NCBI GenBank assembly: GCA_030849075.1
Contig: JASAOO010003539.1
Location: 1 to 64,000, forward strand
Direction of reading: 5' to 3'
Length of the DNA stretch: 64,000 bases
Origin: Zelonia costaricensis
Lineage: Eukaryota > Euglenozoa > Kinetoplastea > Trypanosomatida > Trypanosomatidae
This document shows positions 1 through 64,000 of the stretch, piece after piece. A program made the position numbers and the translations under genes. How positions within the stretch are numbered: position 1 is the stretch's first letter; each line of letters begins with the position of its first letter. The notes under the pieces were generated by a model, which saw nothing but the letters and a program-made list of their open reading frames with translations, was not told the DNA's origin and did no database searches.

Positions 1-605
1 CTTCGTTGTGCCCCTTTTTTTAGTCCTTTTACACGAAAGCAATTGCCGTCTCACTAACCTGGCATTGTTCCTCCCCCCCCCCCCCCCCACCCCGGGACCT
101 CGCTAGACTAGACGAGCGCCATGGGAACGGTATGGGCCACACGTGTAAAAGAGCGACAGAAAGCAAAGTAGTCGATTTAACCACTGCGGGTGACGCACAC
201 GCAACGGCCAAGAACACCGATGCCATGGATGGGTGTGGGGAGATCGGTACCGGTCCCGCACCAAGACTCGCCTTGTCGAAGGGAGGAGGGGGGTGGGCAC
301 GCACACTGGGGCAGGACCAGCACTACACGCGCCGTCTCTGCACGTATCCTCTCCGTCCCGTATCGCGTTTTGCTTTTCACCCGCATGGACGCAATACACG
401 GAACTTGTCTTTGTCTCGTCTTCTTGTGCCGACTTGCCTGCCGCCGTGCGCAAAGTCGCGCCGGCGCTCGAACCACCATAGAACGCCGGTAGATTGCGTA
501 GATTGCTGTCCAGACACGCGCACTTCAAACTGGCTGCTCTGTCCAGCCGTCCGCCCGGCTCATCCTGCTTGAGTGCACACACACACACACCTTTCCATCC
601 TCTAG
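1..605. other. Left-edge spacer, APC11 5' flank
   Basis: No credible gene. It holds a run of 16 C at 73-88 and mixed sequence that probably includes the 3' UTR of a gene to the left of the window. The last 70 bases are C/T- and CA-rich. AG dinucleotides at 545-546, 572-573 and 604-605 are candidate spliced-leader acceptors for APC11. Confidence 0.6.
604..605 (+). promoter_or_regulatory. Candidate splice acceptor abutting APC11 ATG
   Basis: A short pyrimidine stretch ending tttccatcctctag puts AG directly against the ATG at 606. If used, the mRNA would have no 5' UTR apart from the spliced leader. Upstream AGs at 546 and 573 are alternatives. Confidence 0.35.
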
Positions 606-854
606 ATGAACGTCGAGATCAAGAGCGTCCACTTGGTGGCGAAGTGGATGTGGGACTGCAAGGGCGACACCTGCGGCATCTGCCGGCAGGAGTACGAGGC
701 GGCGTGCCCTGCCTGCCGTGTGCCGGGCGACGAGTGCCCGGTGCTAACGAGCCCGTGCCACCACACGTTTCACCTACACTGCATCACCCGCGCGCTGGAG
801 AAGGAGGAGGGCGAGCAGGAGTGCCCGACCTGCCGGGCACCGTGGCGGATGTGA
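606..854 (+). CDS. APC11: Anaphase-promoting complex subunit 11
   Basis: RING-H2 subunit that, with the cullin-like APC2, forms the catalytic core of the anaphase-promoting complex and recruits the E2 for ubiquitination of mitotic substrates. The 82 residues match the usual family length. Zinc ligands are visible as C23-x2-C26, C34-x2-C37, C44, C51-x-H53-x2-H56-x2-C59 and C73-x2-C76, the three-zinc spacing specific to APC11 rather than a generic RING. W14 and W16 and the motif VPGDECP around residues 39-45 are also family hallmarks. The ATG at 606 is the only sensible start, because an N-terminal extension would add non-conserved sequence. It is the first complete gene of the + strand array. 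Confidence 0.95.
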   Translation: MNVEIKSVHLVAKWMWDCKGDTCGICRQEYEAACPACRVPGDECPVLTSPCHHTFHLHCITRALEKEEGEQECPTCRAPWRM

Positions 855-1382
855 ACCACACGCGACCGCATCCCCCGCTTCGTGCCTCTTCTGCGTCCAA
901 AACTCTCTAGCAGGTGCCTGCGTGCGCGGTGCTGTTGCCGTGCCTTTTACATCACTGCTCCCTTGCGCCAGGTGGATGCCAACGCACACATGCTCTCGAA
1001 CGATAAATGCACTTAGCTCCTCCGTGCAGAGCCACGCAAAACGGGCCGGTGGGGCGTTCCGGCGGAGCACACACACGTACATGTGTGAGTCTGTGGACAC
1101 TCAGCGCTTGCCACAGGACCCCCTGTGGCTTTCTTTCTTTTTCAAAAACCTGCGAACGGAATACCCGGCTGCTTTGAATTGCGAAGACGGCGGCTCCCTT
1201 CTGCCGCACAGCTTCACTCGACTCCTTCCATCATCCTCGTCTCGTGCTCCTCCGCATCTGCTGTTGAGATAAACGCGTCTCAAGCGCCTGCGCCTGCGCC
1301 GTCGAAGTCGCGTGTCTTCTCTGTCTCCCTTCAAGAACAACACACACACCATATTTTTCTACACACACGCCATCGTCAAGAG
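855..1382. other. Intergenic spacer with splice acceptors
   Basis: Contains the APC11 3' UTR and the 5' flank of the next gene. A pyrimidine-rich stretch at about 1212-1262 leads to AG at 1267-1268, and a second at about 1310-1333 leads to AG at 1334-1335. Either would make the ATG at 1383 the first start codon of the mRNA. No gene seen. Confidence 0.6.
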
Positions 1383-2087
1383 ATGCGTCGATGCACGGCC
1401 CGATTCGCTGCCGCTGCCGCCGGTGCGGCAGCCGCAGCGGCCGGCAAGGAGTCTGGCAGCGCAATCGAGGCGGTCGGCACGCCAGCTGACGCCCCCGCCG
1501 CTGCCAGCGAGCCGGAGTACAAGCATGTCCACACCACCACTCTTCCCCCGTCGAGCTTCATGCCGAGCGCGACGGAGGCGCCCGAGCGGCTGCAGACTTA
1601 CGTGGAGCCGAAGCCGTTCATCAGCCCGCGCCGCATGCAGATCTTCACCGTCTCCCTCGGCGTCGGCGCCGCGAGCGTGGCGCTTGTCTACTTCTTCCTG
1701 AGCAAGAGCATCAGCAGCAGGGTGGAGGAGGAGCAGGTGCAGGTGGACCGCATTGTTGAGCGCAATCGCATCGCTATGCAGGACCGCATGTCCGCCGTGC
1801 CCACCTTCACGGCACCGAGCACGTACGACGAGCTGTACGCCAAGATGCTAGAGCGGGACCGCGAGGTGGAGGCACAGCTGACGCAGGCGAAGAGCACGCT
1901 GCACACGGAGACGATGTTCCACCTCAAGATGTGGTGGAACCGCTGCCTGCGCAACATCCAGTCCGCCGCCGACGCCTTCACGGCCGCACAGCTGCGCCAC
2001 AAGGAGGCGCAGGCCGAGGCAAACGTCAAGGCAACGCTGCAGCACAACGGGTACGAGCTGGTCCAGCTCTCCAAGCTCTCCGCGTAG
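1383..2087 (+). CDS. Single-span membrane protein, probably mitochondrial
   Basis: Not recognised as a named family. The 234-residue product starts with an Arg/Ala-rich stretch lacking acidic residues for about 20 positions (MRRCTARFAAAAAG...), typical of a mitochondrial presequence. One hydrophobic segment at about 88-108 is followed by a charged helical region with coiled-coil character (about 110-220). The C-terminal part is rich in A, Q, K and E and ends in LSKLSA. This suggests an inner-membrane-anchored protein with a soluble helical domain. The reading frame is open back to 1125, but upstream sequence is pyrimidine-rich and lies 5' of likely splice acceptors (1268, 1335), so the start at 1383 is preferred. 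Confidence 0.75.
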   Translation: MRRCTARFAAAAAGAAAAAAGKESGSAIEAVGTPADAPAAASEPEYKHVHTTTLPPSSFMPSATEAPERLQTYVEPKPFISPRRMQIFTVSLGVGAASVALVYFFLSKSISSRVEEEQVQVDRIVERNRIAMQDRMSAVPTFTAPSTYDELYAKMLERDREVEAQLTQAKSTLHTETMFHLKMWWNRCLRNIQSAADAFTAAQLRHKEAQAEANVKATLQHNGYELVQLSKLSA

Positions 2088-2899
2088 GAAGCGAGGGACA
2101 CGCGATGAGGCGGCTGGCAGCTAGCCGTGGGCCAGGTCCACAAGCTGATCACTCTCCTTCTCTCTGTGCCAGCCCATCCCTTTTGCCCTCCTCTCCCGCG
2201 CTGTCGCTGAAGAAGTGCAAGCGGCGGCAGCGCGCCGGAGTACGCGATGGTGGCATGAGACACCGGAGCTCCTCTCCGCCTGCGGTACTTCTCTTCTCCC
2301 CGTAGCGCACCCTAGGTTCAGGTCTCTTCCGAAAAAAAAAAAACGGGGACCGCACACACACAAACACGCAACGCTGGCTGCGGACACTCTGATCGCCTTT
2401 GCTGTTTTATGGCACCGATGAAGTGGGGCGCGCACTGAGGCGATCGCACGAGTTGCTCTGGACTCGCGCACACGCGCCGGAGCGCCGACGAGATGTGCGG
2501 CGATGCCAAGCTCCCGCGTTGCCGCACCAGGCCCGAGTGCGCCTCGCAAGCGCGGTCTCCTTCAAGTGCTAGGCAACTGCACTCAGCGCCTCTTGAACTT
2601 TTCACCCACTCCCTCCCTCCCTGCATTGCTTTTCTTTTTCGCGACACACGCACGTGCGTGCGTTTGGATTCAGCTTTGCGCTGCATCTCCTCGCCATCAC
2701 ACACATAGTTCTGAGGCCCCTTTACCTCGTCCTACCCCCTTCCTCGCACAACCCCGCGTACCAAACTTATCACTTACAGACGCAGTTCGCCTTTTGTATA
2801 TTTCCCAACTTGACTCTTGGCTACCCCCCTCCTCCCCATCTTCCTTCCTCAAAACAAAAGCCACATTTACTCGGCGGAAATAAGCAAGCGTAAGTCGCC
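2088..2899. other. Intergenic spacer
   Basis: Contains a 12-A run near 2332-2343 in the 3' UTR of the preceding gene and several C/T tracts. The strongest tract, about 2821-2850, is followed by AG at 2859-2860, the probable acceptor for the DUF962 gene 40 bases downstream. No gene seen. Confidence 0.6.
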
Positions 2900-3682
2900 A
2901 TGCTCGCGTACTTGGAAAACTACTTCAACCTGAAGAAGAGCTTCGTCTTCTACGGGTCCTACCACCACACCTGGAAAAACCAAATGGTGCACGTCATCTT
3001 CGTCCCTGCCATCTTCACCACCGCGATGAGTTTTCTAGCGCGTGTGCCGATCACCGGCAAGGTGAATCTCTCTCACATCGTAGCCGCCTTCTACGCGGTG
3101 TCCTTCATCAAGATGGAACCGGTCGCCGGGGTTCTTTACGCACCGGTGCTCGCTGCGATGGAGTACCTTGGCGCGCACGTGCTCGTCAACCACGTGCCCA
3201 CGAGCATCGCCATCCACGTGTGCAGCTGGGTGACACAGATCCTGGCGCACAAGTTTGCCGAGGGTCGTGCGCCTGCGTTCCGCGAGGACCCGCTGCAGGC
3301 CCTCCACGCAGCCGTTTTCTTCGTCTGGCTGGAGGTGCTCTATGCCCTTGGGTACCGCCCGAGCCAACGGGCAGAGTTGGAGAAGCTCGTCGCTGAGCGC
3401 ATTGCCAAGATGGATGCGGCAAACGCAGCCAGTAAGAAGGCCACCGCCGACGCCACACCCAAGAAAGCGGCACAGGCTAATGGAAGACAGGGAAGCGTGC
3501 CGCCGGGGCTTGCAAGCTCCTGTGACACGCCGCGCGTGTCCTTTCTCCGCTCCACCAATTCTCCTTCTATCAGGCATGTCAAAGTGACTCGAACGGTGCT
3601 GTGTCAGGCAGGTGCAACGTGCCGCCACAGCGCGGGGCGATGTCACCTTCTCGAACACCGGGCACCGCTTCACCGATTATAG
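2900..3682 (+). CDS. DUF962 / Mpo1-like membrane protein
   Basis: Belongs to the DUF962 family, whose yeast member Mpo1 is an Fe(II)-dependent ER dioxygenase in alpha-oxidation of 2-hydroxy fatty acids from phytosphingosine. The family core covers residues 1-160: GSYHHTWKNQMVH gives H22, H23 and H31, and SWVTQILAHKFAEGRAPAF gives H117 in the conserved Q-x3-H motif followed by the family RAPA signature. Hydrophobic helices lie between these motifs. Residues about 165-195 are a Lys/Ala linker. The last ~65 residues (SVPPGLASS... onward) are compositionally like UTR and match nothing I know, so the frame may be extended by an indel near 3478, where an out-of-frame TAA sits. Family assignment is firm; enzymatic activity is inferred. 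Confidence 0.85.
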   Translation: MLAYLENYFNLKKSFVFYGSYHHTWKNQMVHVIFVPAIFTTAMSFLARVPITGKVNLSHIVAAFYAVSFIKMEPVAGVLYAPVLAAMEYLGAHVLVNHVPTSIAIHVCSWVTQILAHKFAEGRAPAFREDPLQALHAAVFFVWLEVLYALGYRPSQRAELEKLVAERIAKMDAANAASKKATADATPKKAAQANGRQGSVPPGLASSCDTPRVSFLRSTNSPSIRHVKVTRTVLCQAGATCRHSAGRCHLLEHRAPLHRL

Positions 3683-5963
3683 TTTTGCTCGTGGGGTGTC
3701 GCCTCGATGCGGCTTCTGTTCGTCTGCTCTCCTGCGGCCCCTAACCCCCTCCTCCTCTTCTCCCGTCATGTCTTATGGTGGCCCGTCCGCCTTTCGTTTA
3801 GCGCTGTTTGTGTGTGTCGAGATGAACACAGAAGAAAACACAAAAGCGTGCGCCTGCCCTCTTCCACTTGGAGAAAGGAAAGAAGAGAACTGAGGCAAAC
3901 AGCCCTCCTGCGAAACGGAACGCGACACTCGACCCGAGTACGAGGCTCTTCTCACTCACTCTTTACACACCCCAAAAACAAAATGCTACTTAAAACCTTT
4001 AGACGCCCAAATCCGGGGTCTGTGTCTTTCCGTCAGCCCCTCGGCCTGCCATCCAGCGTGCGCACGAGTGTGGTCAGGTTCTTTTCTGTTGTTGTTGCTG
4101 CTTTCGCGTTTGTCTTCACTCACCCCCAGACTCGCCACGGTGCTGCGTTTCACCGCTTTCCCTACTCCGACCTCTCGCGTGGGGACGAGGGGAAGGGGTG
4201 GAGTAACCTGGTGGCACGCGTGTGTGTGTGTAAGTGTGGTGTCGTGGTGTGGTGCGCTAGCGCCGTGTGTCGCTTTCTTCCTTTTTTTTTCGTCGCCTGT
4301 TGTCCCACCGGTTGGCATTGCTGTGAGCCTGGTGGCACGTCGTGACGTGTGCTTGGTTACCCACCGCCCTTGTCCTCCTCTTCCTCCCCTCTCTTCTCCC
4401 AGAGCTTGCGGGGGGGGGGGGAATGGAGGGAACGGGACAAAGGGAAGGAGGAGACGGTCAGGGGGATGGGATCGGTCATCTCTGTCGGTGTTGAAACTGC
4501 ACGACTCACTCCTTTGCTTGCATCGCCTGTCTGCCTTGACTCTCTCCTGCTTCTGTGTTTGTTGCGCACACTGGGCAGAGCGTCCGCCGGTGTAAAGACT
4601 CCGGTCTTTCAAAGCCCCCACCCGCCCGCCTCCGGTCCCCACCACGACAGGGTGACCCATGGGATCTCGCGCAGGCTCCATGGGTTGGGTAGTGTCTCCT
4701 ATGCACGTCGCATTGCAATGACATCTTTGAGGTCAGGCTGGAGCCGGAAAAGAAAGCGAAACACTCGAGAGCTAGAGGGGCATTATCAGAGGACGACTGG
4801 TAAGCGGGGTGTGAGTGGGTCCTAGGGGATGGAGTGTTGGCCTGGGGCTCGCGCGCGTTATGCACTCCAAAAATGTCGTGACATGGCCACCATTGCTGAC
4901 TTCCTAACCTTCGTGCTCCCTTCCTCAGCGCCCATCCTTTTTGGGAAGGGGGAAGGGGGAGGAGCAGCGGCGTCTGCAAGCATCTCTCTCTCGGTGAAAT
5001 GAGGTGAACAGAATACCACCATCGTCGCGCAGTGCTCTCCCACCGCTGCGGCACCCTTCTCAAGCACAACCCAGCCACTGCCTCTTTGAAGGGGGTGTGT
5101 GGCATAGGTGCTGAGTGCGCCAGCGAGTAGGCTATGACTGGCCTGTGGGCCTAGGCGGGCCACCTGGCGATACACGCAGCTCTCAACTCCTGACTTTGTT
5201 TTTCTGTCCTCCGCCGCCATCGCTACCGACNCCATTTCTGACTTCCTAACCTTCGTGTTCCCTTCCTCAGCGCCCATCCTTTTTGGGAAGGGGGAAGGGG
5301 GAAGGGGGAGGGGCAGCGGCGTCTGCAAGCGTCTCTCTCTCGGTGAAATGAGGTGAACAGAATACCACCATCGTCGCGCAGTGCTCTCCCACCACTGCGG
5401 CACCCTTCTCAAGCACAACCCAGCCACTGCCTCTTTGAAGGGGGTGTGTGGCATAGGTGCTGAGTGCGCCAGCGAGTAGGCTATGACTGGCCTGTGGGCC
5501 TAGGCGGGCCACCTGGCGATACACGCAGCTCTCAACTCCTGACTTTGTTTTTCTGTCCTCCGCCGCCATCGCTACCGACTTGTCTTTCCTCACGGTGTCT
5601 TCTCCGACACCGGGAGCGCTCATTCACACAAGCGTGAGCGGGTGAACCAGTGCGCAACCACGAGCGCACCACCCCCACCCTTGTTGTAGTGTGAAACGGC
5701 CTTGTGTGTGTGTGTGTGTGTGGGCGTAGGCGCGCAGAGACGCACGTGCTGCGACACGGCTCTCCCCATATTTCTCACCTCCGTCTGCGCCACCGCCAGA
5801 CGATCCTGCCGACTCACCGCCACGGTGCATTTCCGTTTCTTTTACACAACAGAGGGTGCTTCCCTCCTCCCTCCCTCCCCCCCCCCGCCGCACCCCGCAT
5901 CCCTCCGCCAGTCCCCGTTCCTTCTACCTCCGCACCTCTCCGTCAACACTTGTCAAGCCAGCC
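3683..5963. other. 2.3-kb non-coding spacer
   Basis: The longest gap in the left half. It contains C/T- and GT-rich sequence, a tandem duplication (4890-5579, listed separately) with an unresolved base at 5231, and a GT run at about 5703-5722. Open frames here on both strands have repetitive or pyrimidine-derived composition and no recognisable domain. Candidate acceptors for the next gene are AG at 5851-5852 and 5956-5957, both after strong pyrimidine tracts. Confidence 0.6.
4890..5579. repeat. Tandem duplication, two ~345-bp copies
   Basis: Copy 1 is 4890-5230 and copy 2 is 5232-5579, separated by the ambiguous base at 5231. Both run from ccattgctgacttc / ccatttctgacttc to gccatcgctaccgac. 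They are nearly identical: a few substitutions plus a 7-base expansion of the ggggaag stretch in copy 2. The unit holds no convincing ORF. The N exactly at the junction suggests an assembly join, so the true copy number may be higher. Confidence 0.9.
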
Positions 5964-8081
5964 ATGGCAACGCTGAAGGAGTCGCTGAGTTTAACGCCGG
6001 CGGTGCCGCCGACGATGCTGCCCAACACGTGCGGTGAGGAGACGGGCCTGCCTGGCGTGCCGCGGGTGGGCTGCGTGGCCGCCGTTGCGTACCGCCCAGA
6101 GAGCTTGTACGGCTTTGCGGCCTGCTTCATCGGTCTGGCCGACGGGGTCGCCTTGCTCGGGCCCGACCTCGCCCAGCGTCGCCACGGCCACCGCTGCCTC
6201 CTCACTCGGCACCTGTGGCGCCCCGCCGTGCAGGTCGAGGACGGTAGCGGCCGCCCAGCCGCCGACGCGCATGGCGGCCTCGGCGGCGCGGCGGTGCCGG
6301 TGCGAGGGGTGCCCGCGCCAGCGCTGCTGTCCCACACCGAAGGCAGCAGCAGCGCGAGTATTGTCACCCTCACCGCGTGTCTGGCCGCGGGCGAGGGGGG
6401 CTGCGAGGGCGACGACACGGCCGCCGTGGTGGTGGTCTGGGCCGACGCGGCACTGCAGCACCACGTCACGGTCCTCTCTGTGCGCCTACGAGCCATTCTG
6501 ACGCCGTGTGCATCCGTCAGCGCGGGGTGCAGGAGAGTCCCTTCCGAGTCGGGGCTTGTCCAGGTCGTCGCACACCGCGCGCTGCCGCTCTGCTGCGGGC
6601 AGTCTGTGCTCCGCCTCTTTTACCACCCCGCCATGGCAGCGCCCCACGCGGCCCCGGAGACGCGGCACGTCGTGACGTGCTCCGTGTACTCCCCGTGGGC
6701 GGCCACGGCGCACACAGGCGGCGGCGCCGGCGGAGCGACAGGGCTCGAGAGAGGCGGCACCGCGACGGGAGCGCGGCGGCGCGGCGAGCTGCTGTTTCTC
6801 ACCATCTTCGCCACCGTGGCGACCGATGACGCCGGCAACAGTAACGGCGACGGGGTCACGTGCGGGCGCCTGCGCGTGCGGGCTGCGCCGTCCGCAAGCG
6901 AGCACGTGGCACCGTGGTTGCTGCCCTTCCAGCCCGGCCGCGTTGTTTGCGCCTTTGCCGTGCAGTCCACCTCCACCAGCGTCATAGCGGCTGCCGGCAC
7001 GACGGACGGCCGCGTGTACCTGCTCGGCCAGACGACGCAGCGCCTCGTGCGGCGCGTCAGCGGACCGGTTGCGGACGCGGTGTTTGTGCGCACGCGGCCT
7101 GCCAAGGCGCAGTCCGGGGCGCGGCACGCCGTGGTGGACGACCTGCTTGATGACGCGGTGGCCGAGGACACGGTCAAGAACGGGAGCTTCACCAGCCATA
7201 CAGGGGAGGAGATGGCACGCCGCGACGGCAGCGAGTTTGCCGCGCTCGTCGTCCTCGACAGCTCTGGCCACCTGCTCGTCCTTCGCGCCGTCAACAGCGG
7301 TGCCGCGATCACGCAAAGCGTCGCCGATCTGCCGCAGGTGGTGGCACTGTCCAACACCCACCAGCAGCCCCAGCAGGACCTCCCCTTTGTAAGCACCACC
7401 ATGACCAGCCTCGAGGAGGGCACGCAGATCAGCTCCAAGAGCTTCCTGGACCTCAGCACGCTGCGCCACTTTTTTTGGCGGCGGCGCCCTCCAGCGCCGT
7501 CGCACCAGCAGCCCAAAGCGCACCAGCAGCAGCCCCAGGCTGCGCCCTCACCACTGCCAATCCACCATGCGCCACCGCAACAGCAGCAGCAGCGCCGTCC
7601 TGGCGGCGGCAGTCCCTCGCCGGCCAACCCGCCGCTCGCCTCCAGCAGCCTGACGACGTCGCCGGCGAACCACAGCTTTGTGGGCAACGCCGCTGCGGGT
7701 GAGGAGCCTCCGATTGCCGGTCACATCCTCAGCCGCGGACTGCTGTGCGTGACGTGCATCGACAACGCCAAGGGTGGCGGCACCGAGCTGGTCGTGAGCA
7801 CGATGGGGCAAGTGGTTGTGTCCGTGCCCTTCAGCCCACTGGACGGCTGCTTCCGCATTGCTGGCTTCACCGTGACCCCTGCGCCGATGTTCTACGTAGG
7901 GTTTCTCGACTTCTTCGCAGACGGCAACCCGACGCTGGTCATGGCTGGGTTGAAGAACGTGCTCGTCGCGAGCCGCCCGCAGTCCACCCTGCGCGACCGC
8001 GCTCAGCTGCTCCTGCGGCTTCTCAACAAGAAGGAGCGCGAGCGTCAGAACGCCGACAGCGACGGTGCCGTCGAGGCCTGA
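5964..8081 (+). CDS. Kaptin-like beta-propeller protein
   Basis: A 705-residue product with the overall layout of kaptin (KPTN), the propeller subunit of KICSTOR, which in animals tethers GATOR1 to lysosomes to control mTORC1. The best evidence is the C-terminal 125 residues: the block LLCVTCIDN...TELVVSTMGQVVVSV resembles the kaptin block of an FG-GAP-like Asp-rich loop plus ELLVATYGQ-type strand. It is followed by a second strand pair (FLDFFADGNPTLVMAGLKNVLV) and a terminal charged helix (LLLRLLNKKERERQ). Earlier segments show short hydrophobic beta strands of a propeller. A Gln/Pro/His-rich insert at about 510-560 makes it longer than animal kaptin. The ATG at 5964 follows AG 5956-5957. 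The family call is my own alignment by eye and needs a profile search. Confidence 0.5.
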   Translation: MATLKESLSLTPAVPPTMLPNTCGEETGLPGVPRVGCVAAVAYRPESLYGFAACFIGLADGVALLGPDLAQRRHGHRCLLTRHLWRPAVQVEDGSGRPAADAHGGLGGAAVPVRGVPAPALLSHTEGSSSASIVTLTACLAAGEGGCEGDDTAAVVVVWADAALQHHVTVLSVRLRAILTPCASVSAGCRRVPSESGLVQVVAHRALPLCCGQSVLRLFYHPAMAAPHAAPETRHVVTCSVYSPWAATAHTGGGAGGATGLERGGTATGARRRGELLFLTIFATVATDDAGNSNGDGVTCGRLRVRAAPSASEHVAPWLLPFQPGRVVCAFAVQSTSTSVIAAAGTTDGRVYLLGQTTQRLVRRVSGPVADAVFVRTRPAKAQSGARHAVVDDLLDDAVAEDTVKNGSFTSHTGEEMARRDGSEFAALVVLDSSGHLLVLRAVNSGAAITQSVADLPQVVALSNTHQQPQQDLPFVSTTMTSLEEGTQISSKSFLDLSTLRHFFWRRRPPAPSHQQPKAHQQQPQAAPSPLPIHHAPPQQQQQRRPGGGSPSPANPPLASSSLTTSPANHSFVGNAAAGEEPPIAGHILSRGLLCVTCIDNAKGGGTELVVSTMGQVVVSVPFSPLDGCFRIAGFTVTPAPMFYVGFLDFFADGNPTLVMAGLKNVLVASRPQSTLRDRAQLLLRLLNKKERERQNADSDGAVEA

Positions 8082-9256
8082 CAACGATGCGACGGGGGGA
8101 GGCGTGCAGTGAGTCGCCGCGGCGGCTGCGACTCGCGCGGCGTTTTCTTACGTATCCTTTGGGTGCACCACTGCAGTGGTGGGTGCGGGGTGCAGCGCCT
8201 CCTCGCCACGCACCCTTTCACCAACCCTTCAAGCTCTATGCGCCACCACATGAAGCAGAGAAGACGAAAGTACACGCACAAGACTATTGCGAGCATGTGA
8301 CAGCAGTCCCGTGCGCGCACGCAACCTGGAAGGTCCTGCCACACAGCGCAGCTTCGGCGCTGCAGCCGACAGCTTACACGAAGGTAGGCTCCCTCGCATT
8401 TGAGGGGGAGGGAGAGGCGCCTACAACGCAGCGCGGCCCTCGTCATCCTGCTTCTCCCTCCACCACTCTCTCACATGCACTTGCGTCCCCCTCTCTCTTC
8501 CCACCTCCCACGTCATACTCCTTCAGAGTGCGTTGTACGGAGCTGGCACTTTGCTTCGCATCCCCTCGCCCTCCCCTCCCTTTCCCACCTCCAAGGTTTC
8601 CACCGCAGCGCGGCGGCTCTGTTTTGGGCGCATCCTGTAGAAGTGCTGCTGGGCGCTGCGCTGTGAATCACTACCTCACACATCAGCCACGCCACTTCTT
8701 TCTTCGTTCTGCCTCCGCTTCCCCGCCCTCAACCCCCGTCCCCCACACGCGCCTTGTGCTTCTTTTCTTCTCTCCCCGTCACGAGAGCGTCCATCACGTT
8801 CTTCTGCTCTCGGCGCCTCGCAGGGGGGGCTCCTGCGCCACACCTCGTTGGGATGTGCGCGGCCCCTTTTATTGTTGTCCCTTCCCGCGTTCTATTGGTA
8901 GCCCACCCAGGCTTTCGACGCTCTGCTGTGCCCGCGGCGTCTTGTCTGCTCGCTGCCCTTCCCCCCTCTCCGTCCCCCGTCGTCTGTCCACCTCCCGCTG
9001 CCGTGTCTACCATCGCTCACTTAACTCTGCTACACTCTGCCCTTCTTTAGCTCCGTCTGTGCGCGTGGCCCTCCCCCCCCCCTCCCCTTCCCCCGCTTTC
9101 TTTGTTGCTGACTTCCGCATTTATTTTTGTTGCCTCGTCCCGTTCTCCTTTTTCCTCTCACGAACACAGCGCAATACACAACCACGGTTCTCACTTTTTC
9201 TCCTTTATTCACTTCAAGCTGCCACCGCCCCCAAATCATCCTTCCAGCTGACAGCT
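8082..9256. other. Intergenic spacer with strong pyrimidine tracts
   Basis: The 3' UTR of the kaptin-like gene carries a 16-bp perfect palindrome at 8066-8081 plus 100 (8166-8181). From about 8400 the sequence becomes strongly C/T-rich. Splice acceptor candidates for the CLEC16A homologue are AG at 9168-9169 and 9217-9218, each after a T/C tract. The frame of the next gene is open through this whole region, but the translation is low-complexity Ser/Pro/Leu/Arg, not protein-like. Confidence 0.6.
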
Positions 9257-11980
9257 ATGGACAAGCTCAAGGAGGCGTTTGGGCGGGTGGACAAGTTCTC
9301 GCTCGAGAACGCGAATGGGCTGTGCGACGAGGTGGAACGCATCGAGGACACGCTGCTCGGCGACGCGAGCAAGGGCGAGGCAAGCGGCGCCTTCATGAAC
9401 ACCGCGCTGCAGCGCATCCGCGACCTTACCGAGGTGCTCGTCTGGATGGACCGCCACCGCGACGAGTGGTTTGAGCGCGTGATGGAGCGCAACGTCATGA
9501 ACACGCTCGAGCGGCTCATCACCAACGGCCTCATGCCCGCGGCCGTGAAGCTGCAGAGTCTGCAGTGCGTCACGGTCCTCCTGCAGAACCTCTCCCGCAC
9601 TTCCTCGCTCTTTTATGTCTGCAGCAACAACCACATCAACCGCATGGTCGCCGTGGAGTTCGACATCCAAGACGACGAGTTTGTCTCCCTCTACGTCTCC
9701 TTCCTCAAGTCCTTGGCGCTGCGCTGCACACCGGACACGGTGCAGTTCTTCTTCGACGTGCAGAGCGACGCCTTCCCGCTGTGGGACCGCGCCGTGCGCC
9801 TGCTCAGCTCCGACGACGCCATGGTGCGCACCGCGGCCAAGCAGATCATCGTCACGGTGGCGCAGCTGCGTGACGCGGCAGTGCTGGCCTTTGTGTCCAA
9901 GTCGATCAACGACGTCTTCCGCAGCGTGTTGCGCTTCATCGACGCGCAGCTCATGCGGCTCGCATCGACGCTCCCGTCGTGGGGACCACCAGCCAGCAGC
10001 GCGCAGCCGCGGCAGCAGCCCACGCTAGTCAACCTTCGCGCCACCACGGTACAGCTAGAGGACCTGGAGGACGAGTTGTTGTACGTGAACGATCTCTGTC
10101 GCACACCCGTGCCCCGTGCGGGGGAGCAGGCCGGGGCGATGCTGCGGCAAGTGCTGTTCCCACGCCTGCACGCGACGGTAGAAGCAGAGGTCGGCAGCTC
10201 GCAGCCCGCATCGCCTGGTCGGCCGAGCAGCAGCAACGTCGCCTACGCCCCCGCGAGCACCGCGCTGGCCTTTCTCCTGTACTGGATACACGTCAACACG
10301 GACTCGTACATCACCACCGCCCTGGTTTGCTTTTTCCTCCAGCCGCCAGACCACAGCACGGCAACGTCGCAGGCCACCGTGGCCGCCCTCGTGCTCGAGT
10401 CGCCGCGGGTAGACCTGCACGAGGTTGTGGTGGAGGTCTGCCGCTACGCGCAGCGCCGCGTGCAACAGGCCGCCGCAGCGGCGCCCGCCACCACGGTCGC
10501 AACGCCGACCCCAGCGAGCTCGCTCTTGCGGCCGCCGACGTCGCTCGCGCAGTTCTTCTACACCGACACGCCGCACCAGCAGACCGGCCGCATCATCGTC
10601 GGGGGGCCCGGCACCACGATCCTGCCGCCCAAGGCAACGTTTGTGCAGAAGGCGTGGCCGTACCCGCCGCCGCCCACCACCGCCGTCACGGCCGTCACCG
10701 CACTCCTGCCGCACATCGTGGCGGCGCTCTACGGGCAGCTCAAGTATTTCCAGGTGACGCGTCTACGCTGCCTCGTCGCGACGCTGGCGCTCCTCCTTGA
10801 GGTGCTGCCCGTGGACTCGCCGGACGCGCCGTCTCGGACGACGCACGTGTACGTGGAGCTGATGAAGCTGGTGCAGCGCCGGATGCTGGAGTGTGTGAAG
10901 CAGTACGCCTCGGCCATTCAGGCCGCAACAGCTGCGCGGGCGGCGGCTGACGGCGACGTGCCGCTTTCCCGCATTTCCTTTGTTGACATCATCGAGTCGG
11001 TCGACGAGGAGGCGGTGCTGCCCATCCGCGACCCGTACGCGGTGTTCTTCCTCAAGCTCAAAGAGGCCGCGCAGTGGATCGAGGCCGTGGACGCGGCGGC
11101 AGGAGCGGCTCTGTGGCTGTGCAGCACTGCGGGGGCACCGCCACCGCTGGACCCCCGGAAGGACCTGCATGTCTTCTGCCCGGGCTTTCCCCTCCTCTCG
11201 CAGGAGCGGAGCGGCCTCGCGCTGAACCCCTGGCCGCCGCTGCTGCCCATGACCTACCAGCAGCAGCCCGGCGACGCCGCCGATTGGGCAGCTGCCTACC
11301 AGGCAACGCAGGAGAGCGTTGTGCGCGCCTTCGACTACACCGCGCGGTCACCCGTGTCGGAAGAGGAGAGCGAGCTGAGTCTGTATGTCGCGTTCCTCCT
11401 CATCCGCCGCGCGTTTGCCACGCTCGGCGGGCGCGGCCTTGGCGAGGAGGTGCTGCATGCGACCCTGCAGCAGCTCCGTCCACGCCACGAGGTGTCCACG
11501 TACTTCACGCTGGCCGAGTCCACCGTGGACCTCTCGGTGCGGTGCGAGCTGACGAGCGAGTGGCACCCAGACAACTACACACCGCCGATCCCACCGCTCG
11601 GTACGCCGGTGTGTCTGGTCGTACCGTGCACCACCTCCGTGGCGGAGGGACGCGAACTGCTTCTGCTGGAGATTCCGGCCTGTGTGCCAGAGCACGTGCG
11701 GGTGCAGGAGCTGCGCTGCGGCGAGTTCAAGCGCCGCGTCCTCTGCAGCCTCGACCTCGCGTTCGTCGCCATTGCACTGCACCCGCAGTACGCCTTCAAA
11801 GTGGTGGTGTCGTACCAGCTGCCCGGTCACATGGCGGTGCTGCACCTCGTCACGGCAGACGCGCCAACAGCGCGCCGCGTCGTGACAGACGTTGAGAAGG
11901 CGGCCACTGTGTGCCGGCAGCACGGCGCTTCCCTGTGCTTCGGACTCATGAACTACCGGAGTGCTCTCATCGATGTGTAG
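9257..11980 (+). CDS. CLEC16A: CLEC16A homologue (FPL domain)
   Basis: CLEC16A (fly ema, nematode gop-1) is an endosome-associated scaffold acting in endolysosomal trafficking, autophagy and mitophagy. The 907-residue product carries the FPL domain at about 45-205. The motifs LTEVLVWMDRHRDE, LQNLSRTSSLFYVCSNNHIN and DDEFVSLYVSFLKSLALR align closely with the family, and the armadillo-like helical pattern continues after it. The middle (about 235-480) contains Ala/Pro/Thr-rich inserts. The C-terminal third has the conserved-looking block ending AASLCFGL-type sequence before LIDV. The ATG at 9257 is placed directly before the conserved start (MDKLKEAFGRVDKF) and after acceptor 9218; the long upstream open frame is pyrimidine spacer. 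Confidence 0.85.
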   Translation: MDKLKEAFGRVDKFSLENANGLCDEVERIEDTLLGDASKGEASGAFMNTALQRIRDLTEVLVWMDRHRDEWFERVMERNVMNTLERLITNGLMPAAVKLQSLQCVTVLLQNLSRTSSLFYVCSNNHINRMVAVEFDIQDDEFVSLYVSFLKSLALRCTPDTVQFFFDVQSDAFPLWDRAVRLLSSDDAMVRTAAKQIIVTVAQLRDAAVLAFVSKSINDVFRSVLRFIDAQLMRLASTLPSWGPPASSAQPRQQPTLVNLRATTVQLEDLEDELLYVNDLCRTPVPRAGEQAGAMLRQVLFPRLHATVEAEVGSSQPASPGRPSSSNVAYAPASTALAFLLYWIHVNTDSYITTALVCFFLQPPDHSTATSQATVAALVLESPRVDLHEVVVEVCRYAQRRVQQAAAAAPATTVATPTPASSLLRPPTSLAQFFYTDTPHQQTGRIIVGGPGTTILPPKATFVQKAWPYPPPPTTAVTAVTALLPHIVAALYGQLKYFQVTRLRCLVATLALLLEVLPVDSPDAPSRTTHVYVELMKLVQRRMLECVKQYASAIQAATAARAAADGDVPLSRISFVDIIESVDEEAVLPIRDPYAVFFLKLKEAAQWIEAVDAAAGAALWLCSTAGAPPPLDPRKDLHVFCPGFPLLSQERSGLALNPWPPLLPMTYQQQPGDAADWAAAYQATQESVVRAFDYTARSPVSEEESELSLYVAFLLIRRAFATLGGRGLGEEVLHATLQQLRPRHEVSTYFTLAESTVDLSVRCELTSEWHPDNYTPPIPPLGTPVCLVVPCTTSVAEGRELLLLEIPACVPEHVRVQELRCGEFKRRVLCSLDLAFVAIALHPQYAFKVVVSYQLPGHMAVLHLVTADAPTARRVVTDVEKAATVCRQHGASLCFGLMNYRSALIDV

Positions 11981-11987
11981 CAAGGGC

Positions 11988-12012
11988 GTGTGTGTGTGTG
12001 TGTGTGTGTGTG
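11988..12012. repeat. GT microsatellite
   Basis: Twenty-five bases of alternating G and T just downstream of the CLEC16A stop codon. Similar runs follow other genes in this window and are typical of trypanosomatid UTRs. Confidence 0.95.
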
Positions 12013-13666
12013 AGCGCGTCGTGCTCACCGTTCTTTCTTGTTCCCCACACCCCCAGCGTGTCGGCGCGTGTGCGGCAGCGAAAGGGGCCTTTGCAGGTGA
12101 GATCATGTGTTTCTTGTCTGTGATGGCGGATCGCCTGCCATTGCCGTCGTGGTGTGTAACCGCGCTCGTGTCTGTTCGGGTGAGTGCGGGTGTCAGTGTG
12201 TGTACGGTGCTGTGTCAGAGTGTGTAGGTGTCACATTGGTTTTGTCGCCGACGTCGCTCGCAACGGGGGACGAGCAAACATACGCATGATGAAAACGAGA
12301 ACAAGCGATGCACCAACCGCTGCCCATGGGTCGCGTCCCACCAATAGTGCCAAGGCCGGTGCCGCCGCGCATCGCCTGGCACAACACAAAACAAAAAGAA
12401 CCTGCCGTCGAGGGAGGAACGCGCACCCAGTATACCAGGTACCTTCTTACGACACGGCGACTTGCGTTGGTCCTCGGCTCCTTCGCAACCTGTTTCACAA
12501 ACCCGCGCACGAGCGTCTTCTCTTCTTTTGTGTTGCCCTGCCCATCACTTGCTCTCTCTCTCGCTCTCTCTTTCTTTCTTTCTTTCCTTTCCGTCTTTCT
12601 CCTGCCACTCCTTCCATCTTCCTTGTGGGCTCCTCCTCCGCGTCACACGGACCTGCACCCCACGCACGACCGCGCACCCACCCCCCACCCCCCAAGAACG
12701 CCCTCCACGTCTTACTTCACTTCTTAACTCGCCCTCACCAGCCTCTCTCCCCCTTTGTTCTTTTCCTTCTCTCTTCTTTTTGTCTCTTGTTTGTTTCTGC
12801 GCGTGTACACCGGTGCCAGTGGGTGTTCCGTCCTTAGTGTTGACTCCTCGTCACTCCTCCTCGCTAGCCTTCAGAAGCAGCTTGCCCTCCCTGTCTCTCT
12901 CTTAGCAAGTTGCTTTTCTTTCTTGTTTAGCCACCGCACGCGCACTCCCTCACGTCAGCGAGGCGCCGCGGCACAGAAAGCGCAGCTACCGTTGCAGCAC
13001 ACACGCTGCCGGACTCGCAAGGCCCTTGCCTCACACGCACACGCCGTCTCTCTCTCTTTCTTTGTCGTTGCGACCACTATCAGTCTCCGGGAGGCAAAGA
13101 AAAGGTCAAACCCAAAAAGCGGTGCCACTTGTGCGCTGCGAAACCCCTCCCTCCCCCTTCCTGGCCGACTTGCTTCTCTTCCTTCTCGTTGTCGTTGCGG
13201 GTCGATCTGCGTCGTTTTTTGTGTTGCGCTTTCCGTCGTCAGCTCCTCCACACTCGCTTCCGTCACAAAATAAAAAGGTGGACAGATCCCCAACGTCCCC
13301 CTCTCTCCCTCCCCCCCCCCCCGGCCGGCCCCCTCATCGCCATTTCTTTTCTTGTTTGTTTCTTTGCTTCTCCTTCACGTCTTCTCGCGAGAACGGACCC
13401 CCACCCCCGACCCTACCTCCACTCCACCTCACACACACACACACACGCATAGACCACAAACCTGACGCTCGAGAGTCACGCCAGTCCGCACCCACTTCCC
13501 GTCTCATCCGTCCGTCTCTCCCCCTGTTGTTGTTCTTCTTCAAAACGGTAGACTGCTGTGCGCTCGGCTTCGCCACAACCTGTGCTACCCCATTGCACGT
13601 CAATCGCACCCTCTCCCTTTCTCATACACAACCACTTCCTTTTCTGTTTCTTTTCCTTGCGACGCC

Positions 13667-13668
13667 AG
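13667..13668 (+). promoter_or_regulatory. Splice acceptor for SET-array gene
   Basis: A 40-base pyrimidine tract (cctttctc... to ttttccttgc) ends at gacgccag, with AG two bases before the ATG at 13671. This fixes the start codon and excludes the long upstream open frame (from 13026), whose translation is low-complexity Ser/Pro/Leu. Confidence 0.6.
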
Positions 13669-13670
13669 CC

Positions 13671-16600
13671 ATGAAGGCCCCCACCGCGTTCAGCGTGGGC
13701 GACATCGTCGTCCCGCTGCCCCGCAGTTTTGCCGTGTGCGAGGACCGGCTTGTGCTGCCGGACGGCGTGACGGTGCGGCACGGCGACAACTTCAACGTCA
13801 CGATCATCAGCCACTTCCTCGTCGCCGTGAAGCCCTTCAGCGCCGATGCCGAGGTGATCGTCAACCTCAACCTGTGCTTCTACGACCTCCTCAAGTCGGG
13901 CCTCTCGCCAACGACGCCGGCCGCGGAGTGCTGCGAGACGCGCACCCCCAATGCCGCCGTGGCGCACACGTTTGAGCGGCCCGCCGTGCCGGGCTTCCGC
14001 TACCTCGCCGACGAGGCGAAGCAGGAGCTGTACCGGTTCGCGGATGAGCAGGTGCGGCAGCTGGCGATTCGCGACGGCTTTCTGCCGCGTGGCAGCGACG
14101 AGGGTGGACTGACCGTGGCGCAGGCGAAGCCCGGTGAACCGATCGCGGTCAGCACGAAGGAGCACGAGGAGGGCGACGTCGTCTTCGAGACGACCGGCGT
14201 GCCGCTGCCCTTTCCCGTGCGCAGCACCGTTGAGCTGCCCGGCGACTCGCACCTCCGCCTCACCGGCGGCTCCGAGTTCCTGCAGCACTCGTGCCTGCCC
14301 AACATGCGCCTCGAGATCGACGGCGCCCGCATCCGCGGCATCGCCCTGCGCACCATCGAGGCCAACGAGAAGCTGACGTACAACTACCTGACGACGGAGT
14401 GGGAGATCAGCAAGGTGTTCCACTGCTCGTGCAACGTGTACTGCTGCTACGGCCTCATCAAGGGCTTCCGCTTCCTGGACCGCGAGCAGCAGGAGCACCT
14501 CCTGCCGCACTGCAGCCCCGCCGTGTGCGAGAAGTTCCGCTCGCCGCTGCTGTCGGGCGCCACGCTCGGGGCCCTCAGCGGCAGCACGGCGCTCTTCACC
14601 ACGGCGGAGGGCCGCCTCACGGCCCAGCGCGACCTCGACGCCGGCACGGTGCTCTTCGACGTCTGCGGCACCCCGCGGCTGGACCGCAACGAGCTCGTGC
14701 TGGACCGCCTGCGCCTGTCGCACTCGTGTGACGCGAACACCATTCTGGTCAACGGCCGCGTCGTCGCCTCGCGTCCCCTCGCCGTGGGTGACGCCGTCAC
14801 GTGCAACCTGAACCTCCTCTACTACACCCTGTCTCCTCCGCTGCCGTGCGGCTGCGGGGCCGCGAGCTGCACGGGCCACGTCCAGGGGTTCAAGGCGCTG
14901 CCGGTGGCGCGGCAGAACCTGTGGTGGAGCTGGGCGGCCAACGCCGTCCGCGCGGCCGCGCTGGATGACGGGCGGGCGATCGTGTCGGCCAGCGCCGTTG
15001 TCGAGGTGCGGCGCACTGCCGCGATCGGCGACGCCACCTTTGCCGCGCGCAACATCGCCGCCGCCACCCGCATTTTCCACGTCCACGGCCTCGTGCTGCC
15101 CTTCCCCACCGTCTACACCATCTACCTCGGCGAGGGCAAGCACCTGCTCTTCGCCGACGGCGCCCAGTGCCTGGCGCACAGCTGCAACCCGAACACCCGC
15201 ATCGTCGTGAACCCCGACACGGGCAGCCTCGACTGCTTTGCCCTGCGCGACATCGCCGCCGATGAGCTCGTCTCCTTCAACTACCTCACGACGGAGTGGG
15301 ACATGAGCGAGCCGTTCCCGTGCGCGTGCGGCAGCACCGATTGCTACGGCCGCATCGCCGGCTTCCGTCACGTGCCGCGGGGCGGCCAGCTCAAGCTGTG
15401 GAGCATGGCGACGCGGGCTGTGCAGTCGCTCTTTGCGCAGAGCATCCGCCAGACGGCCAGCACCCTCGCGACGCTGAACAGCGCGCTCATCGCCCCATCC
15501 GGGCACAACGGGTCGCTCTGCCTGTGCGAGGACCTCCCCTCCGGCACCGTGCTCTTCGAGGCCGTCGCGGGCTTCACGGTGGAGGGCGGCCGCGTCTGCT
15601 TCGGCGACATCCTGCTCGCCCACGCGTGCAACGCGACGGCGGTGCTGCTCGAGGGCCGCGTGGTGCTGCGCGACGCAAGCACGGCCGGCACGCAGGTGAC
15701 CGTGAACGTCAACCAGATCTGCTACCAGCTTGCCACGCCCTTCACGTGCCACTGCGGCGGAGCCGACTGTGCCCAGCACGTTGGCGGCTTCGCGGCGCTG
15801 CCGGACGCGGAGAAGGCGCGCCTGCTGCTGTGCACCGCGCCGGACGTTCGGGCGGCAGCGGCGGCGGCCGGCTACACGATCCCGTGTCCGTGCCCGCTTG
15901 TGCACGTCAAGGCGAATGGGGCGATGGGGCAGGCAACGTTCGCGGCCCGCCGCATCCCAAAGGGCACGCGCTTCTTAAAGGTGCACGGTCTCGTGCTGCC
16001 CTTCCCCACCGTCTACACTATTCAGCTCGAGCGCGGCCGCCACCTGCAGTTTGCCGACGGCGCCCAGTGTCTGGCACACAGCTGCACCCCGAACGTGCGC
16101 GTCATGGTGGACGCAGAGAGCCGCTCGCTCGACTGCCTCGCCCTGCGCGACCTCGCCGAGGGCGAGGTGATCGCCTTCAACTACCTGACGACGGAGTGGG
16201 ACATGAGCACGCCGTTCCCGTGCCTGTGCGGCGACGCACAGTGCTTCGGCCGCATCCGCGGCCTCAAGTACCTCGCGGCGGAGCAGCGGCAGCGACTGTG
16301 GTGGATGCTCACCCCGGCGATGCGCCAGCTCGCCGAGCAGTCGGCCAATTGGAAGGCCCTCGCAGGGGCGCAGCTGCGCACGGACACGGCAGGGCACGTG
16401 CGGGCCGCCAAGGAGCTGACGGAGGGGCTGCCCATTCTCCAGGCCTCGCAGGTGCAGCTGCGGCGTGGCGGCGCCATCGTGGACGGCGTGCTGCTTCGCC
16501 ACAGCTGCGCGCCCACGGCGGCGGTGGTGGAGCGGCGCGTCGTCATGACAGTCACCGTGTGCGCCGGCAGCGAGATCACGCTGGACCTCCACTGCCTCGC

Positions 16601-18107
16601 CTACACACTCGACGAGCCCTTCGAGTGCGACTGCGCGGCCGAGGCGGCGCCGCACACCGTGACGGGCTTCGCCGGCCTCAGCGCGGCGGCGCAGGCGGGC
16701 CGGCTGATCCTGACGGAGCCGTCGGTGCGGGCCGCGGCCCTGCGTGACGGCTACCACGTGCCGTGCAGCTGCCCCCTGGTCGAGGTGCACGCCAATGGCG
16801 AGATGGGGCAGGCCACCTTCGCGGCCGCCAACATCGCCGCTGGCACGTGCTTCTTCCAGGTGAAGGGGCTCTGCCTCCCGTTCCCGACCGTGTACACGAT
16901 CATGCTGGACGAGGGTCGCCACCTCCTGTTCGCCGACGGTGCCCAGTGCCTGGCGCACAGCTGCGACCCCAACGTGCGAGTCCGCGTCGATGCGCGCAAC
17001 AACGTGCTCGAGTGCCAGGCCCTGCGCGCCATCGCCGCCGGGGAGCTGATCGCCTTCAACTACAACGCGACGGAGTGGGACATGAACACGCCGTTCCGCT
17101 GCCTGTGCCGGTCGCCGCAGTGCGCGGACGAGATTCGTGGCTTCAAGCACCTGTCGCAGGCGCAGCGGACAGCGCTGCAGCGGCAGGCGACGCCGGTCAT
17201 CAAGGCGCTCGCCTCGGCCTACGCGGATGTCCAGCTGCCCGCAACGCTGCTGCGCGCCGGGCCCGACGGCCGCCTCACCTCGTCGCGCGCCGTGGCGAAG
17301 GGCTCGATCCTGCTCGAGGTCATGTACCTCGATATCCAGCCGACGCAGATCTGCGTGGGCCGCCACTACGTCGTGCCGCACGACGCGCAGCACTACAACT
17401 GCGTGCTGGTGGAGGGCCGCCTCATCGCGAGCCGCGCCATCGCGCCGGGGGAGCCGCTGCTGGTGAACATGGACTTTTTTGTGTACGACATGACCGCCCT
17501 CTTTCCGCACACCTTCGACGAGGCGTGCAAGGGCTTCAAGTATATGGACGAGGCGGTGAAGCAGACGTGCCTTTACCTCTGCGAGCCGCCGGTGCGCGCG
17601 CGTGCGATGCGGGAGGGCTGGATTGTGACGAGCACACAGGACGCCCTCGTGGTGCGGCCTAACGGGGACATGGGGCAGACGGCGTACGCCAAGGTGGACG
17701 TTGCCGCCGGCACGCGGCTGTTCCACTGCACCGGGCTCGCGATTCCGTTCCCGACCATGTACACGATCTGCGTCGGCCACCACCAGCACCTCCTCTTCGG
17801 CGATGCGGCGGAGTGTGTGGCGCATCACTGCGACCCCAACGTCGCCGCGTGTGTCGGCGAGGAGGGCGAGGGCACTTTTGACTTTGTGACGCTGCGCGAC
17901 ATCGCCGCCGGGGAGATGGTCACCTTCAACTACACGACCACCGAGTGGGACATGAACACGCCGTTTGTGTGCCTGTGCGGCTCGCCAAAGTGCGCTGGCA
18001 CGATCCAGGGCTTCAAGCACCTGAAGGAGGCTGACCAGCAGCGTCTGTGGCCCATCACGTCAGACGTGGTGAAGGATCAGTGGAAGGTCTACACCGGCTC
18101 CGCGTGA
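13671..18107 (+). CDS. Tandem SET-module protein, five paired repeats
   Basis: A 1478-residue protein built almost entirely of SET-like modules alternating in two types. A modules keep the SET core: G-x-M-G-Q-x-T/A-[FY]A start, LPFPTVYTI, then LAHSC-x-PN, ALRDIAAGE, FNY and EWDM, and a post-SET C-x-C-x4-C. Their HSC/HHC motifs lie at residues 206, 503, 803, 1096 and 1385, a spacing of about 295. B modules are shorter and degenerate: HSC/HAC at 351, 651 and 944, lost in the fourth, and no recognisable motif in the N-terminal one. Each B also ends in a GF-x-x-L stretch like A. SET domains are usually S-adenosylmethionine-dependent lysine methyltransferases. Here the Asn of the canonical NHSC motif is replaced in every module (Q, A, A, A, A in A; S, A, R in B), so activity is uncertain. 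No signal peptide or membrane segment. Confidence 0.85.
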   Translation: MKAPTAFSVGDIVVPLPRSFAVCEDRLVLPDGVTVRHGDNFNVTIISHFLVAVKPFSADAEVIVNLNLCFYDLLKSGLSPTTPAAECCETRTPNAAVAHTFERPAVPGFRYLADEAKQELYRFADEQVRQLAIRDGFLPRGSDEGGLTVAQAKPGEPIAVSTKEHEEGDVVFETTGVPLPFPVRSTVELPGDSHLRLTGGSEFLQHSCLPNMRLEIDGARIRGIALRTIEANEKLTYNYLTTEWEISKVFHCSCNVYCCYGLIKGFRFLDREQQEHLLPHCSPAVCEKFRSPLLSGATLGALSGSTALFTTAEGRLTAQRDLDAGTVLFDVCGTPRLDRNELVLDRLRLSHSCDANTILVNGRVVASRPLAVGDAVTCNLNLLYYTLSPPLPCGCGAASCTGHVQGFKALPVARQNLWWSWAANAVRAAALDDGRAIVSASAVVEVRRTAAIGDATFAARNIAAATRIFHVHGLVLPFPTVYTIYLGEGKHLLFADGAQCLAHSCNPNTRIVVNPDTGSLDCFALRDIAADELVSFNYLTTEWDMSEPFPCACGSTDCYGRIAGFRHVPRGGQLKLWSMATRAVQSLFAQSIRQTASTLATLNSALIAPSGHNGSLCLCEDLPSGTVLFEAVAGFTVEGGRVCFGDILLAHACNATAVLLEGRVVLRDASTAGTQVTVNVNQICYQLATPFTCHCGGADCAQHVGGFAALPDAEKARLLLCTAPDVRAAAAAAGYTIPCPCPLVHVKANGAMGQATFAARRIPKGTRFLKVHGLVLPFPTVYTIQLERGRHLQFADGAQCLAHSCTPNVRVMVDAESRSLDCLALRDLAEGEVIAFNYLTTEWDMSTPFPCLCGDAQCFGRIRGLKYLAAEQRQRLWWMLTPAMRQLAEQSANWKALAGAQLRTDTAGHVRAAKELTEGLPILQASQVQLRRGGAIVDGVLLRHSCAPTAAVVERRVVMTVTVCAGSEITLDLHCLAYTLDEPFECDCAAEAAPHTVTGFAGLSAAAQAGRLILTEPSVRAAALRDGYHVPCSCPLVEVHANGEMGQATFAAANIAAGTCFFQVKGLCLPFPTVYTIMLDEGRHLLFADGAQCLAHSCDPNVRVRVDARNNVLECQALRAIAAGELIAFNYNATEWDMNTPFRCLCRSPQCADEIRGFKHLSQAQRTALQRQATPVIKALASAYADVQLPATLLRAGPDGRLTSSRAVAKGSILLEVMYLDIQPTQICVGRHYVVPHDAQHYNCVLVEGRLIASRAIAPGEPLLVNMDFFVYDMTALFPHTFDEACKGFKYMDEAVKQTCLYLCEPPVRARAMREGWIVTSTQDALVVRPNGDMGQTAYAKVDVAAGTRLFHCTGLAIPFPTMYTICVGHHQHLLFGDAAECVAHHCDPNVAACVGEEGEGTFDFVTLRDIAAGEMVTFNYTTTEWDMNTPFVCLCGSPKCAGTIQGFKHLKEADQQRLWPITSDVVKDQWKVYTGSA

Positions 18108-19379
18108 GTGACACAGACGCGTGGAGTTGGGAAGGGGAGGAAGGGGGGAAATGAGGCGCAGCAGGGGCGCTCAGAGTCGTCACCAGCGCTTTGAATTGCC
18201 GACGGGCCACCGCGGCGCTCTCGGGCTGCCTCGCCCCTCTTCCTGCTCCGCTCCTCCACGGCGCCGCCACCAGTACGCTTCATTTATTTTTCTTTCTTCG
18301 TTTCCTTCTGTTTCCCTCTTGACTCCTCGCTTCTCCTCTTCACGTGCGTCCTGAGCTGCTGGCTGGCGACGTCGGCACGCGGACTGCAGCCATCATAAAA
18401 CCCACTAGCCCACCCACCCCGCCACCTCTCCTTCCTCTCTCACCTTTGGTACTTCCTCGGGCCTTCGCTTTTTTTTTTGTGTGTGTGTGGAGGGTGTGGG
18501 GGTGGTTGGGGGGAGGGAGGGGCGACTCACCAGTCTCTTTTCCGCCTCCCCTCCTCCCTCCCCGCATCTCTTCCTCGGCCGTCTCCCTCACTCTTCTTCT
18601 TTCTTTTTTTTTCGTTTGTCCGTCCTCCCCGCCGCCTTTGTGCACCGGCGCCTCCCAACCCCTACTGACGCGGATGGGGCTGTGGCGACCGTGGGGAAGG
18701 GGAAGGGTCGAGTGCCCGATCTAAGCACGAGCCCCGCTGCACCCGACGTCGTCTTGAGGCGGCGCACTTGCGGGAGCACGACGTGAGCATTGTGCGAAGA
18801 CTTGCTGCGTTTGGCAGCGGCTGCCCCCCTCCCAGCGGCTGCGTCTCCACATTCACAAAAGGGGGAAGGTGAAAAGTGGCTCAAGGTAAAACAAGAAAGC
18901 GAGCAAGGGCGGGGAGCATTGCATGGAGCCAAGGACGTGCATGCGCCATTCACCGTCGGCTGTTTCGTCGCTGGCCCCCGTCGTGCACTGCAGGCGGCCC
19001 AGCGCTTGACCGCTAGCGCAAGAGCAGAGAGTGCCTTCACGCCGGTCACGGCACGGCAAACGAAACTGCCACCGGCACCATCTGCCCGCTCCTGAGTACA
19101 CCAACCGTATCTCCGTTGTTGTTGATTTTTTATGTGTGTGCCCTCTTCCGTCGTTGCCTTCTCGTGTGCTCAAGCATGTGCCCAACACATGGGCGCCGTG
19201 CTTGAACGCCAGATCCCCCGTCTACCATAAAGTGACGTGGCATGAACCACCAACCCCCACCCCATAGATGCACCCGCCGACGCCCCAGCTGTACTGACCT
19301 AGTACTGCCTCTGTGTGGATTGTCTTGACAGTCTCCCTTTTTTTTTCTCCTCGCCGTGCTGCGAAGCTGTAGACCCACA
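18108..19379. other. 1.27-kb spacer
   Basis: C/T-rich runs at about 18270-18350 and 18540-18650, a T run followed by GT repeats near 18470-18490, then mixed sequence. The last pyrimidine tract (19331-19352) precedes AG 19365-19366. No gene recognised. Confidence 0.6.
19365..19366 (+). promoter_or_regulatory. Splice acceptor fixing ePHD gene start
   Basis: The tract gtctccctttttttttctcc is followed by the first AG at 19365-19366 (a second is at 19371-19372). Both lie downstream of the earlier in-frame non-ATG codons and upstream of the ATG at 19380, so 19380 is the first start in the mature mRNA. Confidence 0.55.
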
Positions 19380-20570
19380 ATGCAGGCCGCCGCGAAGACG
19401 CGCAAAAGGGTGCGCTTTGGTGCCGTCACGCACGTCTCGCCACCCCCGCTGGAAGACACGCCGGCCGCGGACGTGCACCGCCGCTGCGGTGGCAACGGCG
19501 GTGCAGACGTGGCAGGCCACGACGCCGAGCTCCTCCCCGGCACAGGCGAGAGCGACGGCTTTGGCGCCGCGCGGCGCGTCACCCTCCTTCTGTGCTCTGC
19601 ACCGCCCCCCTCGAGCGAGGTGCGGCCCGTCATTGTCGTCGACGTAGAGGATGATGAGAAGCGTAGCAGTCCCGTGATGGCATCACCAGCCGCGCCGGCA
19701 CTCCCATGTGCGCCGTCGTCCCCGCCTCAGCCGCCATGCCTCGCCGACGAGGTGCCGTTGGACGAGGCAACGTACGACACACCGCTGGAGTGCGCCGCGT
19801 CAGCGGAACGGCGCGGAGGTGACGTGCCCCTGCCGCCGCCGCGACCGGAAGTGGCCGAGTCCAGCGGCGCCTCCCCGACCCCTCGCGGCAGCTCGCCGAC
19901 GCTCTCGCAGCTGCTGGCAGCAGTGGACGACGTGCTCGGCGGCGGCTCGCAGCGCGCCAGCCAGAGCCCTGTGCCTAGCGTACTTGGTGTAAACGCGGAC
20001 GGTCGCGCGAGCCGCAGCTCCACGCCGCCGCCACCCCAAAGCCAGGTCCAAGAGAGCCCGCCAGCGCCAACGTGTGCTTCGAATGAAGCCACTCCTCGCG
20101 AGGCTGCACCGGATGCGCCGTGCTGCTCTCTCCCACCACCCGCACCTGCCGACGAGTCTGCAGCGGTCTCAGGGGACGGTGCGCAAGCTGCTACGCCGGT
20201 CAAAGCGAACGCCGCCGCCTGCATTTTTTGTGGAGCGGGCGACGAAGGCACAGCCAGCGCGCACCCGGCGCCACCCTTGTGCGTCACAGGTGGAGTCACG
20301 CACCACATGCCGTGCGCTCTCTGGTGCCCTGAGGTGTACTACGACGTCGAGCGCGGCGCGCTGCAGGGCATCGAGGCAGCCGCCGCTCGGGCACAGGGCA
20401 TCAAGTGCGCGCTGTGTCGCCGCCCTGGTGCTGCCGCGGGGTGCGCCTGCGCGACGTGCCCTCTCAGCTTCCACGTGCCGTGCGCTGTGCGGGCGCACGC
20501 CTCCGTGGATGTGGATGCGTTCCTGCTGTACTGCCCCGCTCACCGATGCCAACGAGAGGGCCCCCGCTGA
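19380..20570 (+). CDS. Extended PHD (ePHD) zinc-finger protein
   Basis: A 396-residue protein with a C-terminal extended PHD finger from C281 (CIFCGAG) to about residue 392 (CPAHRC). The order is C-x2-C, then HHMPCALW, GIKCALC, CACATCPLSFHVPCA and a final CPAH, the C2HC-plus-PHD arrangement of zf-HC5HC2H proteins (PHF6, BRPF and JMJD2 families) that bind nucleic acid or histones. Residues 20-275 are Pro/Ser/Ala-rich and probably disordered. The N terminus has a basic patch with R10-V11-R12-F13, a perfect PP1-docking RVxF motif. No second chromatin domain is present. A nuclear chromatin or transcription role is likely by family; the PP1 link is inference from one short motif. Confidence 0.75.
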   Translation: MQAAAKTRKRVRFGAVTHVSPPPLEDTPAADVHRRCGGNGGADVAGHDAELLPGTGESDGFGAARRVTLLLCSAPPPSSEVRPVIVVDVEDDEKRSSPVMASPAAPALPCAPSSPPQPPCLADEVPLDEATYDTPLECAASAERRGGDVPLPPPRPEVAESSGASPTPRGSSPTLSQLLAAVDDVLGGGSQRASQSPVPSVLGVNADGRASRSSTPPPPQSQVQESPPAPTCASNEATPREAAPDAPCCSLPPPAPADESAAVSGDGAQAATPVKANAAACIFCGAGDEGTASAHPAPPLCVTGGVTHHMPCALWCPEVYYDVERGALQGIEAAAARAQGIKCALCRRPGAAAGCACATCPLSFHVPCAVRAHASVDVDAFLLYCPAHRCQREGPR

Positions 20571-20981
20571 CGTCGCTGATGAGCCGGTCAGGTGCGAGAG
20601 CAGCGTCACGGCGAGGCGCAGCGCCTGCGGCTGTGCAAAGTGATTGTGTTTGTTCGGTGACGAAGCCGCTGTGCCATGACGTCGTGCCGCTTTGAGCTGC
20701 ACCGTAACGAGATACGCACTCGAGGAGGATGCGTTGACGCGCGTGTTCTTGCGACACGCGAAGGAGGAAAGAAGTGTGCCTACCGCCTTCCACTGCGAGG
20801 CAATCCCACTGGCGAAGGATGCAACCTACACACGCCTCCCCCCCCCTCCAAACTCGTCCTCTGCTTGAACCTGTCCTCCTCCTCCGCTCTTTACGCTCTA
20901 AGCAGCACCCGCGGCCCTCAGCTGCTCTCTGTGCACCTTCTTGCAGCAATCACATCTATTCAGCAAAGCCGCGCGTGGCCC
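20571..20981. other. Short spacer with acceptor
   Basis: C run near 20838-20846 and C/T tracts to 20940. AG at 20945-20946 (cttcttgcag) is the best acceptor; 20901-20905 has two more. No gene seen. Confidence 0.55.
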
Positions 20982-21398
20982 ATGTTGTGCGCGTCGGACC
21001 TCAACGCCGTCGTCAGCAGCGCCGTCGGCGACGGGGTGCTCATGGCGCTGCTCCTCGACGCCTCGGGCAACGCGATCGCCTCGGCCTTTGCCGGCACCCC
21101 GGCGCAGAAGGACGTCACGTACGCGCCCGTCGTGGCTGCCACGGCGAACATGTGGCGCGCCTACGGCCGCAGCGAGCTGGCGATGAACAAGCTCAATCTT
21201 GAGCTGGAGACGGAGTCGCTGGAGCAGATGCTGGTGTGCTTCCCGGACAAGAAGATCTGCGCCATGGCTGTCGCCGACACCGCCGTCGTCTCGCTCGTGT
21301 CGGCCGACGAGTCCGTGACGGAGGGGTTCCTGAAGCTCAAGACCGCAGCGCTGCAGCGCAAGCTGGACCGCCTGCTGCGGCCCGTCATGGCGGAGTGA
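20982..21398 (+). CDS. Roadblock/LC7 protein, LAMTOR2-like
   Basis: The 138 residues cover one Roadblock/LC7 fold and little else. The start MLCASDLNAVVSSAV, the strand LMALLLDASGNAIA, the helix ATANMWRAYGRSEL and the C-terminal strand-helix (VVSLV...GFLKLKTAALQRKLDRLLRPV) follow LAMTOR2 (p14, MAPBPIP) more closely than dynein light chain roadblock. In animals LAMTOR2 is part of Ragulator, the late-endosomal scaffold for Rag GTPases and TORC1. The start at 20982 directly precedes the conserved N-terminal helix; the frame is open upstream, but that part is spacer 5' of AG 20946. Dynein-type roadblock or MglB-like proteins are the alternative identities. Confidence 0.7.
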   Translation: MLCASDLNAVVSSAVGDGVLMALLLDASGNAIASAFAGTPAQKDVTYAPVVAATANMWRAYGRSELAMNKLNLELETESLEQMLVCFPDKKICAMAVADTAVVSLVSADESVTEGFLKLKTAALQRKLDRLLRPVMAE

Positions 21399-22058
21399 GT
21401 GGGTTTCACAGGAGTGCTGCCTGTCACCGCACCAGCGCGGTGGCTTCTGCGCTTCTTCCTATCGGCCGCTCGCGCTCCCGCCTGCGCATATGCGAGTGAC
21501 GTATGTGTGTGTGCTTGTGAATTTCCAGGCGTTGCCGACGTCCTACTCCGCGGTGGTCCGGTTTTTAGCGGGTATCCTCCTTCTCTGCTGAGTGCACTTG
21601 CGCGACGCGTGATGCGACTGTCGACCTTTGTGTGTGTGTGTGTGTTTCTCTTCTTGTCTGTTTGCCCTTGCCGAGCTCTGCTGCTTCCCTTCAGCGTCCC
21701 TCCACCACTCTTGTGGCTGGACGTCGAGCAGGCATGTGCACGCGCGAGACAAGTGCAGCACTCTTGCTGGAAACGAAGGCACCCGTAAAACAAGAAAACA
21801 GAAAACTGTGGATGCACAAAGCAGACGCCGTCCAAAGGCGCCCGCATGCGGCCACTGTCTCGCCTTCCCTTCACCGACTTGCATCTTCGTGTTTGTCGTT
21901 GCTGTCATGTGCCCTTGTCACGCAAGTCTCGAAGACGCGTCGCAAGCACTGTGGACAAGCGGCCTCCTCCGTGTGTACCTTCGCTCTTCTTTTTATTTCG
22001 CTCCGCCCCCCCCCCCCCAACGCCTCTCACTGCACAGAGAGCCGTTGCCGAAGGTGCT
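21399..22058. other. Intergenic spacer
   Basis: GT run near 21629-21645, T/C-rich sequence near 21980, a 13-C run at 22006-22018, then AG 22036-22037 (ctgcacag), the probable acceptor 22 bases before the OXA1 start. No gene seen. Confidence 0.6.
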
Positions 22059-23750
22059 ATGCTGCGCCACTGTCGTTGCGTGCCATCGGTGCGACTCGGA
22101 GTTGCCTCGGCGGTGTCGTGCCGCTCGCACACCCTGCATGCAGTCAGCTACCGCCAGTACCACAGCGGCAGCAGCAGCCCCGTCCCCGATGCAGCCACCG
22201 CCGCTGCCTCTACAAGTGCGGCGACGCCGACGGCGTCGGGCAGTCCGCTGACGTACCTGGACTACATGGACCGCGCGTGGAACAGCAAGTGGTTTGGCTC
22301 GGTGGACGAGAGCGCCGTCGCCGCGGCCAACTCCGCCGTGGCAACCGCCCCACCATCCGTGTTCGCCGAGACGTTCCTGTCTCTCCAGCACGCCCTCGGA
22401 GTGGAGGCGGGCACGCTCGTCTATTGCGCTGGCGCAAGTACACGCCTTGCGACGCTCTTCTTCTCCCTCTACGCCGAACGGGCCGGAGCGCGGATGCGGC
22501 TGGCGCTGCCGGAGCTGCGGAAGCCGCAGGACGACTTCAACCGCGTCTACTTCAACGACCTCGCCTCCGCGATGGAAGTGCAGGTGGCCGCGAGTGTGCT
22601 GAAGAGTCAGCGGCGCGCCGTCTTCGGCAAGTACAAAACGTCCAACCTCAAGTGCATTGCCTCGCTGGCCATGGCACCGGTCATCATGACAGGCCTCTAC
22701 CAAGTCTCCGCGTTGTGCGAGAACGCGGCGCTTGACGTGGGTACGTCGTCCTTCGCGTGGTGCAGCGCACTGACGCTGCCCGACCCGTACTTTGTGCTGC
22801 CGCTGCTCACGTGCGCCATCACGCTGGTCAACTTCGAGCTCTCCGTGTCGAAGGAGATCAAGACGGGCTGGATGCGGAACGTCATATGGGGTGCCCGCCT
22901 GGGCTGCCTCTGCGTCGTCCCGGTCGTGGCGTCGTTCCGCGCCGGCGTTTGCCTCTACCTGATCGGAATGAACACCGCGGGCCTGCTGCAGCCGCTGCTC
23001 CTGCGCTCCGCAGCGTTCCGTCGGTGGTTCGGCTTCCCGCCCGACGCAGAGTTGACGGCCGCCGCCGCGGCAGCAGGAGCGGCGCCGCCGTCCGCCGGGC
23101 CGCACCGGCGGGCCGCAATGAAGCCCCACACGTCCAACGCCAGCGGGACGGCGAATGGCGGCATGGCTGCCTCGCTGCGGGGGCGCATTCCTGCGGCTGT
23201 GGCGCTGGCAGGGGCAGGCAGCAGCGATGACGCCGATGCTGCCGAGCGCGCCAAGAGCAACGACGTGCTGCAGGCGAGCATGACAGTGCAGTTCCCGTAC
23301 CTCAGCCACCTTCTCAACCCGCAGGTGAACGATCACCTCGAGCTCTTTGCCAAGGTGCCGAGCAAGCAGTCGAAGCCCGACTTTGCGCGCCGACCCACGG
23401 CAGCAGCGGCGCACCGCGAGCCGTCTGCGCCGAGCGCGTCGTCTGCAGTCGCTGGTCACGGCAGCCGCTACGCCCGCGGCGCGAACCCGCTCATGCAAGA
23501 GACACCGCTGCACCGCCATCCGGCCAGCTCGCCGTCGACCGCGCGCGACGGCGGGAGCGCAACCGCCACCGCGGCGGCGGCAGCGCCGGGCAGGCACACC
23601 ACCAGTAAGTCGAAGGGGTCCACGTTTGCGTCTAGCGGGTGGAAGAGTGCGCAGCTGTCCTTTGACGAGCAGGACTTCATTCCATCGTACAGCAACGATG
23701 CGAAGAGTGACTCTGCCAGTGCCCCAGCGCCGTCCTCGCGGCACAAGTGA
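22059..23750 (+). CDS. OXA1: Oxa1/YidC-type mitochondrial insertase
   Basis: Oxa1 family proteins insert mitochondrially made and some imported proteins into the inner membrane. The 563-residue product begins with an Arg/Ser/Cys-rich presequence (MLRHCRCVPSVRLG) containing few acids. The Oxa1 core runs from about 150 to 330: a charged matrix-facing loop (LPELRKPQDDFNRVYFND...), a hydrophobic segment near 195-215, the family block LTLPDPYFVLPLLTCAITLVNFEL (about 240-262) and two more segments at about 278-325. The last ~230 residues are Ala/Ser/Pro-rich with polar stretches and no clear coiled coil, longer than the tail of yeast Oxa1. The start follows acceptor 22037. Confidence 0.8.
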   Translation: MLRHCRCVPSVRLGVASAVSCRSHTLHAVSYRQYHSGSSSPVPDAATAAASTSAATPTASGSPLTYLDYMDRAWNSKWFGSVDESAVAAANSAVATAPPSVFAETFLSLQHALGVEAGTLVYCAGASTRLATLFFSLYAERAGARMRLALPELRKPQDDFNRVYFNDLASAMEVQVAASVLKSQRRAVFGKYKTSNLKCIASLAMAPVIMTGLYQVSALCENAALDVGTSSFAWCSALTLPDPYFVLPLLTCAITLVNFELSVSKEIKTGWMRNVIWGARLGCLCVVPVVASFRAGVCLYLIGMNTAGLLQPLLLRSAAFRRWFGFPPDAELTAAAAAAGAAPPSAGPHRRAAMKPHTSNASGTANGGMAASLRGRIPAAVALAGAGSSDDADAAERAKSNDVLQASMTVQFPYLSHLLNPQVNDHLELFAKVPSKQSKPDFARRPTAAAAHREPSAPSASSAVAGHGSRYARGANPLMQETPLHRHPASSPSTARDGGSATATAAAAAPGRHTTSKSKGSTFASSGWKSAQLSFDEQDFIPSYSNDAKSDSASAPAPSSRHK

Positions 23751-24327
23751 CGGACTACGGAGTTTTAACGACTGTAGGATTGGTGGGCACTTCGTGTGTG
23801 CGTGTGTGCGTCTTCTTCTCCGCGTTCACCACCACGGTCTTCGGCCTATTGCCTCCTCCCTCACTGACTGCTGGGCTGCGGCCGGCCCATTCTCTCACAC
23901 AAGTTGGGGGGCGGCCCTGTCAGCGCCCTACCCTAACACAGACACACAGAGCGAGAATAAAAGACACAAGCACGCTCGCGCGCACTCGCTTTGTGCTTTC
24001 GCAGCGAAGACACACTTCACTGTGCACATCCGCTACTCCGTCATGGTCTGTATCGGCCATGAGCGCGCCTGCCCCCCTCCCACGCCTTTCCCCAGCTCGC
24101 CGCACTGAACCCACATCGTTATCCGCGCCATGTGTCTGTGTGTGTGTGTGTGTGCATGTGGGTGTGTAACGCTGTGTGCCTTCCATTTCCTTCCCTCCTT
24201 TTTGTGTGTGTGTGTGTGATTCCTAACCGCATATCTCGCAAAGCACAGCGCCTCACGCCGCGTCTGCACCTCGACCCCCTGCTCCATTCCGCACCACCAG
24301 CTGCGGCGCACTCGGCATTGCGAGGCC
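23751..24327. other. Intergenic spacer
   Basis: Two GT-rich stretches (about 24131-24167 and 24204-24218) separated by a pyrimidine tract, then AG at 24242-24243 and 24247-24248 as acceptor candidates for PSD. No gene seen. Confidence 0.6.
24131..24167. repeat. GT-rich microsatellite
   Basis: Imperfect alternating GT tract with a perfect core at about 24137-24154, next to the pyrimidine tract of the PSD acceptor. Confidence 0.85.
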
Positions 24328-25389
24328 ATGGCGCCCCTGCGTCTCAGCGCGCCGCTGCGCTTCTACAAGAGCAACCGCGACATCCGCCTGTCCAACCCCG
24401 CACGGCGTTGGCTGTACAACAACATCATCCTCGGCGCGATGGGGGCCTTTGGCGGCTACCTTGCGCTGCGCTATCGGCTGGCCGCCCGGGAGGCCGCGCA
24501 GGCCCCGGAGGACGGGAACCGGCTCTGCTCCAGCGACATGGTCGACTTCCTGCGCTACATGCCGTTTAACCTCGGCTCCAACGTGGCCGGCCGGCTGGCC
24601 GAGAACCTCTCCGTGCCACCGTGGCTGCACAACTGGTTCGTGCAGGCGCTGGTGCGTTGGTATGCAATGGACATGTCGGAGTCGGTGCAGCAGACCGACT
24701 TCGACACCTTCCAGCACTTCTACACACGTGATTGGACATCCGCCGCGCGGCCCGTGGACGCGGCCGCCTCGGTGGTTGTCGCGCCATGTGACGGCCAGGT
24801 GCTGGCGGTGGATGCGGACGTGGATGGGACGACGCTGGTGCAGGTGAAGGGGCACACGTACGGCCTGCGAGCCCTGCTGCAGGACACGCCGCCGCCGCTG
24901 AATCGCGACACGCACCGGCGCGTGGCGGTGGTACTGCGCATGCGCAACTGCGACTTCCACCACGTCATCGCCCCGCTCTCGTTCACGTGCGAGGAGAGCA
25001 TCTACGTGCCGGGTGCGCTGATGCCCGCGACGGCGGCCGGCTTTCACTGGATTCCGTCTGTCCTCACGCTGAACGAGCGGCTGGTGTTGCGCGGCACCTC
25101 GAGCGACAGGGCGCACTTGCCGCTGTATCTGGCCCTCGTCGGCAGCACCCTGACCGGCCGCATCACGCTGTACATGGACAAGCGCGTGCGCACCAACTAC
25201 CTGGACCCACCGTCGTACGCGGTGCACTCGCCGTACACCTCGAGGCCGCTCGTGCCACGCGGGGAACGGGTTGCAACCTTCAACTGGGGCTCTGCTGTGG
25301 TGCTCGTGATGGATGTGCCACGCAGCTGCACCGTTCTTAAACACGCCGGTGACGTGGTGAAGGCTGGCGAAGCACTTTTCAATTTGTAG
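24328..25389 (+). CDS. PSD: Phosphatidylserine decarboxylase
   Basis: Converts phosphatidylserine to phosphatidylethanolamine using a pyruvoyl group made by self-cleavage. The 353 residues contain the auto-cleavage triad of the family: D155 (APCDGQV), H211/H212 (CDFHHVIAP, equivalent to YHR in other PSDs) and G321-S322 in the sequence NWGSAVV. Cleavage between G321 and S322 would leave a short alpha chain of about 32 residues, as in known PSDs. The usual LGST motif is WGSA here, so the last residue is changed but Gly-Ser is kept. A hydrophobic segment at about 28-50 after a basic N terminus fits an inner mitochondrial membrane anchor. The ATG at 24328 matches the acceptors just upstream. Confidence 0.92.
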   Translation: MAPLRLSAPLRFYKSNRDIRLSNPARRWLYNNIILGAMGAFGGYLALRYRLAAREAAQAPEDGNRLCSSDMVDFLRYMPFNLGSNVAGRLAENLSVPPWLHNWFVQALVRWYAMDMSESVQQTDFDTFQHFYTRDWTSAARPVDAAASVVVAPCDGQVLAVDADVDGTTLVQVKGHTYGLRALLQDTPPPLNRDTHRRVAVVLRMRNCDFHHVIAPLSFTCEESIYVPGALMPATAAGFHWIPSVLTLNERLVLRGTSSDRAHLPLYLALVGSTLTGRITLYMDKRVRTNYLDPPSYAVHSPYTSRPLVPRGERVATFNWGSAVVLVMDVPRSCTVLKHAGDVVKAGEALFNL

Positions 25390-26088
25390 GCGAGCACGCG
25401 CCGTGCGTCCACGCAGCTCCAGGCCTGTGCTGCCCTCCCGTGCGCGCTGCTGTCGTTGTCGCCGTCTCACAGATTTCATTCGGCTCGTGCGCGCTGTCGC
25501 CGCTAAGGGGGCGGGAAGAGGAGGAGGAGGGGTGGCGGTGTTGCGCCGTCGGAGCTTTCCCACCCCCACCCCGCTCTCTTCCCTTTCCGCGTCACCGTCT
25601 CCATCCCTTGTTGACCCCATCCCGACGCTAACGTGCAACGCTGACAAGGCGCACAAAAAGATGGAAACACGCAATGAAGAGAGAGAGAGAGAGATGTGCA
25701 GCATCCGGCACGCGGCTGGAAATGCTTGACGTTCTCACGGCTGCCGTGCGCAAGCTGCGCCTTCTGCCTCTGTGTTTTTTTTTCTTTTTGTCATGAACCC
25801 TCTGAACGTAAGCTCCTCTGTGTCGCAGTGGAACGTGAACTACACTGCACGGTGTCTTCATCATCTGTCGCACTGCAACTCCCACCCGAACCTCAGCAAG
25901 CACCCACGCGGACTCACAGAACCTCTCCGCCCGCTCCACCTCAACCCCTCCCCCCTCTCCCCCCCCAGCCACAGGCGTACAGTCCCTTGGGGCAGGAGGG
26001 CTCACCGCACACACGCATACACGGGTGCAACTCGCGCTGTTTCTCTGGCTCTTTGCTCCTCCTTGACCCTCTCCTCCTATCCACTCAC
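25390..26088. other. Intergenic spacer
   Basis: Mixed sequence, a GA run near 25678-25694 and C/T-rich sequence from 25910 to 26085. AG 25918-25919 is one acceptor candidate. After the last tract (26040-26096) the first AG is at 26097-26098, inside the next annotated reading frame, which leaves that start codon ambiguous. Confidence 0.55.
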
Positions 26089-27555
26089 ATGTCTCTAGCG
26101 GCGATGGAGGCGCCGGAGCGGGGCGACGTTGCCCACCTGCAAGACCTCCTGCACAAGCGCGAGTACCACCTGGCTGAGCTGATCGACGAGGTCGTGTTTG
26201 CCGAACAGGAGCGCTACAAGGCAGCCAAGGAGGCGCAGTGCCTGCGCGAGCTGACGACCCGCCTTGAAGGCGTCATTGACAAGCTGCTGCAGTACCACAT
26301 CACCTTGCACTCCAAGGTGCTGCTGCCGGCGCTGATCGGCGCACCAGACGAGCGCGGCGTGGGGGCCTCCCCTACAGAGGGCGAGACGGCGGGGGCGTTT
26401 GGTGGGCTGGGCAAGGACTTCCTCGCCGAGCTGCTCGCGGAGCCGCACCTCTCCACCGAAGCGAAGCGCCTCCTGCAGACGGTGCTGCACGAGCCCCGCA
26501 ACGGCGAGCGCCGACGGCCCTCCTCAGGAAGCGGTGAAGTGGAGGTGGCAGCGGTGCAGCGCAGCACGCGCCGCGCCATCGAGCTCAGCGACTCCCTCCT
26601 ACAGAACCAGGAGACGCTGGCGCAGCTGCTCCACAGCATCCAAGACCAGGCAACCGACCTTCTTCACCGCTGGGACGATCTGGGCAACGGCACGGCAAAG
26701 CTGCAAGGTGGTCGCGAGATCGATGGGCGGCGGCGGCGGTCTGCCAGCGAGGTGGCCCCGTTTCGGCTGGAGAACCTCCAGCAGCACAGCAGCCGCGCGC
26801 GCGAGATCGAGCAGGCGCTGCGGAGCGTCGAGCAGGAGCGGGACGCCTTGCAGGCTCAGCTTCGGGAGCGGAACGCGGCCGCGGCGGCCGAGGCGGCGCA
26901 CTCAGCCGCAGCCCCCGACCGCAGTGCCGATGAGGCGTGGCTGAGGGAGAAGGTACAGCTAAAGCAAGAGCTCGCCTACGCCCAGCAGCGCGTGCTGACG
27001 GAGCAGGCGCGCAGCCACGACCTCCGCAAGCAGGTGGCCCAGCTGGAGAAGGTGGCCGCCGCGTCCCCCATCGCGGCGCCGGCTGCTACACGGACCAGCC
27101 CCGCACCCTGCAGCCGCTGTGCCCAGACCCAGGCGGAGCTGAAGAAGAAGTTAGCCGACTACCACGCAGCCAAGGCAGCCTGGAAGGCAGAGGAGCAGCG
27201 GCTCAACAAGGAGCTCGCCGCGCTGCAGTCGCGTACTGCGCCGGCCGCCACGGCGGCACCGCCCGTGCACCCGGCTGGGCCGCTGAGTGAGCGCAAGATT
27301 GGTCAGCTCGAGGCTACCGTGGCGGCCATGAAGGCAGACTTGCAGATCATGGAGATGCGCATGTCCATTGTGCAGGACGAGCGCGAGGCAGAGCGGCGCC
27401 GCATTCTTGCCGCCCACGCGCGCGAGCGGGACCGCCTCCTCCACGAGCGGGACGAGTGTCAGCGCATCCTTGACAAGATGTCCCGCGAGCTGCAGGGCTT
27501 GTCCCGCATCGGCACCGCTGCAGCCCCGCCGGCGATCGCGAACATTGCCGGGTAG
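26089..27555 (+). CDS. Coiled-coil protein, unknown function
   Basis: Not recognised. The 488-residue product is mostly charged helix: an N-terminal segment at about 10-70, a middle segment at about 160-215, and long coiled-coil stretches at about 235-275, 285-325, 345-380 and 405-470, rich in E, Q, R and A heptad-like patterns. C341-S-R-C344 sits between two helices. Such proteins in trypanosomatids are often cytoskeletal or flagellar, but nothing here proves that. Two starts compete: ATG 26089 (MSLAAMEAPERG) and the in-frame ATG 26104 (MEAPERG). The strongest acceptor-like AG (26097-26098) lies between them and would favour 26104; acceptor 25919 would favour 26089. Confidence 0.75.
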   Translation: MSLAAMEAPERGDVAHLQDLLHKREYHLAELIDEVVFAEQERYKAAKEAQCLRELTTRLEGVIDKLLQYHITLHSKVLLPALIGAPDERGVGASPTEGETAGAFGGLGKDFLAELLAEPHLSTEAKRLLQTVLHEPRNGERRRPSSGSGEVEVAAVQRSTRRAIELSDSLLQNQETLAQLLHSIQDQATDLLHRWDDLGNGTAKLQGGREIDGRRRRSASEVAPFRLENLQQHSSRAREIEQALRSVEQERDALQAQLRERNAAAAAEAAHSAAAPDRSADEAWLREKVQLKQELAYAQQRVLTEQARSHDLRKQVAQLEKVAAASPIAAPAATRTSPAPCSRCAQTQAELKKKLADYHAAKAAWKAEEQRLNKELAALQSRTAPAATAAPPVHPAGPLSERKIGQLEATVAAMKADLQIMEMRMSIVQDEREAERRRILAAHARERDRLLHERDECQRILDKMSRELQGLSRIGTAAAPPAIANIAG

Positions 27556-28237
27556 ACCCCCCTGGCGCCCTTTCCTTCCCCCTCTCCCTCCCTCCTCGTC
27601 AGGTGGACCGGCGCAGGGCTGCCTTGCTCTGCTGCCCTGGTCTCCCGTGTACCTCTGCTTTACTGCTTCCCCATTGCTGACGCACGTCGCGTGTGCGCAC
27701 GTGTGCGACTGTCTCGTAGTGTACCGGTATCCTAAAAAAAACAAAAACGACACCGAGACTCGCCTCATCAGTCGAACGTCGTATCTTTGCGGGTTCCTTG
27801 CTGCCGCGGCGCCCGGACCAAGTCCGTGCCTGTGAGTGTGAAAGAGAGAGAGAGCGACGCGCTTTCCTGCTTCCCCTTCTCACTCCCCCCCCTCATCACT
27901 CCCACTCCTGCGCCACTCTCTTGCGTTACACGTACGCGCTGCTTGGCCGCTGAGACCTTTTCTGTGGCTCCCTTTCTGCACTGCGCGTCCCACAAACGAC
28001 GCCTCTTCACAGCAGCCAGCCACAGGCGAAAGAGGGAGAGAGTCGCAGCCGGAGACGAGCAGCATTTTGTCGGCTCGCCAACTCGCCCGTCCACCCTTCC
28101 CCCCCCCCTCGCTGCTCATCCCTGTCGCCCCAACGTGTGTGCGGAGTGCCACCACAGATACACACACACGGAGCGTGGCAGGTTTGCCGACAAGAATTGA
28201 AAAGGAAAACTGCTGCGCTGTCGTGACGACAACAAGG
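27556..28237. other. Intergenic spacer
   Basis: C/T-rich downstream of the stop, a GA run near 27841-27854, further C/T tracts, and AG 28011-28012 (gcctcttcacag) as the best acceptor. No gene seen. Confidence 0.55.
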
Positions 28238-29101
28238 ATGTCCTCCGTGGCACCTAAGATGCCGATGCGGGTGTGGCTGCGGGTGCACGCCAAGGCAATC
28301 TGCCAAGCGCTCCCGCTCTCCTTCCTCATTGTGGTGGAGGCGCGTGACCTCTACTACCGCGCCACGTGGGACGTCGCGGCGCTGCCGCCAAGCAAGTTCG
28401 AGGTTGGCGATGTGATTGCCGTGTGCAACCGGTGGTACACCCTGCCGACGTGGGGCCACGTCGCGTACAGCTTGGTGTCCAAGGTGCTCCTCAAGTCCTG
28501 CTGGGACGACGTCGGCGTCATCTCCGCCGTGACGGATGGCAAGCCGCACATCCTCTTCGTCGACTTCAGTGGCGCGCACGAGCAGCCGCTTGACACGTTT
28601 TTGGATGAGCGCCGCCCCCGCGGCGCCGCCGTGCGGAAGCTGGTCCGCGACGAGGGCATGCCGCCGCTCAGTCCGGCGGTCGCCGACCTCTTCTACAAGG
28701 AGGTGGTGAAGATCCCGGTTGAGCCGTGGTATCTCTTCTCCGCGAGTCTGCGCAGTGGCAGCGATCACAAGTACTACGAGTTCTGCGTCGGCATGCACGA
28801 GCAGCGGTGCAAGATTCGGGGCATGCTACGACGGCACCAGTCGCGGCAAGCCGTTGAGGCGCAGCAGACGTCGCTGAAGGAGATGGAGGTGATGCGGCAG
28901 CACCTCGCCAAGTTTGTTGAGCCGGTCACGCACTTTCACCTCTTCAACGGCTCCCTCATTGCGTCCTTCTTCGCAACTTACGGCCTTGTGGACCGCAACC
29001 TGCCCCCGCCGTCCCGCTACGTGCCGCAGGACTTTGCCCACACCGTGCCCTTCCTCGGCGCCACTGCACTCGACGAGCCCGTCGTCTTCTTCAAGAACTG
29101 A
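28238..29101 (+). CDS. Possible permuted papain-fold (NlpC/P60-like) protein
   Basis: A conserved-looking 287-residue protein. Its layout suggests the permuted papain/NlpC-P60 group (YiiX/DUF830-like). The block FEVGDVIAVCNRWYTLPTWGH (about 48-70) resembles the GD-[VIL]-I entry strand. KVLLKSCWDDVGVI resembles the strand where the family usually has SHVGI, with Asp in place of His here. A helical middle region leads to a late segment, LFNGSLIASFFATYGLVDR, like the Ser/Cys-x-L-V helix before the closing P-x-x-[FY] motif (YVPQDFAH). The expected catalytic Cys/His pair is not obvious, so it may be inactive. The first 35 residues are basic-hydrophobic and could anchor it. Family call is tentative; otherwise hypothetical. 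Confidence 0.7.
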   Translation: MSSVAPKMPMRVWLRVHAKAICQALPLSFLIVVEARDLYYRATWDVAALPPSKFEVGDVIAVCNRWYTLPTWGHVAYSLVSKVLLKSCWDDVGVISAVTDGKPHILFVDFSGAHEQPLDTFLDERRPRGAAVRKLVRDEGMPPLSPAVADLFYKEVVKIPVEPWYLFSASLRSGSDHKYYEFCVGMHEQRCKIRGMLRRHQSRQAVEAQQTSLKEMEVMRQHLAKFVEPVTHFHLFNGSLIASFFATYGLVDRNLPPPSRYVPQDFAHTVPFLGATALDEPVVFFKN

Positions 29102-29766
29102 GCCGGCAGGAGTGGCTCGTAGAGCGAGAAACCCCTTCCAGCTCTCCCTTTCCCTTCACATACACAGACACACACCAGCTCTTGGGCAAGACACACGCGA
29201 CGGGATCGCGCGTTCTCACACAACAAATCCCGTTCCACTCAAGCAAGCCAATGCACCCGACAGGTAGCCGTCGCGACAGTGAGGTGCTCCCGCAGCGAGA
29301 GGAAGAGGGAGGCACGCGTGGACGCCGCCTGACCTTCACATTCGTCCGACCCCCTTCCCGCTCGTCATTGTGTTCAAAGATGGGTGAAGAGGCGCAGCCC
29401 GTCTAAGCGCAGGAGTGGGGTCTCGTCTCAGCACCGTATGCACCCCTGTGCACCGTCTGCGGCCGCTCTCTCGGCACACTCTTCCCTTTCCTCGATAACC
29501 TCCTCCACGCAACGGCCGCTGCTTCGTTGTGGTGGTCCCGGTGCTCCTGCCCCGCCGTGCACACGCTGGCCTTCCCCTCCCCTCTCCATTTCCTCCCTCC
29601 CCGCCCCCCCCCCCCACCGTCCGCCCCCACACTCAACGCCCCTCTGCAGAGACGTTTTGTGGGCCGCACGCACTAAGCTGTGCCGCCGTCTCAGCGGAGC
29701 GCACACCACGCGGAGCCTTGTGAAGGCAGTAGAAGCTGCACGAACGTGTTGCAATTCCTTAGAGCC
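29102..29766. other. Intergenic spacer
   Basis: C/T tract with a C run near 29608-29616, then AG 29648-29649 (cctctgcag), the probable acceptor; AG 29761-29762 just before the ATG is weaker. No gene seen. Confidence 0.55.
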
Positions 29767-30672
29767 ATGGTGACCCCACCAACGTCATCGCCGCCCTTCT
29801 CGAACAGCGAGAGCGCATCGTGGTCGCGGCGCATCAGCAAGGCGGATATCTACCCCAGCTCACTTGATGCCATCGCGGCCCGCATCGACGCGTTGCGCTC
29901 TCTCTGGGCCACAGACGGTGCCGCCCGCGTCGTGCCCGTCGCACGCGCCCTGTGCTCGCCGCTCTTCCTCCGGCTGGAGGCGGACGAGACACTGGCCGGG
30001 TCGCTGCTCGGCCCGCGCGCCGCGTACGCGCCGCCTCGCGCCCCTCTCGCGGAGCGCGACGCCGCACACTGCGTGCTGGCCGTGGCGCGCCTCCTTCCCC
30101 GCCTGCACGCGAGCGGCGTCGTGCATGGGCACCTGTATGCGGACGTCGTGTGGGCCGACACAACCGCAGCCGCCGCCCACCTGCACCGCGTTGTGGTGGC
30201 CGAGTGCGAGCTGCCCATCAGCGCTCTCGTCCCGCAGGGGCGGGCGGGGCACGCGGCACGGCGGTGTGCAGCGCCGGAGGTGCTGCGGGGCGAGCCGTAC
30301 ACCGCCGCCGCAGACGTGTGGGGCCTCGCCGTGCTTCTCGTGCAGCTCCTGCTGGGGCCGTCCAAGGCGATCTGCACGGTGGATCTCGAGGACTCTGACC
30401 TGCTGTCGCCCTTCATCTCGGTCTTGAGCCCCGCCGCGGCCAGTCTGGTGCTGCCCTGCCTCAAGAGCGACCCGCAGGCCCGTCCGCTGCTGTGGGAGGT
30501 CCTGCGCCACCCGTTTCTCGCCGCCGCAGAGCGGGATGTGCAGTCGGCAGCTGCCAGCGACGCGGACGGTGGCGGTGGTGGCGACAAGGGAAGCTCCAGC
30601 AGCGTCAGCGTGAGCCCTAGCGACGCAGACGAGGAATCTGAATCAGAAGAAAGCGACAGCGACTCGGTCTGA
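29767..30672 (+). CDS. Pseudokinase, C-lobe only
   Basis: A 301-residue protein resembling only the C-lobe of a protein kinase. The catalytic-loop position reads VVHGHLYADVV (H120-G121-H122 in place of HRD, and no K-x-x-x-N). The DFG position appears as E146-C147-E148 within VVVAECELP. The APE motif is intact (A169-P170-E171), followed by the family helix F (YTAAADVWGLAVLLVQLLLG). There is no glycine loop or VAIK lysine in the N-terminal 100 residues. The C terminus is an acidic Ser/Glu/Asp tail of about 35 residues. Catalysis is therefore unlikely; a scaffold or allosteric role is inferred. The start at 29767 is chosen because upstream in-frame codons are not ATG. Confidence 0.75.
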   Translation: MVTPPTSSPPFSNSESASWSRRISKADIYPSSLDAIAARIDALRSLWATDGAARVVPVARALCSPLFLRLEADETLAGSLLGPRAAYAPPRAPLAERDAAHCVLAVARLLPRLHASGVVHGHLYADVVWADTTAAAAHLHRVVVAECELPISALVPQGRAGHAARRCAAPEVLRGEPYTAAADVWGLAVLLVQLLLGPSKAICTVDLEDSDLLSPFISVLSPAAASLVLPCLKSDPQARPLLWEVLRHPFLAAAERDVQSAAASDADGGGGGDKGSSSSVSVSPSDADEESESEESDSDSV

Positions 30673-31373
30673 GCGGGAACGGCACACACCTCCCCTGCGT
30701 GCAGGCCATGCATGCGACCTCCTACCTGGTGCATGGCAGAGGGGGGAGGAGGAGGAGGAGAGCGGAGTGCACGCAGAGCATGTAAGCCCGGTCGGCCGTG
30801 TGTACCCGGCCACGCCTCCAGCCAGCCAGAGGCGCCACTTTGCTCAACGATGCGTTTCATGGAAGACAAAAGGAGGGCAAAAAAGGGTGACACACTTGGA
30901 CGGAACCACCTCGCGCAGCGTGCCTGCTGACACCGAAGCCGCGCGAGTGCTTTATTTGTGGCGAGCGCGTTCCCTTCTCCACCTCCAGCGCAGGCGCACT
31001 CATGCATGTGCCTCACTCTCTTCCCGTCTGCCTTGTCCGTGTGTCTCCTCTCTCTCCCTCACTCTCACTCGACGCGCGCCTCCTGCCTCCCCCCCCCACT
31101 CCTGCTCCCGCAGCTACCACGCGTGGTGGACCCTCTATCCCATCACTTGACGTGCTCAAGAAGCAACACGACGCACCTGCTGTGGCACTCTCGTCTTGTC
31201 GCCGACCTCGTTCGCTTATCTTCACGCCGCCTCCGCTCCCCTCGTCTGCCTTTCCCCTCTCCCTTTCCGTCTTGTGTGCTGCTCGAGCGCTTCCCCCTCC
31301 CCCCCCCTCCCCCACTGTGGTCGTGGCTGCTTCTCGGTGACTTCCACAGCCCGTCGTACGGTGTGCAGCAGCC
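30673..31373. other. Intergenic spacer
   Basis: Purine-rich near 30736-30760, then C/T-rich from 30960. C runs near 31090 and 31296-31311 precede AG 31348-31349 (cttccacag), the probable SEC63 acceptor. No gene seen. Confidence 0.6.
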
Positions 31374-32864
31374 ATGGCGGAAGGCGGCGTCGGTGGCAGC
31401 GATGAGAGCTTCATCTCCTTCGCCTTTGCCGTGACGTCAGTGATTCTCATCGTGCTCTACATCCCGTGGCTGATCGGCAAGGTGCGCCGCACCATCCTCT
31501 TCTACCAATGCACCAAGAAGGAGCAGGCCAGCATGGTCAACCCGCTGACGGAGATGTGGGACTCTGCGACGTACATTCCGCGCGTCTTGTATGCGGTGGC
31601 CCAGGACCCGGCCGCTGTCGTCGCGGGCGCGAAGGTGTGCATGGCTGAGAAGGTCTTCTTCCTGCGCTGTGTTATGCCGAAGTTCCTCAAGTTTGTCATT
31701 CGCCCCCGCATCCTGGTGCCGATGCTGTGGTTTGTGCTCTTCTCCTCGGCCATGTACGCCTCCCTCACCTTCGACCCGCACGCCATTCTCGGCCTGCCCT
31801 CCTCGGCGTCGACGGCCGACATCAAGAAGACGTACCGCTCCCTCTCCAAGCGCTACCATCCCGATCACAACAAGACCGAGGGCGCGCGTGAGCTGTACGT
31901 GCAGGTGCGCCGCGCCTACAAGGCGCTCGTAGATCGCGAGGCATTCGAGGAGGAGGAGATGAAGAACACTCGCGAGTTCTCCGTCGGCGTCGCGCTGCCG
32001 CGCTTCCTGACGTCGCGCGAGCACGACGGGCTCGTCCTGTTCGGCCTGCTCGGTCTTCTTATAGGCCTGCCCATCTACATCTGGTACACCTTCACGAACG
32101 ACAAGAAGGTGCCGCGGCTGCTGTGGCACATCCGCTTCGACAAGGAGCGTGTCGAGCACTTCCTGGTGCACTTTGGCGTGCCGGTCGACCCTAAATACGT
32201 CGCGCGCCGCGGGTCGCGCCGCGCCATTCTGCGCACCCTCATCGCCCTCAACATCGTCCCACCGAACGTCCGCGAGGACGTCGTCAACGCGTTCCCGCCG
32301 ATCCCGGACTTTGTGCAGCGCTGCATCGAGGCCGAGAAGAACGCGACGCTGTTCCGCAACCTCGGGCTGGACGCCAAGGCGGTGGAGGCGCTGAAGTCGT
32401 ACATGGCCCTTAACGGGGTGAAGATCGTGGACGAGTATGAGGCGGCCAACCCGCGCAGCGGCGAGGAGGCCAAGGCGGACGACTTCCAGCGCATCTCCCT
32501 CTCCGCCTACCGAGCCACCCGCTACCTCTTCCAGCAGCACACCGTCCAGGTGGAGCGGGCGCTGGAGGAGCTGCAGGTCGCGATGGGCGGCAACGTGCCA
32601 AGCGCCAAGAAGCTGCTGAACCTGCACGAGGAGCTCTACGACCTGCTCGACATGGTCTACCTCCGCTCCGACAAGCCAAACAAGCAGCTCGTGCTGAAGC
32701 TCATCGCAATGCCGCAGCGCGTCTCGGACATCGTCGACGCTGTCGAGCCGGAGATGCAGCTTGTGTACCACCGCTACTACAAGAACTACATGAACCAGAT
32801 CCAGCAGCAGCAGCAGCGCGCCGCGCGTGGCGGCGGCGGCGGTGGTGGTGGTGCGATGCATTAG
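31374..32864 (+). CDS. SEC63: Sec63 translocon J-protein
   Basis: Sec63 is an ER membrane protein that recruits BiP to the Sec61 translocon through a lumenal J domain. The 496 residues show membrane segments at about 13-33, 112-130 and 219-240. A J domain lies between the second and third (FDPHAILGLPSSAS... at about 134-190) with H162-P163-D164 intact. A cytosolic Sec63/Brl-like helical domain follows (LWHIRFDKERVEHFLVHFGVP onward). The tail is Gln-rich, then Gly-rich, ending AMH. The acidic cytosolic tail typical of yeast Sec63 is absent. It fits functionally with the GRP170-like chaperone at 49.2 kb. The start follows the acceptor by 24 bases. Confidence 0.9.
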   Translation: MAEGGVGGSDESFISFAFAVTSVILIVLYIPWLIGKVRRTILFYQCTKKEQASMVNPLTEMWDSATYIPRVLYAVAQDPAAVVAGAKVCMAEKVFFLRCVMPKFLKFVIRPRILVPMLWFVLFSSAMYASLTFDPHAILGLPSSASTADIKKTYRSLSKRYHPDHNKTEGARELYVQVRRAYKALVDREAFEEEEMKNTREFSVGVALPRFLTSREHDGLVLFGLLGLLIGLPIYIWYTFTNDKKVPRLLWHIRFDKERVEHFLVHFGVPVDPKYVARRGSRRAILRTLIALNIVPPNVREDVVNAFPPIPDFVQRCIEAEKNATLFRNLGLDAKAVEALKSYMALNGVKIVDEYEAANPRSGEEAKADDFQRISLSAYRATRYLFQQHTVQVERALEELQVAMGGNVPSAKKLLNLHEELYDLLDMVYLRSDKPNKQLVLKLIAMPQRVSDIVDAVEPEMQLVYHRYYKNYMNQIQQQQQRAARGGGGGGGGAMH

Positions 32865-33722
32865 CGGTGTACGCGAGTGCGGCGCGTGCGGAGAGCGCCA
32901 TGAGGGGAGGCCGTACAGGATGTGCCGTGTGTGTGTGTGTCTCTGTCTGGTCGAGCCCCTCTTCCCCCTCCCCCGACGCTCACATGTGTACAGGGGATCG
33001 GGGCGCAAGGGGGGGGGAAGGGATGTAAGCCCTAAGCGCTCCGTGGTTGCGTGCTGTGCCCCTCCCCTCCTCTCCCCCCCCCCCCCGTTCTCTCTCCCCT
33101 CTCATGGCGTAACGGGTGTGTTTTGTGGCTTCCTGTCGTTTAGCGCTCGGCCCCAGTGACGTCGCGCGGTGCGGTTCTCCCTGGGCCCCAACGAAAACCG
33201 CGCCGCCGCCGGCTAAGATCCAGAGGATCCCACTTGTTGCTAAGTCACAACACACACCCGCCCTTTGTGGCACCGCGCGCTCGAGTGCACACATGCGCGG
33301 AAACGTCGCTGGCGCACTCCCTCAGCGAACCTCCCATGCTCCTCCCACCTGCGGCGGTCAGCGAGGTGCATCGGGGCGCGCGTGCACCCGCCGCAGAGCT
33401 CCTTCTCGAGCGCAGGCGCCGCTCGCTTTGACAGCACCGCCGTAGAACCTGCGAGCGTCTGCGGTGCGCGCTTTCCATGCAATGCACAGCGTCTCCATTG
33501 TGCCCCCACCACCTCAACCACCACCAACCCCCCGCCCCCTCTTTCTTCCTGCCCCTCTCCCCCCCCATCCCCATGCCCACACACGCACGGACACGCTCAC
33601 CGCGAATGACCTGCGGCTGCACTGGCGCCTTTTTTCCCCCCTCAACAAACACACAAAGCAGCACAGCCGCCGCCACTGCACTTTCTTTTCTCCCGCAGAC
33701 GCCCCTCTCCTCCTCTTCGGCG
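32865..33722. other. Intergenic spacer
   Basis: GT-rich stretch near 32926-32945, C run near 33071-33084, then C/T-rich sequence. AG 33697-33698 (ttttctcccgcag) is a strong acceptor 24 bases before the CGR1 start. No gene seen. Confidence 0.6.
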
Positions 33723-34067
33723 ATGGCAAAGTTGGAGCAGCGCAAGCTGGAAAAGGCGCGCGGGGAGCCGAAGCACAAGCTCGACTCCCTCAAGACCAAG
33801 ACGGGTGCCAAGCAGCGGTGGGACAAGAAGATGAAGGAGAAGGAGCGCGTGCAGCGCGTACGCAACCTGTCGCAGCAGCTCAAGGACGAGATCAATGCGG
33901 AGCAGAAGCGCGCCGCTGAGGCACGCAAGGCGAACCAGCAGCGCAAGGTCGACAACGAGAAGAAGAACATGGTGGTGCAGAACATCAAGAACGAGAAGGC
34001 GATCCGCAAGCTCAGCCCGAAGCACCGCCGCGCCGCACGCATTTTCATGCTGCACGAGCTCAACTAG
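33723..34067 (+). CDS. CGR1: Cgr1-family rRNA-processing protein
   Basis: Small nucleolar protein of the Cgr1/CCDC86 family, which acts in 60S ribosomal subunit assembly and pre-rRNA processing. The 114 residues are almost wholly charged helix: K/R/E/Q repeats with W33-D-K-K-M-K-E-K-E-R, a long E/K/R/A stretch, and the family signature NEKKNMVVQNIKNEKAIRKL followed by a basic end. No other domain. The frame is open upstream, but that sequence is pyrimidine spacer 5' of acceptor 33698. Length matches fungal Cgr1 (about 110-120). Confidence 0.85.
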   Translation: MAKLEQRKLEKARGEPKHKLDSLKTKTGAKQRWDKKMKEKERVQRVRNLSQQLKDEINAEQKRAAEARKANQQRKVDNEKKNMVVQNIKNEKAIRKLSPKHRRAARIFMLHELN

Positions 34068-35978
34068 CCACCGCCGTTGCGCAGGTGTGCGAGTCATGGC
34101 CGCCGCCGTTGGGGTGCAAACACGCGCTCAGTGGTGTAGCACACCCTGCCCACCTCTCCTTCGATTAAACCGATAAAAATCCGAAGCAACACAAACAAAA
34201 AACGAAAGCGGGAGCACACCTAGCTCAGAATGAAACACGCGCGCAGAGAGAGGCCCCTCAACATGACTCTAAAGAGGCCCGAGTGCAAGCACGGCAGCAG
34301 TGTCGCCGTGTCTTTGCGCCTCTGAGAACAAGTTCCGTTCCTGGCCATCACTCTCGCGCGGCTGGGCTACTCGGTCAGACCCCCACGCACACACACAGTC
34401 ACGCACGATGCTTCTTCTCTTTCGACGTGCACCCTGCAACGACACTGCTGCCTCACTGCATCTCTCCGTTCCACCTCGTGCCTCTGCCGCGGGGACGCGC
34501 TGGCACATCGGCACGCCGCCTCCCTTGGATAATCATTCGTCTTTTCGTTGCGCTTCCTCACAGTCGTGCGCAGCCTGCACGCTTGTCAGCTTGACGCCCG
34601 CCTTCACCCCCGGTCGATTGCTGAATTGTTCCTTCAACGTGGCGAGTTTCGCCACGACCCCCATCCGAAAAGCGCGCAGCACATTCGGTCTCGCCCCTCC
34701 CCCCCCCCCCCCCGGTCGCCCCTCTGCGTCACGTCGTCTTGTAGCGTTTCTTCGCTTTCAACACGCCCACACAGCGTCATAGTTTCTGCATCGGCTTCTT
34801 TCTCCTGTTCTGCTTTCCTCCTTCACACACATACACATACACGAAACCTTGCTCCTCCCCACCGCCACGGCCTCCATCATCTTCCCCTCTGTCGAATCGG
34901 CTGAGTGCGTGTGCGCTTGCGAAGTGGCTGTCGTTTCTTGCCAGACTCGCGTGAGTTTGGGTACGGACTGTGTTGTCGCTGCTGCCTTCAATTTGTCTTC
35001 GCTGCCAACAGGTCGCCGCGCAGTTCTGTTCTCGCCTCTGACGGCTTCCTGACTCCGCCCATCAAGTGACACGTTGACCACCACCACCACCACCACCCAC
35101 CAGCTTCCCTCTTTCCACTCCCTCCTCGCTTGTTTTGTTTTATTCCTCCCTCCAAACCCCTCCTCCACAATAGAGTAGCACTAGGGTAGAAGTCGGTGTT
35201 GTGTAGCGTGGTAGACTCCTTTTATCGCTTGCCTCCCTCCTTGTTTCTACGTGTGTGCGTGTGTAACTCTCCTCACCTGCCGTCTGCTTGAGCGTTCGTC
35301 TCCGTTTCCGCGTGCACTTCACTTTTACCCTTTTTTTACCTTTGCCCTCGTGCAGCTGACACTCCTCGCAGCTTCGCTTGTGTCTTTTTTTTTTTTTGAT
35401 TCTCGCCTAGTGCGTCTCCCTTCGCACCCTGCCGTCTTTCCTTTCCTGAGCATACACGTCGGCGGCCTCTAGCACAACTCTCCGCCCCCTACACACACAC
35501 TCTCTCAGCAAGCACCCTGCGCCGTGGCCGTGTCCAGCTGCCTTTCCCCCTGCCGTGAAACGATCTCGCCGCTTCTCGTGTGGTCTTCCGTGAGTCACAG
35601 CTGATTTTCTACGGTTTGCTGCCTTGTGTGTCGCTGACGCCTCCCCCCCCCCCGGCCTGCGCCGTCGTTGTGCCATTGCTAGCAGGCCTGCAGGGAGCCC
35701 GAACTCCTCACCTCCCACGCACAGGATAATCAGACACGCGTGCCCGCCCTCCCGCCGTAGATCAGAGCCGACTCAGCGTCCCCGTTTCTTCTCGTCTTTT
35801 TTTTTGTCCGCATCCAGATCTCACTTTCCGTCACCTTGCCTTCACCCACGCGTTGATTTCCTTTTTTTTTCCGTTCTTATCTCGTGCACACGCACGCGCG
35901 GTCTTTGACAATCAGAAACGCCTCGATAGATCGAGGCGAGCAACTGTGGCTTCACGAGTGCACTCTCTCTCTCTCTCG
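34068..35978. other. 1.9-kb spacer with 5' UTR hairpin
   Basis: Non-coding by composition: C run 34699-34713, CCA repeats at about 35071-35092, T run near 35386-35398, and alternating C/T tracts to 35880. AG 35914-35915 is the probable acceptor for the phosphatase gene, giving a 63-base 5' UTR that includes a perfect hairpin (35919-35938). No gene recognised on either strand. Confidence 0.6.
35919..35938 (+). promoter_or_regulatory. Inverted repeat in phosphatase 5' UTR
   Basis: cgcctcgat-ag-atcgaggcg is a perfect 9-bp inverted repeat. As RNA it would fold as an 8-bp stem with a UAGA loop. It starts four bases after the predicted splice acceptor and ends 40 bases before the ATG, so it would sit near the 5' end of the mRNA, where it could affect translation. 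Confidence 0.6.
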
Positions 35979-37061
35979 ATGGACACGCGTTCCTGCACGC
36001 CGCCGGCGGTGAGTGGCGACGAGCTGTTCCCCGGCTCCTGCCGGCACCGCCTCTTCATGAACGAGGAGGACGGGAACGACACGAATGGGGCGCTGCTGGA
36101 GAGCAGCACCACGATGCGCCCGTCAGAGAGCCTACCACGGCCGTCTGTGTCCCGCGCGTCGGGCGACACGCGCCTCAGCGACGCCATCGACGCCGCCGTC
36201 GAGCTGCCCTCGCCAACGCGGCTACCCTGCTCCCCGCGGCGCGCCTTTCAGCCCATTCCAATCAACCTCCCCCCTGAAAGCTCCTTTGGCCGCACCGGGT
36301 TCCAGTCGTGGCCGGTGGACGGCGGTGCGAGCACCGGCATGCCGTGGCGCCCTTCCGCCAACGCGGCTCGGCCAAGCCTCAACCCCGCGCCGGTCATGCG
36401 CGCCTCGGCAGACCACCTCATGACACCCGAAGTCCAGCGAGCCGGCAATGCCGCCGCCGCCACGCCGGGTGTGCTGGGTCACCTGCTTTTTACGCCGCAG
36501 GTGCCACCGGTGTGCCAGACGTGGCGCGCCAATCTAGACGCGGAGCTGGACAGCGTGGCCACCAAGTGGCCGCCCGATCAGCTGCCACTCGTAACCCCCC
36601 TCATCGAGCGAGGCCTCTACGTTGGCGGCTCCCCGGATGCGGAGACGATTGCCCAGCTCCACGCGCTGGGGGTGCGTCACATCGTGAACTGCTGCGCGCA
36701 GGACGTCCACACGGCACCTGAGGTGACGGCCCAGTTTTGCGTGCACCACTTCGAGGCCTACGACTCGCCAGAGTACCTCATTCTCCACCGCTACTACGAC
36801 GCCTTTGCGAAACTCGTGTCGACGCTCCGCGCGGGTGGCGAGTCGGTCTTTGTGCACTGCATCGCCGGTGTGAACCGCAGTGTGACGCTCTGCGCGGCGT
36901 ACCTGATGGACAGCCTCTCCCTCGACCCTGTAGAGGCGATCCGCGTGTTTCGTGCAAACGGACGCATGTACATTCTCGACAACCACGGCTTCCGCCACCA
37001 ACTCGTGGACCACTACCTGCAGGGCCTTGATTCGTGTGGCGCCCGCTTGACGCTCCTGTGA
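35979..37061 (+). CDS. Dual-specificity protein phosphatase
   Basis: A 360-residue protein with a C-terminal DSP domain (about 210-355). The signature H293-C294-I-A-G-V-N-R300-S301 matches HCxxGxxR[ST], with C294 the nucleophile and R300 the phosphate-binding arginine. YVGGSPDAETIAQLHALGVRHIVN is the usual DSP entry, and a likely general-acid Asp lies in YDSPE. The helix after the loop (VTLCAAYLMDSLSLDPVEAIRVFR) is also typical. The N-terminal ~200 residues are Ser/Pro/Arg-rich and probably disordered, perhaps regulatory. Substrates could be phosphotyrosine/threonine of MAP kinases or another phosphoester; no substrate-specific domain is visible. The ATG at 35979 is the first after acceptor 35915. 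Confidence 0.9.
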   Translation: MDTRSCTPPAVSGDELFPGSCRHRLFMNEEDGNDTNGALLESSTTMRPSESLPRPSVSRASGDTRLSDAIDAAVELPSPTRLPCSPRRAFQPIPINLPPESSFGRTGFQSWPVDGGASTGMPWRPSANAARPSLNPAPVMRASADHLMTPEVQRAGNAAAATPGVLGHLLFTPQVPPVCQTWRANLDAELDSVATKWPPDQLPLVTPLIERGLYVGGSPDAETIAQLHALGVRHIVNCCAQDVHTAPEVTAQFCVHHFEAYDSPEYLILHRYYDAFAKLVSTLRAGGESVFVHCIAGVNRSVTLCAAYLMDSLSLDPVEAIRVFRANGRMYILDNHGFRHQLVDHYLQGLDSCGARLTLL

Positions 37062-38385
37062 CGCGCAACCGTGCGGCTGGCAACAAGCAGCCAGCCTCGT
37101 CCTCCCACCGGGTCTTCTCGTTGCGTTTAGGTAGGGAGCTGAGTGAGGCCGAGCCTTCTTTTCCTTTACACGTTGTAGCGGTCATGTAGACCTTGCTTCC
37201 CGAATTCCGCTCCCGACTGACCCACTCTTTGAGTGTTTGTGCCGCCTGTTTCCATGTACGGTCAGCCGTCGACCTCGTCACAATTCCCTTTTCTTGCGTG
37301 GGAGGCCAGCTGCTCGGGCCGCCAGCGCTGCTGCCGCCGCCGGTGTAGGCTCGTCAAGTGGACACAGATACGGACTCGCCCCAAACAGAAGCAGAAAACA
37401 CAGAAGCGGTGCGACCTCTTACGTTTATCATAGATGTACGTCGTGAATGCACATGAAAGGGGAGCATTTTTCCATAGAGGAAGACATATGCGACGACACC
37501 TGGGTAAGGTCCCTTTTTTGTGCCTATCACGTACGTGTGTGTGTGTGTGTCTTCAAGTGACGGTGTCTTCTGTGCCCCGTTGTTGGCGTCTTGAGGCGAT
37601 TCCGATTTCGTTTCACCTTTGCTCCCCGCCTCTTTTTTCAAGCGGTTTGTGTTGTGATGTCCGCTCCCCTCCGCGGTGTCATTCCGCACTCTTGTACACG
37701 TGTGCGTTGCTGGCTGTACCGGGAAGGACATGTCCAGCCACCAACGACCCCGCCCGCGCCTCCGGTAGAGCAGGGTGGGCGGTGGCATGTGAGTAGCTGT
37801 GTACCTCTCTTGTGAGCATCTGTCTTGCTTTCTCCGCACCGCTGCGATGAGGCGAGCGACAACAAAAAGAAAACGCAAGCAAACAGACGGCGTCACTTCG
37901 ACGGTCATCAGCGGCCACCAAACTCGGCACCGCGCTGCGGGTGCGGCGCTCACGGGGAGGGGGGGCGCGGTCTCCGCTACTGGACCGCACCGCGGAAAGC
38001 CCCTTGCCGTTGCCTCGACTACGCGCATGTCCATGGCGCAACCCATGCGCGAGCGCACTGTGCAGAGCCCCCGCGTGGCCTTCACACCCGCAATCGTCGT
38101 TGTTTGCCGCTTTGCCGTCTACTGCTGCTTATGGGACCCAACAACGCCTTTTCCTCCCTTACCACACACACGACCACATCGATCAGTCAGAAGGGCGCAA
38201 CGGGGCTTTCGCACAGCAGCGCTCTGCGACCTCGTTAATCCATCCCAAAGAAGAAACACAACTGGGATTCCCTTGCGAGGAGGGGAGCCGTCGTCCTCGG
38301 CGCCTTGCCTCCCCACGCGATCCTCGTCTGCTACCTTCATCCCCTCCCCCCCCCTCCGCTCTACTCATTCGCTTGCACTCCGGCA
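37062..38385. other. 1.3-kb spacer
   Basis: Mixed composition with a GT run at about 37536-37550. The segment before the next gene is C-rich (38340-38358), but the nearest clear AG after a tract is 38215-38216, leaving a longer 5' UTR. Open frames on both strands here lack any domain or codon bias. Confidence 0.55.
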
Positions 38386-39807
38386 ATGCCGAGCAACCGC
38401 GAGGACGCCTTTCAATGCCGCGTCAATACGAATGTGTTCCTCGTCTCAGACGGCAGCGGCTCCTCCTTGAACAAGAAGTCGGAGAAGGAGAAGGCGAGGG
38501 CGCTGGCGCCCATGACTCTGCGGCGCGTCGCGTATGAGGTGGCTTCGGTCCCGCTCGAGGAGCTGCGTGCTCTCAATCCGGAGGAGCCCCTCGCCAGCAT
38601 GCCCTCGGACGCGGTGCTGGAGGTGGGCACCAAGGTGCAGCTGCCGGTGTCTCTGCACGTGTACGGCTCCCCATACGGCCTCCCAATGCGGCTGGGCACC
38701 GCGGAGGCGCAGCTGCAGGACTGCGAGGCCCTGCTGGACTCCCTTGTCACGGCGTGGGAGGGTCGGTACGGCGCGCAAAGCCTCGACTGCCTGCCCCCGC
38801 GCAAGGCTTGCTCGCAGACGGAGGCGATGATGGCTAAGGTGCACGAGGAGGCGTTGCGGCAGCTGCCCAGCGTGGCAGCAAAGCTCGAGCGGCTTGGCAA
38901 CCGCGACACCCGGCTGCCGCTGCTCGTCGACGTGACGGCGGTCAAAGCTGCTGAGCCGCAAATCGCAGAGGCCTTTCGAAGCGCCGTCGCGGTGCTCGAG
39001 AGCTTCAAGGCAGAGAATGAGTCTGCCACCCGGGCCAGCTCCACGCGGGTGGAAACAAACGCCATCACGCAGTCGACGCTGCACACGAAGCGCGACACCG
39101 CAGACGACTTCTGTGTGGCGCACACGCACCGCTGGGAGTTCGCCATGCACCCGCAGCTCTCGCGGGAGCCGGATGAGGTGTGGGCTGTGCTCTCCTGCCA
39201 GCCGCTCGTTGCACTTGTGGACGCCATCCGGTGCCGCAGCGCAAGCGACCCGCTCACCACGGGGCGCAACGCGTTCCTCTTCATCCACGGCGTCTTCTAC
39301 ATCGACGACCGTCACAAGGATGAGGCGGACTTCGTCGACCTCAGCGAGGCGATTCGAACGCTTGACCCGCTGAAGGACCCCTCCACCTTTCTGCCGCTGG
39401 AGCACCAAAGCTACGGCCGCTGTCCGGTGCGGAGCGCCGCCACCACCACCTTCCAGGACATCGACATCAAGATGGGTGAGCTGTGCGCGCTGCGGCACTG
39501 CGGCGGCTGCGACCACTACCTCTACCTCTCGCACGTCTGTAGCCTGCGCGGGTACCCGCGGACGGAGCGGCACGACTTCCCACACCGCGTCGCCAAGACG
39601 CGCGAGAGCATGCAGCGCTGCCACCTGTGCCACCTCTTTCCGGCCACTGTCGCGCTGTACGAGGACCCGCTCTCACCCGCAAGTCCGGCCTTCTACTGTC
39701 CGGTCTGCGATGACATCCTGCATGGCCGCGACACCCCGGACGAGGCCGCGCTGTACCAGCGGCGTGAGGCAAAGGACGTGGGCGAGCTGTACTTCAGGAA
39801 CCCATAG
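38386..39807 (+). CDS. SNAP50: snRNA-activating complex subunit SNAP50/SNAPC3
   Basis: Homologue of SNAPC3, the zinc-binding DNA-contacting subunit of SNAPc. In trypanosomatids this complex drives spliced-leader RNA and snRNA transcription. The 473-residue product has the family C-terminal block: DIDIKMGELCALRH, then G-G-C375-D-H377-Y as in the GxCxH motif, then C412-x2-C415 (CHLC) and C438-x2-C441 (YCPVCDDILHG), which together form the conserved zinc site. The region FLFIHGVFYIDDRHKDEADFVDLSEAI (about 300-330) is also characteristic. The N-terminal half is less conserved. It links directly to the mRNA maturation signals seen throughout the window. Confidence 0.88.
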   Translation: MPSNREDAFQCRVNTNVFLVSDGSGSSLNKKSEKEKARALAPMTLRRVAYEVASVPLEELRALNPEEPLASMPSDAVLEVGTKVQLPVSLHVYGSPYGLPMRLGTAEAQLQDCEALLDSLVTAWEGRYGAQSLDCLPPRKACSQTEAMMAKVHEEALRQLPSVAAKLERLGNRDTRLPLLVDVTAVKAAEPQIAEAFRSAVAVLESFKAENESATRASSTRVETNAITQSTLHTKRDTADDFCVAHTHRWEFAMHPQLSREPDEVWAVLSCQPLVALVDAIRCRSASDPLTTGRNAFLFIHGVFYIDDRHKDEADFVDLSEAIRTLDPLKDPSTFLPLEHQSYGRCPVRSAATTTFQDIDIKMGELCALRHCGGCDHYLYLSHVCSLRGYPRTERHDFPHRVAKTRESMQRCHLCHLFPATVALYEDPLSPASPAFYCPVCDDILHGRDTPDEAALYQRREAKDVGELYFRNP

Positions 39808-40411
39808 ACGGTGACCTCAGCCCGCAGAAGAGCGGACCGCGGGGGAGGCCGGGTGGGACGGCGGACTGCATCACCCGGCCCGTCGTCTCTCGCCGTGTCC
39901 TTCTTTTGGGAGGGTTTGTTTCGCCGTCCTGCTCTCGTCGAGTGACACTCCTGGTGCTGTGGCCATTTTCATCTCCCGCAGAGCGACTGGAACGCGTGTG
40001 TAAAACAAAAGCAAAGACCCCCCCTCTTCTTCCGCGAGCACGTGTGCGTGTATGTGTGTGTGTGTGTGTGTGACGTTGCAGTGGCAGCGTTTCACACCGC
40101 GCTCGAACTCTCCAAGCGCAGGTGTCGTCGCACTCCTTGTCTGAACGGCGTCACATTGCACCTCTGACGCGTGCTTCCTCGTCCTCGCGAAGTTCTCATG
40201 TTCACACGCTCCCATGTCCCTCTCTCCCTCTGCACGTCACCTACACTCACAAACGCACACTCTTGTCCTGGCGCGTCTCTCGGTCCTGTCTAGTCAGCTT
40301 CCCTTCGTGCTGTGCAAGCCGGCGGGTCTATACTTCCGCCCGCCGCCCCGCCACACACACACACAAGCACACACAACCCTCTTGGTTGCACCTCTGGGTG
40401 CACCTCCCATT
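39808..40411. other. Intergenic spacer
   Basis: GT microsatellite at 40053-40072, then C/T-rich sequence. AG 40292-40293 (cggtcctgtctag) and 40296-40297 are acceptor candidates; CA repeats near 40353-40375 lie between them and the katanin start. No gene seen. Confidence 0.55.
40053..40072. repeat. GT microsatellite
   Basis: Alternating GT tract in the spacer between SNAP50 and katanin p80. Confidence 0.9.
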
Positions 40412-42187
40412 ATGTTCTCCCTCTCGGAGCAGCAGTTGCCGTGCGAGGCCTTGTACTCTAGGATCAGCTCGAACCACGCCAAGCCGCTCGTCGGCTTCGG
40501 CGGCCGCGACGCCTCGATCCATGTGTACCCGTTCATGGGCTTCGCACGCAGCGCGTGGCTGCAGGGGTTCACCGAACCCGTCACGGCCTTAGCCTTCGAT
40601 CCCGACCAAACCTCCGTCGTCGGCGGCAGCGACGGCGGCAAGCTGCAGATGTGGGACCTTAGCTCCGAAGAGGTGGTGCGCGTCTTTGGGCGCGGCCACG
40701 CCTCGACGGTGACCGACGTGGACGCCTTCCACAGCGGGCCGTTCTTTGCCACCGTCTCAACCGACAAGAACTTTCGCATCTGGGACTCACGAAAGCCGAG
40801 CAGCCGGCAGTCATACAAGGACGCCACGGCGCCCCTGTGCGCCGTGAAGTTCTCGCCGAACGGGCGGTTGGTCGCCACGGGCTGTGCGCGCGGCGTCGTG
40901 CGCCTCTACGACCTCCGCGCCGGCAAGCTCCTTCACAAGTTCGAGCTGCACTCCGGCGCCATCACGAGTCTGCACTTCCATCCAGACGTGTACTACCTCG
41001 CCGTGGGCAGCGGGGACGGCACGGTGTCGATGCTAGACATGGACACCTTCGCCACGCTCTTCCACAGCGGCAGCCAGCACACCCCAATCGACGCGGTCCG
41101 CTTCTGCGGCAGGCGGCTGCTCACCACGTCGGACCACAACGTGCGCATTTTCGACATGGCAAACCCCAGCGACCGCACCGCGGTGTCGCTGGAAGCGCCG
41201 TGGATGATGATGAGCGACGTGGCGTACGCGAGCGCTCCAGACGAGGCTTGGTTCGTGGAGACGTCAGGGTCGGCCGCGCTGCGGTGCAAGCTGCCCTTGC
41301 GGGGCGTGCACTTGCACTCGGGTGCGACGCCCTCGCGTGCTGCGGCACCGCCTGCATCCACCTCGACGCCAACCTCCCCGCCGCGCCGCGTGCCGGTGGC
41401 GACGCTGAACAGCAACAGCCCCATCTTTGCCGATGCGCGCAAAAAGCCGGCGAGCAACGGCAGCTCGCAGATCGTCGACGTCCCGGTGAAGGAGCCGGAG
41501 AACTGCGGCGTGGTCTCAAGGAAGTCGCCGCCACCGGCGTCACCGGCGCGACCGCCGTGGGAGGGCACCGGCATCACCTTTCCTGCGGCGCAGGCCCCAC
41601 TGCCCAAGGCCGGCGGCTCAGAGCTCCTGATGCTGGAGCAGCTCACGCGGGAGCACGGCGCTGTCTCTGCAACCTTGAAGCGGCGTCTTAGCACGCTGCG
41701 TGTCGTGCGGACGCTGTGGCAGCAGAACCAGCCAGAGGCGCTGACGCACGTGAGGCGGCTCTACGAGGACGGGCAGGAGTTCGGACCCCTCTTCGACCTC
41801 CTCACCGTCCTGCAACAGCACCGCATGAAGGAAAAGATGCTGACGGACTCGATCGCCGGTGTCGTGGAGCTGGCCGAGATCGCGCTGAGAACCGACTACG
41901 AGCCGCTCATTGTGTTGGCGCTTCGCCTGCTGCGCAGCATTGCTGCCAAGTTCCGAGCGCGAGTGGAGGAGGCGCAGCGGCGGGCGCGGTCGTCGCAGAG
42001 CACCGGCTACAACGACCCCCTCGGCATGAGCCAGCACCCGCGCATCACGGAGCGTCTGCGGAGCTGTGTCCCGCTAGCTGTGGCCCTCGCTGAGCGCCGC
42101 GACAGAGTCGGCGACGAGGCGCGCGCAGTGCTGCCAGAGTTGCCGGCGTCGCCCCCGCCGCCGCTGCCGCCGCCCCAACAGCAGTGA
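40412..42187 (+). CDS. KATNB1: Katanin p80 (WD40 plus con80)
   Basis: Regulatory subunit of the microtubule-severing enzyme katanin. The 591 residues start with a WD40 propeller (about 15-295; blades end in WD-like dipeptides such as MWD, IWD, LYD). A Pro/Ser/Thr-rich linker (about 300-405) follows. The C-terminal helical con80 domain (LEQLTREHGAVSATLKRRLSTLRVVRTLWQQ..., about 405-560) binds the p60 AAA ATPase. The protein ends in a Pro/Gln-rich tail. In flagellates katanin p80 is needed for the central-pair microtubules and cell division. Length is close to the human protein (655). The p60 partner is not in this window. Confidence 0.93.
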   Translation: MFSLSEQQLPCEALYSRISSNHAKPLVGFGGRDASIHVYPFMGFARSAWLQGFTEPVTALAFDPDQTSVVGGSDGGKLQMWDLSSEEVVRVFGRGHASTVTDVDAFHSGPFFATVSTDKNFRIWDSRKPSSRQSYKDATAPLCAVKFSPNGRLVATGCARGVVRLYDLRAGKLLHKFELHSGAITSLHFHPDVYYLAVGSGDGTVSMLDMDTFATLFHSGSQHTPIDAVRFCGRRLLTTSDHNVRIFDMANPSDRTAVSLEAPWMMMSDVAYASAPDEAWFVETSGSAALRCKLPLRGVHLHSGATPSRAAAPPASTSTPTSPPRRVPVATLNSNSPIFADARKKPASNGSSQIVDVPVKEPENCGVVSRKSPPPASPARPPWEGTGITFPAAQAPLPKAGGSELLMLEQLTREHGAVSATLKRRLSTLRVVRTLWQQNQPEALTHVRRLYEDGQEFGPLFDLLTVLQQHRMKEKMLTDSIAGVVELAEIALRTDYEPLIVLALRLLRSIAAKFRARVEEAQRRARSSQSTGYNDPLGMSQHPRITERLRSCVPLAVALAERRDRVGDEARAVLPELPASPPPPLPPPQQQ

Positions 42188-43131
42188 CGCAGCGGCGCAC
42201 CTCCTCTCCCCCCTCCTCTCTCCCCGTGGTGGCTTCAGGATCCGGTGTTGTGTCAGAACGCCTGCCCAAAAGGTACCCCGACAGCGGAGGGCAGGCAACT
42301 CTCATGCGAGACATGTGTGTGTGCACGCGTGGCGTTGTTGTTGCTGTTCTGTTGAATGTCGTTTCCTTGTTTGCGTCTGCCGGTGCGCAAGCGCGGCTTT
42401 TCCCGTTTTTTGGCGCACGTGGCAGCTCGGCGTCTCGGCAGGCAGCGGCGCACCTTCTTTTTTGATGTCGCTGCTCTGTGTGTGTATGTGTGTGTGTGTG
42501 CAAACGTTTCCCTTTCTCTCTTCTTCCACTTTAGAATACACCGTCGAGAGCGCACGGGTGTTTTGGGTTCTTTTCCTCGCTATCACTCTCCCCCCCCCCC
42601 CCACCTCCCAGCTTTCTCGCCGCGCTTCCACTTTTGTCACCCCCCCCCCTCACACTCTTGGACATCCGTGTGTGCTCCACAAGAACTCCCTCCCCCTGTG
42701 TATTATCTCGGTGCCTCGCCCTCGTCGCTCCTACCACTGACACCCTTTTTTTCCGCTTTCAGCTGTTGCTGAGTCGGTTGTCGGCGTGTATCACAGCGAA
42801 CCGAGACGATGCCGAAGAAAACAAAAGCCCAGACCACGAGAACCGCACAGTGCGAACCGTGCGAAGAGATGACAGCGAGCACTGAAGAAGTCGTGCAGCC
42901 ACATGGCCCGTCCACCCCTGGTGCAGAAACGGACCCGCATCCGCGTCAAGAGCCCCACGCCCTTGCCTGCCGAGCGCGTTGCGCGCGTTGATGTGCACAG
43001 GGCCCCTCTGCAGCGACACGTGCAGCGCTGCTTCACGCTCTCGAGTTTCCTGCACGCACACCCGCATCTTTCTTCACAACTACCCAACAGGACTCACTCA
43101 AAAAAGCACGCGCACAGATACCATAGCGAGG
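42188..43131. other. Spacer with two acceptors and a 60-codon ORF
   Basis: The strong tract cacccttttttttccgctttcag gives AG 42761-42762; a second acceptor, AG 43089-43090, lies nearer the coiled-coil gene. Between them an ATG at 42809 opens a 60-codon frame (to 42991). C runs at about 42591-42602 and 42641-42649, and GT runs near 42477-42500. No other gene. Confidence 0.55.
42761..42762 (+). promoter_or_regulatory. Strong splice acceptor upstream of coiled-coil gene
   Basis: An eight-T run in a 17-base pyrimidine tract ends at AG 42762. It lies 370 bases before the ATG at 43132. If used, the leader would include an upstream ATG (42809). Confidence 0.5.
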
Positions 43132-43875
43132 ATGGCGGCGCAGCAGCAGCAGGTGGACGAGCTGCGCGCCACGGTGCGACTCCTCAGCGCCGCGGTGCAG
43201 GAGGCGCTGCTGGCCGCGCAGGCGGCCCAGCGCGACGTGCGGAAGCGGCGGGAGGACGAGGCGCAGGCACGCTGCGGTCCCTCCCCAGCGCTGACGGCTG
43301 AGGCGGTGCAGGAGCGACTGAGCGCCTTCGAGACCTACGTCATCCGTCGCGTGCGAGAGGAGACGACGCGCGTGCCGCCCAACTCCGGAGCCGCACGCAG
43401 CAGCCCCGGCCCCACTGGGGACGCCCCAGCCGGCAGCCGCAGGCTCGAAATTCAGCTGGAGGCGCAACGCACGCGCACGGTGGCGCTGGAGCAGCGCTTG
43501 GCGCATCTCGAAGCGAAGCTGAACGCCATGATGGCGGACGTGGTGGCGCAGGCGCAGACGGACGCGACACAGCGGCGGCAGCTCGTTGCAACTGTCGACG
43601 CAAAGATACAGGCGCTGACGGCTGTCGAGACGGAGGCCAACGCCAGCAAGCGGGCTGCGGAAGAAGCTGACCTGCCACTCTTGCAGCACGTTCTGCAGGC
43701 CATGGCCGCCATGCACGCGCGCGTGGAAGAGCAGCACGCGCAGCTCAACCGGTGGCACGAGCAGAACTACCAACTCGTGCTCGCTGTCGTGGCGCAGATG
43801 CGCCACCTCGAGAACGAGAATGCAGGCCTGCTTCGCGAGATGGCGGCCCTGCGGCAACACACCGGACGCGAGTAG
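43132..43875 (+). CDS. Coiled-coil protein, unknown function
   Basis: Not recognised. The 247-residue product is largely helical: an N-terminal coiled coil (MAAQQQQVDELRATVRLLSAAVQ..., about 1-45), a Pro/Ser-rich linker at about 82-103, and a long coiled coil from about 105 to 240 with Leu/Ala/Glu/Gln heptads (RLEIQLEAQRTRTVALEQRLAHLEAKL and HLENENAGLLREMAALRQH). No membrane segment or known motif. Its position between katanin p80 and PACRG is suggestive of a cytoskeletal role, but gene order in this array is not a reliable functional guide. Confidence 0.75.
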   Translation: MAAQQQQVDELRATVRLLSAAVQEALLAAQAAQRDVRKRREDEAQARCGPSPALTAEAVQERLSAFETYVIRRVREETTRVPPNSGAARSSPGPTGDAPAGSRRLEIQLEAQRTRTVALEQRLAHLEAKLNAMMADVVAQAQTDATQRRQLVATVDAKIQALTAVETEANASKRAAEEADLPLLQHVLQAMAAMHARVEEQHAQLNRWHEQNYQLVLAVVAQMRHLENENAGLLREMAALRQHTGRE

Positions 43876-44269
43876 CCCAGCGCGCAGCCCAGCCCCCGAT
43901 CGCCGCAGCGCCCACTGTCTGCTGCCGCCGCACACTCAAACCTCCGAAGGAACGCAAGTGCGACACAATCGTCTCGAGTACAGCCCTCCACTCCTTTGAC
44001 CTCAGCGAACGCCACCCCGGCAGCAGCGCTTCTGCCGGGCTGGCGTTGCGCGAGAGAGGCGGGCATGTCTGCGCTTTCGCGACGGACGCGTTGCTGTGGA
44101 CTCCACCTTTTCCGTCCCTCCTGACCCTCCCTCTCTTTCCTCCTTCGTGTCACACTCACCCTCACGGCACAGCTACGCTTTCCCAGTCCGCAGTTGTTAT
44201 TGCTGTCGCCGCACCCGGTTTCGGCTCCTCACGTCATCCACTCCATAACTAGCACCTCCGCCGTCGTCG
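43876..44269. other. Short spacer
   Basis: C/T tract at about 44105-44160 followed by AG 44171-44172 (cggcacag), with further AGs at about 44185 and 44192. No gene seen. Confidence 0.55.
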
Positions 44270-45217
44270 ATGCCGGCCACCAAGTCGTTTTCGCAGTCGG
44301 AGCGGGAGAAGCTTCGCAAGGACCGCGACATTCTGCCGCCGCTGAGCGAGGGCCCGTTCGGGCCGTTCCCGAAGGGCTGGAGTCCGCACGGACGCGACAC
44401 CGCCAAGGCGACGGTCAGCACCAGCGCCGTTGTGGCAGCAGCCAAGAACAAGAGCCGCGCCGCCCCGCAACCCGCGACGGCGGCGGCCCCGAAGACGGCG
44501 CAGGTCGACATTCTCATTGGACACACCGGCACCGGTGGCATGTCGGTGAGCACCTTCAAGGGCAGCGGCGCCGCCAACACGTCGCTCAGCGACGGCCGCT
44601 TCGGCGACCCGACTGGCCCAGGCGAGGCCGGTGCGTACGCGAAGCAGCGCATTCCGCCGACGGACTTCCGCCACCACTACGAGCGCGGTGACCTGCCGCT
44701 TTCCATCCAGCACGGCGCGAAGCGGTCGCTGCTGTGGAAGGTCGATGTGTCGAAGCTGGACTACCATCACTACCTGCCCATCTTCCTCGACGGGCTGCGC
44801 GAGCTGGAGGAGCCGTTCAGCTTTGTGGCGTACCAGGGCAGCATGGACCTCCTCGAGGGCGGCGGGGCCAAGATTCTGCCGACGGTGCCGCAGCTCGTGA
44901 TGCCGCTCAAGACGGCACTCAACACGCGGCACCCGGACGTGCTGCGCAAGGTGTTCCGGGTGGTGCAGAAGCTGGTGGTGAGCGGCGACCACGTTGGCGA
45001 GGCGCTCGTGCCGTACTACCGCCAGCTGCTGCCCGTCTTTAACATGTTCAAGAACCGCACCAAGAGCATGGGCGACCGCATGGACTACGGCCAGCGCAAC
45101 TGCCAGGACCTCAGCAGCCTCATCAACGACACCCTCTACCTCCTCGAGCGCTACGGCGGACCAGACGCGTACATCAACATCAAGTACATGGTTCCCACCT
45201 ACGAGTCTTGCGTTTGA
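44270..45217 (+). CDS. PACRG: Parkin co-regulated gene protein
   Basis: PACRG is an axonemal inner-junction protein that joins the A- and B-tubules of doublet microtubules and is conserved in flagellates. The 315 residues have a variable N-terminal ~125 (Lys/Ala/Thr-rich, with a Gly/Ser patch), then the conserved HEAT-like domain (about 130-315). Signatures include [42 protein letters not shown], the [18 protein letters not shown] block, [27 protein letters not shown] and [32 protein letters not shown]. The C-terminal end matches the family exactly in character. Trypanosomatids usually have two PACRG paralogues; only one is here. Confidence 0.95.
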
Positions 45218-46298
45218 GAGCTGGGTGCACAGATACAAGAGACGGGAGACGAAAAGCAGCGCAAGCTCGCATGTACAGCCACACTCCCTCTCTGCGAGCA
45301 AAGCACGCCACGGCGCTGCCTCTTCTCCGCTCCCCTGCGCGACGTGCTTGCTCACGAGACTGTCCTTCTGTTTCTTTTTTCCACCTCCCTTTTCCATACC
45401 ATGTACACCCGAGACGGCGGCCTCGCCGTCGCGAATGAAAACAAAGAAAGGAGCACAAACGCCTCCGCCCATGACCGCCCCCTCCCCCTAGGCACGGCCC
45501 TCGCGGGACAACCGCCCCTCGTCATCCACAAAAACGATGAAAACTCAACCGCCGAATGCCGTCACACGAACACCCTTCGTCCCCCTCACCCCACCTCCAA
45601 CCATCGACACCCCAACGTGGGCCCCCGCGCACGGCATTGGCCCCTCCCCCCACGCACGAGGGCGGCGCCCTCCCCTCCCGACAGGGGAGGGGAGCCCTGG
45701 GCAATCCGCGAAGCCCCACCCCCCCTCCCCCTCCTCGACAGGGGAGGGGCCCTGGGCAATCCGCGAAGCCCCAGCACCCCACTGAGCCAAGGCCCAGCCG
45801 CGCGGCACCCCCCCCCCGCGGCGACCGAGCATTTACGGCGCGGTGGCCAAACAGCCAACCCCCCTCAAAAAAAAAGACGCACCAGCCGCACAAACCCATC
45901 CCCAATGCTGAGCGACGTCAATGGGTCCCTTTTCCTTCAACGGGCATTGTGGTGGAAACACAACACTGGGAAAAAACAACACTCTCAAAAGGGGAAAAAG
46001 GCACACCGGTTTCACCACGAAGCGTGCCATGGACGGGATAAAAAAGAACCGCGGCTCAAAGAATGCGAAGCTCCACTTTGCTCACTCCTTGCCTCCACTG
46101 CACTCTTTCTCAAAAATGCACACGTATGTGGCCAAACACACGCCCATTCGCACAGTCTACCCCCGGACCCCCGCTCACCCGCACCGTTTATCGTTCGAAT
46201 TTCAGGACGACGACAGCCACACTGCAATATCGTCAACCAACTCCCCACGCGACGAACAAAACACAAGCGGCACGCCTACGGCCGGCAAGAAAGTAGAG
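45218..46298. other. Unusual C-rich spacer with short repeats
   Basis: C-rich rather than C/T-rich, with a hairpin (45671-45693), a 37-39-bp direct repeat (45680-45718 and 45737-45773) and little of the usual polypyrimidine pattern. Acceptor candidates for the kinesin are AG 46157-46158 and 46204-46205 (gaatttcag). The + frame is open through part of this region, but its translation is low-complexity. Confidence 0.6.
45671..45773. repeat. Hairpin and 37-39-bp direct repeats
   Basis: tcccctccc-gacag-gggagggga (45671-45693) is a perfect 9-bp stem. The sequence from gacaggggaggggagccc to gcgaagcccca (45680-45718) recurs at 45737-45773 with two bases missing. No similar element is seen elsewhere in the window. 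Confidence 0.85.
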
Positions 46299-47741
46299 AT
46301 GCCCAGTATTCCGCTGGTGGCCGAGCTGGGCGCGAAGGCTGGTGAATTTCAGCAGATCGTGAACACCTCGCGCATCCCCACGCAGGTTCAGCAGAAGCTC
46401 CGCCCAACCATGGATCCTGACGAGCTCTTCACCTACCAGGACTCCCGCATCTTTGTGCGGGCGCGCCCGTTTGTCCCACACGACCTGGAGGACCCGCGGA
46501 ATCAGAGCATTGTGCAAAAGGTAGACGGAACGCGCGACCTCGTAGTCATGACGCCAAAAATATCACTTTCCGGGCAGTGCACCATCGAGCCCTGCATCGT
46601 CACTCTTGACGGCGCCTTCGTTGGCGCCCGCGACGACACGGAGCGCGTTTACGTGGAATCGTGCGCGCCACTCGTGGCCCTGTCTGTGGACGGCGCATCG
46701 ACGTGCGTTCTGTGCTACGGTCAGACCGGCAGCGGAAAAACGTACACGACGTCCGGCATTTTCCGCTACGTCGCCGAGGACCTTGCCCCAATTTTCGCGA
46801 CGCACGACGTGCACCTTACCGTCCTCGAAATTCAGGCGCTGAAGAACATCGACCTGTTCACGGGCTCCGAGGTTCAGGTGATGGAGGACGTTTCGGGCGA
46901 GTTGAAGCTGCTCGGCACGGAGGCGTTCGAGTGCTCCAGCGCCGAAATGCTTCTCGCTGCCTTTGAGGAGGGCGCGTCGCAGCGCACGACGCGGTCTACG
47001 GATCGCAACGAAACATCGTCCCGCTCGCACATGATTGCACGCATTTCCATCGTCTCGAAGGACACGAAGTGGGCGAAGCCGGGCGATTTGTTTATTGTCG
47101 ATCTTGCCGGTAGCGAGAACACCGCCGACAGCGCGACGCACGACAAGACGCGCCAGGCCGAAACCAAGTTCATCAACACGTCCCTGATGACACTGAAGGA
47201 CTGCATCCGCTCTCGTGCGCTGGCGGCGTCCAGCACGCAGCACCTGCACATCCCCTATCGCCGCTCGCCGCTCACCCTTCTCCTGCGCGACTGCTTCGAG
47301 ATCGCCGTGCGCCGGCCGACCAAGACCGTCATGATTGCGTGTGTTTCTCCTCTTCTGCGTGACTCCCGCCACACGATCAACACGTTGCGCTACGCCTCCT
47401 TGCTCGCCGTGACGCCACCGGCAAAGGTGCTCGCCGCCGACCCGAACGACCCGAACAACTACACACGCGAGCAGGCTCTCGATTTCTTGGTCAAGGTCTC
47501 GCGCGGCGAAGTTTCTGAGCCGGAGTATATTTTGCCGGAAGGCGACGGCAGGACCCTCGTGCACATTCCAGAGGCGGAGTTCATTCGCCGCATTGTAGAA
47601 AGCCACCCGCACATCGCGGAAAAGAAGGCGAAGCTAATTTACACCGCCGTCTGGAAGCGTGTTGTCGACGCGCGCACCAAGGGTCGAAAGCAGATGATCG
47701 ACGCCAAGCGCCACATCAAGGCACCCCGCTGCGCGGCGTAG
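46299..47741 (+). CDS. Kinesin-13 (MCAK-like) motor
   Basis: From the chosen start the protein is 480 residues and almost entirely a kinesin motor. The P-loop GQTGSGKT is at 141-148, switch I N237-x2-SSRSH, and switch II D268-LAGSE. Kinesin-13 traits are the EEGASQRTT segment just before switch I and the HIPYRRSPLTLLLRD and TINTLRYASLL blocks. Kinesin-13 proteins depolymerise microtubule ends and in trypanosomatids affect the spindle and flagellar length. About 100 residues after the motor end in a basic tail. Other in-frame starts are 46116 and 46029; the product from them would be longer, but the added sequence is weakly conserved-looking, and AG 46205 favours 46299. Third codon positions are less GC-rich than in neighbours. 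Confidence 0.85.
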   Translation: MPSIPLVAELGAKAGEFQQIVNTSRIPTQVQQKLRPTMDPDELFTYQDSRIFVRARPFVPHDLEDPRNQSIVQKVDGTRDLVVMTPKISLSGQCTIEPCIVTLDGAFVGARDDTERVYVESCAPLVALSVDGASTCVLCYGQTGSGKTYTTSGIFRYVAEDLAPIFATHDVHLTVLEIQALKNIDLFTGSEVQVMEDVSGELKLLGTEAFECSSAEMLLAAFEEGASQRTTRSTDRNETSSRSHMIARISIVSKDTKWAKPGDLFIVDLAGSENTADSATHDKTRQAETKFINTSLMTLKDCIRSRALAASSTQHLHIPYRRSPLTLLLRDCFEIAVRRPTKTVMIACVSPLLRDSRHTINTLRYASLLAVTPPAKVLAADPNDPNNYTREQALDFLVKVSRGEVSEPEYILPEGDGRTLVHIPEAEFIRRIVESHPHIAEKKAKLIYTAVWKRVVDARTKGRKQMIDAKRHIKAPRCAA

Positions 47742-49227
47742 TGCTGCGGAAGTGCGTGAAGCTGCGGCGCCTCATCTTCTTCATTTCTCCTGCTTGCCTT
47801 TTTTTTCTCTTCTCCCTTTGGTCTCCCCCTCTCCACGTCAGCGGCCTCTGCAGCCTTTTTTAAAAAATCGACCCAAGCCTAGTCTTCTCTCCACGTGCAT
47901 GAAAGAAGTGCTGCCGTTTACCCCGCTCGTCGCGTCGCAACGTTGTGGTTTTCTTTTAGACAATCATATAATGCTAGACTTGGTTGGCGCTGTTTTGTTT
48001 GTAGGCGGCGTTTCAGATTTCCTGCCTTTTGATTCCCTCTCTCTCTCTATGACGGCTTTCCCCGTAAGGTTATTTTTGCTTTTCTGTGCTCTCCCTTTTG
48101 GGGGTTTCACTGGGTGTGCTGGAGAAGAAAAAAAGGTGGGTCTTGTATCTTTTTTTTCACCTTCGGCATCACCACGCGACCAGGTGCGCGTCCGCCCCGA
48201 GCTGTGCCTGAGCTATCTGGTTGCTTTCAAAGTGCCCGTGGCCCTGGCCTCCCTTCTTTCCGTTTTTCTTTTCGGAAGTCAGACTTCTTTCTCTCTCCTC
48301 TCCTTTTGTTTTTTCACCGCGCACCCCCCGTGCGTGCGCACGTGCCTGACAGTTGACCTTTGCTTTGGGCTGTGTGCTTTGTTTCGTGAGATCTCTTATT
48401 CATGCAGTCTTTGCTGCTTGAAGGTCACGCTGCTGGGGAGAAGGCGCTTTGCCACTGCTTCAGATGCTCCAACCGTTTCCCACTGGGCGCAGCACTCCTT
48501 TTCTCTCTGTATCTTGCTGCGCCATTCGATCCAATGTATTTGCTTCCTTCTGCCTTGCCTTTTGCGCTCTTCCTCAAGTCCCTTTCCCTCCTTTGCACTT
48601 CTTTTTCCCTGAGTGCGAGGCGCTCTCTATTGTGCTTGGACAACGACGAGTTACAGGCTCTCTTGCTGTTTCCTTGCAGCAGACCTGGAAAAAAGCGGAG
48701 TGAAACGCGAAAAAAAGAGCGGGAGTACTGTCAACACGCTCCTGTAAGATATACGGACGCAGAGCGGCCCTCTTTTTCTCACGTGTCGTTGGGAGCGCAT
48801 GGGGGCAGGGATGCGGCCTTCGCGCCGACTGAGTGGCCTCTGCAGTGTCCGTCTGCCGTTTACGGCGTCTCAGTGTTTTGACTGACACTAAGCGCGCGGA
48901 GCGCTCAGTAAAAATGGAAACAATTTGCCGCTGCTTCACCTGTATCATCGGTCCTCTCTTGTCGTCCACCTCAGTCGCTCCTTTTCCGGTTTCCTTGAGT
49001 GACAGTGCACCAAAAAAAAAGCGCTTCAATCACAAACCACACGCAAGCAGCAAATCGAACACAAACACACGCACACACACACACACACAGACACACACAT
49101 TCTCTCGAAAAGAACTCCTGTATGAGCTGCCGGCCACGCTGTCGTTCCTTTTTTCCATCTCGTAATCTGTCAGCCAGTTTCACAGCGTCTCGTCTGTTTT
49201 TTTTTTTTTTTTTTTTGAACCGTGCAG
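47742..49227. other. 1.5-kb T-rich spacer
   Basis: Richer in T and A than other spacers, with long T/C runs through 47800-48620, a CA repeat at about 49059-49099 and a 20-T run at 49197-49216 leading to the GRP170 acceptor. A 286-codon + frame at 47752-48612 has only Phe/Ser/Leu/Cys-rich composition and no start context, so I do not call it. Confidence 0.55.
49197..49227 (+). promoter_or_regulatory. T20 tract and splice acceptor abutting GRP170 ATG
   Basis: A run of 20 T (49197-49216) is followed by gaaccgtgcag, with AG at 49226-49227 directly before ATG ATG (49228 and 49231). This is the strongest acceptor in the window and would leave no gene-encoded 5' UTR. Confidence 0.65.
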
Positions 49228-51450
49228 ATGATGACGCCGAAGTGGCGAACCGCCGCGGCGGCGGTATTATTGGTGGCTTGTCTTCTTGTTGCCACCCCTT
49301 GCGGAGCTCACGTCATTGGTGTGGATTTCGGTTCAGACTCGATCAAGGTGGCCGGGCCGCATGGCGACAAGGGTGTCGACATCGTCCTCAACGAGTTGTC
49401 GCGGCGCAAAACAGACAATTTCATCGGGTTTCGGCGCGGTGACTTATACATCGGCGACACTGCTAAAAGCCTGGCCGCGCGGTTCCCGCTTTGCACGGCG
49501 AGCGCCATCAACCAACTCGTGAGCATCCGCCAAGACTCCCACCTCTTGCAGCATTTTCGTGATTTGCAGTACGAGTACCACGTCGAGTTTAACAAGCACG
49601 GGTCTGCGACAGTCCAAATCTGTGACGTTAAAGAGCCATTCTCTGCTGAGGAGCTGTATTCGATGGTCCTGTCCTACTGCAAAACGGCTGCGGTGAACGA
49701 CGGCGTTGTGGAGCCGAAGGGGGTTGTTGTGACGATTCCGTTTCACACATCGCCGGCGGAGCGCCGGGCCATTCTCGACGCGGCGCGACTCTCCGGCCTG
49801 AGCGTGTTGGGTCTCATGCACTCCACCACCGCCGCCGCATTTTACCACGGCGTCCGGCACCGTGGGTTCGGCAACGAGTCGCTGAAGGTGGTCGTTTTTG
49901 ACCTCGGCGCGACGCACACCGAGGCCGGCGTGTACGAGTTTTTGCCAGCCGCGAAACGCGCCCCACTCTCCGGCGCGTTCGGCACGCTGCGCACCGTAGG
50001 CGTCGTCGAGGACCGCTCGCTTGGCGGTCGCGCCTTTGACCTGTGCGTGGCACGGGTGATCGAGAAGGAGGCGTGCGCGAAGCTGAATATCGGGCCTGTT
50101 CTCGGTGGCACAAGCGCCGCGCAGCTGAAGTCGCAGTTTTCGCTTCTGCGCGCGGCCAACAAGGTCCGCGAGACGCTTTCTGTGAACAGCAACACCCCGT
50201 ACACGGTGGAGGGCATCGCCCCTGACCGCGACTATCACTCCAGTATGACGCGCGCCACGTTCGAGCAGGAGTGCGCACCGCTTTTTCAGCGCGTCAAGGA
50301 CTTGGCGGACAGTGTCGCCACCACGGTGCGTGTTCCTCTCAAGGACGTCAACTCTTTCGAGATGATGGGCGGGCTGTCGCGAACGCCGAAGATTATTGCA
50401 GACCTTTCCGCGGCCATTGGGCGCGATGTGGACCGCACCATGAACATGGACGAGGCAGCAGCGATCGGGGCTGGCTACTACGCGGCGAAGCTCTCGCCGC
50501 TCTACCGTGCCAAGTCTCTGAAGCTTGACGAGACGGTGCCGTACGCGATCGATTTCGAGGTCGTGCCGGCCCTCACCAAGAAGCCTGCCACCCGGCGTCC
50601 TCTGGTCGGCACCGACGGCTTTTTGCTTGGCGACTCGGCTAGCCTCACCTTCGATCGCAAGGACGACTTTTCGCTTGACCTCTATGGTGACGATGAGGCC
50701 ACGAAGCCGTTTGCGACGATCAGCGTCACGAACGTGAAGAAGACACTGACGCGACTGAACGCCTTTTCGCCCAAGGTGAAGCACGCGAACAACAGCCACA
50801 TAATCCGGCTGCAGGTCGCGCTGAACGAGACCGGGCTGGTGCAGATTGATCAGGCTGAGGCGATTGTGCGCTACGCGGAGGAAGTGACGCAGAAGGTGTC
50901 AGAGAACGTCACGGACAAGGCGACTGGCGAGGTGAAGGCGGTGGAGAAGTCTGTCAAGGTTATCAAGATGCGCCATCGCACCGGCGATGTGAGTGCGACG
51001 CTGCAGTGGAGGAACCCGACCGAGCAGGACGCTGAAGTCGCCGCGGCGTCGCGCGCGAAGCTCGGCGCAATCTGGGAGGCGGAGCACATCAAGCACCTTC
51101 GCGCCACGGCGAAAAACAATCTGGAGGCGTACATTTTCTGGATCAAGTACGAAGGCGTCGCCGACAACGCCGAGTTGGAGGCTGCCGCTGGTGCCGCGGC
51201 CGTGCAGGGCGTGCTGGACGAGGTGGCAACCACCCAGGAGTGGCTCGAGGACGGCGATGGAGCCTCCGACCACTGCGAGGCCGCCGAGTACGAGTCCCGC
51301 CTGGCGAACCTTCGCAGCATGGTTGCTGTCTTGACGAAGCAGCCAGACGAGGGGGAAAAGGCAGAGCCGACGGCAACGCCAGAGGAGAAGGTGAAGGACG
51401 CGAAGGAGAGCAGCAGCGACTCCGCGGAGCCGGATGAGGGCGATCTGTAG
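49228..51450 (+). CDS. HYOU1: GRP170/HYOU1-like ER chaperone
   Basis: Hsp110/GRP170-class Hsp70 relative, an ER-lumenal nucleotide-exchange factor for BiP and holdase. A signal peptide (residues 1-27, core AVLLVACLLVATPCGA) precedes the nucleotide-binding domain: VIGVDFGSDSIKVAGPHG (phosphate 1), VVFDLGATHTEAGVYEF (phosphate 2) and the LGGRAFDLCVARVIEKE and MMGGLSRTPKII adenosine-side motifs. The beta-rich and helical substrate domain follows (about 420-690), then an acidic Ser/Glu/Asp tail. At 740 residues it is shorter than human HYOU1 (about 1000) because the helical lid region is reduced. It ends in EGDL, not KDEL or NDEL. Codon use is less GC-biased than in genes left of 45 kb. Confidence 0.85.
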   Translation: MMTPKWRTAAAAVLLVACLLVATPCGAHVIGVDFGSDSIKVAGPHGDKGVDIVLNELSRRKTDNFIGFRRGDLYIGDTAKSLAARFPLCTASAINQLVSIRQDSHLLQHFRDLQYEYHVEFNKHGSATVQICDVKEPFSAEELYSMVLSYCKTAAVNDGVVEPKGVVVTIPFHTSPAERRAILDAARLSGLSVLGLMHSTTAAAFYHGVRHRGFGNESLKVVVFDLGATHTEAGVYEFLPAAKRAPLSGAFGTLRTVGVVEDRSLGGRAFDLCVARVIEKEACAKLNIGPVLGGTSAAQLKSQFSLLRAANKVRETLSVNSNTPYTVEGIAPDRDYHSSMTRATFEQECAPLFQRVKDLADSVATTVRVPLKDVNSFEMMGGLSRTPKIIADLSAAIGRDVDRTMNMDEAAAIGAGYYAAKLSPLYRAKSLKLDETVPYAIDFEVVPALTKKPATRRPLVGTDGFLLGDSASLTFDRKDDFSLDLYGDDEATKPFATISVTNVKKTLTRLNAFSPKVKHANNSHIIRLQVALNETGLVQIDQAEAIVRYAEEVTQKVSENVTDKATGEVKAVEKSVKVIKMRHRTGDVSATLQWRNPTEQDAEVAAASRAKLGAIWEAEHIKHLRATAKNNLEAYIFWIKYEGVADNAELEAAAGAAAVQGVLDEVATTQEWLEDGDGASDHCEAAEYESRLANLRSMVAVLTKQPDEGEKAEPTATPEEKVKDAKESSSDSAEPDEGDL

Positions 51451-52618
51451 AAGCGGGGCTGATGCCTCCTTGCAGGCTCGCCTCGGCACCGGTGCGGCGT
51501 GCGGTGCTTGTGCCTCTGCGCCACGCGCTCCCCGTGAGCTCTTGAGTGTGCATCTCGGCTGCCGCTTGCTGTGCTCCTCTTTTCGCCGTTTCAGCTGAGC
51601 GAGTGTTGAGTGGGCGTTTCTCCTGGGCTCTTGTTGGTGAAACTGTGCTGAACGTGGCGTGACTTCTTTTCGTGTTTGCCTTCCACCCCCCTCTTTAGCG
51701 GCCCTGCTATGGAGCGCTCCTACCGGCGCCGCATCGTTCAAACGCTTGCCTCCTCGCGTCAGAGATGCCGCAGACGGGGTCAGGGCGGGGGCGGGTGGGG
51801 GTGGCCGCGCTGGGGGCCTAAGGGCGCGGCCATCTCTCCCGCGCTCCCGTGCGTCGCTGAGTAACGAGACGGTGGGGAAAAAAGAAAAAGCATGGAAAGC
51901 AATCACAAAAACGGACACATTTTGGTGTGCGGGCGTGACGCCACGGGTCGCTTGACAGCTGGCACGCTTCCTCTTTCTGATCCGTGTTTGAGGCGCGCTG
52001 AGGGTCCCGTGCCCGGTTCGGTCGTGACCGCTGGCACACGCGCACTCACGATGGGAGAAGAGGCATCCGGGGGCGTGGCCCCCCCCCCCCCCGCGACGGC
52101 GGCCACTAGCCGCGGTAGGACGCACAGGGCATCGCACACCTTCCTCAACGCGCGCGTGAGTGACAAAGCGACCGCACTTTTCACGCAGCAGGGGCTGCGG
52201 CGCTGCAGTTGAGCTTTTGCTCTTCTTGCCTCTCCCTATCCCCGTTGTGATACTCACCTCTCGCCTCTTCACTCCCTCGTACGCTCTCATCCGTCTCGAA
52301 CACGCGCCGCCACACCCACGACCATCGTGGTGCGCCGCAAACACACACGGCCCCTCGGCCGCTTGCAGCCTGCGCTCCCCTGCACCGTCTTCTTTTCCTT
52401 CCAGAAAAAGAAAAAAAAACAGCTTCGCCTCCTCTCTTTCTCTTCTTCTTCGTCTTTGCCGCCACCCGTATCGCCAACCACCGTACACTTGCCTTGCTCC
52501 TCTCTTCATCCCCGACAATAATACCCAAAACTGCCTCGCTGACCAAGCAAGCACCCCTCCCTCGCCAAAAAAAAGCAAAGAAACAGCAACATCAACCGGG
52601 AACGCCCCCTCAGTCATC
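51451..52618. other. Intergenic spacer
   Basis: Composition returns to the window norm. C run at 52079-52092; pyrimidine tracts at 52385-52402 and 52424-52445, with AG 52403-52404 and further AGs to 52547 as acceptor candidates for GcvH. No gene recognised. Confidence 0.55.
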
Positions 52619-53035
52619 ATGCGCCGCATGTTCGCCTCCGCCTCGGCCGCCGCCGCGGTCTCGCTGCGATGTTACGCCACGAAGCACTACACCGACAGCC
52701 ACGAGTGGGTGGAGCAGGGATCTGGCGAGGTGACCATCGGCATCTCGACCTACGCGCAGGAGAACCTCGGCGACGTCGTCTACGTCTCCCTCCCGCAGGT
52801 CGGCGACTCCGTGACCGCGAAGGACGTTGTGGGCGAGGTGGAGAGCGTCAAGGCTACGAGCAACGTGTACTCCCCGGTCAACGGCACTGTCACGGCCGTG
52901 AACGACAAGCTGAAGGATGAGCCCGGCCTCATCAACCACTCGGCCGAGGACAAGGGCTGGCTGGTCAAGGTGAAGTGCTCTGAGCTCCCGAAGGGTCTCA
53001 TGGACGAGGCGGCGTACAAGAAGTTTCTCGAGTAG
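52619..53035 (+). CDS. GCVH: Glycine cleavage system H protein
   Basis: Lipoyl carrier of the mitochondrial glycine cleavage complex, shuttling the aminomethyl intermediate between the P, T and L proteins. The 138 residues comprise a presequence of about 20 (MRRMFASASAAAAVSLRCYA) and a complete H domain from KHYTDSHEWV. The lipoylated lysine is K78 in VGEVESVKATSNVYSP, and the family end block (INHSAEDKGWLVKVKCSE) is intact. Length is normal for an H protein plus transit peptide. A second ATG three codons later (52628) is possible but would shorten the presequence. Trypanosomatids also use H protein as a lipoyl donor. Confidence 0.96.
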   Translation: MRRMFASASAAAAVSLRCYATKHYTDSHEWVEQGSGEVTIGISTYAQENLGDVVYVSLPQVGDSVTAKDVVGEVESVKATSNVYSPVNGTVTAVNDKLKDEPGLINHSAEDKGWLVKVKCSELPKGLMDEAAYKKFLE

Positions 53036-54484
53036 GAGCGCGCCACCGTGCGCCCGAGCGTCTTCATTCCTCCGACCTGTTTTTTTCTTCCTTTCCGGCG
53101 TTTGCCCGTCTGAGCTTCGTGTCTCGCGAGCCGCTCCACATGCGCCGGCGCGCACGCCCCGGCGCCTCCTCGCGCCTCGGCGCCCTGTTTCACCCTCCCT
53201 CTTTCCCTGGTCACAAAGGCGGAGGTGGGGAGCTCGGAACGGCGAGAGCAGGAAACAAACAAAAAGAGCCACCGCAGCGACCAGGTCACTCGTGCGCGCG
53301 CGTAAGTGTGCGCGCGGGTGCAACTGCGTGTGTGCCAGTGGGTGTGCTTCAGACGTGCACACTGTCGAATACCGCTCCTTCACGCTAATGAGAGGAAGAC
53401 GAGAAAAAGAGAATGGGCAGCAGACTTTGATTTCCTTGGATGGAGGGACTCGTTGCACGACGACAATACAAGGCGATCCCCCCTTTCCTCTTTCCACGCT
53501 CTAAGCCCTCAACGCGGCGGGCGTCTCCGTCGCAGGTTGTTGTCGCAGAAAGACGCGTTTGCCCCCCAAGGCACCCATACACCCACCCAACCACACTCAA
53601 ACACACGGCGCGGGCGAGGCAGCGGCGAAAGCGAAGTTGGGCCGGAGGAGAAGTGAACGGCAGGTGCGGTGGAAGCTAGCATCACGCGCGGCGGAAACAA
53701 CAGTGCGTGCGCCTTTGGGCGGCGTGACCGTGCGCTACCTTACCCTATACAGACACCCCAAGAGCAGCAGCTGGCAAGGGATCCGTCGAGGTCCTATCCG
53801 CGAGAGGTGCGCGTGCACCCGCCGGCCACCGTCGCTGATCCGCTTCAAAAAGAAGAAGGAGAGAGTAGGGACGTCTCGTGCGGGTCTGGGCATTGCAGAC
53901 GCGTGCGCGTCGCCATTGCGGCTTCCCTGCGCCCGTGCAGCCCTCCCTGCGCCCGCGCCTGTCTTCGCTCGGGTGGTCATGCACCGGGTCGATCTCGTGT
54001 GCAGCCGTATGCCTCCAAGCGAAGGAGGCGAGGGTGAAGTCCCCCGGCCCGCCTCAAACCCTCCTCTCGCTTTTGCTACACCCGAGTTTCTCGGTGTTGG
54101 CGAGGGCAGGCGCACGACTTTTCAGTCCAGCGTTTTCTGGAAGCTCCACCTTTCTTTGCTTTTTTTTACTTGGGTTACACTTACTTTTCAAATTCGCGAT
54201 GCCGCGCACCCCCCTCCCCTCCCTCCTCGCCCCTCCTCCGCTGCCTCACCCGTTTCGCGCTCTCCGCTCCACCGTTTTTGGCGTGCTCCCTCGCGTGCGT
54301 GACCCTTTCTTTGTTTCCTCACTGCGTGATCCTCCTCGAATGCTAGCGAGTTCATTCCGTAACTGTGGTTGACCCCGATGAGATCGACGACTCGCCGCTG
54401 ATGGTGACGAAGCGACAAAAGAAAAAAATACGCGAAGGGCAATCGAGGGATAGAAAGGAAGGCATGAGGGGCCGAGTGGCGAGT

Positions 54485-54502
54485 CGAGGTCTGCAGACCT
54501 CG
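54485..54502. repeat. Perfect 18-bp palindrome
   Basis: cgaggtctgcagacctcg equals its own reverse complement. It lies far from any gene in the longest right-hand spacer. Possible cruciform or dimeric-factor site; no function is shown. Confidence 0.9.
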
Positions 54503-55057
54503 GCAAGCCAAACCTCAGCAGGGCACGCAGTGGGGTTGCGGTCGACGACCAACCTCTGTCGTGCCGCTCCGGCCCCACATATGTGCCCCGCACACGCATC
54601 GCTCGCGCGCAGGCGCAGCGGCGCATGTCTCGCCGCAGTTTAGAGTCTCGATCAACACGATATCGTGCCCCCACATCTCGGACATCCGAATGTGCGCCGG
54701 CAGAAACACGGTGGCAATGATCGGCTGTCTCGTCCTCTTTGTTTCTTTGTGGAAGACGCGGCGTAGGGGCAACGCGTGGGGGAGGCGTGCGACGTCGGCA
54801 GGCGGCAGCCGAGGACTTCGACGCGCGCCCTCCGTGCCGTCCCGGAAAGAGAGGAAAAACAACTCCTGGTGACGATTGAGCTTCCTCTTGAAACTCAAAC
54901 TACTCAACTTCGCTCTTCCAATTTGCNCATCGCTGTGACGGCCCCATTCACGGCTCGTCACTTGCAGACGCGTCCGCGAGGTACACAGAGCGACAGACAC
55001 ACAGACACAGCGGAGCAAAGCACCCGCAGTCACTCGCATTTCTGCTTTGACTCCTGC

Positions 55058-55059
55058 AG
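55058..55059 (+). promoter_or_regulatory. Splice acceptor abutting ATG of coiled-coil gene
   Basis: ttctgctttgactcctgcag ends in AG directly against the ATG at 55060, a second clear case with no gene-encoded 5' UTR. Confidence 0.55.
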
Positions 55060-55701
55060 ATGGCGCTGGAGGCACCCCGTCCGCTGCGGACTTCCGAGGC
55101 GGACCAGCTGCTCGCGTGGGAGGCGGAGCTGGAGTCGCGTTGGTCGCGGCTCCAGCAGCGGCGGCGCAGCGCTGAGGCTGTGCGCTCTCAGCACCTGAAG
55201 TTGGAGGCGTCCTTGCTGGAGCTGAGCAGCGAGAACGCAGCGACGCTGTACGTTTTAGAGGAGCGCCGCCGCGCACTGGCCACTCGGCAAAGCCAACTGC
55301 GTGAGGCGGAGGCGGCGCTCCAGCAGCGCACCGTGGAGGCATCCAGGGCAGCTCGGGAGGCACAGGACGCCGTCGACGCAGGCGCCGCGGAGGTGGACGC
55401 TGCGTGGCAGGCACTGCAGCAGCGCATTCAACTGGAGGAGGCCGCCCACACGCAGCAGATCGCCGCGCTAGAAGAGCGACGGCATCGGGCACGCGCGCAG
55501 GACGCAGCGGTGCGTCAGCGCCTCGGCGCACTGCGAGAGCGGGAGGCGCAGTTGGCGTCGCGCGACGGCGCTGTGGCGCATCACCGCCGGCAATCCGCGG
55601 CGCTTCTTCGGCAAACACTGGCACAGCTGCTGCAAGAGACGGAGGCGCGTGAGGCGGTGCTCAGCGCGATTCGCTTAACCTGCGGGACGGAGCGACCTTG
55701 A
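55060..55701 (+). CDS. Coiled-coil protein, unknown function
   Basis: Not recognised. The 213 residues are nearly all coiled coil from about 12 to 200, with Ala/Arg/Gln/Glu/Leu heptads and no Pro after the first ten positions. There is a slight break near residues 75-80 and no membrane segment, nuclear signal or zinc site. It ends with a short non-helical tail (TCGTERP). The start is supported by AG directly before the ATG. Composition matches cytoskeleton-associated proteins in these organisms, but I see nothing diagnostic. Confidence 0.75.
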   Translation: MALEAPRPLRTSEADQLLAWEAELESRWSRLQQRRRSAEAVRSQHLKLEASLLELSSENAATLYVLEERRRALATRQSQLREAEAALQQRTVEASRAAREAQDAVDAGAAEVDAAWQALQQRIQLEEAAHTQQIAALEERRHRARAQDAAVRQRLGALREREAQLASRDGAVAHHRRQSAALLRQTLAQLLQETEAREAVLSAIRLTCGTERP

Positions 55702-56213
55702 GAAGAAGGCGGCTCTCCTGGGTGTACCCGCCGCGCTGCGCCTTGCACGCTCGTGTGGTGTGTTGAGTTTGGCGGTGCGCCGGACTGTGCACGTTGTGCT
55801 GCTGCTGCTGCTGCTTTTCTGAGGAGGAAGGAAGCGGTTCGGGTTGGGCGGACTGCTGCGCTAGAGGTGTTTGTGCTCGCTCAACTGCGCACACACACAA
55901 AGAAAAAAGGCTCGGAATAGCCTCTGTCGGTGCGAGGGTCTTTGTTTCTGTCTTCACGACGGTGGTAGGTGGCAACGAGGGACACACGTCTACCAATCTG
56001 ATCTGCCTCTTGCAGGCGGCAACATCAACGCGCACTTCTTCCTCGACTGATTGCTCGAACGTACGAGCGTCATAGTGCTGCAAGTCCCCAACTCTAGCTG
56101 CCTTTCCACCCTCTTCCTCCTTTTGTCAACTTCAACGAGTGCGTGTCTTGCCCGCTCCGTCTTTGCGGTGTCCATCGTTTCGGTTACTTCGAATCCGTGA
56201 GCGCACTACACAA

Positions 56214-56246
<33 letters not shown>

Positions 56247-56397
56247 CACGGCATACAGGTCACCCCAAACGCATCTGCCCCGCACCTCTCAAGCCTCGTG
56301 CAGACTCCGTACCGCTTGCCCCTTGCTCCCGTTCTCCCACAAGCTCACCTGTCTTCTCACCATCTTTTCGGAGTATCTTCGAGAGTAGTCATTCCGC
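55702..56397. other. Intergenic spacer
   Basis: CA microsatellite at 56214-56235, then C/T sequence. Acceptor candidates are AG 56342-56343 and 56372-56373. No gene seen. Confidence 0.55.
56214..56235. repeat. CA microsatellite
   Basis: Alternating CA tract in the 5' flank of the GAPDH-like gene. Confidence 0.9.
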
Positions 56398-57441
56398 ATG
56401 TCCATCACCGTCGGCATCAACGGCTTCGGCCCCATCGGCCAGGCCGCCTTCTTCGCGCTGCTCGCCGACCCGTCCACCACCGTCACCGCCGTCGTAGACG
56501 CTGCGGTGAGTGCCGCCTACATCGCCTACGTTGTGGAGCAGGAGTACACACACCGCAATCCAGCCGGGCCGCCGGTGCGTGTGACGGACGTCCAGAAGGA
56601 CCAAATCGTGCTCAACGACACCCACGTCGTGCACGTGTCCAGCGCGCAGGACCCGCAGTCGTCGCTGTGGCGGCAGCACGGGGCGCACTACGTGCTCGAG
56701 TGCACCGGTCTCTACACCACGCGGGGCCGCAGCTGGGGCCACGTCACGGGCGGGGCGGCAGGCGTGATCATCGCCGCGGCCAGCGCAGACACCAACGTCG
56801 TCACCGCCGCGAGCCTCGCCGAGCGCCTCGCCGCCTCGCTGCCGGTGTGCGCGGCTGGTGCGCCGATCGGGGCCGCCATTGCACCGGTGCTGAGTGCGCT
56901 GGCGGCAGCGGCAGGGGTGGAGCAGGTGAGTTACACGGCGCTGTGCGGCCCCCAGCCGCTGCGCCCGATTGGTGCCAAGTCCGAGGACGCGCGGGACTGG
57001 CGGCAGGCGCGGCTGCAGTCGACCGCGAGCGGCACCATGGCCCCCATCCGGGACACGGGCGCGGAGACGGTGGCCGCGCTGGTGCCACAGCTCGCCGGCC
57101 GCGTGAGCGCCGGCGCTTACCAGGTGCCTGTGGCGAAGGGCTGCGCGATTGACCTTGTGGTGCAGACAGGCGGCGCCGCCACCGTGGACGCCTTTGCCAG
57201 CGCTCTTGCGCAGAGCGCGGCTGAGGTGAAGGTGTGTGCGGCGAACTGCCCGCTGATCAGCGCCGACTGCATCGGCAGTCCGCAGGTGCTGTTCGACGTC
57301 GCCGCCTCGAGCAGCAGCGCCGACGGCAAGGTGCACCGTCTGGTGCTGTGGGTGGATGTGGAGTGCTACTACGCGGCCCTCCTCGTGTCGCTCGTCAAGA
57401 GCGCCGTGGCCGCCGCAAGTCCCGCAGCCCCAGCGTCTTGA
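56398..57441 (+). CDS. GAPDH-fold protein lacking catalytic Cys
   Basis: The 347 residues follow the glyceraldehyde-3-phosphate dehydrogenase fold from end to end. The NAD-binding start is GINGFGPIGQ (the usual RIGR arginine is Pro-Ile-Gly-Gln here). An ECTGLYTT block and GGAAGVIIAAASAD follow as in GAPDH. The catalytic segment aligns without gaps: SNASCTTNCLAP of GAPDH is AAGAPIGAAIAP at residues 152-163, so the catalytic Cys is P156. The catalytic His of HAYT aligns with C183. Substrate-binding segments are recognisable but altered (GTMAPIRDTGAET). It cannot be a normal GAPDH and is probably a pseudoenzyme or a binder of NAD. No glycosomal SKL-type tail (it ends APAS). Confidence 0.8.
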   Translation: MSITVGINGFGPIGQAAFFALLADPSTTVTAVVDAAVSAAYIAYVVEQEYTHRNPAGPPVRVTDVQKDQIVLNDTHVVHVSSAQDPQSSLWRQHGAHYVLECTGLYTTRGRSWGHVTGGAAGVIIAAASADTNVVTAASLAERLAASLPVCAAGAPIGAAIAPVLSALAAAAGVEQVSYTALCGPQPLRPIGAKSEDARDWRQARLQSTASGTMAPIRDTGAETVAALVPQLAGRVSAGAYQVPVAKGCAIDLVVQTGGAATVDAFASALAQSAAEVKVCAANCPLISADCIGSPQVLFDVAASSSSADGKVHRLVLWVDVECYYAALLVSLVKSAVAAASPAAPAS

Positions 57442-57880
57442 CGCACGTGCTCCCCCTCCTCCTCCCCCTCGGAGCGCCTTGACGCCGCCCGCGCGCCACA
57501 GTCGCTCGCCCCATCGCGGCGCACTCAAGTCTTGGAACTAGCGAAGAGAGCTTAGTGACACACCTCGGTGCGGTGCCATTCTCGGCATTCCCACTTCGTG
57601 GGTCACGGCTGCTCTGGAAGGATGTCTGGACTCTGCTGTCCTGTCGCAGCACTTCATGTAAACCAGCTCTACGGCCTCTTGTCTTGGCCTCTTCCACTTG
57701 TTACGCCCCTGTGTTGCCGGCCTCTCCTTCTTTCCTGCCCCAGTGGCCAGTCGCTCCTTCTCTAGCGTTGGACGTCTATTAGGGAGACGGCAAGTGGATT
57801 GGGGAGGAGGAGGGGGACGGGAAAGGGGATCGCAACCTGGGTACGGCGTTGCCGTGCAGTCTCGTGTGGAGGAGAGCAAG

Positions 57881-57905
57881 CACACACACACACACACACA
57901 CACAC
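57881..57905. repeat. CA microsatellite
   Basis: Alternating CA tract, 25 bases, in the spacer upstream of the DUF1761 gene. Confidence 0.9.
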
Positions 57906-58480
57906 GCCTCACCCCCCTTCCCCCAAAAGGAGAAGAAAAGCAAGACGAAATGCGAAAGGAATTCAAAAGACCGGACTCCTTGTGCGGGTGACGGAAACAA
58001 GCTGGCGACACGTAGCAAACGCTGGCGCGAGCAACTCTCCGCAGCATAGACTCACTTCTCTTGGACAGCCAGGCCACGCCCTGCTTTCTCTTGCATGGAG
58101 AGTACAGTCCAGAGCAGGGTCGATACTTGGAGCATGAGGTCACGCTCGCTAGAGCGGCCCTCCCGCGAGGAGGGTGCTGCAGTGTCACGGGTCCGCTGTC
58201 AGAAGCGCGCGGCTTCTAAATCGGTTCTACAATGGTGTGTGCTGTGACTGCACCTTTTCTTCACACGTGTCACGTCATGTGCCTCTTCACTTTTTTTTTT
58301 GTGTACTTTGCTTTCTCTGGCTACGCTCTGACCAACGCGTCGCGCTCCTCTACTCGCCATCGACGTGGCTGGACGCCCACGTAGTTCACACGTACCTCGC
58401 ACACGCACCCCCGCACACCGCCCATAGACTATTTCTGTTTGCCCAGTTCGACTGACTAACACGGTCGCCTACCACCACTG

Positions 58481-58515
58481 CCACCACCACCACCACCACC
58501 ACCACCACCACCACC
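58481..58515. repeat. CCA trinucleotide repeat
   Basis: About 12 consecutive CCA units shortly upstream of the DUF1761 gene; not in any called reading frame. Confidence 0.9.
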
Positions 58516-58618
58516 GAAAACAAAAGGTGCCACGTACCGAGGCGCAAGAAGCACAGCTAAGCGCGTTTCACCTCTTCTTCATTCTCCGCCCCCACCCCCC
58601 TCCCCCACTCTACACGCA

Positions 58619-59065
58619 ATGGAGTTCATTCTCAACGCCGTGTACCAGGTCAACCCGATCTACATCGTGGCAAGTGCCGTGGCACAGCAGGTGCTGGCGA
58701 TGGCCTGGTTCGATTGCATTGTGCGCCAGATCGACCGCTACTACGTGGCGGCCGACAAGGGTGTCCGCCGCGTCGAGCATGCCATTCAGCACTACCCCGG
58801 CGCCGCCGTCTCGGCCGCCACGTTCGCCTGCTCGCTGCTCCGCGCCACTATTATCCTGACGGTGGTGAGTCTGTGCAAGTGCACCACGCTGACCGAGTAC
58901 CAGTCCGCCGCAATGGTCGCCGTTGTCCTCGGCATGACCCGCGTGCATCGCACCTTCTCCTGCCACCGCCCTATCCAGCTCTTTGTGACGGAGACGGGGT
59001 ACGAGATGGCCGCGGCCATGACCGCGGCGGTGGTGAGCTTCTACATGAACAAGTACCAGTTCTGA
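58619..59065 (+). CDS. DUF1761-like membrane protein
   Basis: A 148-residue hydrophobic protein with about four membrane segments: roughly 10-32, 62-86, 92-108 and 122-146. The N-terminal pattern VNPIYIVASAVAQQVLAMAWFDCIV recalls the DUF1761 signature (N-x-hydrophobic-G/A-x-x-W-[YF]), a small uncharacterised family found mainly in bacteria and some protists. No catalytic motif, signal peptide or retention signal is evident. The start at 58619 keeps the first helix intact; AG 58623 just inside the gene is probably not used because it would remove that helix. Function unknown. Confidence 0.7.
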   Translation: MEFILNAVYQVNPIYIVASAVAQQVLAMAWFDCIVRQIDRYYVAADKGVRRVEHAIQHYPGAAVSAATFACSLLRATIILTVVSLCKCTTLTEYQSAAMVAVVLGMTRVHRTFSCHRPIQLFVTETGYEMAAAMTAAVVSFYMNKYQF

Positions 59066-60632
59066 GGCGTGTGTGTGTATGTGTGTGTGTGTGTGTGCTG
59101 GCGTTCACATTTTTCGGGAAGAAAGTGAGGCGACGTGTGAGGAGAAGAGGGGGCTAAGCGGCTGCTTCGTCTCCTCCGCGCCCTCTTCTCCCTCTCTTTG
59201 CAGGCTTCTCGCGGAGGCTAAACAGAACACGGAAAAAAAAATGCACCCTCGCAAAGGTACGCACGCGTACAGCCGCGCGAAGCCCGGGACCCCCCACTTC
59301 CGAGAAAAAGGTCGCGGCGGCGATGACTGCTTCGGACCACAGGCACGGTCATCTCACTTTTCCCTTCTCTGCGTGCTGTATGTGTGGCATTTTAATGAGT
59401 GACGACGGTTGCTGTTGTTGTTGTGCGTTTGCGTTTGTGTGTGTCTGTGCGCGTGTATGTGTGATTGGGCGTGTGCGCCCTGTCCCCCCCCCTCCCCCCG
59501 CTGGCTGTTTCAGTGGCCCTTGGGCCCGTGGAAGTTTCTCGATGACTCGCCGCAGTCGGCCGACACCTTACTCCGCCCCCTTCTCTCTTTACTGTCCTAC
59601 CCGCCTCGTCGTCTCCGCGTGTTGCTGTGTACCATTTTGTTTACCAGCGTGTCGTGTCCTCTGTATCTCGAGTCGTTTTGTTTTGTTTGTGTTGTTGTAT
59701 AGAGAATCACCAAGCGCGATCGCCAGCTTTCATGGGGCTGATGTGAGGTGCGGTCTGCTGCACGTGTGACCCGGGGAGGGCGAGCCAAAGTTACAGGGCG
59801 CGTGTGCGTTTGTGGGTCGCGTCGCAACCTGGCAACTGACCGCCCTACCTCCACAGTCGCGACTGGGTTCGCGTTGAAGGCGAATGCAGCAGCCCGTCCG
59901 TAGCGCTCAGATTTCGGTGCGTGTGGTGGACGTTCTGTGCGCGGCAAAGCGCGGTTTCTTTTTTTTTTTTCCTTCCCTTTGTGTCTAGAGCTCTTTCAAA
60001 CAGGCAAACGAACGTGGAAGCACTGGATCAACCCGCAACCGGGTCAAGTGCACGTTGTACCCTCGTCCGTCAAGCTGTTGACCACGAGCTGTTCCCACCG
60101 TCTCGAGCGTAGGGGCAGGAAGTGACGCAGCCGATCGCGGAGGATGGCTGCCGTTGTACCAGAGAGGGTCTCTCCTCTGACGGGGAGGGTGGCGTCGTGA
60201 ATCAAAGTCCTCTCCGCACACGTTCTTGCCCCTCTTACGCGGAGAAGTCACGAACATCGGCCGCCCGTCGCCTCTCAACTCATCCGAGGCAGGCAGCGAT
60301 GCCGTCTTGACCCTCTCAACCTGCCCGCCTCCACAACTTCCACGAATGCCGCGTTTTCCTGGTTTCAACTCCACAACATTCACCCGTGGCTGCCGGGCTC
60401 CACCTTGTTTGTTTGCAACGCCAGGATCCTCAACACACGCTCACCCCATCTTCTACCCCCACCAAACAGACCATTAAGAAAACCTGCCTCGCCACGGCTT
60501 CTTTTTTCTTGAACCCCCGCCCCCCACTTCGAGCCACCCACAGAGCACTGCGCGCGCCTCCGTCTCACGCCGAGGAGACCCAACGGAGTTGAAGAATACC
60601 CTCGCACGAAGGTCGCCAGGACGCACGCAACA
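59066..60632. other. 1.6-kb spacer
   Basis: Starts with a GT microsatellite (59069-59098) directly after the stop. Further GT-rich stretches lie near 59433-59462 and a T run near 59959-59970. The last C/T tract (60490-60540) is followed by AG 60542-60543, the probable CyP40 acceptor. No gene recognised. Confidence 0.55.
59069..59098. repeat. GT microsatellite
   Basis: Imperfect alternating GT tract beginning four bases after the DUF1761 stop codon, similar in placement to the one after the CLEC16A gene. Confidence 0.9.
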
Positions 60633-61697
60633 ATGCCGAACTCGTACTGCTACTTCGACATCACCATTGGTGGGAAGCCGCAGCGGGAGCGCGTGGTGCT
60701 GGAGCTGTACGATGACGTGACACCCAAGACGTGCGAGAACTTCCGCCAGCTTTGCCTCGGCAACGGGGGCAAGACGGTGGAGGGGACGGGGGTGCCGATG
60801 ACGTACGCCGGCAGCTCCTTCCATCGCGTCATCTCGGGCTTCATGATCCAGGGCGGTGACTTCACCAACCACAACGGCACCGGTGGTGTCTCCATCTACG
60901 GCGAGAAGTTCGAAGATGAGAACTTCACGGTCCCGTGCGACAGGAGCGGCTTGCTCGCCATGGCGAACGCCGGCGCCAACACGAACGGATCGCAGTTCTT
61001 TGTCACGACGGCGCCGGCGCCGCACCTGACGGGGCGCCACGTTGTCTTTGGCCGCGTCGTGCGCGGCATGAACACCGTGCGTGCGGTGGAGCAGACCGCG
61101 ACCGGGGCCAACGACAAGCCCGTCGCGGACTGCGTCATCGCCGCCTGCGGCACCCTCGAGTCCGTGCCGGAGGTCGTGCCCGCCGCGGACGGCGACGCCT
61201 TCCCTGACTACCCGGAGGACTTCGAGGGCCCCATGGACGATGCACAGCGCATCACCGCCGGCGAGGCGATTCGCCAGATCGGCAACACGCACTTCAAGAA
61301 CGGCGCCTATGACTCGGCCATCGACAAGTACGCCAAGGCCGTGCGCTACCTGGTGCAGGTGAGCGACCAGGACGGCAACCCCGAGGTGCGGGACAAGCTC
61401 ATCGCGTGCTACAACAACAACGCCATGTGCGCCATCAAGCTGCAGCAGTGGTCCGAGGCCCGCCACGCCGCCACGCTCGTGCTGAACCTCGACGCCAAGA
61501 ACGCCAAGGCGCTTTTCCGCCGCGGCTCGGCTGCCCTCAGCGCTGGCGACGCGGACGGCGCCGTCGCCGACCTGACGCAGGCGCACCAGTTCGAGCCGGA
61601 GAACGCGGAGATCGCGGCGAAGCTGAGCGAGGCCAAGGAAAAGGTGAAGGCGCAGAAGGCGAAGCTGGCCGCCAACCTCAAGAAGATGTTCTCGTAG
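60633..61697 (+). CDS. CyP40: Cyclophilin 40
   Basis: Hsp90 co-chaperone with peptidyl-prolyl isomerase activity. Residues 1-175 are the cyclophilin domain, with the active-site motif F-H64-R65[12 protein letters not shown] and the block [25 protein letters not shown]. Residues about 205-345 are a TPR domain of three repeats that binds the Hsp90 C terminus ([28 protein letters not shown], then [21 protein letters not shown], then [24 protein letters not shown]). A basic C-terminal helix follows. The 354 residues match CyP40 of other trypanosomatids. In Leishmania it has been linked to morphology and stage differentiation. Confidence 0.95.
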
Positions 61698-63103
61698 TGG
61701 GTGACACACCAGCTGCCTTGCATCTTCTTGCCCCCGTGCCTGCCTGCGGTGCAGCAATGCCGCATGTGACGAGGGCGGGAGAGCGAGGGGGAGCGGGCTT
61801 TGCCGATACCAGGAGCACGTCACCACGGCGACGCGTAGCTGCGGCGTCGTCTGACGCCATCTGCGACCTCCACTCCGCCTCCCTCTCTGCGCGTGTGTCA
61901 CCGCGAGTCGCGTCCGCGAAGACGTGTACAAGGTGTGGCAGGCACGTCACGTTCTCCAGGCCCCGTTCTCGTCTCACTCGACGCGAAGCCGCAGCGTGGC
62001 TCTCCCGCCGCCTCCTCCCCCGATTGCCCCCTTCTGCAAAGGTGCTGTTTCACGCCGTGACCGCCGTTTGCCAGCTTCGTCGTGGTCGTCACTACTCCTT
62101 TTGCCAGTTGAACAACAGAACGAGAAACTGGACGCTTTCCCTTTCCCCTCCTTTGCGTGCCTACTGCCACCTCCTCCCTCCTCCTCCTCCTTTCCTTCCT
62201 TACACCTGCAATGCCCTGCACTGCGCACTGCATGAGGCACGGCGCTAGGGAGCTCGTGTGGAAGGGTCTGCGAACGCACGCCGAAATGGAAGAGGGGGAA
62301 CGGGGGAGGGGCACAGGGGCGGCATGCGATGAAGAGGAAAGGAGAGGAGGGGCGCGGATACGTATAGAGGCTGATCGAACGCGCGGGTGGTAAGGCTGTC
62401 GGCGGGAATTGCTGCATCGCGCAGTTTGCGAGGAGGAACGCAAAACAAATAAGCACTTCAATGGAGAGAAAAAAAAAACCGAGACCAACTGCGCCTGCAC
62501 AGCGCTTCAAGGCGGACAGGAAACGCGAAAGGGGCTGGGGCCCTCGCTTTGGTTTTTTTCCTTTAGAGGCCATCGCAAGAGTTCAGCAGAGGCGATGCCG
62601 ACGAGGGATGCTGGCCATTTTGACCTTTTCTAAGCCTGTCCTACTCCGGCTGTAGCACGCCTGTTTGCACCACCTCTACTACCTGCGCACACCACCCCGT
62701 TCCCACTCACACCCTCACTACACAACTGTCACTGACGCTTTCCTAAGCTCCCGCGCCTGACCTGCGCAGCGACGGTGCATGGAAGTGAAGCGGTCTGTCA
62801 CCTCGCGCGATTCACGCTATTTTTTTTTCTAATTGAATCACGAATTCGCGCGTTTGCCATCCGTCCAGGTCCCTGCATGCCGCACGCCACGAGCAAGATA
62901 CCCACGCGCACCTGACCAGACTGGCGCTGCCGCCATCGCACACCACGCGCTATTCGTCTGTGTGTGCGTCTGCCTCTCTCTTCCTCCCTTTCTTCGACCT
63001 TCTATCGCGCCGCTACACACGCCCAAGCACACACACACACACATACGGCAACACAAAGACAAACAAACAAAAAAGAACTTCCTCCCAACCCGGGTGCGTC
63101 GCC
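61698..63103. other. 1.4-kb spacer
   Basis: C/T-rich near 62000-62210, A runs near 62466-62480, T run 62820-62829, and a CA run at about 63030-63045. AG 63026-63027 is an acceptor candidate for the edge gene. No gene seen. Confidence 0.55.
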
Positions 63104-64000
63104 ATGTCTCTTCGAGTCGGCAGTGTCGCGTCCGTGCGCTTCGCCAGCGCGGATGCGCCGGACCACCCGTCCGCACTTCTCGGCGTCGTGGAGGCGATGG
63201 ACGCGGCGGCCGGTGTTGCGACGGTGTTCGTTGGCAAAAAGGAGCGCTGGCGCGTGCCGGTGTCGTGCGTGCAGGCCATCCCGCTGCCGCCCTCCTTCAA
63301 GTGGTCCGAGGAGGTCGCGAGTGAGGCGGCAGCGGCAGCGGCCGGCACACCCGGGCTGTCCCTGAAGGACGTCGCCATGCCGCAGGTGGTGGCGACGCCC
63401 GTCTCGCCAGGGGGGTCGAACGGTCCATCGCCGACGAATCCCTTGTCCATCTCACTCGCGTCCGCAATGAGCCCGCTGTCGGCCGAGGTCACACCCGCCA
63501 ACGCCTCCCACGCGGGCACCGCGTCCTTCGCGGCGCACGCGGCGGGGCCATCGGCAAACATCTTGTACGAGCTGGACACGCACATCACCGGGCTTTGCGG
63601 CTGGGCCTCACCCCCGCTGACGATGACCTTTATCGGCTTTGTCGGCGCGTGGATCGCGACCGAGGCATCGCTTGCGAAGCCTGCGCAGGGCTTTGTCGAG
63701 TGCGCTGCGCTCGCCGTGGTGCGCACGTTCTGCGCGGCATCTCTCGGCACCTGCGTCTGCGTAGCACCCGCACAGAGGCCACCAAGCCCGCTGTGGCTCG
63801 TGTTGTTCCTCGGCGCCCTCATGGCGGGCGGACTCGTGGCTCCGCAGGTGTGGTGTGTGCTGCTGCTGTGCAGCGCGCCCGTCGGCGCTGCGCTGCCAGG
63901 CGACACAGAGGCAACCGCGCTGCCGGCGTTTCTCTGGCTGGTGTCAGCAGTTTTGCGCGTGGCGAGGCGGGTCGGTGCACGCGGCGTCGCTGGGCACCTC
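63104..64000 (+). CDS. Multi-pass membrane protein, 3' end outside window
   Basis: Reading from the ATG at 63104, the frame is open for 299 codons to the last base of the window, with strong codon bias and no stop, so the gene continues beyond 64000. The first ~60 residues (MSLRVGSVASVRFASADAP...) look like a small beta-rich domain of the SH3/Tudor type. A Ser/Pro/Ala-rich linker follows to about 165. Hydrophobic segments then appear at about 170-190, 200-222, 232-266 and 271-290. Not recognised as a named family; a membrane protein with a cytosolic N-terminal domain is the best description. Confidence 0.7.
   Translation, partial: MSLRVGSVASVRFASADAPDHPSALLGVVEAMDAAAGVATVFVGKKERWRVPVSCVQAIPLPPSFKWSEEVASEAAAAAAGTPGLSLKDVAMPQVVATPVSPGGSNGPSPTNPLSISLASAMSPLSAEVTPANASHAGTASFAAHAAGPSANILYELDTHITGLCGWASPPLTMTFIGFVGAWIATEASLAKPAQGFVECAALAVVRTFCAASLGTCVCVAPAQRPPSPLWLVLFLGALMAGGLVAPQVWCVLLLCSAPVGAALPGDTEATALPAFLWLVSAVLRVARRVGARGVAGHL

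Follow-up and report, generated by a model that had tools for sequence, protein, structure and literature searches.

A gene in the window, the whole 64,000-nucleotide stretch of Zelonia costaricensis DNA that was analysed, encodes a protein built of ten SET-like modules, in which five modules that keep the catalytic tyrosine (A1-A5) alternate with five degenerate modules (B1-B5). The A modules are related to BurB, a methionine S-methyltransferase from Burkholderia thailandensis that methylates free methionine (PMC12542666), and what is new here is the array, together with the alternation of pseudo-modules, within this BurB-like kind of SET domain. The reading that we tentatively prefer, at somewhat below an even chance, is a multi-site methyltransferase for an amino acid, a peptide or a related metabolite, with the B modules as structural pseudo-SETs. 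The gene and its modules were delimited as follows:

13671..18107, + strand: whole gene, ten-module SET-array protein, 1478 aa plus stop
13671..14054, + strand: B1, residues 1-128, degenerate SET without the HxC Cys; Tyr absent from the Tyr position in 26/26
14055..14525, + strand: A1, residues 129-285, SET with His206, Tyr239 and post-SET Cys; Tyr is Phe in P0026 (T. brucei equiperdum)
14526..14945, + strand: B2, residues 286-425, degenerate SET, HSC and post-SET Cys present, Tyr lost
14946..15410, + strand: A2, residues 426-580, SET with His503 and Tyr538
15411..15851, + strand: B3, residues 581-727, degenerate SET, HAC and post-SET Cys present, Tyr lost
15852..16310, + strand: A3, residues 728-880, His803 and Tyr838; predicted fold SET, BurB top match
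16311..16730, + strand: B4, residues 881-1020, degenerate SET, HSC present, third post-SET Cys is Ala, Tyr lost
16731..17189, + strand: A4, residues 1021-1173, SET with His1096 and Tyr1131 (Phe in P0026)
17190..17603, + strand: B5, residues 1174-1311, degenerate SET, HxC Cys and Tyr lost
17604..18104, + strand: A5, residues 1312-1478, SET with His1385 and Tyr1421

The open frame extends 5' of Met13671 to position 12906, and Met13671 is supported as the start because the 12 closest relatives of the protein are 1473-1480 residues long. The initial annotation had described five B-A pairs along 1478 residues, a repeat of about 295 residues and no other domain, and this description held. The strict alternation was confirmed in the translated frame, the motifs lay exactly where they had been placed (HSC/HHC at residues 206, 503, 803, 1096 and 1385 in the A modules; HSC/HAC at residues 351, 651 and 944 in the B modules), and the A-to-A spacing was 297, 300, 293 and 289 residues, a range of 289-300. 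Direct repeats in the DNA kept to this register, at 867-900 nt for the main families. A Pfam scan of the whole protein reported five SET stretches (PF00856, E=3.1e-39, above the cut-off) and no domain other than SET, thus no pre-SET, chromatin or protein-interaction domain; when the modules were scanned singly, SET was recognized in 5/5 A and 0/5 B modules. No second full copy of the array was found in the same genome by a search that scored the best candidates. Opposite the gene lie two long antisense frames, 13476-15905(-) of 809 aa and 15975-18020(-) of 681 aa, which are probably a side effect of the codon usage of the GC-rich coding strand. The neighbouring genes encode an FPL-domain protein upstream, 7745-11980(+), and a PHD-like zinc-finger protein downstream, 19356-20570(+); no link between either flanking frame and the SET array was seen.

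The identity of the modules was assessed by aligning orthologue profiles with a profile of 17 single-SET proteins of the EWDM ('NYLTTEWDM') type, 8 of them from bacterial or archaeal records. HHalign gave A1-A5 a probability of 100%; B1-B5, aligned over 101-117 columns, had 98.2, 99.5, 99.2, 98.9 and 98.1%, respectively, whereas 50 column-shuffled B profiles reached 10.8% at most. Because the B profiles recover SET and the shuffled ones do not, the proposed count of ten modules is right by this measure, and all ten, B1 and B5 included, are SET-like in profile. The B2 profile also matched BurB at 3.9e-7. Pairwise identity between A and B modules was set aside as evidence of kinship, its range of 22-37% overlapping the 19-38% obtained in 20 shuffles of one pair. 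The predicted fold of A3 was that of a SET domain, with BurB at the top of the structure-match list and histone lysine methyltransferases (KMTs) also close. B3 in the pair model, for which the structure-match list covers residues 138-286, was confidently predicted from residue 21 on, with block means of 81-94, against 41 and 53 in the first two blocks; B2 modelled alone folded poorly (pLDDT 44.9). A non-SET fold, one of the alternatives raised at the outset, was ruled out by the profile comparison of all modules and the predicted SET fold of A3.

The other alternative was that orthologues would carry a single SET domain and the rest would be an assembly artefact. A whole-length homologue search, which scored the 7999 candidates sharing most words, matched at least 31 proteins; 25 proteins other than the array itself match it over at least 99% of its length, so the array is not an assembly artefact, and full arrays rather than single SET domains were found in the orthologues. 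Among the named full-length matches, those of Leishmania, Novymonas, Porcisia, Leptomonas and Lotmaria stood at 74-83% to the array protein, those of T. grayi, T. theileri, T. melophagium and T. cruzi at 50-52%, and those of T. vivax and T. brucei equiperdum at 45%. Shorter or partial matches numbered five: those of Strigomonas, Angomonas and T. conorhini, together with P0029 and P0030. The last two are divergent arrays of near-identical units, with five A modules in P0029 and four in P0030, which suggests recent duplication or conversion of the unit. Another match, P0032, resembles cyanophycin synthetase and carries a SET domain. The architecture had been called unusual, and a ten-SET array that orthologues keep whole bears this out; the term 'undescribed system' was too strong for the protein itself, whose orthologues already carry a SET domain protein annotation.

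Residue conservation was counted in P0001-P0026, the 26 proteins of full length. A2, A3 and A5 had the SET tyrosine in 26/26 and A1 and A4 in 25/26, in all at 128/130 A-module positions, and both exceptions were Phe, in P0026. The equivalent position was Tyr in 0/26 for every B module. In every A module HxC had an invariant His and Cys, and all three post-SET Cys were likewise invariant. B2 and B3 retained HxC and the post-SET Cys, with one exception in B3, B4 retained the HxC Cys and the first two post-SET Cys, and B1 and B5 were without the HxC Cys. The residue before the A-module HxC His was never Asn in the 26 proteins, whereas Asn occupied this position in 133 of the 138 EWDM homologues listed. 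The Asn of the NHSC motif is typical of KMTs.

The relatives of the A modules were sought in several ways. With a profile built from 12 A modules, 42 proteins were found; two strict peptide patterns found 22 loci in 84,980 bacterial and archaeal genomes, and a broader profile found 1115 EWDM proteins at E<=1e-10, of which the best 120 were listed; the eight listed EWDM proteins with organism names were from bacteria or archaea. The phylogenetic comparison with EWDM-type SETs suggested in the initial annotation was made as a quick-method tree with 92 rows and 149 columns, its own-genome SETs being L001 and L002 after L003-L008 had been dropped beforehand, along with L030, P0068 and most of the 42 proteins. 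In this tree, 29 A rows and 38 EWDM rows (21 loci, BurB and 16 proteins labelled 'prok') formed one group with an SH-aLRT of 91, the own-genome SETs L001 and L002 lying outside it; such support is less trustworthy on long branches, and the BurB branch is long. A2-A5 and the copies from P0029 and P0030 formed one starred group (98), and the divergent A1 (31-33% against A2-A5) grouped with the first A module of P0029 and that of P0030 (93). Support for all A modules as one group was only 50. A1, A2, A4 and A5 each grouped by position across four trypanosomatid proteins, and A3 was placed beside A4 with the fork open. Since the A modules other than A3 group by position and the orthologues keep the array, the array appears to be older than the Leishmania/Trypanosoma split. 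The B modules formed a separate clade in the free tree (99); a joint origin, with A and B as one clade, was not rejected either (p-AU 0.718). A bacterial origin of the A modules is possible from a tree that sampled no other eukaryotes. A scan of viral contigs for a giant-virus source gave 15 pattern matches and no relative. SET-J3C (LtaP35.2400) was rejected as an orthologue, its SET similarity lying at residues 70-227 and being followed by a zinc finger (PMC8544896).

BurB (PDB 9l4t/9l4v) was the best PDB match by sequence profile, followed by histone KMTs, and among the 60 PDB matches listed all but BurB started at profile position 63 or later. It shares with the A modules the HSC and Y..TE motifs, a CxC-x4-C post-SET segment and the lack of Asn before HSC, and its Y124 aligns with the A-module Tyr. 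The Y124A mutant is nearly dead, and Y124F retains over 60% of the activity (PMC12542666). BurB has one SET per chain, whereas the array has ten modules, half of them without the Tyr. The EWDM SETs, among which the A modules fall, have the TEW(D/E)M motif in common with them; unlike the array they occur as one or two per chain where inspected, except in array-like pieces such as P0079, and mostly carry the Asn that the array has replaced. The histone KMTs (KMT2/MLL, ASH1L, EHMT, SETD2) resemble the array in the SET fold, the NY/DY Tyr and the post-SET Cys, and differ from it in that the array has the Asn before HxC replaced and no pre-SET or chromatin domain. More than one SET per chain is also known from a Chlamydomonas Su(var)-class protein, in which two SETs occur with SAD_SRA and PreSET domains (PMC5725981) and not as a ten-module array. 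Human TTLL12, which joins a SET-like to a TTL-like domain (PMC3520985), is a precedent for a ligase-type domain fused to a SET-like one, although of the TTL kind and without an array.

The kinship of the A modules with BurB, the amino-acid-enzyme neighbourhoods and the ATP-grasp-SET proteins of the same genome were all absent from the initial annotation. Twelve of the 22 prokaryotic EWDM loci have an amino-acid ligase, an NRPS or a PLP decarboxylase beside them or in the vicinity, and the remaining 10 have no such neighbour by neighbour-family models that were built from 10 of the 12 positive neighbours themselves. An ATP-grasp gene overlaps or lies within 133 nt at L012 (where the ligase is in frame with the SET), L013, L016 and L032, an NRPS gene at L021, L024, L025, L031 and L033, and an ornithine/DAP-decarboxylase-like gene at L014 and L015; at L017 an ATP-grasp-SET gene is 1945 nt from the EWDM SET. 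Pfam was run on 20 chosen neighbour genes. The three NRPSs scanned were Pls/PosA-like (NCBIfam) and the two decarboxylases LysA-like, all below the curated cut-offs. Pls makes poly-lysine, and NRPSs, ornithine/DAP-type decarboxylases and cyanophycin synthetase all act on amino acids, in several cases basic ones. A second sample, of 294 Planctomycetota genomes, yielded 13 with an EWDM SET at E<=1e-25; it adjoins such an NRPS in 6/13, or in 5/11 of those new to the analysis (L070 is the genome of L031 again). An NRPS adenylation enzyme stands directly beside the EWDM SET at L021, L024, L025, L031, L033, L070-L073, L075 and L076. An EWDM SET was also present in 8 of 195 Myxococcota genomes, and none of the seven loci scanned there adjoins the neighbour families. 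Four of the Myxococcota frames are 433-473 aa long and both of those scanned carry a class I methyltransferase, the SET being fused at L083 and L086 to a UbiE/Methyltransf_25-type enzyme. The array has bacterial enzymes as its closest relatives, and these seem to act on amino acids, not on chromatin.

At four of the 22 EWDM loci (L012, L013, L016 and L017), an ATP-grasp domain and another SET are combined in one gene. Three of these have further ATP-grasp genes, and L013 also has an ABC transporter; the four loci look like a small-peptide pathway. A search of the literature on ATP-grasp and SET domains found no account of such bacterial loci. By a profile of six such proteins, the whole fusion occurs in 5/22 EWDM genomes, four of which supplied rows of that profile, and eight more match the ATP-grasp part only. 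In a control of 299 genomes from a single phylum, that of G003, an EWDM genome shared with the test set, the whole fusion was found in 0 and ATP-grasp-only matches in 16, with up to five candidates scored per genome (Fisher p 9.6e-7 for 5/22 vs 0/299). The Zelonia genome itself carries the fusion on contigs C688 (L001) and C558 (L056), the N-terminal half of both being D-Ala-D-Ala-ligase-like and recognized by the Pfam model; in a third copy on C746 (L002), the ligase half looks degenerate and Pfam sees SET alone. In the tree, the SET domains from C688 and C746 cluster with those of the bacterial fusions (97). Three other PF07478 matches in the genome (two on C96, one on C350) were set aside as ordinary enzymes, their sequences reading as carbamoyl-phosphate synthetase and an acyl-CoA carboxylase. 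The fusions resemble the array in having a SET domain, in sharing its genome and in standing beside EWDM SETs in the four bacterial loci, and differ in that they belong to another SET subgroup and have a single SET with a D-Ala-D-Ala-ligase-like domain.

In the reading that we prefer, A1-A5 would be fused BurB-like methyltransferase modules, each preceded by a pseudo-SET. Each A module would bind SAM together with a small side chain, in a pocket that the Tyr shapes as it does in BurB. The side chain methylated would belong to an amino acid, a short peptide or a metabolite derived from amino acids, and not to histones. The B modules would be catalytically dead structural partners, each packing on its A module. 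Since BurB, a protein of 172 aa, is itself a tetramer in solution (PMC12542666), a fused B module may stand in for a partner subunit. The activity of the A modules, the small substrate and the structural role of the B modules are what we infer from these comparisons. First guesses at the substrate, by analogy, are derivatives of Lys, Orn or Met, because the neighbouring enzymes handle amino acids and BurB uses Met. T. brucei contains free mono-, di- and trimethyl-lysine with methyl carbons derived from Met, and no labelled carnitine (PMC5976210). As these methyl-lysines rise under sinefungin (PMC5976210), they may stem from protein turnover and not from a free-lysine methyltransferase.

The tetrameric state of BurB is also consistent with a chain-fused oligomer, in which one or two A modules would be the real enzyme and the others regulatory or oligomerisation copies. 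The divergence of A1 and the Phe that A1 and A4 carry in P0026 point the same way, and yet the Tyr is invariant in A2, A3 and A5 and all five modules have Tyr or Phe, so that we regard this as improbable. A purely structural or reader-like chain, as the initial annotation had offered, is disfavoured because neither the catalytic Tyr nor the zinc Cys has been lost from any of the five A modules. Improbable to us as well is a mostly non-catalytic, zinc-rich scaffold or binding protein whose modules bind SAM, methylated ligands or each other. Five of the ten modules do lack the Tyr and the A modules have lost the Asn before HxC, but the near-complete conservation of the A-module Tyr, with Phe as its only substitute and Y124F active in BurB (PMC12542666), argues against it, and a pure scaffold offers no reason for the A/B split. 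More serious, though still unlikely, is a multi-site protein-lysine methyltransferase in which the A modules act on a repetitive or multi-lysine protein, probably cytosolic, and the B modules position the substrate. The SET fold, the intact Tyr and post-SET Cys and the rank and structural closeness of the histone KMTs after BurB are all compatible with this. Of the 29 SET proteins of T. brucei, most are cytoplasmic (PMC8559703), making non-histone proteins possible targets; the sections of that paper available to us identify no array orthologue among the localised proteins, and a cytoplasmic location suits a metabolic role as well as it does a cytosolic protein target. Against it, both sequence and tree make EWDM SETs the nearest relatives, and about half of these have metabolic neighbours; the Asn before HxC is replaced, and Pfam finds no pre-SET, chromatin or protein-interaction domain.

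The preferred small-molecule reading can be extended to a two-part system of bacterial type in kinetoplastids, in which ATP-grasp-SET ligases and the fused five-site SET methyltransferase would act on one small molecule, the array working like an assembly line unrelated to chromatin. We consider this extension rather doubtful. Because the genes are on separate contigs, cooperation between the array and the ATP-grasp-SET proteins of its genome is something that we infer.

The array is a conserved kinetoplastid protein that has apparently gone unstudied, and no mention of a multi-SET kinetoplastid protein was found in the open-licence PMC literature. T. brucei has been credited with 29 (PMC8559703) or 33 (PMC5976210) SET genes, a number described as far above expectation, with protein-lysine targets assumed and none characterised in T. 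b. brucei (PMC5976210). Later work has dealt with SET7 and SET29 of L. donovani, and the ten-SET array is not treated in the parts of those reports available to us (PMC10907163, PMC11871502). Five catalytic-looking and five dead SETs, alternating in one chain from Leishmania to T. brucei equiperdum, make an unusual enzyme architecture. If the array is a BurB-like small-molecule enzyme, part of the trypanosome SET set has been filed under the wrong biology, and if the two-part system is true, part of the SET surplus would be metabolic and its product would be an undescribed methylated metabolite.
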